Shown here: positions 1 through 64,000 of the stretch, in pieces
How the letters are laid out: every line of letters begins with the position of its first letter
Position numbering within the stretch: position 1 is the first letter of the stretch
NCBI RefSeq assembly: GCF_921293095.1
Contig: NC_060251.1
Location: 91,374,566 to 91,438,565, forward strand
From: Ischnura elegans
Taxonomy: Eukaryota; Arthropoda; Insecta; Odonata; Coenagrionidae
Reading direction: 5' to 3'
Length of the DNA stretch: 64,000 bases
Translations under genes and position numbers: made by a program
Notes under the pieces: model-generated
Seen by the model: only the letters and a program-made list of their open reading frames with translations
Database searches by the model: none
What the model was told of the DNA's origin: nothing

Positions 1-2689
1 GCAAATGGTGTAGGGCTTGCAGATTAAGACTTGCAGAAAAGTGTGTTCGATCCACAATTAAAACCAAAAATAACGACAGTTAAAGTCCAACATTGAAGAA
101 ATTCATGATGCAACGGTAAGTAAATGAATTTTTGAGCAAAATACGGAAATTAAAGCGATTTCGTCCACTTACATCAATTTCTACATAATTTTTAAATTTA
201 AAATGAACCATTGTGATTGACAATCAACCCTTTATGGAGAATTAAAGTGTCTGGAAACAAATTCATCCCACTCACAGATTTCAACGCCCCGTCACCCCAA
301 AATACGTCGTTCAGGCAGGTTTTATCATCATGCCCCATTATTTCGATAGTGTTCTTTTTTTACCATCCACTAGTTCGTTTTCCTTGCTTCCGAATTTCTG
401 TAAATTATATATTTAAATGTCCCTTCGTTGCCTTAAACTTACGCTAATTTTTCGAACGTTTGCTCCATGGATATTTTATATTTATTTATATTTTTGAATT
501 TTACTAGCAACTCTCAGTACCATGAATACTGTATGGGATATAGAATTTTAGTTTTTAAAACCCGAGAAATTTTCCTTCCAACTATGTGGGATAGTTATCC
601 AATATTAAATAATAAAATCCAATATTAAATAATAAAAAATATCCAGGATTAAAGGAAGAACAAATAGACAACATTGGCAGAACACAGACTGCTTTAATAA
701 TAAACAGTACACAGTAGGTACAAGTAAAAACACCTTTTACGTTGGTCATTTCTATTTCGTCCTGTACACAAAAACACGTAATGCTCAAGGAGGCGTATAA
801 CCTTCAAAAATATTACCATTTGAAAATCCATCATAATACAAGGAATTTTAATGAAGTCTTCATTTTGAAGCATTTTAGGATTTAAAATATCCGCATAGCA
901 TCCGATTAAAGAATTAATTGAATTAGTTATTAATCATCTGCACCTTTTGATCGACAAATATTGTTCACATTAAAATATAGCGTGAAATGCTAGTCACAGC
1001 TTGTTCGAGAAAATAGACTTGCATCGAAAGTTTCACAGCGCGTGGATGGAAAACTAGGAATAAATGCTAGAAACTAGACTAGATGGGATAAGTCAATCGG
1101 AAAACCAGACCGGTCCATTCCAATGAGACCTTTTCGCAGTCGTTGCTCAAGAAACGCATTACTTTCACTTTCGCTACGGATCTTTTCCACCTGTTACTCA
1201 CCCGTTAGTTCATCATAAGTTGCTCTTACCTTTAAAATGGTTCAGCGCACATCCATTTGGAACATAACGAACGCTCTTCCATCCGCGTTATAGAGCTTCA
1301 TTTTTCATGATAATTACTCTCGATTCGCAAGAAATGCTCTTACGACTTCTACTTGTAATATTGGTCAATCGCGATTCGCCAAATTTTCCATTGAGATTAA
1401 CTATATTATTTATGTTTTATATTGCAATCGCTGTGTAGAGAAAAATTTTCTGGTCATTCCTTTCTCTCCATTACATTCCAAGATATTGCTAATTACAGGT
1501 TTCAAATACATCCTGAAATTTCACCAATAAAAAAGTAGTCAAATGGCAGCAGAAATCAACACACTTGTAATCATAATAGATTTACAATTTTATGAAAAAG
1601 TATTCTAATAAGAATAAAAAATGTTTTAAATAAAATAGTGCGGACAGAAAAATAAATAAGCATGTCAACTGATTCTATATTTGGAAATCAGTGTGAAAAT
1701 ATCGCTGCCCAACATTTGGTATCAACCGACAATTGCACAGAATATATTATGGCCAGAATCTAATAGTCCAGGTAACACTCGAAATTTGTTCAAAAATGAA
1801 GCAATTTATTTCATTTCTTCATGTGTCCATGTCTTTTCCAGATTTGTGGGGGGCATCTTGTGAACGATGGAATTTCCATTTCCATCATTCATTTTTAATA
1901 ACCTCGTGTCAAGGTTAATTTCACTCATTTGTGCATTCCCATGGTTATGCTGTGGATGATGCACATGGTAAACACCGCATCCGACGCTAAGGGTGCGTTC
2001 TGGAACGCTTGGCCACCTCTGTATGTCCACTGACGGTGATTCAAATGACTATTCAGTTTCATTTGTGCGGTGAAAGTGTGAGAATTCTTCAAGGCTTGTT
2101 TGTCGGAGCTTCAGCCGTGAATGGTGAAGGAAAATACGTCATAATGGCGCACACTGACCATCATTTCGGACTGTTCCACTCGACAGTGAAAGTTTGGGAT
2201 AATTCACTTCGTGGCTCCCATTACAATTTCGAGGTTTTACTTAAACCTCGCGTTTTCCCTACACTCACTTAACCTTGCTTCCACACTCCCACCTGCCAAC
2301 ACTTCTTTTTTTTCTCTCTCCGTATTTTCTCCAGCTAAATTCTCTTAAGTTAGAGCGAAGTGTATTGCATATAAAGGAGGCCCATTTCCATCCTATCGAA
2401 GGCAGATTTCTATTGCTACTTCGGTAGCATTTTAATCGGTTTTCAAAGACGTCTCTGTGGCGCGGTGATGAGTGCAATGCGATCCAATTTTTTCCATGTG
2501 TTTTGCAGTACAAAGTTTGTCATTGCGAGGAATAGCATTGAAAAGAAGTGAATTTGATAGATCACGTTATCATTTGTATAAATTTCTGTTAATACCCCTA
2601 ATTATAACTTATTTCCCCGGCAAACTCGGATCAATTTGTCCGTCAGCGACACTATTGGCGACTTTTTAAAACCCATTTAAAGTATTTGA
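1..2689. other. AT-rich stretch without a supported gene
   Basis: No frame here has codon structure, splice sites or recognisable protein similarity. The only clear structure is a perfect 20-bp unit repeated twice in tandem at 597-636 (unit ATCCAATATTAAATAATAAA). Confidence 0.6.
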
Positions 2690-3296
2690 AGGAGGCGATC
2701 GACAGCTAAGGTCATTTGCGCCATATGGGAAGGGTAGGTAAGGATGGAGAGAAACCCGGCGTTGGCATTAGCCTGCTCTTAACGGTAGGCGCCAAGGGGA
2801 CCGCGGCTTGATCCCATCCGACGGACGGAATGTTGTCCTTGAAATGTTCTCCACCCCAGTGGCGCAGCGAGGGGGGTTTTTTGGGGATAAACCCCCCCCC
2901 CCCCTAGAGCTCAGACAAATTTTTAAGTTTAATCCATTTCACTTAATTGGATTAATATTACTTATAGAATAGTGTAAATATTAATAAAATATCCGTCAGA
3001 TGACCGTAAAACTCACCATTTTGAAGCATTTATCTGAAAAATTTTCTAGGGGAGGGCCCCCGCACCTCCTTCTTACCCTGGCGGGTATTCCACACCCTCA
3101 GATACCCCGGTGTTTTGCGCCTGAAACCCCCCCTCGCCTTAATTCCTAGCTGCGCCCCTGCTCCACTCAACATTCAAGGAGGGATCAGGCAGTCTCTGAA
3201 AATTCTCAGCCACCGCTGGGATTTGAAGCCGAGGCTACAGTGTGGGAAGCCAGCACTCTATCCAACACACCAACCCGATCCCCGTAAACACATGTA
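2690..3296 (-). mobile_element. tRNA-derived SINE, split by a hAT MITE
   Basis: Read on the minus strand, the right end (3296 downwards) is tRNA-like. It has an A-box-like TTGGTGTGTTGGATAGAGTG around 3251-3276 and a B-box-like GGCTTCAAATCCC at 3218-3230. A body and a conserved central block follow, containing CCGTCCGTCGGAT and GGTTTCTCTCC. That block recurs near 14.75 kb and 16.7 kb. The body is interrupted at 2867-3160 by a MITE with its own target duplication; removing it restores continuity. RNA polymerase III transcription is expected for the family. No coding capacity. Confidence 0.65.
2867..3160. mobile_element. hAT-type MITE, copy 1 (CAGTGGCGCAGC family)
   Basis: Termini are CAGTGGCGCAGCGAGG and, inverted, CAGGGGCGCAGCTAGG. 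It is flanked by 8-bp direct repeats CTCCACCC (2859-2866) and CTCCACTC (3161-3168), 7 of 8 matching, as expected for hAT transposition. The interior is non-coding with G- and C-runs just inside the ends. It sits inside the SINE at 2690-3296. Confidence 0.85.
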
Positions 3297-3299
3297 AAT

Positions 3300-4480
3300 G
3301 TGCGGTGGGTGACAGCACATTTAGAGGCCGACTTGAGAATTCTCTTCTTTAATATTCGGGATCCTCTGCAAAAGCGTTGGCAAACAAAATCCCATACTTA
3401 TATTAAAGGACTTCTGAATTGCGGTTTAATTGGAGGGTTTTTCGAATCACACCCGCTCATGAATAAGATATTTCCCTTGTTTCCATCTATAAACCCTATG
3501 CTTTTCCTTCCCTTGCCTCGCTGATAGAGCATTCTTCTCTCCAAAAGGTTTTATGGAATACTTTTCACACTCATTATACGCTCTCTCCATCCATCCATTC
3601 GCTCCGTCTCCTTTGATTCTCATTTAGAAGTTGCGAGACCCTTATGATTCCCTAAAAACAATTTCGTGAAACGAATAGAGTTGGATAATTTAATGCCTAG
3701 AGTTGATGAGATTCCTTGGTGCGGGAAAGTAGAGTGTATTTATTTATAAATGTATTACAGCAAGAAGGAAGATACGTCCAACGCAGACTATGTCGATTTA
3801 AGCATGCAGCCCGCAGGTATGACAGGGCCGTCGACACCTTGCCTTCAGCATTACCATCACATTAAACGCGTATTTATTTTCATTTACGAGAGTGTTGGCA
3901 TCCCATTCATCTGAAGTGATGGCAATACAGCGCAGGTGGTGTCCATATAATCTCAGGATTCGCTTCAGTTAAAACGAAGGTTCAATCTGTCAGGGAGATT
4001 TGTTCCCACAGAAATATTTGTTCTGCCGTGCACCGGCAGATGAAATTGTTACAAATTCATGGCGCGCTTGAAAAATAAAACATATATTTACTATCATTAT
4101 TTTTCTCCAAAACCATAAGGAGTTCCTTATTATTAATTCAATTCGTATCAGGCTCAAAAATCGTCCAATTTATTAGTCAAAACCAGAATAAGAAGTTTAA
4201 AAATTAAAAACGCATTTTATTAAATAAAACAAGGTGACACAACAGGTCGACACATTTAATTATTAGTTTCCTCGGAGCCACACCCGGGTCGCCATTACTT
4301 ATTCCCTTATGTACACTTTTTGATTCATGTCAATGCTCTAACATTTTATCACCTCCATTGTGTCAGGAATCCAAGTTGACCAATGACGATGCATACCGTA
4401 GAGAGCTTATCTTAAACCAAAGCACCAACATAATCTAGGATATCATATTCTAGGATAATCTTCTCAAATCTTTACTCTAC
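3300..4480. other. no gene seen
   Basis: AT-rich non-coding sequence. The short frames lack splice sites or family similarity. Confidence 0.5.
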
Positions 4481-4485
4481 CTTAA

Positions 4486-4781
4486 CCCTTAATGACCCAA
4501 TGTTGCTTCTAAGCAACATATGTATACATTTTCAGCCCTTTTTGGGGAATATCAAAACTACACATTATTCTGTGGATTCAAACTTTATACTTCACGACCC
4601 CTTATTAAAAAAATATATATTATAAAAAAATATATTATTCTGTGGTGTATATTTTAATGAAGGAATATTTAGCATGATAAAAAACATGATAAACATGATT
4701 TGATGGAAAAATTTCAAGTTTTCAAAATGAAAAGTCTTTGAAATTTGATATCTCCCGGAAGTAGCTCTGGGTTAGAAAGGG
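4486..4781. mobile_element. piggyBac-type MITE with TTAA flanks
   Basis: The element is bounded by TTAA at 4482-4485 and 4782-4785. Terminal inverted repeats are CCCTTAATGACCC and CCCTTTCTAACCC (10 of 13 matching), the CCCTTT...ACCC type seen in piggyBac-related elements. Just inside the left end is a small hairpin, ATGTTGCTTCTAAGCAACAT. At 296 bp it is non-coding and would need a transposase in trans. Confidence 0.75.
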
Positions 4782-4789
4782 TTAAAAGG

Positions 4790-7700
4790 TTGTGAACTGT
4801 GAATAGATGAATTATAATTACATGCATTCGTTAAATTTCCAACTCCAATCATTGTATTTTCTGCTGCAAAGTACAACACATTTTAAGTCTTACAGTATAC
4901 CAATTATCATCACCACTTTATAGATACATCAACCAATCAATTTTCTACCTATGACCTGAGCACGACACAGCAATTTCTTGTTGCACACAATGGAATATGA
5001 GGAATTATTCAACATTCCTGAACGCGAATGGAAAATATTTGCAGGTATGATAGGCTTACCTTTCCTGTATAACACCTGAGCCAATCCAAGTTATTAAAAG
5101 CAATGAGAATGCCGGCATGCAGCGGAGCGCTATAATGCAAGACTTTCTCCGGAGAGGCTTTTTAACTTCACCGCGTTAAGTTCCAACATCTCCACAGACC
5201 ATCTATCCATTAGGCCAAGGAAAAGGTCAAATGCATCGTGTGAAATGCGAAGATATTTTTCACAATTTTCACAAACACATACAATGCGGGCAATTAACAG
5301 ACAAAGTGCTAAACACCAAAGGCCCAAATAACGATGCACATAATTGGGATATATAATGCACATAATTAGACTTTAGATATTTAAAAAACCGTTCGCATAT
5401 AATGAGCATATTTACTTCAAACTTGAGGAATAAATATTTATTGTTAATTTCTTCGAGTTTAGTGATGCAGATATAGGATATTTAGTAATGAAAGGCTATT
5501 ACTGTTTCTTATTTGGATTCACCATTTTAGCTGCCATATGTCCGAAAGCTTAATGCCAATCCCAAATAGCTAAGGAAGAAAACGGTAGTTGAATATTGAA
5601 TATGATGGCATTGAAGCTAAAATTTAACGATTGAAAAGGAAAAAAATTAAATATTCACGAATAATGAAGATGGCTTAGAATGTAAAAAAAAAAAACTATT
5701 GTTTCACGCATCTTATTTTAACTTCTTAAAAATGACGCAATATCGTTGAAACCGGTGGAATAAAATATGCCGTATGGAATAGCGCAAAGTTTTTTTTACT
5801 TCAAAACCTTTAAAAATCCACTAACCGTTGACGATTAAATTTATTTTGAATCATTAAGAGTAAAGGTCAAACAAACGTGTACGGCTACAAATAAACTGTT
5901 CTAACTTGTTACAAGAAAAGGTCAGTTATTTTACCGTGACTAAGTAGCACATACCATAGCTGTAAGGAAGATAATATTCCGTGCTGTTTTTCGACACTAT
6001 AGCTCCTTCTTCTACCACCAACAGAGTGGCAACTTTTCCGGAGAATATTAGGTCATATCAAAAGTCACTGCACGCGATTTATAGCCGTGAAAGTGTGGAT
6101 ATACGAGTACTTGAAATGAGGAGCAATAACGAAGAACGAGGAGAGAGGTGGGAAGAAACCATAGGCTTTCGTAGGAGTCATTAACCGCCTAGCGCCACTG
6201 AAGCTGCGAGTTGAGATCTTCGTTACACCATACCTCGAACTGACGAGGGAATAATACAGAACTATTATTCAACAGGCAGGATGGAGCTAAAATAAAGAAG
6301 TTCCATCGCCGTGCCAACTTTCTAGTTAAAAGTATTACCACTCACATGGCGTTGAACACTGTAATCATTTCACATGCGTATTCACTATGTTTTCCATCAA
6401 TGAATAATGGTCAAGTCCCGGCACATACATTACATTGTGCAATTCCAATCGAGTAGCAGGAATTTCTCTCTCTTTCAAAGAAATACTTCTTAAAATTTAA
6501 ATATCAAGCTACACCTTTCGAAATAAGGAAAATGAAGTAAGGTATTTGTGAAATAAATGATCAACGAACTTTCCACTCACAAAAGGAGAATTTATTTCAA
6601 AGCAATGTTCTTTACAATCAACATGAACAACCAATATCGTTTACGCTGCTTTGGAGGTATTAACTTAATACCTTAGGACTGGCAGACTATTTAAATATTT
6701 ATTTAGAGTGAGTGGTAAAATTTTGCGTGAAAATTTAGGCATGTGACTGGGAATGCAAAATTGTTGCTCATAAACTATTTGCATCTCAGTAAAATCGCAA
6801 TCAATCCAATTTCTTAACACGAATATTTAACCGTTGAATCTAAACTGTGTATACATAAAACGTACGAATGAAGTAATATGTGGCATGATGATCGCTATAA
6901 GTATTAATGTGCCTAATAACCATAGTGCCAGTATAACGATTCATAATTTTTCAACGCATGAGGAACTTACTTTCTATGTTTATGACCGCAGAGGTACAAG
7001 AATGCATTGGCTATTCTCGCCTGCCCTCTCGGTATATATCCTTTCTTCCTTTCTTTGCGGTGATGCTTTCCCCTTAATCAGAACTATTCCCTTCCATTTC
7101 TTTGATCCTATTTCCGATGCACGAGGATACTTCGTCACACGCTGTTTTCTCTCGTCCACGCACTCGGACGACCACATGGTATGATATTTCATTTGCCTAC
7201 CCCAGTTCCAATTTCCCTCTCCTTCGCCCAGTTAATCCCACTTTCACTTGCTCCAATCTACTGCCTGGGATAATCTCACCCTCAGCCCCAAAGCGGATCT
7301 GTTGACGACGATGCGATTTTATTTTCAAGGCATGAAGGTCATGGACCAACTTTTGTGGCCATACGGCGAAAATCGATTTTCAGTCAGACGATTCCACAAA
7401 ATAGTTGAGACCAACGTCAAACCATTCAAAAGAGATGGAATGGATTCATTTAAATGTGAAATATACTTTAAAGGCCTCAAAAAAAGAAATTTGACCATAA
7501 ATAAAGATATAATAACATAGAAATCCACTGCATATTATTAACTGCATAAGAGATGCAAACCAAATATCACGGAAAACAAAGTGCTTCCGAATTCGAAAGA
7601 AAGGATAGAAAAGATATATTCTTTTCCTGATTGTTTTACGAAATTGTATGTCTCCCAAAAAATATTAAGGACCTCAATAATTACCAGACGCAGCAAATTA

Positions 7701-7835
7701 TTAAATTGTGGCACCTGCCATTGTCTTTCCTTTTTTGCTTCATCATGAAGGAGTTCCATCATGTTTCGCCTGACACGATTGAATACCAGACGCCTTAAAG
7801 AAAAGGGTTGTGAAGTGTCTCATCTGGAGTTCAGC
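4790..7835. other. no gene seen
   Basis: Frames of up to 116 codons (6834-7184) have no recognisable domain and overlap similar-length frames on the other strand. I see no supported gene or repeat boundary. Confidence 0.5.
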
Positions 7836-7839
7836 GCTT

Positions 7840-8115
7840 TATGATGCGGAAACATAGACGCATAGGAGGACGAAGATTCACTGGACGTCTTCTACTCTAG
7901 TCTCTAGTAGATTTGGGAATGGAGAGGGAGAAGTGGACGGAGAGGAGGAGGAACGAGGAAATGCTGGACATGGTGGGTGAGGAGAGGCAACTTATAAATG
8001 AGATACGGACGAGTAAGAGGAGCGATAACTGAGCGAGGGGTTAGTTGAAAAGGGTATGTTGTCTTTTACGGAAGAATGCTGGGTAAGCGAGGTAGGGAAG
8101 GAATATAATACGATT
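7840..8115 (+). mobile_element. LINE ORF2 C-terminal tail (5'-truncated)
   Basis: The frame 7928-8032 reads EKWTERRRNEEMLDMVGEER, then a QLINEIR stretch and a stop. This is the region after the reverse transcriptase in insect LINEs (usual form KWTERRSNEEVL..VGEKRSL). Sequence beyond the stop (GAATGCTGGGTAAGCGAGG, near 8075-8095) matches the downstream part of the same tail near 28967, so the frame has decayed. Only the 3' end survives, as usual for truncated insertions. Confidence 0.65.
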
Positions 8116-8119
8116 TGTT

Positions 8120-11075
8120 ACGACTATAATTTTTATGACACTTGTTACTTTATGAGTGCATTATATGACCCAACCGTCCAGTTTTTTCCACATTATTAAT
8201 CTATTGCGCAGCATTTTCTCTATAATTTTCCGCCACAAGTCTCCATCGAACCATCAATGTGTTCACGCACTTTGTTCTAATCAATCTCTAAGTGGAAAAT
8301 TCTTTCGTTTGTAAAGGGACAGACTTGATCTACTTTAATTCCGATGAGGAAAATATGTCAGCATAGAAGAAAAAACTGGCCGCGTTCATCTAGACGACTT
8401 TAATTACTCGGGAAGAACTCATAGAAGTTATTTCCACTCTACCGCATTCCAAGAAAAAAGGAATTTAGAAAGAGTACATTGTACGAGCAACTTTTTTTTA
8501 AACCTGCGTCCCGGCGCGACAGTTTTGATCGCTTCAGTTGTTTCAACATTATAGAGTCGTCGCGTGGACCCATGGAAACAAGACTCACACTCAAGTGAAC
8601 ATGTGCGACAAGGCTTCATTTACCCACCTCCACTATCCCCCGCCCAGCCATTGCACTTTCTATGCGTTACGTTGCATCACCATAGAAACGCAAACCTCCC
8701 CACCGCAATGAGGTTAAGAACCTCCCTTTCTCCTCAACCTACATGTTGAGAGTTTTTATCATCAAATGAACTCAGCTATGTATTTATATTTTTTATTCTT
8801 GCGAGCTCTCTATCGAGAAATTCGCCTTTTTTCAAAGAGGGCGTTTAGAGCGATGCTCCAGCACATACATAATTGCAAGGGAAGAGTAAAGAAAGATTAC
8901 GCTCAAGGGGAGAAAAAAAATTGACGTTTCCATCACGATGGACTGAGTTAGCGCCCAGACAACTGTGCAGAATTTCCATATAAATTCTAACCCCACACAT
9001 GTATCAATTTTTGATTTTAAACAATTGAGTATGTGAATCAATGAAGAATAACAACAGCTTTGATTGATGTCAATCTCGCTGTCAATAAAAGAATGATTGT
9101 AGTTTCGTAGAGAACCCCACGAAAGTAAATCCAAAATAAATACTTTGAACACCTTACATCTTCCCTTCCAAACAGCAAAGGCGGCATTGGAAATTCAAAA
9201 CACACATGAAAAATTATATTTAAAAAACAATAATCATCAGAAGCAAACGCCAGAAAAGCTTTTGAAAAAATCGCATTTATGGAATGACATTGGGCAGACA
9301 ATCTGAAATTATTAATAGCCGATATAATATTTTCGTACGAAGAAATCTTTGGGAAAGGCATAAGAAAATACGCGAAAAAAGTTATTCCATCACAATGATT
9401 GCCATAACACAAAATTATTAAATGTATAACCTAAAATATATTCTACATGGACGGTTGGAAAGGAATATCACTTTTCTGAGCAAAGTAGCGCTACGTAGAA
9501 ATAATTGCCGCTGTAAGTTCTAAGGTGTCATCCAAGTCATGCCAGGAACTACACTTTCTTACAGAGCGAATAATAAATCTAATCTTTCATGCAAATAATA
9601 TTGCTAGCATTTTTGTTAGCCAGCGATTTCTCACTGATGATTGTACATTATTTTTCATGAAAACATGTTAAGTGAATGTTAAAATAAAAAAGTAAGTGGA
9701 ATGACTTCCCATAGACTCGCTAAATTTATGAGTCAAGAAGAATCATCCAAAATCATTAAAGAGTAAGACTCGTTTTGATAAAGCAGACCTATTTTCGGTA
9801 GCACAGACATATTTTATCCGTGTAATTATACGGAAAATGGAAATAGAAGAATTAAAATCAGATTAGATAAATTATCAATTTTGCTAAAAACCGACCAATT
9901 ATAATTATCGGTAGAACAGAGATGTATCACTTCATGTCAATCTGAGAAGGAGATGGACTAGATAAATTTACGAATAGAATCAAAATTGAATAGAAGAGGA
10001 ACTAAAATAAGAATGGATGAACACACAATCTAAACAGACCTATTGACCGTAGAACAGAGATGGTGTATCCGAGTCGATCCGCGAAGAAAATGAGTTCACT
10101 AGAAAATTTTGGCTTCAAATGTGATGTCGTCTACAAGTGAGAGTGTTTATGAGCTCACCTTGAAAATTCTACTTTTATTGGTACCATTTTTTTAATAATT
10201 CCTATCCTCGATTACTTTCTCCGCATCTCGGCTATTAATTTAATAGAGAGTCCTGGAGCGCCACGAAGAGACGATGAAAATCGTCCCGAAGAAAAAAAAA
10301 AGAACACTTAACACTTCAGGGAAAGTTGGAAAATGACGTGAAAGTGATAAGTCGCGATCATTCGAAGAGGTGAAAATACGAACAAATGGCCGATCAGCAC
10401 GTGAGGGAGGTGGTAAACACATCATGCATAAAATGTACCCCCAAAAGTTCCTATCAAAATTAGTATAGCTTAACACACAATTACAGTTAGAGAGAGTGGG
10501 TAAAGGAAATTTTAGTTTCATCTAATGGCATGTACGACTTTTTTGTCTTTTATTACAAAATGTTTTTGATTACCCAATTTTCATATCAAAAACACCCCCT
10601 TACAAACAGAGGTCCTCTAACATTACCATACTTTTATTTTATGACATGGCATTTCCTTCTTCACTTTCTCTTTATATTTATGGATGCAATGGTTTCACGT
10701 AAGATCCCGGTAATAGTGAAATTTGAGAAAATATTCCATCAATGTATAAAAATTGATATTAAATTAACTTTCAGCATTTAATTACCAACGATTGAGATGG
10801 AAAACATGGTCTACCAATGAATCAATTGGAAAAAAGGATTGATTTCCTTTCTAATTAGTCATTAAGATAAAAGAATTTCAAGGTGATGGAATCCTTTTAA
10901 CGGCATATTTTCTCATCCGCCTACTTCTAGATAGAATAGAATCATAAAAGGCATTTCAGTGGAAATAAAATCTCCGAAATCGAGTGAATATCCACACAAC
11001 AGCCTGAAAGTGATGGGTAATGCCCAGTGCACACATAGTATACCTCTGAATCATTCTCCAGATGTAATACGTGGC
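8120..11075. other. no gene seen
   Basis: AT-rich sequence. The longest frame (9038-9412, minus, 124 codons) has no recognisable motif and is probably chance. Confidence 0.5.
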
Positions 11076-11079
11076 ACTC

Positions 11080-11755
11080 GGCATTCCCATCGAGACCAAA
11101 ACTTGTTTTCTAAACAGGCTTATCAAACTTAAACAGACAAAAGATTTTCTAATCAAAACATCACACCCTCTTGCATACAATCTTGAAAAAACGCAACCAT
11201 ACGGTATGCTCACCGAAATCGTACAAAGCCAAACATGTTTTAAACACCAAGGTTAAACGTATTCTCAAAATAATCACAACTGAGGTATATGCTGAAATTC
11301 AATAGAATCTCCTTGATTGCTAGCACAAAGGAGAAATTAAAATAATGATGACAGCTTAGTTTCCATTTGAATGTTTTTCAGGGTTGATTCCATTCATCAC
11401 ATGCAATTCGCGATATTCAATTTGAACCCGGAATTCTCATCGAGACCAAAAATCGTTTTCTAAACAGGCTTATCGAACTTAAACAGACTGAAATTTTTCA
11501 AAATAAAACTTTGCATCCTCATTCATGCAATAATCTCGAAAAAAAAATAAATAAATGGTATGCTCCCCAAAATCAAACAAAACCAGACGTATTTTGAACT
11601 TAAAGGTTTGACGAATTCTCAACAAAATCACAATAAGAGGGATGTGCTGAAATTCAAAGGAATCTCCTTGATTTCTGGCGCACTAATGAAATTAAAAACA
11701 GGGATGTTTAATGCTTCTTGCTTAGTTTCCATTTAAATACTTTCGAGGGAAATGG
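11080..11755. repeat. diverged tandem duplication, 350-bp period
   Basis: The segment starting CATCGAGACCAAAA at 11088 recurs at 11438, exactly 350 bp on. The copies stay collinear through markers such as TTTTCTAAACAGGCTTATC, GGTATGCTC, TGCTGAAATTCAA and CTTAGTTTCCATTT, with many substitutions and small indels. Neither copy codes. It is an old local duplication or two units of a longer-period satellite. Confidence 0.85.
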
Positions 11756-11759
11756 ATTC

Positions 11760-14195
11760 CTCCTTGTTAGGAAATATTTTACTTTCAATCAACTTGCGTA
11801 TTGATAATATTCCCATCGGCTGCAGAAGAGGAATTAGTCGACAAATATTAGATGGTTATTTTTCATTGGCTTAAAAACAATTTCTCGTTATTGCACTTAG
11901 GTCTTGAGGTGTCATTTACTCTTTCATGATTACATAAAAATTGCAAAAAGCTCGAATCAGAATAACTATAAAGTACCTCATTTTTATGAAAGTAAGAATT
12001 AATGAAACTTTTTGACGGTATTTAATAATAAGTTTTTCGGTCAACATGCAGTATCAAGCCACTTACATGGTTACAATTTCATTTCCTTTAGAGGTGGCAT
12101 GATACATGATCGCAAATCATGGAATAGAGGCAGGTGCAGAAACATAAAGATACCTTGAAATCAAATATCCGAACTTCACATCTTCTTTTAAGCTCGCATT
12201 GCGAGCCCACCCTTGGCTACCAAGGATGTCTTTCCCTTGGCTTAAATTCCACGGGTCTAAATTAAGCCATAGAAACTAAGCACGTGCTTGCAAAGCAGCT
12301 ACATCGAATACTTTTAGGGTATAATTACAAATGACCATCTTCACAACACTTCGTATCCTTATGAGCTGAAAAATGTTTTTTTCCAAAACAGGCCGATAAC
12401 CAATGAACTTGACACACTTTAACCTTCTTAAAGGCCTTTGAGAAATTGGAGCGGATCTCCGGAGAAAACGTAACTTACTTCGGAATGAAACGAAATGGAC
12501 CAATAGCAAGAAAATTCTCAATATTTACGGCTAAATTTGGAATATCCTGACTTTCTATCGCATACCAGTTATTATAAGCGTTATGGCTCGAGCTTAAGAT
12601 AGTCGGGATATCGTTTTACAAGAGACGAATGCAGCTGTTTTAATGTATTACGATTAGCTGAGAAAAATCAGGCTACCGTGGTTAAATCAGAGTACTTTAA
12701 TCCTTAAACTGTTATTCAGTTTAAATCATGATCAACTTCAATGAACAGATGCACTACTGAATACATCAAAATTACCACAAGAAGACATCAAAATTACCTT
12801 AAAAGGAAACATCTGTGACCTAGTGGACACTGTCAAAATAATACGACTATGTTGCAGTTTATGACCACTTCATTATAATTACTTTTAGAACGTTGGGGAT
12901 TAGTTTTTGCGGTTTAATCATTAAAGTTGTTTCGTTGTAATTAACCCTGAGGAGGATCCAATAATGGAGCAAAACGTTGATAGTAAACGTTGAAGAATTA
13001 TCACCTAAGTGGTAAACCCTCAATAACTCATTTCCATCAATTATAAATAATTCAGGCGATAATAAACATTGAGGAGGCCGCATGTTTTGCAACCCGTTGG
13101 TTGCTATGATATTAACATCGTATAGGAACCCATCAGAGCGCACCGCCATATGACAAATACTTCGTACTTCAAAATCTCAATCTTCCAAGTCGATCACGCC
13201 TATGCAGCTATACTGATGTCAATATAAAGTATAACACTAGGAACATAATACATGCATGTAGCATCATTTAAATTAATGGTTAATAGAGGGAATAAATGTA
13301 TAGAGCCAAATCCGTCCAGGTCATGTTACTTCATATCTTCCGGTCTCGCGTAAAACATGGTAATACACGTTTCGACATGCTACCCGAGAAAGTTGAAGGT
13401 CTGGTGAAAATAACTCTTGACTAGAAAGCCTAGCATTGTCTGAAGTCATTTTGTAGGAGGTGACTAAAGAACAAGCAATGACAACAGCTAAACAGCGTAG
13501 ATTGGTATCTGAAGTATATAGATCAAAGATAAAAGCAGTTTACCGCACCTCATTCAGGCTTGAAAAACTCAGTTACCGTCAAAAATGATAAACATATGCT
13601 AAAGAGGACGTCTAATGATATGTCTGAATATGTGCTTCTCATCCGAAAAATTACCGATGTGAATTTCACTATCTATCTACGGGCAATGAACACCTTGAGG
13701 GAAGTTAAACTCACGCAAATATCCCTATTGACATGGTAGTGAGTGTGGCTTCATCCGGTTCCTTCGATTTTGCCTGCTTTCTATAAAAAGTCAGCCAACC
13801 ATACCTCATAAAAGAGGCAATTTTCACAGAAATTAAGTCCAATTTAGATATATCTTCAGATTATAAATTTCAAAGTTCCAAAGAGGAAAGCGGAAATAAT
13901 TGAAAATGACTAGCACCAGCAACTTTGGAAAGATCAGAAAGGAACCTCTCGTAGCACAAAGAAAACTTTTAGGAATAAATAATAAAACTACTGCGAATCA
14001 GGGATTTTCATCCCTATGCCTATAAAATCATCATTTGCGAGGCTGGCCCCCCAACCCTGAATGTGTGATATTCTCACGTTTGTGACTAAATTCGAGGTTA
14101 GCTGTACCTTCACCTATCCGAACCATTCTTCGGGACGAATCAGTGAGAGAATGAGTGAGGTGCAGAATATGATTTTTGAGGCAACCATATTCTCT
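11760..14195. other. no gene seen
   Basis: AT-rich, non-coding. No domains, tRNA folds or bounded repeats recognised. Confidence 0.5.
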
Positions 14196-14199
14196 GCAA

Positions 14200-14380
14200 T
14201 GGCGGACTCAAGATACAATATCTACTCATCACTAATCATCATCACTGGTAAACAATCCAAAGATTGGTTTGATGCAGCTCTCCACTCAATTCTCTTATCA
14301 GCTAATCTTTTCGCACATATGTATTTCTTCTCTTTCAAATCCTTCTTTACCAGTACCATATATTTTTTCGATTACCACTG
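14200..14380 (-). mobile_element. LINE extreme 3' tail
   Basis: The minus strand gives a short frame containing RLADKRIEWRAASNQSLDCL and a stop near 14228. The same block, opposite to the plus strand, lies near 21120-21250 and 21815-21900. Together these define the end of one LINE family's ORF2 and its downstream tail. Truncated and without reverse transcriptase. Confidence 0.55.
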
Positions 14381-14734
14381 ATAAATTGCGATAAAATATT
14401 CGTATTAGTATTTTTGGACATATAATTTTCAGACGTTGCCAATTTTGTTTAGGTATATACAGTAAAACACCATTTATCTAACTTAAAGAGGATAAAGATC
14501 TCATCGTTGATATTTTCCGGGTTAATCTTTGAGTATAAAAAATAGACTAGCAACGTCGCTGGGAAATGAATTTATAATCACATCTCAAGAGCTAAATTAA
14601 TGCTTTCAATTAAATTGAAAATAATATGGATCGACGACGATGAATGTATTTGATTACTATATACATATATGCATTGATAAAATTACTTTAAACAAATTAA
14701 AATTCGGAATGGCGGATGAAGATTAAGTACACCG

Positions 14735-14830
14735 TCCGTCGGATAGAATGTTAATCTTAGGTTCTCTGGGATTTTTGCTAAAATTCAATAAAAACCGACG
14801 CCGAGTTTCTCTCCACTTTTCCTTCCTTCC
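14735..14830 (+). mobile_element. SINE central-domain fragment
   Basis: Contains ACCGTCCGTCGGAT and, about 60 bp on, GACGCCGAGTTTCTCTCC. This is the same order and orientation as the minus strand of the 2.7-3.3 kb SINE. The tRNA-like head is missing. Confidence 0.5.
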
Positions 14831-15134
14831 TCAGCATTGCATCTGACCTCGACAGACAGTCTCTTCAGCCAAATATTAAATCATATCAGTTTTTCCCATA
14901 GTTAATTTCATAGCATGAGCTCATTTACCATGTGACATTTCCGAGCATCCATTGGCTATTTTTCGCAGCTTTGGAATTATATGCACCTCCATGATATTAT
15001 TTAGCATAATATAATAGGGAATATTCGGAATTTCTACAAAATCATGCCAGATATGATTAAACTGAGCTCATTCGCAAAACCTGACTTTGTAATATTTACG
15101 ATTATTTCCCGTTTTTGAAGGTTTTTGGACCTTT

Positions 15135-15255
15135 TAAGTTTTCTTGGATATTTCACTATTACTTATATCAGAGAATATATGCTTGGTGTATATGATGTAC
15201 CAAGTATATATTATTTACTTGGAATAAGTAATAGTGAAATATCCTAGAAAACTTA
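15135..15255. repeat. inverted repeat with 31-bp arms
   Basis: Arms 15135-15165 and 15225-15255 are complementary at 30 of 31 positions. The 59-bp spacer holds a second small stem (CTTGGT/ACCAAG). It could be a short fold-back element; no target duplication was recognised. Confidence 0.8.
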
Positions 15256-15259
15256 TAAT

Positions 15260-16640
15260 GGAATACCACAAAGTTAAAAATGAGTTATTGCATTTTTTGG
15301 ACCTTATCACCACATTCAAAAGCTGCTATCAATAAAGATATTGAGAAAATCAAGGCCTTAGGAGTTTGGCGAAAGACCTCATGAGCATTGTAACCACCTC
15401 TGATTTAATTGAGCGTAAATTCCGAATATTCCAAATAATATTTAGTTAACATTTTATCATCATAAAAGTGCATATTGTATTCTGAAACTGCGAAAAAAGC
15501 AAGTGGTTGCCATTATTTCACAATATAAAAAATAAATAGGTCTAGTAATGGTTTATACGTAAGCTACATTTCAAGCTTGGTGAGAGTCAGGAAAAGTACG
15601 GGCGAACATCAGTTTCTGTTTTTGCAACGCGGGGGCAAAAAAACAAACGCAAAAGAAACAGTTCCGTGGGTAATGAAAGCGCGGATGAGATGGATGAGAG
15701 AGTACTTATGTGGCTCTGATGCCGTCGCCGCTCTCTGCCTCGTCTTGGGCATACCATCCTGGGATTCGCTTCCGACCTGGAATTCGGAACTTTCGCCGTA
15801 ACCTTTCATTTCGCAGAAGGCCGTTTCATTTCCCTCCACGGCCAGGGAAGGAGCATCGCTTTATACGGCTGAGGGTGACACGATGCAATAGCGTGGGACG
15901 AGCATTTTGTAACGCCAAGTGCTACAACGCGAAGCGTTGCTCAGCATGCGATTTTGGGACAGAAATAGTCTAAACTCTAAGCGTACTTACATTACCGCGA
16001 GCGCCATGCACGCAGCCAGAGGGGACCTTTGGGGGCTCCATTCCTCCCCCGATTTTTTTCACTGCTGGTGACCCCTCTGTACATCCCCTTCAGAGACAAC
16101 TAGCCCAGGATCACTTATACTCTTAATTTCTCTTAAATATTTAAAGTTGTAGATAGTGATAAGGGACTCGTATCCGAAATTTTATCAAAATTAGATAATA
16201 TCGACTGCTACCACCAGAGCCCTAATGTTTAAAAAAATTTCTAATTATCACGTGGAACACAGAAACAAACACCTGCGCTAACCAAGCCGTAATAGCTACG
16301 GCCGTTCCGTCAAATACCAACGATGACGACAAATGTTAGCATTATGCAAACGAATTTACCAAATATATTATAGGCAACCCGAATACCTCCCAAGCATCAT
16401 CCACTCTCCCCCCCCCCCTCCTCCCCTTCCCGAAGCAAATTCCTGGCCTGTCGCTCGCTATATGATCGGTTTTCAAAAAAACTTCGCAGCGCGGTGATGA
16501 ACGCAGAGTGATCGATTTATTACCTAGGTTTTCAATAGAATATTTGAACATCGCATCTCCCCTTGGTACACGCTTCACCCACACCGCCTGCCCACTCTTT
16601 CATCACCTCCACGAGATTCTCTTCTCAATCGCGATCATTC
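15260..16640. other. non-coding, with a GC-richer block at 15570-15970
   Basis: 15570-15970 is richer in G+C and has overlapping frames on both strands (74-87 codons), none with a recognisable domain. It may be a decayed mobile-element or promoter fragment. The rest is AT-rich with no gene seen. Confidence 0.4.
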
Positions 16641-16689
16641 AACTTGTACTGATACTGACTATGGGGAGAAGGTGAACGGCAGCAAAAGC

Positions 16690-17110
16690 CTCTTGCACTA
16701 TGAGGGGAGCGTAGGGAAGAGAAGACGGAGAGAAACTGCGCCCGCGTTAGCGCCGGCGCCAAGGGGGCCGTTACTGAACGCTCCATCCGACCAGTGGCAC
16801 AGCGAGGGGGGGGGGGGTTTGGGGGATAACTCCCCCCCCCCCCCCCAGAACTCATAAATTTCTTTAAGTTAAACCCATTACATTGCATTAATGTTAATAA
16901 CGATTTTTTTGTAAGGATTTATAGAATATCCCTCAGAAAGTCGTAAAACTCACTATTTATCCTAATTTTTCTCTGGGAGGGCCCCGCACCTCCCGCTTAC
17001 CCTGGCGGGTATGCCATACCCTCAGACACCAATATATTAGTTGCGCCTAAAACCCCTCCTAGCCTTAATTCCTAGCTGCGCCCCTGCATCCGACAGATGG
17101 CGTACTTCAT
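16690..17110 (-). mobile_element. SINE fragment split by a hAT MITE
   Basis: Contains GGAGAGAAACTGCG and GGCGCCAAGGGGGCCG, then CATCCGAC, in the order seen at 2740-2820. The hAT MITE at 16792-17086 sits inside the CATCCGAC box. Continuity resumes after it with CATCCGACAGATGG. The tRNA-like head was not found. Confidence 0.6.
16792..17086. mobile_element. hAT-type MITE, copy 2
   Basis: At 295 bp it is nearly the same length as the copy at 2867. Ends are CAGTGGCACAGCGAGG and CCTAGCTGCGCCCCTG. A perfect 8-bp duplication CATCCGAC lies at 16784-16791 and 17087-17094. The interior aligns with copy 1 throughout (G-run, C-run, GGCGGGTAT block). Non-coding. Confidence 0.9.
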
Positions 17111-17114
17111 GAAT

Positions 17115-19320
17115 GCAGCATGAATGAAATATTATTTTTATCTGTCCTCATGGATGGATAAATTGGGTAAATACGCGCAATTATTAGCAATTTCTAGCGT
17201 TCCTACATAAATTTACAAGTCACTTTCTAAAACATAAATCTAAAATAAACTTACGGAATGACCAATGAAGTAAATGGCACCGTCTGTTAATGGAGAGTTT
17301 TTAATTTACGGTACGCCATGATTCTCATGGTTTCACTTAAATTTTAAAAACACTCAACCTAAGTTCTGCAGGCAGAGTAGCGACGAAATCATCATATTAT
17401 TAAATATCGAACGTAATAATTCAAATATTCATTAAAAATAATTGCATGATTGAATGATCAATTTTTATCTTATCAGTTTCCGTAGGGAACCAGCGGTTAT
17501 TTCCACCAAGGATGACTTTTGCCGATAAAAAATAATTTGGCTGAATTCACAAGTCAAAGATAAAATGAAAGTTAAAAAACTGCATTGAAAAAGAAGAAAA
17601 TCAACTGTAAAGAGAGCGATGAAGGATCCACTTTCAGAAAAAAATGACTCCACTGATTGTAATACCATCGTGAAATGGTGTCTATGGGCTATTGATAGAA
17701 AGGCTGGACCATAACCGCGCAGATAATATGCTTCATCATAGGTGCGTTTGATTTATGCCACGTAGGTTTAAATTCAGCACCAGTTAAAGAGAAAGCGCTC
17801 CATCTTTGAGGACGATAATGCGCCCGTTCATGCATTTACAATTTTAGCAGCAAAACACTGACCCACATTTCAAAGTGCCTCTACGTAAAACACGGCCGAG
17901 TTAGCATTACGGCAGGTATTTCTCCTTTCAAATCTGTAGATGTTAATTAAACAGCACATAGATCAATTTTAGGGATTTAAAAAGAGAAAAAATATTTTAG
18001 CAGAATAACGTACTCTACTAGAAGAATATTTGTTTACTTAACAAAAGGTGCCAATATTGAAATATAAAAAATGTTCTGACAGGGAATCACTCGCAAAACA
18101 TGCCGCGATCCTTGTGAAGTATACAACAAGTTGACATTTCACACCATATTGAATTTTTGAAAAATTCTCAAAGCACATTTAAAAATTTCCTTAGTTTGTC
18201 ATGAACACGGAACGGCCACTACTTCTCTCATCCAAAAAAATAACAAGCAAAACTTTAATTAATTACTTTATTATCGATTATTCCAAACCAAAAAAACTAT
18301 TGCTAAGAATTGTAAGTGCTGAAAACCATTCAACTATTGCTTTCGAAGCATAGATGAAAACATCATACAACTAAATAGCAAATGTAATACCAATCAAAAA
18401 ATCACAAAAATAATTGTATGAATGGACGAACAATTTTAGTCGGATCAGTCTCCAAAAGAAAGCCGTGTTTATTTAAACCAAGAATGAATTTTTTCAATAA
18501 AAAAAGGCAGTTGGCCAAACTGTGAATCTAACCCCATCGCTGTTTACTCAAGTTATAATTAGTTGTGCACTTTTGCACATGACTAGGCACATAGTTACTA
18601 TTTTATGCAATACTTTTAAACTTACGAATCCAAACCGAAGGTTGATTTAAAATAACAAACCCTAGTGATGATAATTTAGAAAAAAAGCTACTCTTAAACT
18701 TTTAAATGACATGAAAATATAGTCGAGGTATTGCCAAAATTTTCGTTCCAAAGATGATGTCTCTGCGTTCACACGCAGGCCCGTGCCGGGCCGCCGGTAC
18801 GTATCCCGGTGCCCCCTCCAGCCTGGAAATCTTTGACGCCCGCCTGTTCCGAAACGGACAAATTATATGTACAGTCAGAATACCAACATTCAGCAGTTTA
18901 CTTGATTTCAATTACGTCTCATTTAACAGCATTATTAACACTGTCGTGAGTAAACAAAATAATAATTTAAATGAACATACTTCAATCTTGTAAGATTCAA
19001 TTCAATCTCAAGAGGGTAGGGATAAAAATTTCAAAATTTATTTATTACATTCCACACCCCCAAACCCCGGTAGTCCTACCCCTGCATAGTGCTGGCGCCC
19101 TCTTGCCATGGCAGTCCACCGCCGGAAGAAGAGGTTCCAGCACGGGATGTTCATACGCATATGTCTAACAAATTGAGTACATTACCAATGGAGTTCCATA
19201 AGTAAGACTAATCTCAAAAAATTATACATAAACCTCAACATCAAATTATGATCTAAACGTTGCAGCTTTCAAATACGTACCTAAATTGAGATGATCTTTC
19301 AGATTGCATTTCTTGTGCAG
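17115..19320. other. no gene seen
   Basis: AT-rich. A short GC-rich patch at 18770-18845 (GGCCCGTGCCGGGCCGCC) looks like a mobile-element fragment but has no defined ends. Confidence 0.45.
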
Positions 19321-19324
19321 CACA

Positions 19325-19355
19325 CTATAAAACTAGGTCACCCGCGATTTCAGTC
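19325..19355 (+). promoter_or_regulatory. candidate TATA/initiator core promoter
   Basis: TATAAAA near 19327 is followed about 25 bp later by TCAGTC near 19350, the arthropod initiator TCAGTY. Directly downstream is a stem with 15-bp arms (19358-19409; 14 of 15 paired). It lies about 1.1 kb upstream of the coding exon at 20497 on the same strand, but no connecting exon with a start codon was found. Confidence 0.3.
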
Positions 19356-19357
19356 AG

Positions 19358-19409
19358 AGGGAACACGAATAGCTAAACACGGCGCAGTGTCTATCTATTC
19401 GTGTACCCT
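19358..19409. repeat. short inverted repeat (stem)
   Basis: AGGGAACACGAATAG is matched on the opposite side by CTATTCGTGTACCCT, 14 of 15 positions complementary, with a 22-bp loop. Confidence 0.7.
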
Positions 19410-20496
19410 CGCAGCAAAGACTTCTAAGTGCCGAGGCGGCATTTCTCAGCACTAGAAGGCTAGAAAATAATTGTTGGTCAACCATTGAGTTGCCCTCAGT
19501 TACTTGGTATCACATACATTTCCAGTAAATATTTTCCTTTCGAGGAAGGAGCATAAAAAGTGGCTCTACAGGAGGGGGAGGTTTTGAATGTTGAATCAAA
19601 ACCCCGGAGATTTAGAGGTTTTTGATCGATATCTCATAGAGTTATTAGATCGATTAAATATCAATATTCTTACTGGAAATTGCTGTTAATTCAAAAAATA
19701 ATTTTATATATTCTATTTTAACATATACATTTACAAAAGAACTCATTCACTACAAAGGTTTTTATTCACAAGCACCCTTTAAATGGAGAGAGAATTGCGG
19801 ATGAGCCCAGTCAAATAATGGCATCAGAATCGTAATCTGGCAACACACTAGAACCACATGCATTCGTCAAAAAGCAATTTTAATACCAAAAAGGAGTATT
19901 CACAGTTCAACAGCCTCGTAAAAAATATAAACAGTACCTCGTCACCGCACCAAGGGTAACGCTCATTGAATCCATATCGTCCGGTGGACACCACTTATTC
20001 TGCATTCGAATTTTAAGCATCATTCCTGCATTGTTTTAAAATTGATGACTTCGTATTTAAGAAGTAGGAAATTCTGTACATTCATGATGAAATGGCAAAA
20101 CTTTGTATTTTCAAAATCATTAAGCCACAGTAAATTTAATCACGTTACGCTATTAAATACATTTCTGTAGAAAATACGAAGTTTTGCACTTCCATCATGG
20201 CTACATTAATTTATATCAAACGAAATTTTTACCACAACCTTCACCAATTCACCCAATAATATCCATTTACGTCCAACAAAGTTTAATTCCGAGTATGGAG
20301 TGAAGTGCATGAAAATTACCCGCCGGTGTCATAATCTGGAGTGTCTTCTCTTTACCAAACCAACCTTCCGTTTGAAGCACTAATCAAAGACATTTGCTAG
20401 AGGGAACAATCTATTTCATATTTTACTGGCAAAAATTATTCCTATTTCACTCCTGAAATTTTTCAACCAAATCTTTTCTTCTCCTATTCTTCGCAG

Positions 20497-21086
20497 TGCC
20501 CAATGGTGTACAAGCCGGTCTGCTGGTCCTCCGACCAATCAACGTACCTTCCAGCGGCGGCGGTGGTAGCGCCGGCCTCAGCGGGCACTTCGCCGAGCCA
20601 CCCGGCAGCTACGAGTCACCCCAGCAGGTCTCCCCAAGCTACGAATACAACATCCAGGGCTCGGCAGGGAACTACGGTGAATCCGCCGGCAACTACGCGG
20701 GCAATTCTCCAGGGAACTACGGCGGCTTCGCGGGTCCCTTGAGCCCAGCCGCCTACGAAGGCTTCGGCGGACACTCCGACCTCTCGGCCAGCTTCTCGCA
20801 GTCCGCTTTGCAGAGCAACCAGAATAAGAGGGCCAACCCACTGCCACAGAGGCCGCAGCCTCAGAGAGCACCGGTGTACCACAGCGCCCCGCGCTCGCCG
20901 CCACATTCGCCGCAGTACCACCAGTTGCCCCTGCCGGGGGAGTCTATCAGGTCGGGCCCTCCGAGGGTGTTGCCCCAGAGGAGCGTACCGCCCAGGGCAG
21001 GCCCGCCGCCCCTGACCATTGTGGCCGGCCCTTCTCCGCCGAGGGGGTTCTACATCCCGAGGACGGCCTTCGGCCAGAGATTATAG
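20497..21086 (+). CDS. 3'-terminal exon of a Gly/Ser/Tyr/Pro-rich protein
   Basis: Function unknown. A pyrimidine-rich tract ending TTCTTCGCAG (20487-20496) is a strong splice acceptor. The exon opens at codon phase 1 (one base supplied upstream) and runs 196 codons to TAG at 21084-21086. Sequence order: a short hydrophobic start (AGLLVLRPINVP); a GGGGSAG linker; repeated NYG/NYAG/NYGGF boxes around residues 55-85; and a Pro/Arg/His-rich tail with SPPHSP and PPRAGPPP motifs. GC content is far above the flanks, with G/C at third positions, so it is a real exon. Composition resembles secreted structural, cuticle-like proteins of insects, but there is no Rebers-Riddiford chitin-binding consensus. 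The signal peptide, if any, would be in an upstream exon not identified here. An RNA-binding low-complexity protein is an alternative. Confidence 0.75.
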
Positions 21087-21108
21087 GACTAAACTGTGAT
21101 TGGTAAGG

Positions 21109-21114
21109 ATTAAA
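21109..21114 (+). promoter_or_regulatory. candidate polyadenylation signal ATTAAA
   Basis: ATTAAA lies 23 nt after the stop of the 20497-21086 exon. A very short 3' UTR would follow, because antisense LINE sequence starts right afterwards. Real use is uncertain. Confidence 0.35.
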
Positions 21115-21720
21115 GCACTTCATCATCATTACTGATCAACAATCGTAAGATTTGTTTGACGCAGCTCTCCACTAAATTCTCCTATCGCCTAATCTTTTCA
21201 CACCTACGTATTTTCACATCCTTCTTTACTTCTTCCATACATTTTATTCCAAGTTTTCCTTTTCTGTTCTGGCCATCCACTTTTCCCTCGACGATTGTCT
21301 TCATTAGGCCATCATATCTCAAGTGCGGCCTGTAAGGTTGTTCTGTCTTCTTATCAAGGTTTTTATGAGGCTTCTGTAATCTCCTACTCTCCTTAGGACT
21401 TCCTCATCACTTACTCGGTCGATCCATTTGATCCTCATCATTCTTCAGCAGCACCATATTTCCAAGGCTTTCACCCTTGATTTCTCCGCGGCTTTCATTG
21501 CCCATACCTCATTTCCGTAGAGAATCATCCCCCAAATATAAGTTCTGATAAATTGTTTCCTTACTTCCATTTTTAAATTTCCCGCTAGAAGTAGATCTTT
21601 CTTTGGTGAAATGATCTCTTCGCTTGGACTATTATGCTGATAATTTCTTTCTAGCGTCTTCCATCGCTAGTGATGCAACCTAATTTATCAAGGCCTCATT
21701 TTCTTCTCAGTAGACCGATA
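21115..21720 (-). mobile_element. LINE ORF2 C-terminal region and tail, decayed
   Basis: The minus strand reads through KALEIWCC, RMMRIKWIDRVSDEEVLRRV, then RSLIKTLIRRQNNL and a VEGKVDGQNRKGK block. This is the order found C-terminal to the reverse transcriptase in insect LINEs. Several frame breaks show it is dead. It starts within 30 bp of the stop of the coding exon at 20497, on the opposite strand. Confidence 0.75.
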
Positions 21721-21814
21721 AAAAACTTAAATAAAAAAAGTCTAAAAACATAATTGAATGATCAATGTCAAAATGATACCCCTCGTATTATTCATGCTAG
21801 AATAAATGGCCACG

Positions 21815-22100
21815 ATCAGTAGAAAACAATCCTTGGATTGGTTCGACGCAGTAGTATAGACCACCAATCTTTTCATACACTAATTTACCTCTTCTGAGTA
21901 TACCCTCCATAACCCGCACCATATATCTTAGGCCTTCCGTTTCCAATGCGGTTCATCTCGTATTCTTGTCCTTCAACAAATGTCTTCCTTAGATTATCAC
22001 GCATCATGAAGTGTACTACAAAATCTCATTATAGTTTTCATAAGGCTTATTTATTTTCCACTCTTCTAAGCACCTCCTCTTTAAACACTCTGTCGGGTCT
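21815..22100 (-). mobile_element. second LINE tail of the same family
   Basis: The minus strand gives RPDRVFKEEVLRRVENK near 22040-22105, then a decayed MKT...VEG region. Near 21820-21870 it has the same terminal block as 14228 and 21130 (CAATCCTTGGATTGGTTCGACGCAG). It has the same orientation as the copy at 21115-21720, so these are two insertions or a duplicated tail. Confidence 0.65.
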
Positions 22101-22144
22101 GGTAACCATGGTTTCCCATTTTCGGGAGAAAGGGTCTCTGAGAC

Positions 22145-24815
22145 ACCCCCTCCAATCAAAAACTGTTAACGGAAAATGGAAAGATGATACCAGCCTACAA
22201 CTCTAGCACTTCAAATAGGGCTGAACCCGACCCTATACAATAAATTATGCAAGCGGCCGATGATGACTAATTTCCGATAGAAAAGGTCATCATCAGGAAA
22301 GAAGCATCAGAAAATTTTATCGCAAAAAACAGGCATTAGATCTGACAACAGCAATGAAAATAATTATCAATTATTTAGCATTACTGCAAAGAACCTTTAC
22401 AGGAATAAATATAAAGATTACGCCCAAGACAGCTTCGCGGGAAAGCCCTACTGTCCCATTCTATGAATGAGTAACTCCGTGTTGCACAACATAAGTAAGC
22501 GTAGCCGAAACGGACACGATACCTCGACCTACGGTTTAGTTAGGCAAAGCATGATATCAATCTGGCTGACCCAGTTCAGAGTCGAAAGAAAACTGGCAGC
22601 GAATTAAAACCTTGCTGGTCAACTAATAGGCCTGCATTTTAGATCAAATTCGCGTGCAAGTCTCCCTCTCCGTTTATAACAAAGTAAAAGGCATTTATGA
22701 TATTTCCTTGACAGTATCCCACTTTTTTCAGCTGAGTTCTGTATCGTCGTTCTTTTAAGGCCCGATTTAGATCCTGGTATACTCAACAAGCCGCAGATAA
22801 GAAAGTCAAATTTCCCTTCCAAGTTGAACCATGAGATCGTGCAAATATTGCGTGTTTCGGTAACTTCACAGTTTTCGGCGAAGCTACGGGTCGAGCTTAA
22901 ATATTCCATTGCATCTAGGACCTTTAAATATTGGTTCTTATTGTACGTCACCGAGGTATCGGGAACTAAATTTGGTAATAAATAATGAGTACTGGCAACA
23001 GCAATAAATAAGAATTATAAAACTTCACACCGTTGCACTTCAAAAATTTGAAAACATAGAAAGTTCTGCATTTACATCCAAAGATCTTGTGCATTACACT
23101 TCCATAATTTGCATGTAACACGGTTAGCTACCAATACAACAGCAGAAAATCGATAAAAGGGCATCTTGGGAGACCGAAAATGTATGCCTCCAAATGCTAA
23201 CCACCTCAAGAGCCAACTGGAACATAAACGTGTCTGCAGTCCTGTGTAGTTGGCTAACACCGTGATCCCTTGGACTTTATGAAGAAGAAGTGGCTAATTT
23301 AAATTTTTTCCTGAAAAATTATTGTCTTCGACAACTAGTCAATTTACTACTCAATCTCTGACTGAATTTTTAATTAGTCCTACGTCCCACATCCGTAATT
23401 TAGTTCGATTTCAAATAGCTCTGACAATACAATAAACACATCTCGGTCAACATCGGTCGCATTCAATAAACACATCTCGGTCAAGGCAAATGATTTTTCC
23501 TTTATGATAAGTTAAAATGTTTAAAAATACGCTTCCGATATTTTCTTATACTTTCCTACACATCAGACTGAAACAAACAATTTAACTTCATAAATCACCT
23601 GTCTTGACCAGATGTTTCCGCTTATGATCACAGCTAGAAATGGAACGACAGATGCAAAAAATGAGATCGCCAAGTATTCTGAGTGACCTCAAGGCAAGAG
23701 GCAATGTAAAAGTGGCAATGATGAGGCAAAATCAGCAAATTCGACAAAAAATATTACGGAAGGAATGAAAATTGAATGCAAAGTGAGAAACGCAAAAAAA
23801 TTGTGCACCCAATGAATTAAATTGCATTGTCACTGGCTTATAAAAGTAACAGCCGCTTTCACATGCCAATGACGTTTCCCTCCGCATGTATCCAGCATGT
23901 AATTATGAATGATATCTTTGAAAAGGTCTTCAAGAAGCTTATAGTTGCGCAATAGTACCTCACAAAATTAAAATTAAGTCAACGAAAGTTCGCCATACCA
24001 CATGGAGAGTGAATACAACATAATGAACCGAAAGACTACTTTAATTTCTAATGGCTTAAAATAAATTGCTCGGATGTCTCTTGAACTACCTTTTTGTAAC
24101 TTAAATTCCGTGAATCATTCGCTGTATCCACTTTTAAAAAATCTAGACACGGGCAAACAAATGATATACCAAAATTTTACCAAACGTTCTATGTCAGCTT
24201 AAATTTACTTTCTCAATTACGGATTGCAATTTACCGTAGAACATCTGACTAAATTTAAATCGTCTTATTACAATTCTTGGTCTTCACATTTATCGGAATT
24301 ATATCATAAGAACTCAATTACTCCCACAGCTCCGTGTAATTAATTTGTTCCGAGATGATAACCAAATCGCCAGAGTAGATGCTAGCTAAACTGTACGACG
24401 GGCATTTCCCATTTATCAATTCACCAATATTACCACCATTTGATGGTATATTCCATGCGTCATATATTGTGCTATGACTTTCGTACCGGGTTGAGGCAAC
24501 GAGCAAAAACTGCCCCACACATTTCGTTTACGGTAAAATTACGGTAACCATTTCATATTACATACGTATTTTTACAAAATTCCTTCCAGTACCTAGTCTT
24601 TTCTCCATCAAATGTATTCCAATAATTTTCTTTTCAATCAATTACAAATACGCCGCTCGAATGTCTACCTCTTTGCCGATTCGCTCGTCAAGCATAAAAT
24701 TTAACATAATCCCCTCCTCATGCATCACAAAAACCTTACATAAATTTTTCTGCCAAATCTCTAATGAGGAATCTATAGTAGGTTCATTAACCCCGTCAAG
24801 TGCAGTCATAATGTT
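22145..24815. other. no gene seen
   Basis: AT-rich. The 110-codon minus frame at 22619-22951 has no recognisable motif or splice context. No bounded repeats recognised. Confidence 0.45.
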
Positions 24816-24819
24816 TGTA

Positions 24820-25870
24820 CGTTCGTATGAAAGTTGATATCAGACCGTGCGTGACGATAACTGCATCATGAAATGTTTCAGCTATACGTTATTTCTCGAA
24901 AACGTATCGACTTTAAGGAATACTAACTCCCTTAGACTATTATTCCCGTCAATTGTTGCTATGTAGTTGGGAGATGTCATTTTTATTAAATAATCTATTT
25001 TTATTTTTTCCATACTTTGAAGTGTAAAGAGGGGACACATATTCTTATTTCAAATTCATATTCTCATTTCGAATTATGTTCCATTTCCTCTAAAATTTGA
25101 AGTTTTTCAGGTACTTATATTCTTATTGGATAAATTTACGCATTGCGTTCAGAGACGTGAGTGCAAAATTACGTTAACTAGAGCAAAAAACCTCTCACAC
25201 CATTAACTGAATATCGGTCCACGCGGAACGCAATTTTTTCCATGAATCCCTTCACTGTATCTATCACTCTTGTCCTTTTTACTCCTAAATAACGAGAAGC
25301 TACTTATTTTGGAAAACTCATTAAGCTCACTGGGTTTATCAATATTGTCATAATTTTTAGACTTGTCATTCTATTAAGAGATTTATCTATAATTTTCTAC
25401 ATGTTTTGAAATGTAGTAGGAACTTCACATGCTTTCCGGCACAAATTATGCATAGCGTCCAAATACATGAGTGTTGAATTGCGTTCAGTAGAGCAAGAAA
25501 CCTTTCACGAAACCAAGTTGATACCAGTCCACGCGTGACGATAACTGTACCATGAAATGTTTCAGTAATACGTCATTAAATTCTCGATAAGGTGTCTACT
25601 TTAAGGAATCTCCCTTGGACTACTGATCCCGTCAATTATTGCTATGAAGTTGAGAGGTGTCACTTTAATTTAAGGATTAATTTTTCTTTTTTCCATAATT
25701 TGAAGTGTAACGAGGGGACATATTATTTCAAATTCATATTCTCATTTCGCAAAAATTTCGCATCGCAATAACATAAGTGAGTGCTGAATTGCGTTCGCTG
25801 AAGCAATAATCCTCTCACGCTATGAACTTCGCATCGGACCACGCGTGACGCATACTTTTCACGCATAACA
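24820..25870. repeat. diverged tandem array, 310-bp period
   Basis: The marker ACGCG (in GGTCCACGCGTGACG or variants) falls at 25221, 25531 and 25841, exactly 310 bp apart, with an earlier diverged version at 24847. Each unit also carries a TGAATTGCGTTC...CCTCTCACG block. A longer block (CGTGACGATAACTG ... CATATTCTCATTTCG) occurs at 24850-25075 and again at 25535-25745. It is an old satellite-like array, non-coding. Confidence 0.75.
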
Positions 25871-26342
25871 GCCGTTTTCATCGCCACTCACGCATACATA
25901 TGTACGTTCCCACTCCCCTATGAGTTAATAGATACGAAATCCGATCACCCCGCCCATAATAGAACGTTCTTTCCAAGCACATTCCGGCAAGGCGTTGACC
26001 CGAATACAATGGAGGCGGACATGTTCTCCATCTGAAGTAGTAAGCGCCACTCGCCATCTAGGCAGAGCTACGAAAGGCGTGGGCGAGGGGTGGAAAAAAT
26101 TAAGTTTACTCGTTCGAGGGAAACCGAAAAGGCCAGCTCTTAAAACGGTCATCAGGTGCGCGCTAGGTTTTATTAGGGAGTGGTAGCATTCCCTGGGCAC
26201 AGCATTGAGTAAGGGCGAAGAGAGTGGAGGATATGTGAGGTGAGGAATAAGATGTTTCGGAGAGGGTTGGCGTAATCATTCGGCAAAATCCGATTGAGCC
26301 GTTGAGAATCTAATTGGTCTCCGACCCCAACTAATTAAGGAT

Positions 26343-26756
26343 TAATTGAAGGGGTCAGAAGCCAAGGGGTACAAGCAGTGGAGGATCTATGGGGGGGCTA
26401 TAGCCTTGGATATCCAATTTACACTAGACAGAATGGTAATTTTGATCGAACTCCTATTACTACTGGGATGTAACCCCCTACTTAGCCCCCTTTGCACCTA
26501 TCCTGGATCCGCCACCGGGTACAAGGGATTTTTTTCTCAACAGAGTTAGGTATATAAATTGATGGAAGAAATACACAAATACTTGGTAGCCAAGTGATAC
26601 GAGTTAGTCTCTGATCTGTGCTGACATCCAGTGGAAAATCAAATGCACTGCTTAATATCTAGTTGATCTCGTTTGTTTTTTTACCAAATTTCTGTACCTA
26701 ACTTTGTTAATTAAAAAATCACTTGTACCCCTTGGCTTCTCAACCCCTCAATTAAC
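26343..26756. mobile_element. fold-back element with about 65-bp inverted arms
   Basis: The left arm (26347-26375 continuing at 26526-26567) and right arm (26685-26755) are complementary through GAAGCCAAGGGGTACAAG, GATTTTTT and GTTAGGTA. The TTAATTG at each outer edge is also inverted, so the true end and target duplication are ambiguous. The left arm is interrupted by a hAT MITE. About 260 bp without it, non-coding. Confidence 0.8.
26376..26517. mobile_element. hAT-type MITE nested in the fold-back element
   Basis: Only 142 bp. Ends are CAGTGGAGGATCTATGG and, inverted, CGGTGGCGGATCCAGG. A perfect 8-bp duplication GGTACAAG lies at 26368-26375 and 26518-26525. The intact right arm of the host fold-back shows the empty site, with a single GGTACAAG at the matching position. 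Confidence 0.9.
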
Positions 26757-26759
26757 ACC

Positions 26760-28325
26760 GTAACTGAATAAGTATTGCCTATGACAGTAAAATAAATTAT
26801 GAATTCATCCAAATGTTTGCGTAAAAAGCGTTTGATACACTTTCTCACGTTCTCACGTCTATTTATTTAGAACGTAACATTACAAAGAGCAAAAACAACA
26901 GGCAACCACGCAAATTACAACTGAGAAAATTATGAAACCGAGGGTAAATTGAGCAACTGGGTATATTCGACACCTATTGGAAGATAATAACATCACAAGC
27001 TAGAAAATCAGTCAATCACCATAATTTCTATCCACCCTTCCGAAAATTGTGAAAACAAAGATTCATCTCCTGTATTAGCATTCCACACTTTATTGCTTTC
27101 AAAAAAACTATTATTAATCATAACTGGGAGATGAGATCAGTCCATTTTCTTCCAAAACGTTTCCTTCATAGATAAACGGAACAGTACATAATATGTATGA
27201 TCAGCACGTAAAAAACGGCTCAGCAGCAGAGATGATTGCAAAATAATATCGTGGGAAGAGAGGAATATCGTCTATAAATGGGGAAGAGCTGGTGAGAGGA
27301 TCGATAAGCCAGAGTTCAAAGTGAAAATCTACCGAAGGGTCAGATAGGAAGCGTAGCATTGCGTCTTACGAGGAGCGTGAAGGTGTGGAGACAGGAAAAA
27401 GCGGAGACGCTGAAAAAGTCGAGAATGAAGATAATGCAGAATGCAAGAAGTGTATAAGGGGGGACGCTCCTTTATCCCCGAAATGATGAAAAAAAAGGTA
27501 ATAACTACAATCTCAATCAAAGCAATGAACAATAGGGTGGTTTCCTCTTATTTTTTCATTGCCTAAATCGAGAACGTATTTCACGCTTTTAGATTTTTAA
27601 ATGACGATATCTATTCTTCGCGAGTAAATGAAAAGTGAAAATTTTCAAGCGCGCGAAAACGCGACAGCTAATTGTACGAATGCTGAGAAAAGTCCGAGTG
27701 ACGTCATTCTGGTTCCGGGTGCCGTTGTGTGAGGCCACCTTGGTGCGAGGCTATGAGCGCCGATTCAGGCTGCTAGCAGGTAGCAGATTACCCCACTAGC
27801 AGGCAGCGTTTGGCTTAAATAAGGATTATTAATACCCTATCACACAAAGGAAAATTTCCGACCTAAGGCAATTTTAATAGGTGATTACTAAGAAATGTTT
27901 CCCTGAGCTCTGTGCCTCATGCATGCATTGGTAATCTCATACGATGTAAAACTCCTGATTACTCGTATGGTATCTGGGCCTCTATGATGTCACGTGGAGT
28001 GGCATCGCATGGGCGCCAATCTGGCCTTTTTCAAATAAGGTTAACATTGACCATTAACATTCGTCTAAACTGGGATTTATAAAACCAAATAATTTGTATA
28101 TTATGAATACACTAATGGTGGGTAACGAATCGCAATCATTGCCTTTCGTTTTCTTTGATGAAGGAAACTATCCCATTCATGAACTAGTGTTATCGTACTC
28201 CATAACTTCAATTCAATTAGATACGTATTTATTCATTCCTGTACCAATGAAAACAGCATCATTGGCCTTTTACAACGGGGTTTTAAACTAAACAATCAAA
28301 CGTACGCGATCATCACTGCCCTGGA
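26760..28325. other. no gene seen
   Basis: AT-rich. Contains one TGACGTCA at 27699-27706 in a somewhat GC-richer patch (27650-27760). No gene supported. Confidence 0.45.
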
Positions 28326-28329
28326 TAGA

Positions 28330-28412
28330 GGCAGCCTACCCATACGGGACTCGAACCCGAGTCCTCTTGTGTGGCAGGTAGGGGCTTTACCCGGCTGCCA
28401 CCGAGACCAGCA
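28330..28412 (-). mobile_element. tRNA-like SINE head or tRNA pseudogene
   Basis: On the minus strand there is an A-box-like TGGCAGCCGGGTAAAGC (28384-28400) and an excellent B box GGGTTCGAGTCCC (28346-28358), spaced as in a tRNA. The text between resembles an anticodon arm (CCTACCTGCCACACAAGAGG). No complete cloverleaf with a paired acceptor stem was found, so a functional tRNA is unlikely. Confidence 0.5.
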
Positions 28413-28539
28413 AAATATGTTTTTTATATAGTATCATGGTGTATTTTTCTTAAAATTACTCAACCTAGACATGCATTTATCCTCCCACCCAAAGATAATT
28501 CTCTACATTTTGATCACAGTAATGATGTGAGAGAGATGG

Positions 28540-29095
28540 AAAGGAAACATAATTGGAAAAACTAAACATGGTGGACGACAAGAGGGCAATTCTAGTGAAT
28601 ATTCGGTGGAGATAATAGGATATGGATAGGCGGCTACTTAAGGGCGAAGGGACAGAGCGTAGCCAGGGGGTGGTCCGGAGGGTCCGGACCCCCAAATATA
28701 AAAACACAATTATTTTCCTTCACAAAATAAAACAAAATATTGAAAAATCATGAATTTACAAAATATTTCTTTAACAAATCAAGTTTTTTCGATTATGAAA
28801 AGTGTTAAAATCAGTTTAAAACTCATTACCTAGTGTCCTGTTTTTCAAAAATTGTCCGCCCTAGTTTTGGACCCTACCCCCACGAACGAAATCCCTGGCT
28901 TTTGATCCCTGATTTCTATGCCACTGCGAATGGATGCTGAAAACAGATATAGATGGGTGAATGCTGGGTGAGCGAGGACGGGGCGGGAAGAGAAAACAAC
29001 GTTCATGGATAAGATCAATATGTCTCAGGTCGAACTGAAGAAAGAATTTCAACGTAGGAGGGGGAAGGCCGATATGATCACTAAAATCACTCCCA
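28540..29095 (+). mobile_element. LINE 3' tail, split by a hAT MITE
   Basis: With the MITE (28653-28926) set aside, the plus strand reads IWIGGYLRAKG then MLKTDIDG and GERGRGGKRKQ. This is the post-reverse-transcriptase tail in the same order as the minus-strand copy at 30.8-31.1 kb. The upstream part has stops (near 28564). Dead and 5'-truncated. Confidence 0.6.
28653..28926. mobile_element. hAT-type MITE, copy with GGTCCGGA core
   Basis: Ends are CAGAGCGTAGCCAGGG and, inverted, CAGTGGCATAGAAATCAGGG. Flanks CGAAGGGA (28645-28652) and CGAATGGA (28927-28934) match at 7 of 8. The interior (CCGGACCC, TTTTCCTTCA, TTTTTTCGATTATGAAAAGTG, CCTGTTTTTCAAAA) aligns with the split copy at 35420/38154 and serves as its uninterrupted reference. 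Confidence 0.85.
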
Positions 29096-29099
29096 CATT

Positions 29100-29735
29100 G
29101 AGGACCTCTACAAGGAAACAGACGTAGAATTACTTATTTTTAATTTTCTCTCCCAATAATTTACGTCTCTCAATTAAGCATACAGTAAAGTGGGGTATAT
29201 TGCCCCCCTTTCAAAACAAATACCGGGATTAGCGTAGGTTTCCATAAAAGCATTGGAATTATTCCGGAATCAAATGGTTCCGAAGTTGACCTCAAGGTGT
29301 CGATTACAGCGCAATCAACTCCAGCGTTCCCGTCTACACTTACAGTGATAAATTGAAAGGAAAATTCCGAAAGGAGGGAAAAAGGAATAAGTAACTTGAA
29401 TCAAAGATAATTGAGAGAGAGAGAGAGAGAATACTCTATTTCGTAATCCTAATAAAGAATTTTTAAAACAAAAATTTGAGACATACTCGGAGGCAACTCA
29501 GCCTCGTATGAGCGTTCTATAAATTTATAAGAGAAAATTCTTCCGAAATGTGCAAATATTCCAATATTTAGCGGACCATTTTTTAATAAATACAAACAAA
29601 ACAAGAAAAGATTAACTTATATAGGCAACTCGACAAGACAATTTATCGGTGCAGAATAAGAATAGAAAGGAGAGAGGTAGAGGAGGAATAGGTTAAAATA
29701 GGAACTGCCCCACTGAAACCGAGAGGACTTTTCCA
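29100..29735. other. no gene; short (GA)n microsatellite
   Basis: AT-rich. A GA repeat of about 9 units lies at 29412-29430. Nothing else supported. Confidence 0.6.
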
Positions 29736-29739
29736 AGCA

Positions 29740-30125
29740 TTATGTATCGCAACCCGTATCGTATCGAGAGCGTTAAAGGGGGTTCGAAACCTTTTTTTCT
29801 CTCCTCCAGTCTCTCCACCAACACAACTACCCCCGTCCCTTCGGGAAGGAAACGGGGTCAGCGAAAACCTGTCCGCGACGTTGAGGCCGTCGACCCCGCG
29901 GGTGACTCCTCCCTTTCGCAGGCCCGGAGGTCCCGCTCCTTCCGCGGTCTTTCGCCGTCCTCCGCCGCCACCCGGTTGTGGGTCAGAGATCGGCCGGCGA
30001 GCGGGGAACTTTCTATAGAGAAAAAACCCAATCCTCCTTCGGCTAGAGTACCTACCCCTCCGCCCTCCCCATCCCCACCGTTCCGTACCCAGCATCTAGC
30101 CGTTACAGACGTGCGTGGCTGACCC
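29740..30125. other. GC-rich island with open frames on both strands
   Basis: About 380 bp stands out from its surroundings by high G+C and CpG content. It carries a 126-codon plus frame (29742-30122) and a 150-codon minus frame (29643-30095). Both translate to low-complexity Arg/Ser/Pro/Gly strings without a known domain. Inverted CCAAT boxes (CCAATGAC / TATTGG, 30124-30151) follow its right edge. It may be a CpG-rich promoter remnant or an exon of unknown sense; I cannot choose a coding strand. Confidence 0.35.
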
Positions 30126-30439
30126 AATGACAGATAGAGCTCTTATTGGTATTATGGGGACGAAAGTGAGACTGATTTCTGCCACGTAACCTCGCGATAT
30201 GCACTTTGATTAAATTTTAGTTTATGCAGATATTAGCCCTTTCAGTCATAGTGTCCATTAAAATGGACATGACAAAGAGGAATTAAACCTCCCAATTTGC
30301 ATACTTGTACATAAGTAATAATTATGGACAGATACCATCAAATTTACTTCGCGAAAAATAGCCAATCTTTTTGGGGAAGTGTTTATTTCGTCATAATTAA
30401 GTTTAATAAGCAAAAAGAACAATTTTCATCAACGTAGAG

Positions 30440-30560
30440 AAATAGGCTCAAGGAAACCGGGTGAGTAGATCTTTTGAATGCTGAGTGCTGATCGATGGGC
30501 AACGGGTTCGATTCCCAATAGAACCTTCGGGTACTCCAACAAATGTCCTGCTGTACGAGG
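30440..30560 (+). mobile_element. tRNA-like SINE head
   Basis: The B-box match GGGTTCGATTCCC begins near 30505, preceded by a weak A-box-like region (GGGTGAGTAGATCT). No acceptor stem was recognised. Probably a tRNA-derived SINE fragment. Confidence 0.35.
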
Positions 30561-30799
30561 TGGAATAAGGAAAGTGGCTGGCCCTTCGATCATAAATGAG
30601 TGAAACATGTCAGTATACAAATAAAAAGACATGAAACTGGATGTTAGATAATCTTTAGGTTAATCCTTTGAGTCACAACGATATATGAATCAAAATCTTA
30701 GCCTTTAGGGATGATGGAAGACTGTTGTAGTCGGTAAAAAAGTGAATAAGCAACATTATTATTCTACCGATAAATGTATGTTTCCATGGAGTACTTCAG

Positions 30800-31145
30800 A
30801 AACATTCTGGGACCCTACCCTTCCTTCAAGAACTCCCCTCTTCAATTCACTATAAAGCCTACTCCCGTTCATTCCACCTAAAACATCCTATTCTCTTCCT
30901 TCCTCTCCCACGTTTACCCAACATTCTACCCTCGAACATTGTTTTCAACATCCCTCCCCGCTAAATACTCCATTCCATACCTTATGTCTCCTCCGTATCT
31001 CTTATACAAGTTGCTTCCCCTCATCCAACATGCCCAGCACTCGTCGTTCCATCTCCTCTCCGTCCACTTCACCTTCTCAATTCTTCTCCACGCCCACATC
31101 TCGACCGCCTCCAGTCTCCGGCAATCTAGGCGCCTTGTAAAAATT
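30800..31145 (-). mobile_element. LINE ORF2 C-terminal region and tail
   Basis: The minus strand encodes RLEAVEMWAWRRIEKVKWTERR, broken into RLEAVEMWAWRRIEK and VKWTERR around 31095-31040, the hallmark stretch after the LINE reverse transcriptase. It then decays through frame breaks into a KRGRGRKR-type tail near 30850. It is the best preserved of the LINE tails here, but frame breaks exclude function. Confidence 0.75.
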
Positions 31146-31349
31146 TCCGCTTAACAACAGCAATCTATAATAATTTTCCTGCACCCACCATTTTCGTTAC
31201 AAAATTCTTCCGGAAACTATTAATTTAAAATATTTTTCCGCTTCATGCACTTTCGCATTGATACATTAAACTTGTTTGATTAATTGACTGAATTGAGTTA
31301 TGGAGCCATCGTTAACTTAGGCCCAAACTCGAGAATTATCTTGATAAAC

Positions 31350-31631
31350 CAAGGGCGTACCCAGGATCAAAACTAGAGGGGAGCAAGCCGCGGTAGTTCA
31401 ATTTATATAACAGAAAAGGTAATGAAACCAAAATTTCAAGAAAATAATAACAGCGCTTTATTAGTTTTTAAAATTATTTGATTCGAAAAAACGTTTTTAT
31501 CTTAATTACATGTTTTGTACTTGCATCAATTTTCTTGAATTTAAAGAAAAATCTGTTCAAAATTTTCGTTTTGAACTAAATTTACCTTTCTTAAACTGTC
31601 CCCTCCTGCCCCCCCAGTGGTTACGCCCATG
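31350..31631. mobile_element. hAT-type MITE with TGATAAAC duplication
   Basis: Ends are CAAGGGCGTACCCAGG and, inverted, CATGGGCGTAACCACTGG. A perfect 8-bp duplication TGATAAAC lies at 31342-31349 and 31632-31639. 282 bp, non-coding, AT-rich core. Confidence 0.9.
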
Positions 31632-31639
31632 TGATAAAC

Positions 31640-32705
31640 CTCAGGGTTGTTGGAAATTTTATAATATGCCGAAGATTCTCTGATAAACAAAAGAATAATA
31701 ATACGTACAAATGACTAATTTTTCATTTTCAGTAATTTCATGGCGATAAATTCATTACATATCGAGATAAACTTTTCAAACTCGACGATTTTCTGTAATC
31801 ATGCGGTAATATAGCACTGGTTACAGCCTCCACGACACCCGGCGTTGCGGCACTGAAAGAGCATCTACGTGAAAATGGTCTCGAGCCTTTTTTTTCATTT
31901 CGAAGAAAAAAAAAGTCTCTACGACTCAAATGGTAAGGAGACAGTGAGCGTCTGGGAGGAATTCTGACAAATTCGGAATACATTCCATAGATGAGGGAAA
32001 AACGAGGTTACATCCTCCGCAGAGATTTAGCTTGGGAAAATGCAAAATAATTCCAGCATGCTGCTCGGCTTACACTAGGAGAGGCAGTTTACCGCAGCAG
32101 GAGAAGCACGCAAGACAGTCGTTCAGTTTAGAGTATACCTTTTAGTCTTCCAGTGTTATCGTTAACTTTCGAACGATTTTCTCCACCATAGGTACAGCAT
32201 CATCAGGGTTTTATATGAAAATTCTTTTATTTTTCGCTGTTTATTTCTCATTTCTCCCTAGAAGTATCTCACTTTACTTTTCAATATGTCATATTAAAAT
32301 AATAGCGGCAAAACGAAAACAATCACAAGCTTATTAAAATCCCTGATGAAGCCGCAATGAGGTGAAAGAGTTTGGAAAATAATAAAAATGTATTAGAAGA
32401 CTGTATTAGACTAAAAATTAATACTAGCTACTACCTACTCTCTACAAAATGAAGCAGTTCGCAATATCTACGAACTAATGAAGAATTTGAGTCTTTTCAG
32501 GCTTAACCGGTGGTGAATAAGGAATACCGCACGAAATAAATGGTTCCGGGGGGCCGGGCCTCGGAAATTTACACAAAATTCATTTTCATGGTAAAAAGAG
32601 AAATAATAACTACAAAACGTTGCCCATTTTTCATTGAATTTTATTAAATTCCTTTGTATCTTCTCAAGTACCTAATAATAAATTTAAAAGGCAGATGAAA
32701 TTCAT
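31640..32705. other. no gene; inverted CCTGATGA motifs
   Basis: CCTGATGATGCTG occurs on the minus strand (about 32190-32204) with TCGAAAG about 30 nt on. CCTGATGAAGCCG...GTGAAAG occurs on the plus strand at about 32341-32370. Such CTGATGA...GAAA arrangements occur in tails of Penelope-like retroelements, where they can form hammerhead ribozymes. No complete fold was established. Confidence 0.3.
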
Positions 32706-32714
32706 CCATATACA

Positions 32715-32970
32715 CAGTGGCGTAACTAGGAATATGCTTCGGAGGGAGATTAGAAGGCCTGGGGGTGCGACCCCCTCCCCCAGGCAACGGGTGGTCTGGG
32801 GAAATTTTTTTTTAATTACATACCTGGAAATGCATTTTACGTCATTAATAAATACTCTTTAACTTTAGGAAGATGGAGTTATTATATGCCAGAACTAGAA
32901 AATAGTTTTAAATTCTTTTGTTTCTCTGAGGCTTTGGGGGAGATCTATCCCCCCAATGGTTACCCCACCG
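32715..32970. mobile_element. hAT-type MITE with CATATACA duplication
   Basis: Starts CAGTGGCGTAACTAGG; the right end read inverted is CGGTGGGGTAACC. A perfect 8-bp duplication CATATACA lies at 32707-32714 and 32971-32978. G/C runs follow both ends. 256 bp, non-coding. Confidence 0.9.
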
Positions 32971-32979
32971 CATATACAT

Positions 32980-33885
32980 ATACTGCAAAGGAAACAGAGT
33001 GAGTATCGTTATGACATCTCAGTGAGATTCGAAGAGAGTAAGATGTGAATACTGAACGACGTGAGACTTAGGCCATCTGCATCACCAAAATAGCGACTTT
33101 AAATAGTCTCAGTATGAAATATAGTGAAAGGCGCATATTTTTTCCCACGACCTGCAGCCGCAAATGCAGAAGCGCCTCTTACACAAATTTCTTAAGTATT
33201 TTCCATGCTAAAAAATTAATGGCAATTGATATGTTTTATTTATGGTTTTTCACTTTCCCCATTAAATCATATATCCTGTATCCACTTCAAAATTCTGCTA
33301 TTCACAATGGTCTTACATAATACCCATAGTAGGTCACCCGAAATTGCCGCCGAAAACCCACATATCGCAGATTGTACCATAAAACATAAAACTCTGGGGC
33401 AAATACCAATGAAACGTTGACACGTGCCCACGTAAATTTTAAGATGCGAGTTGAAGGGTTATATATTAAATATGCCAAGAAGCCCAACACCTTGTGATAA
33501 TACTACGCGGAAGCATCACTTCCGTTGGGCCAATATATTTCTATGACGAATAATTCGTTCAAAACTTCTTGAAATTTACAGATCATAAAAAGTGGACCCT
33601 TGTCAACATTTTCTTGGGTTTAAAATTTGAAAGTTTGAAATCACTATTTTCTAGAAGCAGTTTTTTATTCTTAAAGCACTGGCAAAGAAGTCACTTCCAA
33701 AAGGTGAACCCCTTACCATCGCTAACTCCACGCTTTGTGGTAAATGTAGTTTATTCAAAAATTTCAACGAGAACAGCAATGAGATTCAAATCAATTGTGA
33801 AGCCCATATTCCCTCGCGTTGCCATTCTTGATAGATCCCAAGAGCCTAGCATCTAGTAGCGTTGAACCTCGGTAAAATTCCCAAG
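32980..33885. other. no gene seen
   Basis: AT-rich. Frames up to 95 codons have no recognisable similarity or splice context. Confidence 0.45.
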
Positions 33886-33889
33886 GGAA

Positions 33890-33970
33890 TTTAATAACCT
33901 GGATAACGTAGAGGTCTGCGCAGCCAAAGGTCTGTGGTTCCATTCCCGGCCCAAGGGGATTTTTATCTCA
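33890..33970 (+). mobile_element. tRNA-like SINE head
   Basis: A tRNA-like arrangement: TGGATAACGTAGAGGTCTGCGCAGCC (A-box and anticodon-arm region), then GTGGTTCCATTCCCGGC (B-box-like). The B box is degenerate, so a functional tRNA is unlikely. Confidence 0.4.
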
Positions 33971-33974
33971 TGGC

Positions 33975-34630
33975 GCTTAGTTCAAATTTCACGGTCTTCC
34001 ACGCGACAAGTTTTAATATCACAACCTGAGATACAAGCGTGTCATTCGTAGCAAAAAATGACTAACGACCGGTCGAGTTTTTAATGTGTCCTCACGAGGG
34101 GTCGAATAACTCCCATCGCCGTATACCTACTGTATTTTCCCGTGACGTACGACTTGTTTATAACTCATGTAATCATACGGAAACTTTCAGGGTATGTAGA
34201 GCAGCCGACGGTCGACATTTGCCTGAATCAAAAAATGGACATGAAGATACAGGCTAATTTTGACAAGGGTACCTTCAACAATTTCTGGAAAGTTAAATGA
34301 AACAGTTTAAGTTTTAAAAAAAGATTTCGTCGCGAAAAATATATCGATCAAATGAGAGTGATGCATTCGATAGAGACAAAAAAACCTGAAAATTTCTCCT
34401 CCTACTTCGATGCCTAAAAGAGATTGTGCGTTTCTTAAACGAGTTTATACAGTTATTGGCAACTTATATGAGATTTGTTTGTGGAGTCCTTTTAGCGCTG
34501 GACTTGCTTTAGTTTCAATCCGAGCTTTCTTTCTAGCACGCGATGTACCTACCATTGCAGGAATTTACATTACATACATTGTGCATACATGTTTTTTCCG
34601 TGCCTACGCAATTTATTACGCGCTCTGCCA
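33975..34630. other. no gene seen
   Basis: Non-coding. The 141-codon plus frame starting at 34410 owes its second half to the minisatellite that follows. Confidence 0.5.
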
Positions 34631-34633
34631 ACT

Positions 34634-35252
34634 CCCTGACAAAAATAAACTCCACCATGGTGGGTACAGGAAGGGTACAGGAAGGGTGGCATCCTTCATG
34701 GTGGGTAGTTACCCTTGCAGAACCCACGCCCTACCCACCATTAAGGGTAAGGGAAGGAGAGAAAAATCCTTCGTGTACCCTTCCTTGGAACTCCTTCCCT
34801 TACCATCCGTGTACCCTTCCTCTACCCACCATTAAGGGTAAGGGAAGGAGAGAAAAATCCTTCGTGTACCCTTCCTTGGAACTCCTTCCCTAACCATCCG
34901 TGTACCCTTCCTCTACCCACAATTAAGGGTAAGGGAAGAGGAGAAAAATCCTTCGTGTACCCTTCCTTGGAACTCCTTCCCTTACCATCCGTGTACCCTT
35001 CCTCTACCCACCATTAAGGGTAAGGGAAGGTGAGAAAAATCCTTCGTGTACCCTTCCTTGGAACTCCTTCCTTAACCATCCGTGTACCCTTCCTCTACCC
35101 ACAATTAAGGGTAAGGGAAGGAGAGAAAAATCCTTCGTGTACCCTTCCTTGGAACTCCTTCCCTTACCATCCGTGTACCCTTCCTCTACCCACCATTAAG
35201 GGTAAGGGAAGGAGAGAAAAATCCTTCGTGTACCCTTCCTTGGGACTTAGCA
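34634..35252. repeat. minisatellite A, 91-bp unit, about six copies
   Basis: The marker TTAAGGG begins at 34741, 34832, 34923, 35014, 35105 and 35196, a constant 91-bp step. Units 1, 3 and 5 carry CCCTTACC and end before CCATTAAG; units 2 and 4 carry TAACC and end before CAATTAAG. The array is therefore built of 182-bp dimers. Since 91 is not a multiple of 3, translated frames across it are meaningless. A leader at 34634-34740 (GGGTACAGGAAGGGT repeats) links it to minisatellite B. Confidence 0.95.
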
Positions 35253-35932
35253 TTTATAACTGAAGAAAACATATCCTGAAAGACTCTCCTTAGCTACTTT
35301 TTCCTGCTAAAGAGTATTGAGTTCCGTACAAGAACGTAAGCAGTCTTTGAAAGCAAATATAGACGGGCTACACAACTAATCTTTAAAATTTCCTTAAGGA
35401 AAACAATAGTAGACATATTCAGTGGCGTAGCCAGGGGTGGGGTCCGGAGGGTTCGGACCCTCCGCCCCCCCGAAGTATAAAAACACAATCATTTTCCTTC
35501 ATAATAGAAATCAAAATATTAAAAAATAATGAATTTAAAAAATATTTCTTTGACTATTGAAGTTTTTTCGATTATGAAAAGTGTTTGAATAAGTTGAATT
35601 CCAATCCCAGACGGCACAGAACCCTCCGTATCTAATTCGTATGTACATAGTACCCATTGACTAAGGGGATACTATGCCGCTTCGTCGCTTTTCGTCAATG
35701 GATAATTTCCGTTCGCGGCCTGTCGACGAAGCGCGTACGCAGCATGTGAATGTCCGCTACTAAGCACGTACGATTGGATACGAAGCGCGCAGGAACACGG
35801 CACTCAGGCTAATCTCAATCGATTAGGTCGACATTAGATATATCGTAACTCGCACGATCGAAAAATGTATCGAACGCAACACAATCGATAGCTACCGACC
35901 GTAGCGAGAACCTTGATACGAATCATTATGAA

Positions 35933-36080
35933 TTGTAAGTTCTCAATAGGTAAATAACACCATATCATGAATTCTAATTACCATGAAAGACTCACGACCG
36001 ACAAAGTTTTGTCGGTTGTGAGTTTTTCATGGTAATTAGAATTCATGATATAGTATTATTTACCCATTGAGAACTTACAA
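35933..36080. repeat. 148-bp near-perfect palindrome
   Basis: Two arms of about 73 bp with only a few mismatches meet at a 2-nt centre near 36006 (CGACAAA-GT-TTTGTCG). Outer ends are TTGTAAGTTC and GAACTTACAA. It lies near the left end of the THAP transposon and could be a nested fold-back element. Confidence 0.95.
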
Positions 36081-37370
36081 AACTTACTCGGCCACTTAAA
36101 TAACTCTGCGAAAAATGAGATTCTCATGGCTAATTCACGCACCCCCAGCATCCAGCATTGTTAAGTGGCTCGTACTTACTTGGAAACCTTGAGATGTTAA
36201 TGAGAGTAAATTCTTATTAATTTTGACACTAAATAAGACATCACATAGCCCACGAGCATTAAAAAGCTTACCCTAAAGCCTGACGAAATAAAATTTTTAA
36301 ATAAAAATTGCCGATGAAACAGGATTGCTGACACATCTGCTATTAGTATGATCGAATTCATCAAAATGCAAGCAAAAATTAACGTATAGTTCAGTCTCAG
36401 CTACTAAAACTTACCCATATCAGGCGCTAAAGTATTTGAAAAATTATTTGGGATGAGTAAAAGTCCCTAGGTCACTGCAGTAAATGTATCACCCTATTAA
36501 AAATATGAAAGTCCTGCCAAATCACCAGCATAAACACTTGTAAAATAAAACATGTTATCTCTTAGATCACACCTCCGATTTTATACTTACTTTGCATGAA
36601 GTCACCACCGCAAGAAATTTTAAAGAGGCAGGAAAGAAAAAACCCACAGAAGTACAATACATATATTATGTATTTTCTATTGTCAACCACAATAATATTT
36701 CCAATTTTCTCTTCTATCCCACATCTAATTTAGCGAAACAATTACTCTTATTCTCTTTCGAATAGAAAATTATTTAAGAGGACTGGTCGATACATACAAA
36801 CTATCGTCAATACTTTCTCCGATGAACGTCCACTATCACTGCACCAACTTGCACAAATCAAATCCACATCCACAAATATGTCACTTCTGCCACAATGTCC
36901 GTCTTCTTGGCGACAGGTAACAGTGAAGCAATGGTACCTTCCTCCAATCTGGGCACCTCCAATTCAGCAAGAATTTTCTCCTCGTCTTCTCGTCCAAGGC
37001 CACAGATTATTTTCTGATATCACAAGGACCGATGTGAAGCTCAGACACCTAAAATTAATAAATAATAAAATACCATGTAACTTATTAGGTCAAATCATTT
37101 CCAATTTTTGGTATTTCTGCATGAGAAATCAAATTACTAGGCTCGTAAATATAGTAAATATTTTTATTGTTTTAAACTATAGCATAAGATAATTTGAAAT
37201 GATGAAAGCCGACGTGTAATACACCATAGGGCAAGCTAAGAAGCAATATTCGAACCTATAAACTTGGCAGCTTATTCCTAGTTTCTCCTTTAACCACACG
37301 TTTACCGAATGAATTAATACAAAAAAGACAACTAAAATGCAAGAATTTTCAAAAGAATTGCTGCTACAAT

Positions 37371-37398
37371 ATTTTGAATCACCATGGTGATTCAAAAT
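37371..37398. repeat. perfect 28-bp palindrome
   Basis: ATTTTGAATCACCA followed directly by its exact complement, inside the intron region of the THAP remnant. Confidence 0.95.
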
Positions 37399-37471
37399 TT
37401 ATTTTATTTTGCATGTTTGTATTGTGCATTTTTAGTACTGAATAGTACTATAGTACTTCAGTACTGAATAG

Positions 37472-37501
37472 TTCGGGATGTTGATGCATCAACATCCCGA
37501 A
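37472..37501. repeat. perfect 30-bp palindrome
   Basis: TTCGGGATGTTGATG followed directly by its exact complement. Just upstream are short GTACT/AGTAC inverted motifs (37435-37470). Confidence 0.95.
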
Positions 37502-38489
37502 GCCACTTCTAACTTAAAATTACATCCAAATAATTACAGCGAGAAAGAGTACATACCTCACAGCTTTTCGTAGGGGTGAAATGTTTTCTTCTTATCGCCA
37601 AAATGCACTTCTTCTTCAACTCAGGATCTTTTGGAAAGCTAAAACCTTGAACCATGTCCCGGAGTTTCCATTACGTCATCCCGACAATAAACACACGAAA
37701 GGCATTTTTAACAAAAATATCTCACAAACACGTTTCTGAAGCCCAGTGAATGAAATTAAAGAATAAGGGAAACTTCACTATTACCAGACACTCTATTTTT
37801 CACAAACTTAACCACAAAAATCCCTGAAATGTGGTAAGACGTTACGTAAACGACGCGATCTCCAACGCCTTGTGCTAGCTTGTGAAGACATGTGATCTTT
37901 CTAGGAGGATATGGCACGATGGCACCAGATGGCACCACCCGCGAAAGAAAATAGTCCCAGACCGAATACAGTTTTATCGATGAGATACAATTTTATCAAT
38001 GTATATGAATTTGCCAGTCCTCTTGCATCTTTTTTCGTCATTAAAGGAAATAAAGAAACAAAACCTTCTAAGTAACTTCCTAAGCGCGATTTTTGTATCT
38101 TGATTGTCCACCCTCGTATTTAGGTACGAAAACTTCCTGTGCCGTCTGGGAATACTTACTATCCTGTTTTTCAAAACTTTTCCCACCTGGTTTTGGACCC
38201 CCCCCCAAACGAAATTCCTGACTACGCCACTGTACACAATAGTTTCTGTAATTGTGTGAAAAAAGCTCATTTAGAAGTTCTTCCCTTCACGTTTTAGGAT
38301 GTAACCTATTTGTGTGGCTGACAATGAGACATCGCTAGAGTGATGTTCAGTATTAGAATGCCGATCTTATTTTCTGAAACGAAATAGGTGTGGTAGAAAA
38401 AAGTCACAGCTTTCTTCCACATAGGCCCGGGTGCGATTCTCATCTTAAGATTTTGTAGTATAAGTTCCGTTGAGAAACTACTAATACCA

Positions 38490-38585
38490 AGTACCTCGAT
38501 AGCCGAGGTTGTTAAATCTCTAGTTCGTGATATTGTAATATGTAGGTCCTGGGTTCAAGACCACATGAAGGCTAATTTTTTTTAT
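38490..38585 (+). mobile_element. tRNA-like SINE head
   Basis: An A-box-like CGATAGCCGAGGTTG (near 38498) and a B-box-like GGGTTCAAGACC (near 38551) are spaced as in a long-variable-arm tRNA such as Leu or Ser. The flanks do not pair as an acceptor stem. Confidence 0.4.
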
Positions 38586-38699
38586 GCCCTATAACTTTAG
38601 AAATCACTGTTGCAACTCATCCCCATTCGTTTAATTTAGTTTATTAGCGATTTTTTAAATTTTTATGTTAATTTATGGATTTTTAGTTTTTATTTTATC

Positions 38700-39203
38700 C
38701 TACCCTTCCTGTACCCTTCATTGAGGCTGGCCAAACCCTTCCCGTACCCTCCAGGAAGGAGAGGGCATACCCACCAATGTTCTAAAATACCCTTCGTGTA
38801 CCCTTGCTGAAGGGTACAGGAAGGGTACACTTATCCTTCCTGTACCCTTCATCGAGGCTGGCCTAACCCTTCCCGTACCCTCCAGGAAGGAGAGGGCGTA
38901 CCCACCAATGTTCTAAAATACCCTTCGTGTACCCTTGCTGAAGGGTACAGGAAGGGTACACCTATCCTTCGTGTACCCTTGCTGAAGGGTACAGGAAGGG
39001 TACACTTATCCTTCCTGTACCCTTCATCGAGGCTGGCCAAACCCTTCCCGTACCCTCCAGGAAGGAGAGAGCGTACCCACCAATGTTCTAAAATACCCTT
39101 CGTGTACCCTTGCTGAAGGGTACAGGAAGGGTACACCTATCCTTCCTGTACCCTCAATGGAGGGTAAACCTCTCCTTAATGGAGGAGTTTATTTTTATCA
39201 GGG
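38700..39203. repeat. minisatellite B, 131-bp unit, about 3.5 copies
   Basis: The marker CCTTCCTGTACCC begins at 38704, 38835, 39010 and 39141: steps of 131, 175 and 131. The 175 step is 131 plus a duplicated 44-bp sub-segment (GTGTACCCTTGCTGAAGGG...). Units contain GGGTACAGGAAGGGTA and its complement, so each can fold. The right edge (39179-39203) is the complement of the left edge of minisatellite A (34634-34658), 23 of 25 bases. Confidence 0.95.
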
Positions 39204-39204
39204 C

Positions 39205-42200
39205 TACGCAATGAGGGACTAAAAAAAGTCATTCTAAATGAAAAAAATGTGGCATGAATGCTGGAAAAACAAACATTCACTGTTACAGGCATATGCGGAA
39301 GCCTAAAAGTAAAAAGCCATTTAATTTTTTTAAACTCGTAAGTAAAGGTAAATATATTATACATATAGATCGATCACAATGAACATCAGCGTGAAAACCT
39401 CGATATGCCATTTACTTGGTAAATTTTGATCGATTAAATGACTTCATAATGAGTATCCCATGGCCATCACTGCAAGAGGTAAAAACCCACAACACACAGC
39501 CCGGAGTTGTTTTTGTTACTCTCTTTTTCCCTTCCATTTCTGCAAAAAAACGATCCAATGAAGAAATTTTTTTCCAATCCAAGTCAGATTCATGCAAATA
39601 AACTGTAATGGCAAGTCAAGAAGTTGACGAAGTAACCAGAATATGCCCGGACGGGTCTCGCTACATTACAAAAACATAAATCAGTGAAAATAAGCACACA
39701 AGCAATGGGATAATTAAGAAAATGTCAGTGGCTTTCCTGTAAAATTGATGGGATAGATGTTATGGCTCTGACAAGAAAAAATAATTCATTAGGTGATTAA
39801 AAAAGTAAGAAGGTTGACTTTTAATTACTTAATTAAAAGTCAACTCTCCCCCAAAATGCTGCTGCTACGACTGTCATTCCTATAACTGAACAAATCCCCA
39901 ATTTCATACCTTCTCCCGAGATGAATCCCTCGAAAATATTTCTTGTAATGGTCTTGGCTCTGACCCCTGCTTTTTGTATTTGAGTTCAAGCATTTTGATG
40001 CATTTGCTAAAATTGATTCCAATGATATTCCTTTACACAGGATAATGGAACGAATTCTTCATGCAATTCACCTGGAGTTAATAAGAAGACTGTCATCAAG
40101 GAGGGAGAGACAACATAGTCATCTCATAAGACACATCTCATCAAGAGCAGCGGATGGCTCATCATAAAAAATGCACATTTCAACTCAAAGAGGAGAGGCT
40201 TTTGACAATTTTCATTTTCCTCAAGCATCTGATGCAAGTAAATTTTTACAGGTTTTTATGAGCCCTTGCTGAGCAATGGACAGTTGCTTATGAACAAAAA
40301 CATGGAGACTCCTCTTTGATGTTTGTACAAAGTTTCATCATAATAAGCATCAAAAGCTGAAAAGGAAGTAATATACTTCCATCAGCAAATTTCATACTAT
40401 ATGTTTTTGGAAGGCGTCCAGAGAATTAAAAGTAAGTTTTGTGTTAAAATGTTGCTAGGAATTAAGAGAAAATTTAATTCTAATTGTACATACAATAAAT
40501 ATCATTATAAAATTTATCTGCAATGATATAAATAAATACAACATATTGTGGACATGCAATCTACACTTCCATGAAGATAAAATATGGCACATGTCACACT
40601 ATCGATATCAGGATTGTTGAAAAACTTGAAAAATTTAGCAAGATCCTGAGTAAGACTGAAAAAACAATTTTTACTAAAACAGAGGGAATGGAGGAACTTC
40701 TTAATTCAGTTCTCAAACTTGCAATCCTTGCCGATCTAATATGGAATATAATTTTACTTTATAGTGTGCAATTAAATTTTGCTCAAGCGATCAATTAGTA
40801 AAAAGTTAAGGCATTTTGTTTCAATCATAAGAACTCATTAAATTCCACATGTTAATAGGTCTATGTTCCTAAAATATGACACACACTGCAAGGAATTACT
40901 AAAAATAGGGGTTTACCTCGACTCATCACATTTTTCCTAAAAGAAATTAGAACCTTGAAAAAACAACACCCAGCTAGCTAAAAGTCTCAAAAAAATATTG
41001 AATGAATGAAGGGTACAAAATTATGTATTAAGAGCAGAATTGGTAACTGAAAATTAACTGAACATTGCATAATTATCATACACTCTCTTCAATTCTCACC
41101 TTCAAAGAGCAAGGTGGCATCGAAAGAGGAACTGGCCCCATTACCCTGAATATTTGGAATTTCATATGCCAATGACTTAGTCCAGGGTGAGCTCTACCCT
41201 CATATATCCAACAAACCTACGGGTTGAATCACAAATACATTGAAGTCTTAAGTAAACCCCAAAAACTTTTCTAGTTACAGCCTTGCGAAAGTATTTCAAT
41301 CAAGCTTATAAAACATGAACCAATAAATAAGTAAATGAAGAAGCTAACATAAGACTCATACTGACCATTATTGATGGTACAATTACAATAGATTTCCATT
41401 ATGAAAGAGAATTATTTATCCCTACATATTTCTCTATCAACACCATGAAGCCCTAGTGCATCCAAGTTAAGGACACTACTTTCCATCAGTAACTGGTCTT
41501 CTGATAAGAAAATTTCAATACACTATCTATAAAACAAACTGATGCTTAGTAAATAAACATACACATTTCGTTGCCATGAAATGAATTTATTATTGAACAG
41601 AAAATTGGAGGTGGCTTTGGTAAATTAGTAATTTATTTTTTAATGATTAAAAAATATGAATTTATATTTGAAAACCATGCTGTACTATGTATTGTTCACT
41701 ATTTTTCCACCATATATTTTTAATAAAGTATGTTTTTCAACATCTCATGTGTTTAATTCCCAAACTACCAACCATTCCAAGCAGCAATCAATATCCCAAT
41801 AACCTCTAGACAACATTGTTGATGTTAACATACGACAAGTATGGAATATCCATTTTAATCCAAGTAACAATAAATGGATATTTATCAAATATCCAAAGGA
41901 CCCGCCAAACAACATTGAAGCAATGTCCAAGAGTGGACATTCATTACAGCACAAGTAGATATCTTCACAACGTCCAATGAGTAGATAATGGGTGTTCTTA
42001 TTAGGGTTAATAGTAATCCGAAGACATACAAACAAAACATCTGTGCACTTCAATACTATAGATAACATGTGCTACCAATGGATACTGCTCGAATAATAAT
42101 TTTTTAATATCACCAATATTACACCTTGGACATATATGCAATATTATTTTTATAACTCGCCATGGATGTTACAAACAGGATATCTATGTAACCTGGACAA

Positions 42201-44110
42201 AATACCCATCGTGTAATAACATGTTTTGGATATATCAACCTTATTTGATATTTGATGGATATAGTCAGCTGCTTGGGGTATAATAGAAAAATTTATAGTT
42301 TTATCTAGTTATGGTCAACCTGCCAGCTCCCCCTTTACCCTCCCAAATCCATCAAATCCTCAACGGTCGTGGATTCAAAGATGGATACTGTGATATTCAA
42401 ACCAGAACATGAAGGGTACTAAATAAAACCCTATACATATTTGTTACAGTTAAAATGTGAATGACTTGTACATTAATCAGGGTGACCAACACATCAAAGG
42501 AGAAAAATTCATGCATAATTCCTGGTTTTCAAGAGAAATTTCACAACATACCAGGTTAATCTTACGCGATTATTCTGATAGGTAAGAATTTTAAAACACC
42601 CAAAATTACTTAAATACTTATAAATAATATATACTTCAAGATGTTCCTCAATGAGGTATATAACACAAATATATCCAAGGTTGGGCACACACCAGTGACG
42701 TCATTGCAACATTAGCAGAGCCGGAACGCACTTTCCTTAACTTTCTTTAGAAGTGAAATATTAGTCTGTGTGTTTTTGTTGTTACAAGTCATTATTTACA
42801 TTTTCTTACTACATTTTTGTTTTGGTTTATAATGTATAAGTTACAAATTTTGAGGCAATAAAATTGATAAAAGTGATTTGACTATTATGTCTTTTGTTAA
42901 CCAGCGCCAGAATGGCATACCGGCGAGTTCCAGCACCATGACACCACTGGCACACACAGTACAGAGCACAATTAAAGATACAAAATATTCACATATGTAC
43001 CTATATTTTCGGTGGCACTATCGCTTTCCTCAGAGTAAGGAAAATGACCATCTTATAAAAAATAGTATATTTATGTATGTATTTACAAGGACAATGAATT
43101 AGCCCAAATTGTATTTCAAATTTAAATTTATTCAATACAAGCCTAAATTCTGCTCCGACCTGATCATTAGATGTTGACGTCACCTGGCATTCTATTCTTC
43201 ATGTTTTTTAATCTTATTTGAGTCAAGAGTGCTAGACATTTTGACTCTGTTGTCTTGTCTGACATTCCACGTTTTAATGCAGCTATAAAAATTCTACTAA
43301 GATACTACACTTTAAAATTATGACAAACACGTTTTAGTCCAGAAAATGGGTGTTGAACAGGAAAAATTTTATGTGAAATGAATTTCATACAAAAGATTTA
43401 GAAATTCTTGGATGGAGCAAAAATTCATGAATAATTCATGCATAATTCCAGAGTCTAAACATATATGCACAATTCCAGATTTTCTCGGTTGCTGGACACC
43501 CTATTATGTATTGCTACATGTTGTTCTATCAGTAACTAAAATCTAGGACCTTGATTTCAAATATGTAGCTTCCTACAAATAGGAAATATTCCCACTTGGA
43601 AGTCTTTGCTCTTTGGCGATAACAACTACATTTCCACATATTCACTGCAGGGGTGGGAACGAGGGATGGTCAGAGGGGAATGGTTTGGGGAAGGGAACAG
43701 CACACTGCTGATCTCGTGCACTAGCAACCACTGCCTGTATTGTTCCCCCTGGTCAAAATCCCCCAAATATTTTTCTGGCTACAGCCTTGTTGTGCATTCA
43801 TAAGCCACAACTGCTCTCTGAGCCTGAAACTGCAGCCAATCGGTAGCAAAGTGAAGCAGAGACAGTGGCTAAAGCATAAGATCCACAAATTTGCCTAAGC
43901 TGTCTTTGCCAAACCTCTTCTCACCCCCTAAAAAGTTCATGGCCTGGGAAGAACTCAGAGAAATGAATGGCTACTGAAACATGCTTCAGTTGCACTATCT
44001 ATGATAAGAATACATGTTGGGAGTGTGCTCCAATACCCATAGTCACAATCTATTGACACTTATGAGTTCAAGTCTTGTATACATCCCTTTACCATATGAG
44101 TAAATAATAG
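39205..44110. other. long stretch without a supported gene
   Basis: AT-rich. A 32-bp hairpin (39813-39844; 15-bp perfect arms around CT) is present. 41810-42290 has many GGATAT/ATATCC words and may be a degenerate repeat. TGACGTCA occurs at 42696-42703 and 43175-43182. The 107-codon minus frame at 41745-42068 has no recognised motif. Confidence 0.5.
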
Positions 44111-44116
44111 TAAGCT

Positions 44117-44319
44117 CATAGGCAGATCTAAGGGGGGGGGGGCACGCACCCCCCCCCAGACCCTTAAAAAATATGCAAGATTTTTAATATGGTCCTGTTA
44201 TCATTTCGTTCGTTTTGTATTACGGGGTATCCTTGTGCCCCCCCCCCACCCCCCCAAAAAAAATCCTCAACCTGGCCTTGCTTGTGTCCCCCAAAAAAGA
44301 AATCCTGGATCCGCCCCTG
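44117..44319. mobile_element. hAT-type MITE of the CAGGGGCGGATCC family
   Basis: Starts CATAGGCAGATCTAAGG; the right end, read inverted, is CAGGGGCGGATCCAGG. A perfect 8-bp duplication AGTAAGCT lies at 44109-44116 and 44320-44327. Interior blocks (CAGACCCTTAAAAA, ATCATTTCGTTCGTTTTGTAT, ATCCTTGTGCCCCC) are shared with the copy at 57274-57469. Confidence 0.92.
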
Positions 44320-44329
44320 AGTAAGCTTA

Positions 44330-45520
44330 TGAATAATTGCGATGAAATGTCTTTCTTTCCGTGATAAGAAGGGCACTACAAAACTTGCAGAGGCGGATAC
44401 ATAAGGGAGGATGCACCCCCTCCTTGTGGGACCGCCATTGCCTAACATCGCAGAACCACAATTCCACAATTATAACTATTTTATATCATAAGATGGCATT
44501 GCCTTCTACATGTGTACAATCATTTTAAATAAAAACTTTCTTAAACTTTGCTTGTGACTTCATTATTTTTCGGTACAATAAAAGTAAAGGTAGCTCAACA
44601 TATCTTTTGCCCCCCATTCATAATTTTTTCAAATAGGCATGGTTGACCCTCTGACCCTGACCCTCCAAAATTCTGGGCATGAGCAGTGGTGAAAAAATAT
44701 ATGTAATTAGCTCCCTGGAAATAGTATGTAAAAAATTCCTTGTTTTGTTTAGACTATGCATTTGCTGTTTTGGAACAAATGCGAATATGAGTTGGACAAA
44801 AATGGAGATTTTCTCATTTGAAGAATTTACCCAAATGAGTGACAAGGCATGAAACTACGTAGGGCAATAGAATTAAGCAAAATCATCGGCATCATTAGGT
44901 AAATAGGAATAGATACATATTTGGAATATTGGCTGAGACATGAAATGATCATCCTTCAGTTTTTTTCTAGTAGTATGTTCTTCAAAGTTCTCTTCATTTT
45001 CCTCAAATTTAGGAGACATTTCATCATCACTAAATTATGGTCACTATCACTATCAGCCCCAGGGTTGCTTTTGTAGACTTTTATCAAGTTTCTAAATCTC
45101 TCCTTCACCAAATGTAGTCTTCATGGGTGAAATTGGATGGAGATAAGATTATTGAATATTACCCTAGGCTATAACTGGTCTTCAGTGTCACAGGTCATAA
45201 AATGGCTCTCGACTCAGTGAGGAATGGGGTATCTTGGGCGTGAAGTTCTGCATGCCTCCATTTGGTGAGTTTGCAACAATATTTGTGAACATTTGTTTAG
45301 ATTAAAGGGAGGATTAACATCTTTGACTTGCAAGGGCAGGGTGCCTTTTAAATGTATTCAAAGGGGTTGTTTCATGGTGTGTGTGTGTGAGAGCACTGAC
45401 TTGTTTGTGCATGTTACTAGTTCTCTAAGCCAAGTATTTAATATTTTTATTTTAGTTAATTTTGACATTGACTGCATGCTTTGAAATGTGTGGCTAATGG
45501 TGACATTTTATCATAATTAT
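44330..45520. other. no gene; possible hAT fragment at 44388
   Basis: CAGAGGCGGATACATAAGG at about 44388 resembles a left end of the CAGGGGCGGATCC family without a partner. The rest is AT-rich and non-coding. Confidence 0.4.
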
Positions 45521-45527
45521 CTTCCAG

Positions 45528-47060
45528 AGACTGTAGTGGCAGCCATTGCTATTGAACAGAGATGGCTACTTGTGAAGATGGAGAACAGACATGGAGGCAT
45601 TTTAGTCGCTGAAATTAAAAAATACTGGGAAAGGAAAAGGACAAAAAAGAATTGAAAGTATCCTGATGTAAGTAATTCTTCATCCATGGAGACTGATGAT
45701 GACAGAATACTGAAACCACCATCACCTGGTAAATGTTTACATATAAGAATTTGCTTTTTTGAGTGCTTGTAAGTGTGCAAATATAAGTGTAAAGCTTATC
45801 TATTCTGTTTTCAGTTGCATGAGTGCCTCCTAAGAAGGAAATATTGCACTTAAAGATTCCTCAAACAATGTTGGAGTAAAGGAGCCTGAAACTTTTCTAT
45901 AGAATTGCAGTGTTATTTCTGAAGAATAAGTGAAGTCCAATTGTTAGCACCTGGCGCACCCAATGAGGTCAGGGGTATCGGGGAAGATTTCTCGGGATTT
46001 GCACCGCGTAAGGTCCTCCATTTCTCCCTTCAATGTTTCCGCAAGCAACTCACCAATCGTCTTCGGGGATTCTGGAATCCAAGGTTGGATTCCTAAATCG
46101 TGTGATTCCTGAATCTCTGAAGACGATGGGTAAGTTGCTTGTCGAAACGTTTGAATGAGATCTGGAGGACCTTATCCGGTGCAAATCATGAGAAATCTTC
46201 ACTGCTATTGTTAGCTGGGAAAGAACCTGAAAGAGGAGTATTTGGTTGGTATTTCATTTACATTGTCAACTGTTTGACTTCATAGCCTCCTAAGTGTTAA
46301 TATGCTCATGGTACTTTATATAGATTATCACTTTGAGTCTTAAACTTAAGTTATGATACCATCATTACCTCCTTGTTGATATTTAATTTTATGATAACTC
46401 TGGGATGTACTTAGAAATTAAAAATGCTGTGCCACTATGTTCAATGGTACTCAGCAATTACCATAGATAATTAATTATCTGGTTATCTCATTTTTCAGAT
46501 TTTATTTCATGAAGGAAAGATCTTCGAACATCATGTTTAAGAGCAGTCAGAATTATCAAATGAGGACTGGGCTTAACAAAAGTCAACAACAAGTGTTGTA
46601 ACCTAATACAGAATGAGTTAGCTGTGTCTTTCTGTTTGAAGGGCCACTCAGAAAACAAGATAGCCTTAGAAGTGCATTTTAGCTCCATTATAAATGTCAC
46701 ATTTGGTAAGTACTTTGTAATCATTGGTGCTTTCGATTTACTCTTCCCTTATCTTGGAATACAGTTGAATGAATAGAGCTTTTCAGCATATGTACATATT
46801 TCATTTTCAGCATAATATCTAATCCAATTATGAATACTTTGCAGGCAGTGTAAAAGCCAAAATAAGCCTGATTTGATACTATCAGTATGAAAAGAAGCAT
46901 CAGGGAATGATTCCAGGCCTTGAAATACAGAGCAGAGAAAGGGAATAAGAAACGAGAAAGTGTTCTGAAAGGCAATTCAAAGGGGGTCTCGAAGAAACAT
47001 GATTCTTCCAATTTGCCTATCTCAGAAACTGCTAGCGTGGAAGGGCAGTTTTGCTTGTAG
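45528..47060 (+). pseudogene. decayed multi-exon coding region, unidentified
   Basis: Exon-like block 1 (45528-45728) follows ATCTTCCAG and ends CCTG|GTAAAT. In one frame it reads VVAAIAIEQRWLLVKMEN, AEIKKYWERKRTKKN, one TGA, then VSNSSSMETDDDRILKPPSP. One stop in about 66 codons is far fewer than chance. Block 2 starts at 45815 after TTTTCAG, in phase, reading VPPKKEILHLKIPQ, again with stops. Block 3 (46500-46703) lies between TTTTTCAG and TTTG|GTAAGT, with a frame ending NELAVSFCLKGHSENKIALE. Block 4 (about 46865-47060) reads ALKYRAEKGNKKRE with no stop for about 50 codons. Splice signals are intact but frames are broken. The start resembles N-termini of Harbinger-type transposase genes only loosely; I do not assign a family. 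Confidence 0.5.
45980..46206. mobile_element. snap-back element with about 95-bp inverted arms
   Basis: The left arm (about 45989-46080) and right arm (about 46105-46205) are complementary through GAAGATTTCTCG, GATTTGCACCG, AAGGTCCTCCA, AAGCAACT and ATCGTCTTC, with scattered mismatches. It lies inside the intron-like region of the pseudogene at 45.5-47.1 kb. Each arm carries a GAAGACGAT...CGAAAC or GGAAAC motif reminiscent of Penelope-like element tails. Confidence 0.7.
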
Positions 47061-47069
47061 TCTCATAAC

Positions 47070-48420
47070 ATGATTGTTGGATAAGGTGAGGTCAGCGACT
47101 GATCACTGTAACGACAGACACAGCTAGAAATGTCATTAATGCTGCTTGATTTTTGTCTCACAAGGGAGTAGGAATGATTCTTTGCCTTCTTGAATGCCCT
47201 ATTTTTTATGATTTTCAGAATGCCAAATGCCGCTAGGAATAGGTCCAAGTTTGGTTGAATATCCTTTCGTATAGCTGAAATAAATTAATTTTAGTTCATT
47301 TCTTTCCTATGAACCTAACTCAAATGCTATAGAATGCCCTACCCTTAAGCAGCTCCATTGGTGAAGTGGTGAAGATTACGGCTTATTCCAAATATGGAGA
47401 CATAGAATGCTGCAGGAACGCTAGGGTGTGTTTGCTTGTGGTGATCAGCTTCCTTATCATCATAGAACACAGCAATTTCATAATAGGGCATTCATAATCG
47501 TGCTTGCTATGGCAGTGAACAACTGAATGTGTAAATTGTATGAAGAAAACTTCTTTAAAAATAACATTTCTTAATTACCATATGCTGATGTTCCCTGTCA
47601 CCACAAGCTTGAATGCGTATGTCCTCGTATGAAATGGCTGTGTTTCTTGGCGATTAAGGAGTTGACCACTAAAAGGAGAGGCCACATTAAATAGTGTACA
47701 CTAGTGTTGCTATTGCATTTCATGCCTCCGTGTTCGGAATTAGGCTTCAATATATTATGTCAAATATAACTTTTTTTAAATATTCCCCTGCCTGTTAGGA
47801 TCTGCTGCAACAGAAAATTTGAAAATGAATTCAATCTAGACTAAAAAATTGAATGCAAGTTTATGTTAAGACCCCAACCCTAACTATAATTAATGATGTA
47901 AAACTATAATTTGTTAATTCTCCTATTTTGATATTGGAGTCATGTGTGAGACTAATGTTTTTCGTACTGTTCCTTGTGGGGGATCCATTGTGCTTGAGAC
48001 TTTTACATAAGTATTGCTGTAATTCTATAATTTCCACTTGAAAATGATCATGCTATCTGCTGGTTAGCTATATCTTTTGTTTTGTATTGATGGAGACCTG
48101 TCTATTTCTTTCCATTTTGGGTTATGAACTACCTTGTAGCTCATTGTTTTTTCCAACAGTCATTTCCCCAGGTGGGGCTGTTCTGATTACAAAATCAGTT
48201 GCTCTGTGGTGTTTGGTGCTTGTGATATCATTGCTGTTGTGACCTCTAAATACCGTTTGCTTGAATATATAATGGATTTTAATGCTTGCTGCGAAAATAA
48301 AAGTTTATTTTCAAAATTCTGTCGATTCTGTTGATTTCTCTATTAAACCCAGACCTAGAAATTATTTGAATTTAATGGAATACCCCGCCTTGGTAGCAGT
48401 ATCAACGTGATATAAAAAAA
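47070..48420. other. no gene seen
   Basis: AT-rich sequence with occasional acceptor-like tracts but no coherent frame. Confidence 0.45.
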
Positions 48421-48424
48421 TCCC

Positions 48425-48720
48425 GATAGATGGCGCCACTGTCGCGATGTTGCTCAGTTAGTTCTCGATAGTGCCGGTAGGTGTCCCTTGCGTCTGTGAC
48501 GTCACCGAAAAGAAACTGTTGCCTAGGGGGGCCTTCACAGTTCGGCGTTGCGTTGACGCCGCGGCTAGCGAGCCAATCAGAGTCCGTCTTTGAGAATTGA
48601 TGACGTCACGTCTCCAGCTCGCTGCGTCGTCGCAGAAAAACTGAACCTGTCGGATTTTCTCTGCGTCAAGGCGGCAGTACGCCGACGATTTCGAATTGGT
48701 GTTTGTTTCTGGGTATACAA
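48425..48720. promoter_or_regulatory. GC-rich promoter-like block with CCAAT and two TGACGTCA sites
   Basis: A CpG-containing block holds TGACGTCA at 48497-48504 and 48601-48608, and GCCAATCAG at about 48572. These are the palindromic CRE/ATF site and the CCAAT box of animal promoters. A 63-codon plus frame starts at 48590 but lacks a recognised domain. It may be a host promoter or internal promoter of a repeat, because its left part is inversely repeated at 49384-49404. Confidence 0.35.
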
Positions 48721-49404
48721 ATATGCAAGATTAGCTCTAATGGGAGTGGCAAATGCTATTTATTTCATTATTTACTATTAAATTGAAGTGTTCAGCTTAG
48801 ATATTTCGTATCTTTCCTAAACATAAGACAAATGTTAACCCTAAATTAGATTACAATCACTGAGGAGCATAGATTAGCGTAACTAATACCCGTAAATGGT
48901 ATCAAAAGCTAAATACAGCGTGAGAGGTGCTTTTTGGTAGCTAAGGTAGTTAAAATTCCATTTTATATCCAATAATTGTGCCCTCATGATCTACTCAGTT
49001 AGAGCTATTTAGATAACATGACTAGGACAATCTGTTTGAACAATAGATATCATTAATAAATATTCCTGATAAGATTCCACGTTACTCATGTTCATTGAGT
49101 GTATGTAATTAGCTATTTGTCGAATATTCCGAGCTAGGAAATAAAATTTAAAGGTCATAATAATGCATAGGCAAGGGCCATCACTACATGCATTATTATC
49201 GACTTTATGGTCGCCATATTAACTTCAAATGCTATTTATAGTTAAGAAGAATATTTTAAGAAATGAAATTGTGTTAACATGCAGAAAACAACGTATGTAT
49301 TGTGCGATTAGTTCGAAATCATAAGATGATATGCTCACAGGCTGATTTTTAGGAGCCGACGCTTTTTGCCTTTCATTTGTTTTCGCAACGCAGAGCTGTG
49401 AAGG
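48532..49404. mobile_element. possible element bounded by 21-bp inverted repeats
   Basis: 48532-48552 and the complement of 49384-49404 match at 19 of 21 positions (CCTTCACAG[T/C]TC[G/T]GCGTTGCG). Outside them both sides read GG(C/A)GCC-like text. No target duplication was identified. A third related motif (CGCAACGCCGAGCTG) is at 49444-49458, cut off by the mitochondrial insert. Confidence 0.35.
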
Positions 49405-49460
49405 GCTCCAACTTGCTGCGATGAGTTAGCTCCGCCCCCAAGTACGCAACGCCGAGCTGA

Positions 49461-49635
49461 ATTCCAATTGCAATTATAGCATAAATTATTCCCAGTACTC
49501 CAAATGTCTCCTTTTTACCTCTTTCTTGTGCAATAATATGTGAAATTATTCCAAACCCTGGTAAAATTAAAATGTATACTTCAGGGTGTCCAAAAAATCA
49601 AAATAAATGTTGATATAAAATAGGATCTCCTCCCC
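49461..49635 (-). pseudogene. cox1: nuclear copy of mitochondrial cox1 (NUMT)
   Basis: The minus strand encodes 58 continuous residues of cytochrome c oxidase subunit I, including [19 protein letters not shown] and [16 protein letters not shown], the stretch around the heme-copper histidine/tyrosine pair (HPEVY). It is open only in the invertebrate mitochondrial code, where TGA reads as Trp and AGA as Ser; nuclear translation hits stops. No frameshift or non-conservative change is seen, so the transfer or a conversion is fairly recent. The match ends abruptly at both sides (a GGG codon becomes CGG at 49635; after GGA-ATT at 49461). It cannot be expressed as a nuclear gene. Assembly of a chimera is the alternative. 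Confidence 0.95.
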
Positions 49636-50269
49636 GTTGGCGACATTTAACGGTGTTTTTGCCCATTCGTTGCTGGCTCGTTGCCGTCATGTTTATAGCA
49701 ACGTATTCGGCCGTTTCTTTATCGTTGATAGAATGTTGCCGTAATTTACGGGGCAACGTCCTGTTCTGTGCTGGCTGGGTAAAAACTCAACTTCCGAACA
49801 AAAATCGAGATAGGTGTTTCTCGATGGCTACGATCGTTACGATGGACTCAAATTATTAAGGCACTTGTTCAGTTTCAGTTACATAGAAAATTCCATGATG
49901 TTTAAAATCAAGGGAGGAAATATGAAAATATAGAGCAACGTTGGGGGCCTATTACGAACGAGCGGGCGGTACGCTACCGCCGGGCGGAGTTTTCGTTCGG
50001 TATACGGTATCATACCGCCCCTTGCGATTACGAATGGGACGGTCGGCAAGTCACCGCCGGGCGGAGAGTACGTGTCAGGGGGTCGGTAAGGAGCGATGCG
50101 GCGGAAGTGACGTTTGTATGAAAAATTCTGAGCTCCTTCAGCCCGAAAATGGTGTAGCCAATGGCAAGGGCGTGCGGTGTTCCAATTCCGCGGCAACTGT
50201 TCCTAGCAGACGAATATTTCGGCAAGAGTTGTTGGCAGTCGATAAAGACAATTAGTGGTATTTATGGAT

Positions 50270-51440
50270 TAATAAGGATGTGTCCTTCGTTAATTCACCT
50301 TAAAAGTTTGACAAATGAACGAATTTTGCTCCTCAATTCTTACTTATAGGATAAAAAGTCGAATAAAACAATAATTAGCAGTGACTTGCGGAAGATATCA
50401 TCAAAAAATCACGTATGAGCAGTCGCAGGCAGTGATAAATTGCATGGCAGACCATCGAAAAATTACGATAGAAGTGCTTTTAAGGCCAACGGGCAAGGTG
50501 AACCACCAATTCCATGAGAGATTTGACCGAAATGCCCATTCTTAAAAAATATATGAAAATCCACCACGAATACTTAGCTGGAGACCCTTAATCACAGACA
50601 ATACGACACTCAACATTTGTGAAATGACAAAATATCTGTTGCTCTGCATTCCTTTCGTGTTAGTAACGGGGTTTGGAAACCTAATGCAAATTCAGAGAAC
50701 AAGAAAGGCACTTTAAAAAATAACTTTTTGGCTGTTATCTATGAAAAGCAATGGAGAATTAAAAAACACAAGATATTCACTTCTGGTTACAATAAAATTT
50801 TATTTCAAAATAATGTGACAGAGTTTCACCATTTCTTTGGTTTAATCACGGGTACACAACCACAGCAAAACAGTCTGCCCACAATAAACATGTTAGATCG
50901 CGAATCGGTTCCTCGGCAATCACACACACAGGCTACAACTTATTTCAATATTTCAGGTAAAATCCACAATCGATACAAGCTCACACCATTATAAATAATG
51001 GTAAACAGGCAAATACGATCATCAAAAACTGGAAGTCACTACCATTCTTACATTCATCACGTAAACATTACAATCAAGAGCTCGCTATGATGAAAACAAC
51101 TATATAATCACTGATTTTAAGCCTCACATTATCTTACGCAAGTGGCGCAGGTGACTTTTCTCACTACAATTCCTTGGTACGAAATTGATATACTAGTATA
51201 TAAACAAATTTCACACATGACTTTGAACTTGATAGCTTGATCGTGAAATGTTATCTCTGCGGTGAATGACGAAGGTATAAACGCCACTGACAATCTTTAC
51301 ATTACTATCAGACACTTCTCGATAGCGTAAACCACTGTTTAAAAACCAACCACAATGGAACAGTGATAACTACAGCTCTTGGCAGATGTTTGTCAACCTC
51401 GTCAAACTTTGTGCATTACAACCACTGGTACTGTGATTAA
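50270..51440. other. non-coding interior of the 49944-56167 element
   Basis: AT-rich. The 88-codon frame at 50728-50994 has no recognisable transposase or DNA-binding motif. No splice pairs or domains were found, supporting a non-autonomous element. Confidence 0.45.
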
Positions 51441-51451
51441 CGGTAGTTGTC

Positions 51452-51745
51452 ACATTGAAAATAACACTGTTTTGAAACAAAACATGTTCGTAGAAATCTC
51501 CAAGCAGTGAGCAAAAGTTACATTCACCTCACTATTCAAGCAGTTATAACGTTGAAAATAACACTACTTTGGCACAGAAGATGTTCGTAGAAATCTCCAA
51601 GCAGCAAGCAAAAGTAGTATTCACCTTGCAATACAAGAAGTTGTCACGTTGAAAAAATAATATTTTGCCACAAAAGATGTTCGTAGAAATCTCCAAGCGG
51701 CGAGCAACAGCTGTATTCACCATACAATACAAGCACAGGCAGTCC
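51452..51745. repeat. minisatellite C, about 98-bp unit, three copies
   Basis: GATGTTCGTAGAAATCTCCA (TATGTTCG in the first unit) recurs about every 98 bp at about 51485, 51581 and 51678. It is surrounded by conserved GTTGAAAATAACACT and GTATTCACC blocks. Units differ by 10-20 percent. It lies just upstream of the LTR retrotransposon, inside the host element. Confidence 0.9.
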
Positions 51746-52230
51746 TTAACGACGAATTTTCCGGCACCTATGAAGAAATGGAAGATGTTATTGCATATAA
51801 AAACATTGCGGACATTAAAAAACCTCCAAATTGTTCTAATTAAATAAATGAATGAGGGTCAACTTACAATCAACGTATCCATCTCCTACGGCCGTGGCTC
51901 TCTCTCATCTCAGACGGCTACAACGTTGTTGTTATACGGGTATTATACTTTGTTGTGCTGCATTGGAACATGGGCAAAACCCACTTGAAACACGCGCCCC
52001 CGGTGAAGAACGCGTCACCACGTGACCCTCCCCACTCCACCGGAACGCCCTCCTCATCTCCTCACCTTTCCCCACTCCAGCCGGCTGCCTTCCCCTCACA
52101 CCACGTGATTTCCCCACTCCCGCTTTTAATTGCGCACCTGCCCTCACACCCCGACCGCACACCTGCACAGCGAACGCGTCACCTCGTGACCAAGCGGAGC
52201 ACCCTCATTGGACGGAGGGAGGCCAGGGTT

Positions 52231-52240
52231 GGATATAAAA
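52231..52240 (+). promoter_or_regulatory. TATA box of the 5' LTR
   Basis: GGATATAAAA, preceded 25 bp upstream by ATTGG (an inverted CCAAT core). The same pair is present in the 3' LTR at 55219-55228. Confidence 0.7.
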
Positions 52241-52340
52241 GACGCTGCCCGGACCATGGAAGGCAGTCGGGGTTGAGGAGGCCGAAGCTAGGACTAAGAG
52301 CGAGCATATCCTCATAGTTCCTACCACAGGCCCTCAATCG

Positions 52341-52424
52341 GCCGGATGCCCCGTAAACTGCGGGTGGACCGGCGCCGCACTCTGCCGGATGCCCCGTAAA
52401 CTGCGGGTGGACCGGCGCCGCACT
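52341..52424. repeat. 43-bp-period tandem duplication in the LTR
   Basis: A 41-bp block starting GCCGGATGCCCCGTAAACTG occurs at 52341 and again at 52384, separated by CT. The second LTR has the same duplication at 55329 and 55372, so it predates the insertion. It lies just downstream of the predicted transcription start. Confidence 0.95.
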
Positions 52425-52709
52425 CGCACCCTCCGCGAGGAGCGCGCACGCTGTCCCAGAGGGTACTCTCCCCGGACACCGCCGCCCGCCTGAGGTCATC
52501 ACCCGCGGAAGCAGACGGAGGACGAGGCCCATGACCCCGCCGTAGCGCCTGGACCCGCCGGCAACGCCGGAACTCCGCCAGAGCTGTCGCGGATCCACGG
52601 AGATTCCCAGAGAGGCAGTTCCGGACAGAGCCGGACCCAGCCACGCGGAAGCAGCAGCCGCGGACCTCGCTTGTCCTTACAGACCCCCCCCCTGTAACTT
52701 TCTGATACT

Positions 52710-52715
52710 AATAAA
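52710..52715 (+). terminator. polyadenylation signal of the LTR
   Basis: AATAAA in the R/U5-side part of the LTR. The copy at 55698-55703 in the 3' LTR would serve the genomic transcript. Confidence 0.65.
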
Positions 52716-52769
52716 CGCACCTCCGGGTGTTTTAAAATTCCTATCCCGGCCTTTCCTTTACTAAACGCC

Positions 52770-55013
52770 ATGATCACCCGATCCCAGGTCTCCCTCGCAA
52801 CCGAGAGTGTCGCTGGAGCCGCGACAATTGGCGCCCAACTTATGGGGACATCGACCGGCAGCATGGATAGCAGCCGGGACCCACAGGATCCCCCGACTGA
52901 CAACGCCTGGCAAATCAACGCCTCCACCATGGATGTACAACCCATCGATGGAGCGCCCGTTACACCTACCATAGCTCTTCCGAGAGAGCTTCAACAAAAC
53001 TCGGTGGCGCCCAACCCATCTCGCACCCGCACAAGGGATCAATGCGAGGCTTCATCATGCACCAGAGTAGGGGAGCACCTGATTTCCTGTGCCAGCTGCC
53101 AACGATGGTTTCACCACCTCTGCCTTGGCTGGAGGGACGAAGCCAGGGACATTGAAGGGTTGCAGTTTATATGCGGAAGATGCAGTCAACGCCAACCGCA
53201 GAACAGCACTCCTCGGGCTGTGCCGGAGCCAGCCTACCGTCCCCCGTGGCCGGAGTTCTTCGGAGGAGAAGCAGAAGATCCGGAGACGTTCCTGCGAGGC
53301 ATGGAGACAAGGTTCCACGAGGATCAGATACCCACATCATGGTGGGTCTGTAGGGCGGAGCAACAACTCCAAGAGGATGCAAGAAGGTGGTGGACACCGT
53401 ACCGGGAATTTGCTTTCACATGGCACGAATTCAAGCAAAGGCTGAAGGGAAGGTTTGACTCAGCAGCACGGAGGGCCCAGATACAGGCAAAACTATTTGG
53501 AAGCATGCAGACACCGAAGGAGAGCGCTGAGATATTTATCCTTCGGAAGATCCAGCTGTTTCGGAGGCTGTTCCCAGATGGAGATAAGGAAACTTTCTTA
53601 CCCACGCTGACGGAACAACTCCTCCCAAGGATCAAGCAGATGTTCCGAGCCTGCCCACCGCAAAGCACTGAAGAACTCATACAGCTAGCCAGCGCCATTG
53701 AAGCTGACCAGGCCGAAGATGTCACCTACACACAACCTTCGAGACCACCAAAATGCAAGTACTGTCCAGGATACCACCTGCACCGAGACTGTCCCAGCAA
53801 ACCAGGCGGAAATGCAGAAAATCTCTTCCGGCCCACCCACCCGTCTATAGGGGCCACACAACCTGATGGAGCAGCTATAAACACCCCCAGAATCCAGGTG
53901 GAACTTGGCGGCGAAGTACTCCTCGCCCTCATCGATTCAGGAGCCGGAGTGAACCTAATAGCTGAACGATGCCTACCAGTGGCCTGCCAGAAACTAGTAC
54001 AAGGAGAAATCACTACACTACGAACGGTAAAGGGAGATACGTTCGTAACAACGGGGAACCTGCAGTCCACAGTCACCGTACAAAAGTTGCATCTACCAGT
54101 AACGTTGCACATCGCACGAGACATGGAGGAGGATCTCATCCTGGGACACCCCTGGCTTCGAAGCGCTAACGCCGTCATAGACTACTCACATCGGACAATC
54201 TCCTTCGGCACTACGGGCCGAGTCACTGCAGCCTGGACGCAACAATCAAAAGACGCTCTGACTCCGGATATGGACAGGATGGTCCCACCATCTATCCGTG
54301 TCGTGACACAGCACGCGGATTTATACGAAAGAGTCCAGCAAGCGCAACAAGATGATCCAGAGATCGCAGACATCAGGGAGAAACTACTGAATGCCCAGCA
54401 GACACCCTCAAGGACAAAAACACAGAAACGATTCCTTAAGAAATACAAGGACGACATCGATCATCTATGGTCCCGGCCGGGCCAAAAAGGACCTTGGAGG
54501 CTATGGGTCCCGCTAGCTTTGAGAAAGGAAGTTCTCCAACGCTACCACGATACGCCATTTGAAGGACACTCTGGAATCAAGGCGACCTACACGGCCCTAA
54601 CTCAAAAGTATCATTGGCGAGCAGCACTCTCCGACGTCCGCAAACACGTACAGAGCTGCTTGAATCGGGCCTGCAAGAAAGGAGGACAGCGAGCGAAGAC
54701 AAGCTCACTCCACGTCCACAACCCACTGAAGTCATTGGAGGACGTCGCTGAAGACCTAGCAGCATTCCCACGATCCCCACAGAGCCCACCACATCCACCC
54801 AGGAAGAAACCTTCCCCCGGCAGCGATGCCAAGTGCACAGTGCCAACAAAGGATATTCTATGGACCGACACCATACGGCCACAATGCCCCCACAGTGTTT
54901 CTTCTCGCGGGTTTTGCGCCATCAGGGGAGGGGTGGATTGTTGTGCTGCATTGGAACATGGGCAAAACCCACTTGAAACACGCGCCCCCGGTGAAGAACG
55001 CGTCACCACGTGA
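52770..55013 (+). CDS. Gag-protease-partial integrase polyprotein with PHD-like finger
   Basis: 747 codons, no break. Met1 lies in the 5' LTR; Met25 (52842), just after the primer-binding site, is the more natural start. Order: a PHD-like C4HC3 finger with C92, C97, C107, C110, H115, C118, C135, C138; a retrotransposon Gag domain about 157-315 (FFGGEAEDPETFL, W-rich, FDSAARRAQ); a zinc knuckle C329, C332, H336, C341 (CX2CX3HX4C); an aspartic protease with the catalytic triplet D389-S390-G391 and flap-side LILGHPWL (457-464); an integrase zinc-binding domain with H593, H600, C630 and C635 (CX4C rather than the usual CX2C). Reverse transcriptase and RNase H, normally between protease and integrase, are missing, as is the integrase DDE core. 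The C-terminal 100 residues are Pro/Lys-rich, and the frame ends inside the 3' LTR. Expected role: particle assembly and maturation in the cytoplasm. Confidence 0.93.
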   Translation: MITRSQVSLATESVAGAATIGAQLMGTSTGSMDSSRDPQDPPTDNAWQINASTMDVQPIDGAPVTPTIALPRELQQNSVAPNPSRTRTRDQCEASSCTRVGEHLISCASCQRWFHHLCLGWRDEARDIEGLQFICGRCSQRQPQNSTPRAVPEPAYRPPWPEFFGGEAEDPETFLRGMETRFHEDQIPTSWWVCRAEQQLQEDARRWWTPYREFAFTWHEFKQRLKGRFDSAARRAQIQAKLFGSMQTPKESAEIFILRKIQLFRRLFPDGDKETFLPTLTEQLLPRIKQMFRACPPQSTEELIQLASAIEADQAEDVTYTQPSRPPKCKYCPGYHLHRDCPSKPGGNAENLFRPTHPSIGATQPDGAAINTPRIQVELGGEVLLALIDSGAGVNLIAERCLPVACQKLVQGEITTLRTVKGDTFVTTGNLQSTVTVQKLHLPVTLHIARDMEEDLILGHPWLRSANAVIDYSHRTISFGTTGRVTAAWTQQSKDALTPDMDRMVPPSIRVVTQHADLYERVQQAQQDDPEIADIREKLLNAQQTPSRTKTQKRFLKKYKDDIDHLWSRPGQKGPWRLWVPLALRKEVLQRYHDTPFEGHSGIKATYTALTQKYHWRAALSDVRKHVQSCLNRACKKGGQRAKTSSLHVHNPLKSLEDVAEDLAAFPRSPQSPPHPPRKKPSPGSDAKCTVPTKDILWTDTIRPQCPHSVSSRGFCAIRGGVDCCAALEHGQNPLETRAPGEERVTT
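52829..52839 (+). promoter_or_regulatory. primer-binding site
   Basis: TGGCGCCCAAC starts two bases after the LTR end and has the usual TGG start, complementary to a tRNA CCA end. I could not assign the tRNA species from the sequence. Confidence 0.8.
54924..54937 (+). promoter_or_regulatory. polypurine tract
   Basis: AGGGGAGGGGTGGA immediately before the 3' LTR, the expected primer for plus-strand DNA synthesis. It also encodes part of the open frame. Confidence 0.8.
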
Positions 55014-55814
55014 CCCTCCCCACTCCACCGGAACGCCCTCCTCATCTCCTCACCTTTCCCCACTCCAGCCGGCTGCCTTCCCCTCACACCACGTGATTTC
55101 CCCACTCCCGCTTTTAATTGCGCACCTGCCCTCACACCCCGACCGCACACCTGCACAGCGAACGCGTCACCTCGTGACCAAGCGGAGCACCCTCATTGGA
55201 CGGAGGGAGGCCAGGGTTGGATATAAAAGACGCTGCCCGGACCATGGAAGGCAGTCGGGGTTGAGGAGGCCGAAGCTAGGACTAAGAGCGAGCATATCCT
55301 CATAGTTCCTACCACAGGCCCTCAATCGGCCGGATGCCCCGTAAACTGCGGGTGGACCGGCGCCGCACTCTGCCGGATGCCCCGTAAACTGCGGGTGGAC
55401 CGGCGCCGCACTCGCACCCTCCGCGAGGAGCGCGCACGCTGTCCCAGAGGGTACTCTCCCCGGACACCGCCGCCCGCCTGAGGTCATCACCCGCGGAAGC
55501 AGACGGAGGACGAGGCCCATGACCCCGCCGTAGCGCCTGGACCCGCCGGCAACGCCGGAACTCCGCCAGAGCTGTCGCGGATCCACGGAGATTCCCAGAG
55601 AGGCAGTTCCGGACAGAGCCGGACCCAGCCACGCGGAAGCAGCAGCCGCGGACCTCGCTTGTCCTTACAGACCCCCCCCCTGTAACTTTCTGATACTAAT
55701 AAACGCACCTCCGGGTGTTTTAAAATTCCTATCCCGGCCTTTCCTTTACTAAACGCCATGATCACCCGATCCCAGGTCTCCCTCGCAACCGAGAGTGTCG
55801 CTGGAGCCGCGACA
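54939..55814 (+). repeat. 3' LTR
   Basis: 876 bp, offset by 2988 bp from the 5' LTR. By eye no difference was found, and frames inside both translate identically. TATA at 55219-55228, AATAAA at 55698-55703. Followed by ACTT (55815-55818). Confidence 0.95.
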
Positions 55815-56325
55815 ACTTTTTTTGTTCAACTGCTCCAGTCGGCTCCAGTTTGGTATTTTATACGCTTACTCAGACATTAATATTATAAATAACACAAAAT
55901 ATGATAGCTTCCGAGTTTCTATCGTCGGATATTTTGTTTTTAAAACGCCAGCTCGACCCGAAAAATGTAAACAGACGTCCGCCATTAGGGGGTCGGTATC
56001 TCACCACCGGGGTAGCTGGCCGTGGTATCATACCGACCCCTAAGCCGTGGTATGATACCGACCGGTGGCCACTCGTAATCGCTCGGGGGCGGTAACCGCG
56101 CTTCGGGGCGGTATGATACCGCAGGCGGTATCTCACCGCATGCGGTAAGCCGTTCGTAATAGGCCTCTTGATCCCCATGCATTCGAGTGCCAGCCAAGAA
56201 GACAGCGTTTTCTTCTACTGTCGGCGTCAAAATGATGTGCCGCTGTACTTTGCAAATTTATGTCCTGGCTTCACTACATGCTATAATAATGAACTATACG
56301 TCATTTTAAAGGAAATTTTATCCTA

Positions 56326-56520
56326 AATAGGGAAGTGCACTAATTTTTTTTTATTGCTGAATTTGAAAGTTTAGCCTAAAAAAGAAACATTAGTATAGTC
56401 ACTTTTATTTTCTGCATCTGGGGTATGCACTTTAAAACGTTTTGAAAGTCGGAAAATTTCATGTTGCGCTGAAACACAGTGCCTCCATCTTGATTGAGAT
56501 GTGACGTCACAAGGCAGTAG
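56326..56520 (-). repeat. TGACGTCA repeat family, copy A
   Basis: On the minus strand the 20-mer CTACTGCCTTGTGACGTCAC (56520-56501) and the 17-mer TAGTGCACTTCCCTATT (56342-56326) bracket a diverged middle that includes an ATGG-containing stretch. Both markers recur exactly in copy B at 58806-59009, with similar spacing (195 versus 204 bp). An 83-codon minus frame (56376-56627) covers it. Function unknown. Confidence 0.75.
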
Positions 56521-57273
56521 TCACCAGTGGAGTATCGCTGAATTCCGTCGCCTTCTTTAGCGCGGCGAGAGTTTCCGGGAATCGGTGGAGTTTGCTTCCT
56601 AAAAATGTCGTCTAGTACCGAAAACATGAATTCGAAATAGAATTATAAATGATTTTTTGTTCCAAATTTCATCTCGACGTCGAAACAAAAGCCTGGAGAA
56701 GATATTCATTCCCGTACCTTAAGCACAAGCTATACGGAATAAATGGTTCAAGGCTGCTCCTGACTCTTACCTATCGATGATATTCTGTTTTGAAGATCAT
56801 TTGAAGGTTTTGTAAGATCAAATTGATATTTATATTATAATAATTTACTTAATAGGTACCTCAGTCACATCAGAAAGTGTGTTGAGTCAAAATATAGCAT
56901 CTTCCGCGTAGACCTACGTAATTTATAAACTGAAAGTAGTTTGGTTAAAGAATTATGGCGCGACTGTTTTTTTACACGACCGGGCAAAATGCGTACTTTG
57001 CCCATGATATGTGCATATATGATAACAAACGATTTTTGTTAAAGTTAATCTTTATTTGTTGAAATTAGTACATTTATAGGTGATACAGATATAAAGGTAC
57101 ACGGCAGGTCGCGCGGCGTCATTTGTACTCCACTGGTGACGGGTTCATCTTGCTGATCCAAAAAATTAGCTACAATACCTCGAACTTTGAAAACTCGCAA
57201 TATAGGCAGTCAAAGTACATTGTAAGAATACACGAGACCATTATAGCCCAGAGTGTACGTACAATGTCGAAAC

Positions 57274-57469
57274 CATAGGCGGATCCAGGGGGGGCACGGG
57301 GGCACGTGCCCCCCCCAGACCCTTAAAAATATGCTAGATTTTTAATACGGTCCCATTATCATTTCGTTCGTTTTGTATGACTAAGTATCCTTGTGCCCCC
57401 CCCTGAACAAAATCCTGGATACGGCCTTGCTTGTGCCCCTCCCAGAAAGAAATCCTGGATCCGCCCCTG
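57274..57469. mobile_element. hAT-type MITE of the CAGGGGCGGATCC family, second copy
   Basis: 196 bp. Starts CATAGGCGGATCCAGG; the right end, read inverted, is CAGGGGCGGATCCAGG. A perfect 8-bp duplication GTCGAAAC lies at 57266-57273 and 57470-57477. The interior is the same as the copy at 44117-44319 apart from substitutions and C-run length. Confidence 0.95.
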
Positions 57470-58019
57470 GTCGAAACCCTTGGTTTTCAATGATTGAAGT
57501 ATTTTATACCCCAGCGCGCCCGGTCCAGGGTTATCAACTTTTATTTCATCCTATTTGTTAGTTGAAATTATATTTCAGAATGGTTCTTTTAGCACTGCTA
57601 CTGAGGTAAACTGGTAGGTACTGAGGTATGTACTGAGTAAGTAAACTCCCTTTGGAGTAATGTGAATTACAAGTGTTCGAGATATATGGCATTTTATATT
57701 CGCTTTGTGTTCTTATTAATTATGCCTGTACGCATATTGTTGCTTGCCGCGAGCCTTTAATGGTATGTGCTCTTGCAAGAGTGGTTTTCATTTTTAATGT
57801 GGAAGTTGGTCAGCATAAGCAAAGAAAAAATTAACATTTTAGCGCACACCAACCCTTGTAGTCATCGTATCTCTGCGTTTGTAATGACACTGCTAAAATA
57901 CCTAAACGCCATAATGATGATAAAAAAATTGTCTCATGTCAATGATTGCTGCAATTATAATTAATGATGAACTCGATGCCGTATGATCACAATGAAGACA
58001 ACAAAAAATAATGCCATGA

Positions 58020-58105
58020 CGCAGTCCTGAACCACGGTCCTTCGAGTGAGATATATCCTTCGAATTGCGCACGCTAACCACTACCCCAACCGACCCATTA
58101 GGAAA
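58020..58105 (-). mobile_element. tRNA-like SINE head
   Basis: Minus strand: GTCGGTTGGGGTAGTGGTTAGCGTG (a good A box, TGGTTAGCGTG) then a degenerate B box GTGGTTCAGGAC. The arrangement is tRNA-like but the B box is damaged. Confidence 0.5.
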
Positions 58106-58805
58106 CATGTGACATTTTGTATTTATATATATAACTTGTAAAAGTAACGCATGAAAATTAATTAATTACAGCCTAACTAACGCCCTAATTGAAAAAGATG
58201 CAGCAAGGTACGCGGTCTCCCCTTGTTAGCCTTAACGTCTCGCATTTCTATGGAGCGTTGAACCTGTCCTCCTCATTCAAAAATTCAGTAACCATAGCTA
58301 CATCAAAGTTTGGTATACCATTTATAAATCGTTGGAATTTTCCTTCTCCCAACCAAGATTATCTTTTCTTGAACCCATCCTGGACAGCGAACCATTGCAA
58401 CAACCAGCCAGCTCGGAAATAAGGCTAACATCCCATGATTCTAGTTGCGAAGGGCGAACGTTCCGGCCGGCGTGAATACATACGCAACGAATAAGTCTTG
58501 CAGCAAACGTCTGAAATAGGTTTATTAGTTTGACTCGGTTCTTACAAAAAACGTTTTGGCATGATAAACGGCATTGTGTCAAAATATACCCAGCGAAAAA
58601 TATACTACTCTTTCCAAACTTGAAGTTGACACGTAAATGAATATTAATATATTACGTAATGATGAAGTCGTTTACTCAAAAGAGAAGCATCCACATATAT
58701 ATTCTGAAGATATTTTATGACAGCAAAAAACGGATACCCTCAAATTCTGTAATTTTTCTATGCAATAATAGTGGTATAACTAAACGGTGTAGAAGCTGCC
58801 TTCTG

Positions 58806-59009
58806 CTACTGCCTTGTGACGTCACGGCCAATATTCAACATGGACACCCGTTTTCGCGGCCTTTGAATTTTTCCATATTTCAGACGGTCATCTCGAATAA
58901 AGTATTCACTATTAGGATTTAAACTGTGGTTTTACGACATTATGTTATTCTGAACTCTAATTTAAAAAATGTGTTTGGTGCATTTGAAACACTAGTGCAC
59001 TTCCCTATT
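58806..59009 (+). repeat. TGACGTCA repeat family, copy B
   Basis: Same outer markers as copy A in the opposite orientation (58806-58825 and 58993-59009). The middle is diverged but keeps a CAA(C/G)ATGG motif about 14 bp after TGACGTCAC. Two short plus frames (58659-58922, 58926-59168) overlap it without known domains. Confidence 0.75.
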
Positions 59010-59014
59010 CTGAT

Positions 59015-61050
59015 TTATTTTATTACAAAAAAATTGAAAAATGTAGACACGGTCAGTGCAATAAATGACTCCGCGCACCGAAACATTAGCCGTTTTGTCA
59101 ACTTCATGAACTTTGCAACTCAACCTAAGGAAAACTACTACGTCTACAGCATTCATCTTCCACATTAATTTACACTCATCAGTGCGGATTAATAAAATGC
59201 GGCTTTTGGGTATTTTTAGAACTTATATTTTGTTATAAATTAATGAAAATATTTAAACATTATCTTGTCCCATAGTTTATCCCGAAAGATAAAGGAAGTT
59301 GTAGATGGAAAAAGAATGGAATCCAGAGGTGGTCACAAAAAATTTATCGCAGCATTCTTTGATTTTATTCTGCGCCGTTGCTTGCTTTTAAAAAAAAGTT
59401 GAGTCACAAGAGGAATGTTCCGCGGCCTTTGATTTGGAAACTATGGAGATAAGAATGGACATGTGTGGATCAGCAATTTCCATTTAGTTGGTTGTCAGGA
59501 TAAACCAAGGATCCATTTAAAGGTTGTCAGGCCATCGTATAAAGATAGGACTGATGTGCACCACAGGGGAAATGGTGTTTGAGGGAAAGTCAAACCAAAA
59601 GTTGCCCAAAGAATGTGCAGTTCTATGTTGCTCTTTCCCCAGTTAAAACCAAATAGAAATTGGATTGGGATGATATTTTCACCACGGGTTCCAGTGATAG
59701 TGCAGGTGATCACGGTCATCGTCGAAAGTCATCCCTCTAGGATTTCCGATACGGAATTTTTAAGTGACAACCGATCGCAATGACGATGAGCTCGCCTTTA
59801 GAGAAGGTTTCAGATATATCGTGAGAAAAGCTCCCAAAATGTATTAAAGACTCTGTTTGGAAAACATGCACATTTTAATGCTAATTTAGGAAGTATTTCA
59901 TTTCAAAAGTAACTCATTAACACCTGAAGACGTTGTGTTTATTATATTGATCGATGGGCGGTTGACCGATTCTTTCTGCAGAATAGGAATTGGCTTCGGG
60001 GTTTTTAGTCACAAGATATGGTAGATTGTGTTGAAAGTTCGTCTATATTATCGCTACTTAATTGAAACATTAATAGTCTGGCTTCCCCAGAGCTTCCTGT
60101 CGCCCTCCAGGCAAGGTATTTTTAAGTTGAAAGTATCATCGACAGCTTCGAGGTGGAAATAAATTCACCATAAGACTCTACCGGACTGCCAAAAGAATAC
60201 ACATTTCACATGAGTATACGCTTTCGCCAATATTATACGCAAGTCTCACTTTGTTATGAACTATAAAACATTACAGATGCACATCAGCTACCTTTCCATT
60301 TCTCGGCATCGACTTTCCGAGCCGACGAAGTCTACAGTTTCACTAAAATACCCTGTTATCATGATGGAATCAGTAACAGGAAGCTTGCTAGGATCAGCCT
60401 AAGAATAACCATATGCCTTCATCTTTACGCAATCTATCGCTTTCAATGGAGGAGAAATAGATCAAATAATAGCCCTGAAGTCACAATGAACAACTGCGAT
60501 ACGTCTGCACTTCAATAAATGAATCATAACCACGCCGTCGCATGTATTCAAGTATGCAACCTATATGGCCGTGCCGCCGTGCCTCCTCGTACTGAACTAT
60601 GACGTCACTTTTCTACCAGCCAATCATCGGGCGTTTTCGCTTCTCACTTGCATTTGAAAATTCTCGTGAACTTTGATGCATTAAATGACGTAAACCACGT
60701 CATAAAATAATAAAAAAACTTTCACCGAGGTATGCAAACATATATTTTTATATAATTTTGGGGCTATTGATTATATCTGAAATATATGCAAGTTCCCTAT
60801 TGAATTCCTCGTTTTCTTCTGAGCCTTGTCAAATTTTAAACGAAGTTCTAAGGTCAATATTAACGCATTTAATGCAGCATCAATTTCCATGTTGATGTTT
60901 ATAAAGAACTCGAAATATAAGTTAATATTTATCGTAAAATTTCGTTTAAAAATTGTAAACGCTGCTCAAAAGACAAAGAATTCAATTCTTAGTTTATATT
61001 TATTGAGAAAAGAACAAATATTTATTTAGAAAACTGACTGGATAAACAAT
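59015..61050. other. no gene seen
   Basis: AT-rich. TGACGTCA at 60600-60607 is followed 18 bp later by CCAATCA, a promoter-like pair, but no downstream exon was recognised. A short frame at 60826-61029 is probably chance. Confidence 0.4.
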
Positions 61051-61056
61051 TGCATG

Positions 61057-61437
61057 ACCGCGGTCCCTTTTACCCCTAAGAGGGGTAATAAAGGCGAAGG
61101 GTCAGGGTAGTTGCTCCCGGACTCCGAGGGTAAAGCCTAAACCCCGCAGTATTGGGTCCCGAAACAAAGACGTCGTACACCCGCGACCGTCATGAAAGGG
61201 GGAAAGCTGGGAAACGTTTTTTCGCAGTTTTACTGGTTTTACTTTTGACTTGACATCCGAGTGACCACGTTTTTCGAAACTAGTGTCTTTGCGAGTGTCA
61301 GTTATTGAGGCTAGTGCGACAAAACTATATTCATCACTTCGTTTTTCGCGAGTGAATTTTAAACTGCTGTCACTAGTTCATTCTGTGTGACGCATTTGCT
61401 GGACTCCTCCGCCAGATTTCGACGGAAGTTTTTAAAG
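61057..61437 (+). promoter_or_regulatory. candidate promoter and non-coding first exon
   Basis: GC-richer block with a GACCGCGGTC palindrome (about 61056) and a TACCCCT-AAG-AGGGGTA hairpin (about 61073). The arthropod initiator TCAGTT is at 61298-61303. TTTAAAG|GTAAGTG at 61437/61438 is a strong splice donor. The predicted exon (about 61300-61437) has no long frame and would be 5' UTR. A possible acceptor (TTTCTACCAG) is near 61884. Confidence 0.4.
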
Positions 61438-61964
61438 GTAAGTGTACGCGAACTATTAATAGCTGACCATATTCGTTAACATACCAGAGAGCACAAAAAT
61501 CTCATGAAAGCGTTTCAAAAACAGCTAAAAAAAAGTACTGAAACAGTAAGTAATTAAGTCCGCCCGAAAACATTTTTTTCTCGACCATAAACACGTGTTT
61601 AAAGACGTAGGCCTTTAAATGCCTTTTCATGTGGCATCAGAACGTTTTCATGCAGTTTCAATTACGTTTTTTCGGCCCTAACCACGCTTTTTATGCTACG
61701 AAATTTTTAATATTCTAATAACGTTTTCGATGCCCTAATTTAAGAGCAAAAAAACAACAAAACAAATGTAAGAGACGGGAATAGGTACGTTAAATCTTAA
61801 ATACGGGCATCTTATTGTGAAAATATGTTAATGGATCGATTACCTCGGTGTGTGATGAAATTCTTTGTTTTCTGTTTCTACCAGGTCGGTTTGTTGTGGC
61901 GAAGACAATAATTTCGCAGAGCTTACCGAGATATATACCGAGAATAATACCGCAGAGCTTATTC

Positions 61965-62044
61965 TTAAGAAAATTCTAACCAATGAGGCTGCAGCCAACT
62001 ATATATATAGTTGGCTGCAGCCTCATTGGTTAGAATTTTCTTAA
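61965..62044. repeat. perfect 80-bp palindrome with TTAA ends
   Basis: Every base from 61965 to 62044 pairs with its mirror; the centre lies between 62004 and 62005 in ATATATAT. Each end is TTAA, as if a 72-bp fold-back element sat in a duplicated TTAA target (piggyBac/Kolobok-type target). Each arm contains CCAATGAGGCTGCAGCCAAC. Confidence 0.97.
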
Positions 62045-62343
62045 TAGCTGGCTGGCAGGGGGAAAGAAAAAAGAAATATTTTCAAAACTTAACCTCGCTG
62101 AAGTGATTTTATGTAATTATGTCTTCTTGATCATCGTTTAATAGTTTTACCAGTCAAAATGTGACCAACTTTTATTTGCAGTACTAGAAAAAGATTGCAT
62201 CTAAATTAATAAGCTTAGCGACTATTATTATAATTTGTGCTAAGTGCACATAGTGGACCTTGTCTTTTTGAAAGATTAACTATCATGTACTTGCCCCTTT
62301 TTTTTGGATGTTATGATTATTTACTTTTATCTCTTTGCTATAG

Positions 62344-62452
62344 GCGGTGTTAGAGGTAATTTCCCTAATGAAAAAATTACGGACAAAGTAATAATTGATT
62401 CTGTGAAAAACTGGTTGCGACACGGAAAGGCGAGGGCCATCAATGAAGCCAG
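62344..62452 (+). CDS. isolated internal coding exon, unidentified
   Basis: A pyrimidine-rich tract and TTGCTATAG precede 62344, and CCAG|GTAAAC closes the exon at 62452. One frame is open over the full 109 bp (35 codons, phase 1 in, 2 bases out) and includes NEKITDKVIIDSVKNWLRHG then KARAINEAR; the other two frames have stops. Charged, helix-like composition and intact splice sites support a real exon. I do not recognise the family. It may belong with the splice donor at 61438 or be part of a mobile element; the upstream exon was not identified with confidence. Confidence 0.5.
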
Positions 62453-63107
62453 GTAAACAATTCTGGTAGAGTCCTGAAATTACTATGTTCATTATTAATA
62501 TTTGGCTTATTTATTTAATATTACAACTCACAGAAATATCTATACAGAGAGCATATTGTCGTGAACCGACTTTTCACCCTGTTGCTAGGCCCCTCGCCTC
62601 GTAGGCATTCTTAAGTGACCTCCACATATCTCCCGCCCACACGCTTTTCGCATCATGTGTCCTCTCTCCCGGATTTTAGCTTTCCCTCCTAATTTTGCCG
62701 TATTTGGTTATTGCCATACTTGGACCACCTTCCTTTTTTTTAGACCATGTTCCTTTCCTCGACCCGCCCTTTTTTATTAGCCAGGCTCCCACGGATAAAG
62801 GACCCGTGAGGCCAAAAACTAGTTCTAAGATATTCGCGTTGCGTATTTTACATATCGCAACGCTCATTAATTCTTGCGCCTACCCTGTGGAATCACCGTT
62901 TATGGTAAACCACGCGACCACTGGTTTCCGGCAGACATCCGGGAAAACACTTAACACTCGCTTCTGACGTCAGATTAACCCATACCCCCTTGGGTAATAA
63001 ATTTATATAGAATACGGTCGACTTTCAAAAGGTCGTGGGAAACCTACGCATTTATTCTGTTTGCACGTGTCGAGCGACCCGTGGAATATTCCAGAGGGGG
63101 GACCCAT

Positions 63108-63144
63108 TATAAATAGGTAAACTCGGAGACGCCAAGGATCATTC
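63108..63144 (+). promoter_or_regulatory. TATA box plus arthropod initiator
   Basis: TATAAATA at 63108-63115 and TCATTC at 63139-63144, with the start A at 63141, 33 bp after the first T of the TATA box. This is textbook core promoter spacing. GGAATATTCC about 20 bp upstream of the TATA box is an inverted GAA/TTC pair as in heat-shock elements. Direction is plus. Confidence 0.55.
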
Positions 63145-63306
63145 GCTCTTCTGGACGTGGAACCTCTGCCACTCTGACTCTCGTCTTGTCAGCCGACAAA
63201 CCAGCGTCTTCTCTCCACCACATCGCCAGTTAAGCCGATCGTTCGATCCACCTCGAATCATCCATCCGATTCTCCAACTCTGCTTCGCCATGAGCTCTTT
63301 TGACGA
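63141..63306 (+). other. candidate first exon of a gene or LTR leader
   Basis: From the predicted start, 149 nt of C/T-rich leader precede ATG at 63290 in the context CTTCGCCATGAGC. Five codons (MSSFD) follow, then GA|GTAAGTT at 63306/63307, a good splice donor; unspliced, the frame would stop at the next codon but one. The sequence from TGTCGTGAACC (62558) through this promoter also looks like the 5' LTR of a retrotransposon, and the window ends before that can be tested. Confidence 0.35.
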
Positions 63307-63879
63307 GTAAGTTAAAGCCAAAGTCTCACATGTATTCTTACTGAATGTTATTAAATGGACTTTACTTAAGAAATGGGTGTGTATTCCTTTATAATGACTG
63401 CCTCTGTCAATTAAGATCCTTCTCTACCTCTAGCTACGAATCCCCAAATAGTATCGTGCTCTTTCGAGGTCACGACAAATGGTGTATATGCGCCGGGTAT
63501 ATTACAAGCAGTCTTATAAAAGAATTCACATCGCACTTTGTGCATAAATTAGATATTAGTTATGTTTTTTCTTTGAGCAAGGTGTGTGGGAAACGCCCTA
63601 TGTTGTAAGATGTATGGATTAATTTCTCTCTTACAGGAAGTGTTTTTTATGTTGCATGTTTGCTCTTTTTTATGATCTGCGTCGAATGTTTGATTATGTG
63701 TTAGGCAGGGTTTTGCTTTCCAGGAAATGTTCTTGATTTTGTGTTTGCGTGTGTAATATTTAAGTGCGTGTGTAGTACTTAAGTATAGGGTTTTTATTAT
63801 CGCTTCCTACCTGTGCTTCGCGTAAGAGTCTCTCCGCTCGACCTGTATTTAGTTTCTTCTGAGTTTTGAGGGTAAATTC

Positions 63880-64000
63880 ATGTCGACGTCAAGAACGCCG
63901 CCCCCTAAAAGAAGTGATCGTTTGGCAGGAAAGTCTCCTGCGTATCGTATTCCCGTAAATCCTACTAGGCGTCCGGCTGCGGACTCCGAAACGAGTGACT
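63880..64000 (+). CDS. open frame running off the window end, unidentified N-terminus
   Basis: ATG at 63880 opens a frame of 40 codons with no stop before the window ends. It starts MSTSRTPPPKRSDRLAGKSP and is basic and Pro/Ser/Arg-rich. GC content jumps above the AT-rich 63310-63840 region. Such an N-terminus fits a Gag-like protein of a retroelement (with 62558-63306 as LTR) or a disordered nuclear protein. Confidence 0.4.
   Translation, partial: MSTSRTPPPKRSDRLAGKSPAYRIPVNPTRRPAADSETSD

What the first reader, a model, noticed from the sequence alone, without database searches (positions are those of the whole stretch)
51951..55814. Recently inserted non-autonomous LTR element that kept its reading frame through the loss of reverse transcriptase
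Both 876-bp LTRs look identical, with an intact ACTT duplication, yet the 2.1-kb interior lacks reverse transcriptase, RNase H and the integrase core. The deletion joins the protease to the integrase zinc-binding domain in frame, giving 747 codons. Keeping a Gag-protease frame while losing polymerase suggests selection for protein supply in cis, unlike the usual gene-free LARD/TRIM elements and closer to TR-GAG or BARE2-like parasites.
Basis: partly seen in the sequence, partly recalled or inferred. Interest (0 to 1): 0.75.

Follow-up and report, generated by a model that had tools for sequence, protein, structure and literature searches.

The report
RT-less retroelement keeping its own capsid gene
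This is a young family of jumping elements in an arthropod genome that has lost its copying enzyme but still keeps, under natural selection, a gene for its own capsid and protease, while a rarer full-length relative appears to supply the missing enzymes.

Summary
The window element (identical 876-bp LTRs, ACTT duplication, 747-codon ORF) is one of 41 full-length capsid-protease matches in a 1.72-Gb arthropod genome; 40 have no stop. All 33 copies compared share the junction; LTR pairs differ by 0-3 substitutions. The frame is under purifying selection: pN/pS 0.33, or 0.46 corrected by the LTR spectrum, p=4e-8. LTRs show 39 indel intervals, 31 frame-changing; the Gag-protease core shows almost none.

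The likely helper is six copies with the same PBS and polypurine tract, a 4.4-kb interior, 85% identical Gag, plus RT, RNase H and integrase core.

The short element lacks these sites and has Gag fused to protease, so its frame was probably re-made rather than simply kept.

Best reading: a Ty3/gypsy-type satellite making Gag-protease used mainly in cis and borrowing Pol in trans, closest in logic to mouse IAP IΔ1 and maize Zeon/Cinful.

The parts
51947..51950 (.). ACTT target-site duplication, left
   Evidence: read directly; script
51951..52826 (+). 5' LTR, TG...CA, 876 bp, with a 43-bp tandem duplication at 52341-52425
   Evidence: identical to 3' LTR; tandem repeat
52829..52839 (+). primer-binding site core TGGCGCCCAAC, 2 nt after the LTR
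   Evidence: read directly; same in the three helper copies fetched and in the 33 copies compared. A tRNA-Lys assignment is recalled, not tested
52770..55013 (+). single ORF, 747 codons: PHD - capsid - zinc knuckle - protease - linker - integrase H2C2 - tail; starts in the 5' LTR, stops in the 3' LTR
53058..53183 (+). PHD finger (codons 97-138); the ten C/H positions at codons 92-138 unchanged in 33 of 33 copies
   Evidence: Pfam PF00628 E=2e-5
53286..53699 (+). Ty3-type capsid (codons about 173-310)
   Evidence: Pfam PF03732 E=1.4e-4 and PF19259 E=4.9e-4, both under their curated cut-offs
53754..53792 (+). CCHC zinc knuckle C-X2-C-X3-H-X4-C (codons 329-341)
   Evidence: read directly; C/H pattern intact in 32 of 33 copies
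53793..53891 (+). Gag-protease fusion stretch. The helper has two slippery heptamers and a change of frame here; the short element has neither
53892..54161 (+). aspartic protease (codons 375-464), active site LIDSGAGVN
   Evidence: Pfam PF13975 E=1.3e-6, PF00077; exact motif in 31 of 33 copies
54239..54246 (+). junction: 1,448 bp of the helper (RT/RNase H) absent; 8 nt unmatched
   Evidence: BLAST against L060-L062
54247..54758 (+). integrase N-terminal block with H2C2 zinc domain (Pfam 54507-54665); about 80% identical to the helper
54828..54938 (+). 3' terminal interior incl. polypurine tract, 92-94% identical to three helper copies; integrase core lost between 54758 and here
54924..54937 (+). 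polypurine tract AGGGGAGGGGTGGA
   Evidence: read directly; genome-wide pattern
54939..55814 (+). 3' LTR, 876 bp
55815..55818 (.). ACTT target-site duplication, right

Best explanation
A non-autonomous Ty3/gypsy-type LTR retrotransposon family. It is transcribed from its own LTRs and translates a PHD-Gag-protease polyprotein (with a leftover integrase zinc domain) from one fused frame. That protein assembles around, and is processed on, preferentially the RNA that encoded it (cis preference). Reverse transcriptase, RNase H and catalytic integrase arrive in trans from the co-assembling Gag-Pol of a rarer full-length helper family that shares the PBS, the polypurine tract and about 85% of Gag. 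Shown here: structure, family, target-site duplications, youth, shared junction, purifying selection on the frame, recombination between copies, and one candidate helper. Inferred: transcription, translation, particle co-assembly, cis preference and trans supply of Pol.
For: Family: 41 full-length capsid-protease matches of the short type (window included), 40 without a stop, among 121 scored of 736 candidates; the ranking then falls to the helper, fragments and about 30%-identical families. Of 49 LTR-end+PBS sites, 37 pair with a polypurine-tract+LTR site 1.9-2.3 kb away, 6 at 4424-4426 bp, 2 at other distances, 4 with none. Youth: 33 copies; LTR substitutions 0 in 17, 1 in 12, 2 in 3, 3 in 1; seven of these pairs also have gaps or an incomplete LTR beyond cutting, and 13 of the 33 comparisons use an incomplete 3' LTR. 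Selection: pN/pS over codons 19-480 is 0.33 in 496 pairs of 32 copies (capsid 0.24, protease 0.42); 116 nonsynonymous: 90 synonymous variants against 2.83:1 expected from the LTR spectrum, p=3.6e-8; about 8 stop variants expected, none in the aligned open frames. Indels: 39 intervals in the LTR alignment (rows 655-898 bases), 31 not multiples of 3, against one 6-bp indel shared by 15 copies in 1,683 ORF columns plus three small gaps at the N-terminal edge of one copy. Helper: L062 carries PHD, gag, RVT_1, RNase H, H2C2 and rve; the RT search (150 scored of 2655 candidates) finds six copies at 98-100%, then an 89% fragment, then 57% and less. Recombination: four-gamete conflicts rise from 0.16 to 0.90 with distance; 0 of 1000 permutations match. 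Short element and helper are most alike at the ends of the interior: 92-95% in the first 300 bases and 92-94% in the last 113.
Against: No expression, protein or mobility data. Variant sites were treated as independent. Only open frames were aligned, and L021 (length change beside the PBS) was left out of the counts. Much of the divergence from the helper (dS 0.37-0.82 in capsid, protease and H2C2 block; six of 33 copies tested) probably predates loss of RT, so only within-family variation speaks to selection after it. The integrase zinc domain keeps its H/C positions in 30 of 33 copies by eye, and its N:S ratio does not differ significantly from the core (Fisher p=0.29), so it is not a clean neutral control. 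The PHD block (codons 19-150) and the linker (481-579) alone are borderline (p=0.077 and 0.051). Seven of the 41 copies were not fetched and are known only from stop counts.
Confidence: 0.72

Rival explanations
1. Youth only: a recent burst from one or a few source copies that happened to have an open frame; no selection on the protein.
For: LTR pairs are nearly identical, so copies have had little time to decay after insertion.
Against: Copies differ from the window by up to about 6% in 1 kb of Gag-protease DNA while LTR pairs hardly differ, so the variation arose mostly in transmitted lineages; there it is biased to synonymous changes, with no stops and almost no frame-changing indels in the core. 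LTRs of the same copies diverge to about 86% from the window's, gaps counted.
Confidence: 0.1
2. Division of labour rather than parasitism: the short element is the main source of Gag-protease for both families and the helper mainly supplies Pol, as proposed for maize Zeon/Cinful.
For: 41 short copies against 6 helper copies; the helper has Pol in another frame than Gag in 5 of 6 copies; 85% similar Gag DNA; shared PBS and polypurine tract.
Against: The helper retains its own Gag: over the matched stretch it is open in 3 of the 5 split-frame copies, plus the one with a single frame. If Gag were freely shared, the frame of individual short copies should decay; 40 of 41 being open points to cis benefit.
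Confidence: 0.15
3. The coding sequence is retained for RNA signals (packaging, dimerisation), not protein.
For: The 5' part is the most similar to the helper (92-95% in the first 300 bases), with low dS in the PHD block (0.16-0.20).
Against: The bias towards synonymous change across capsid and protease, and indels that respect the frame, are not what RNA constraint predicts.
Confidence: 0.03

Closest known systems
Mouse IAP IΔ1 (ERV-K)
   Same: Internal deletion gives one gag-pol fusion ORF; non-autonomous; [quoted passage not shown] accounts for most new IAP insertions; fusion protein reported to act in cis (passages of PMC6466679)
   Different: Mammalian ERV; there a 1.9-kb deletion removes part of gag and pol, whereas here Gag and protease are whole, RT, RNase H and the integrase core are gone, and the Gag-protease fusion is a change separate from the deletions
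Maize Zeon / Cinful
   Same: A pair in which one codes for GAG and the other for polyprotein domains (passages of PMC8547701)
   Different: Plant, very high copy number, GAG only; here Gag plus protease and dozens of copies
TR-GAG elements
   Same: Short LTR element with one GAG ORF and a likely autonomous relative; shown to transpose in Arabidopsis ddm1 (passages of PMC8704663)
   Different: Codes for GAG alone and is described from plants; this one adds PHD, protease and an integrase zinc domain
BARE2
   Same: Non-autonomous element using a full-length relative
   Different: As recalled (no call), BARE2 is Gag-defective and keeps pol: the opposite dependence
LARD / TRIM
   Same: Non-autonomous LTR elements
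   Different: No coding capacity (recalled); here a selected ORF of 727-801 codons in 30 of 33 copies

Membership tests
Ty3/gypsy (Metaviridae) LTR retrotransposon | Pol order protease-RT-RNase H-integrase in the full-length partner | tested here: met
   RVT_1, RT_RNaseH, Integrase_H2C2, rve in that order in L062; the protease stretch matches the window's protease. The Pfam pieces were cut through the protease, so no protease model was hit there
Ty3/gypsy (Metaviridae) LTR retrotransposon | RT groups with Ty3/gypsy in a tree | not tested
   no tree built
Ty3/gypsy (Metaviridae) LTR retrotransposon | TG...CA LTRs, PBS, polypurine tract, short fixed duplication | tested here: met
   16 of 16 elements with both ends held have 4-bp duplications, two of them one insertion duplicated later
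Non-autonomous, trans-mobilised LTR element | No RT in the element; related RT source in the genome with the same priming signals | tested here: met
Non-autonomous, trans-mobilised LTR element | Mobilisation by that source demonstrated | not testable with these tools
   needs experiment
TR-GAG | Single ORF coding for GAG only | tested here: not met
   protease and integrase H2C2 also present
BARE2-like | Gag-defective, pol-bearing | tested here: not met
   Gag open and selected, RT absent
LARD / TRIM | No coding capacity | tested here: not met
IAP IΔ1-like gag-pol fusion acting in cis (as a mechanism, not kinship) | One fused ORF spanning Gag and Pol-derived parts | tested here: met
IAP IΔ1-like gag-pol fusion acting in cis (as a mechanism, not kinship) | Protein works in cis | tested here: inconclusive
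   selection on individual frames suggests it; no assay

The most novel reading that the evidence does not exclude
The short element is a satellite that has re-engineered expression: by losing the -1 frameshift and fusing Gag to protease it makes only a capsid-protease polyprotein. It dominates particle assembly, captures the few Pol molecules made by six helper copies, and may hold the helper at low copy number. In effect it is a capsid-bearing satellite under selection to control its helper's particles.
Probability: 0.25. Interest if true: 0.78.

Novelty: new variant of a known kind. Interest (0 to 1): 0.6.

Why it matters
Whether non-autonomous LTR elements keep Gag because Gag acts in cis, or merely by inertia, is hard to test. 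Here a young, nearly complete set of copies in one genome, a single candidate helper and clear selection on the frame make it directly testable. The fused Gag-protease frame, set against a split-frame helper, also asks how a retroelement copes without frameshift control of protease dose.

Tried and rejected
Rejected: a one-off deletion (33 compared copies share the junction). An autonomous copy among the close Gag relatives (none in the 30 loci held of 40 scored hits of 50 candidates). Assembly artefact (4-bp duplications in 16 of 16). A folded RNA stimulator after the slippery sites: the two stretches folded, from one helper copy, are no better than shuffles (z 0.50 and -0.73), so the frameshift idea rests on heptamers and frame layout only. 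The 89% RT fragment on C3 as a relic of the short element's parent: the fetched stretch has no match to the short interior. L059 (PBS-like match on C2) shows no match to the window LTR or interior at E 1e-5, nor to L060 at 1e-20. Telomere repeats to name the host: 1 and 2 hits only. The host is taken as an arthropod from its many cuticle-type Chitin_bind_4 matches (150 scored of 347 candidates; 0 of 14 control genomes); it is not named. Ten window ORFs outside the element gave no Pfam match at 0.01, and the window has no Rfam match and no tRNA.

Dropped rows: L021 from N:S and indel counts; L021, L031, L019 and L013 from the four-gamete test (29 copies used); L013 and L019 from the tail counts; L037 (contig end) from the 33; seven of the 41 copies not fetched. 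L026 and L027 are one insertion duplicated with its flanks, so the 33 are at most 32 independent insertions.
Full report
OBSERVATION. The element at 51951-55814 is as described. The two 876-bp LTRs are identical, start TG and end CA, and are flanked by ACTT. A primer-binding site core (TGGCGCCCAAC) begins after two bases and a polypurine tract precedes the 3' LTR. The 747-codon ORF (52770-55013) starts within the 5' LTR and ends within the 3' LTR. Pfam finds a PHD finger, an aspartic protease and an integrase H2C2 domain above cut-off, and Retrotrans_gag/Ty3_capsid matches that are significant but under cut-off; there is no RT, RNase H or rve.

IT IS A FAMILY. The genome has 1.72 Gb in 110 contigs. 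An LTR search scored 40 of 204 candidates. I fetched the surroundings of 20 further places: with the window, 16 elements with both ends and five places with a single LTR and no interior match. All 16 have 4-bp duplications (flanks compared by eye), and the five single LTRs do too. One of the 16, L019, has lost the end of its interior and the start of its 3' LTR. A search with 1 kb of Gag-protease DNA scored 40 of 50 candidates; 30 loci were held, and 17 of them were further copies that could be compared. The 33 copies have interiors of 1.7-2.2 kb with the same protease-to-integrase junction. LTR substitutions within a pair number 0 in 17, 1 in 12, 2 in 3 and 3 in 1; six pairs also differ by gaps (27 gap positions in L056), and 13 of 33 comparisons use an incomplete 3' LTR. 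A protein search with codons 151-480 gives the fullest census: 121 scored of 736 candidates; 41 full-length matches of the short type, window included, of which 40 have no stop and one has a single TGA; then the six helper copies; then fragments, among them one broken copy on C11 and a 68-74% fragment pair on C1; then about 30%-identical and weaker families. Of the 41, 33 were compared in full, one (L037) is cut by a contig end and seven were not fetched.

SELECTION. Over codons 19-480, pairwise pN/pS is 0.33 (496 pairs from 32 copies, L021 left out): PHD block 0.35, capsid 0.24, protease 0.42, post-protease linker 0.28, H2C2 0.82. Counting each variant once and correcting for the mutation spectrum of the LTRs, there are 116 nonsynonymous and 90 synonymous variants where 2.83:1 is expected; ratio 0.46, p=3.6e-8. 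By domain the corrected ratios are 0.62 (codons 19-150, p=0.077), 0.37 (capsid, p=3e-5), 0.46 (protease, p=0.001), 0.54 (linker, p=0.051) and 0.76 (H2C2, p=0.25). Private variants also show a deficit (0.46, against 0.35 for shared ones). About eight stop variants would be expected; none can appear in the alignment because the longest open frames were aligned, but those frames run through the protease in all 33 copies. The LTR alignment (rows 655-898 bases) has 39 distinct gap intervals, 31 not multiples of three; the ORF over codons 19-579 (1,683 columns) has one 6-bp gap shared by 15 copies and three small gaps at the N-terminal edge of one copy, which the script did not name, probably L031. 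Two of 33 copies (L021, L031) do not have the LTR-encoded start in frame with the rest, and both differ in length near the PBS; four of 33 (L013, L019, L048, L051) lose the tail or its frame. The tail thus tolerates more than the core, but the H2C2 block itself does not differ significantly from the core in N:S (p=0.29). The larger tail block does (p=0.004), though that count includes frame-changed tails and is unsafe.

THE HELPER. Exact matches to the LTR end plus PBS occur 49 times, and to polypurine tract plus LTR start 48 times. Pairing gives 37 short elements, six at 4424-4426 bp, two at other distances and four unpaired. Three of the six long ones were fetched in pieces, and short overlap pieces of the other three. 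The interior is 85% identical to window interior 1-1412; 1,448 bp absent from the window follow, then about 80% identity to interior 1421-1932. L062, searched in four pieces, carries PHD, gag, RVT_1, RNase H, H2C2 and rve; L060 and L061 are over 99% identical to it or to each other. Helper LTRs are longer than the pieces fetched, hold internal repeats, are 99.9-100% alike between ends over 526-816 bp, and match the window LTR in parts at 73-82%; the last 113 bp before the LTR match at 92-94%. The RT search (150 scored of 2655 candidates) shows six copies at 98-100%, one 89% fragment with a stop, and then other families at 57% or less. So among the scored candidates no other RT source is comparably close.

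FRAMES. In five of six helper copies Gag ends shortly after the zinc knuckle and protease/Pol is open in the -1 frame with overlap. Two heptamers of the X XXY YYZ type (GGGAAAT, GGGAAAC) lie in the Gag frame before the Gag stop in 5 of 5; they sit in a small repeat, so they are not independent. One helper copy has a single frame through a small indel that also disrupts the knuckle. In 33 of 33 short copies codons 300-419 hold no such heptamer, and Gag runs into protease in one frame. The one copy read of the nearest outgroup family (57% in RT) also has Gag and Pol in different frames. I therefore infer that the fusion is derived in the short element. No RNA structure better than shuffles was found near the heptamers. 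Not every helper copy is intact: over the stretches matched, Gag is interrupted in two of the five split-frame copies, and two copies have shortened Pol frames.

HISTORY. Between six of the 33 short copies and L060, dS is 0.37-0.82 in capsid, protease and the H2C2 block with ratios of 0.09-0.27, but dS is only 0.16-0.20 in the PHD block. The low ratio in the H2C2 block (0.12-0.13) suggests that most of this divergence predates loss of RT, when integrase was still in use. Similarity is highest at both ends of the interior (92-95% in the first 300 bases, 79-92% from base 500 to 1900), as expected if ends recombine between co-packaged RNAs or are held by shared signals. Within the family, four-gamete conflicts (82 sites, 29 copies) rise from 16% of site pairs within 200 bp to 90% at 1.2-1.4 kb, and neighbouring sites are more compatible than in any of 1000 permutations. 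Copies are thus mosaics, as template switching between two packaged RNAs would make.

MECHANISM. Shown: a young, RT-less family whose Gag-protease frame is selected, and one candidate helper with matching priming signals. Inferred: LTR-driven transcription, translation of the fused polyprotein, co-assembly with helper Gag-Pol, and preference of the protein for its own RNA. Cis preference is the simplest reason why 40 of 41 copies are open, since freely shared Gag would let individual copies decay.

COMPARISON. Mouse IAP IΔ1 has a deletion-made gag-pol fusion ORF, is non-autonomous, dominates new IAP insertions, and its fusion protein is reported to function in cis (PMC6466679, passages). Maize Zeon (GAG) and Cinful (polyprotein) are described as a system that approaches mutualism (PMC8547701, passages). 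TR-GAG elements code for GAG alone and have been seen to transpose in Arabidopsis ddm1 (PMC8704663, passages).

VERDICT. New variant of a known kind, interest 0.6.

Noticed in passing
window 52341-52425 and 55329-55413: A perfect 43-bp tandem duplication inside each LTR; the matched 5' LTR length varies from 712 to 919 bp among copies.
   Followed up: partly
window 51445-51733: Three copies of a 97-bp tandem repeat about 220 bp upstream of the insertion.
   Followed up: no
window 34731-35247 and 38699-39154: Tandem arrays of 91-bp and about 131/175-bp units sharing the word CCTTCGTGTACCCTT.
   Followed up: no
L031 and L034, first 20 interior bases: The PBS continues GTGGGG instead of TTACGGG; this resembles copying of more of a tRNA-Lys primer (tRNA match recalled, not tested).
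   Followed up: no
G000:C6 29.36-29.57 Mb: A very regular array of chitin-binding cuticle-type genes, mostly at about 2.4-2.6 kb spacing, dozens of copies with nearly the same score.
   Followed up: no
G000:C6:91440698-91441288: Another RT (44% to the helper RT, open frame 1192 aa, several copies) begins about 2.1 kb beyond the window's right end.
   Followed up: no
L026 and L027 (C4, about 61 kb apart): The same insertion with identical 60-bp flanks: a duplication of the locus after insertion.
   Followed up: yes
G000:C4:22199184-22204447: A short-type copy with about 3 kb extra between PBS and gag, and the only one of 41 full-length matches with a stop in capsid-protease.
   Followed up: partly
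L015; helper pieces L069-L071: L015 has LIDLG at the protease site where 32 of 33 have LIDSG; three helper copies each show a single change at this motif.
   Followed up: no
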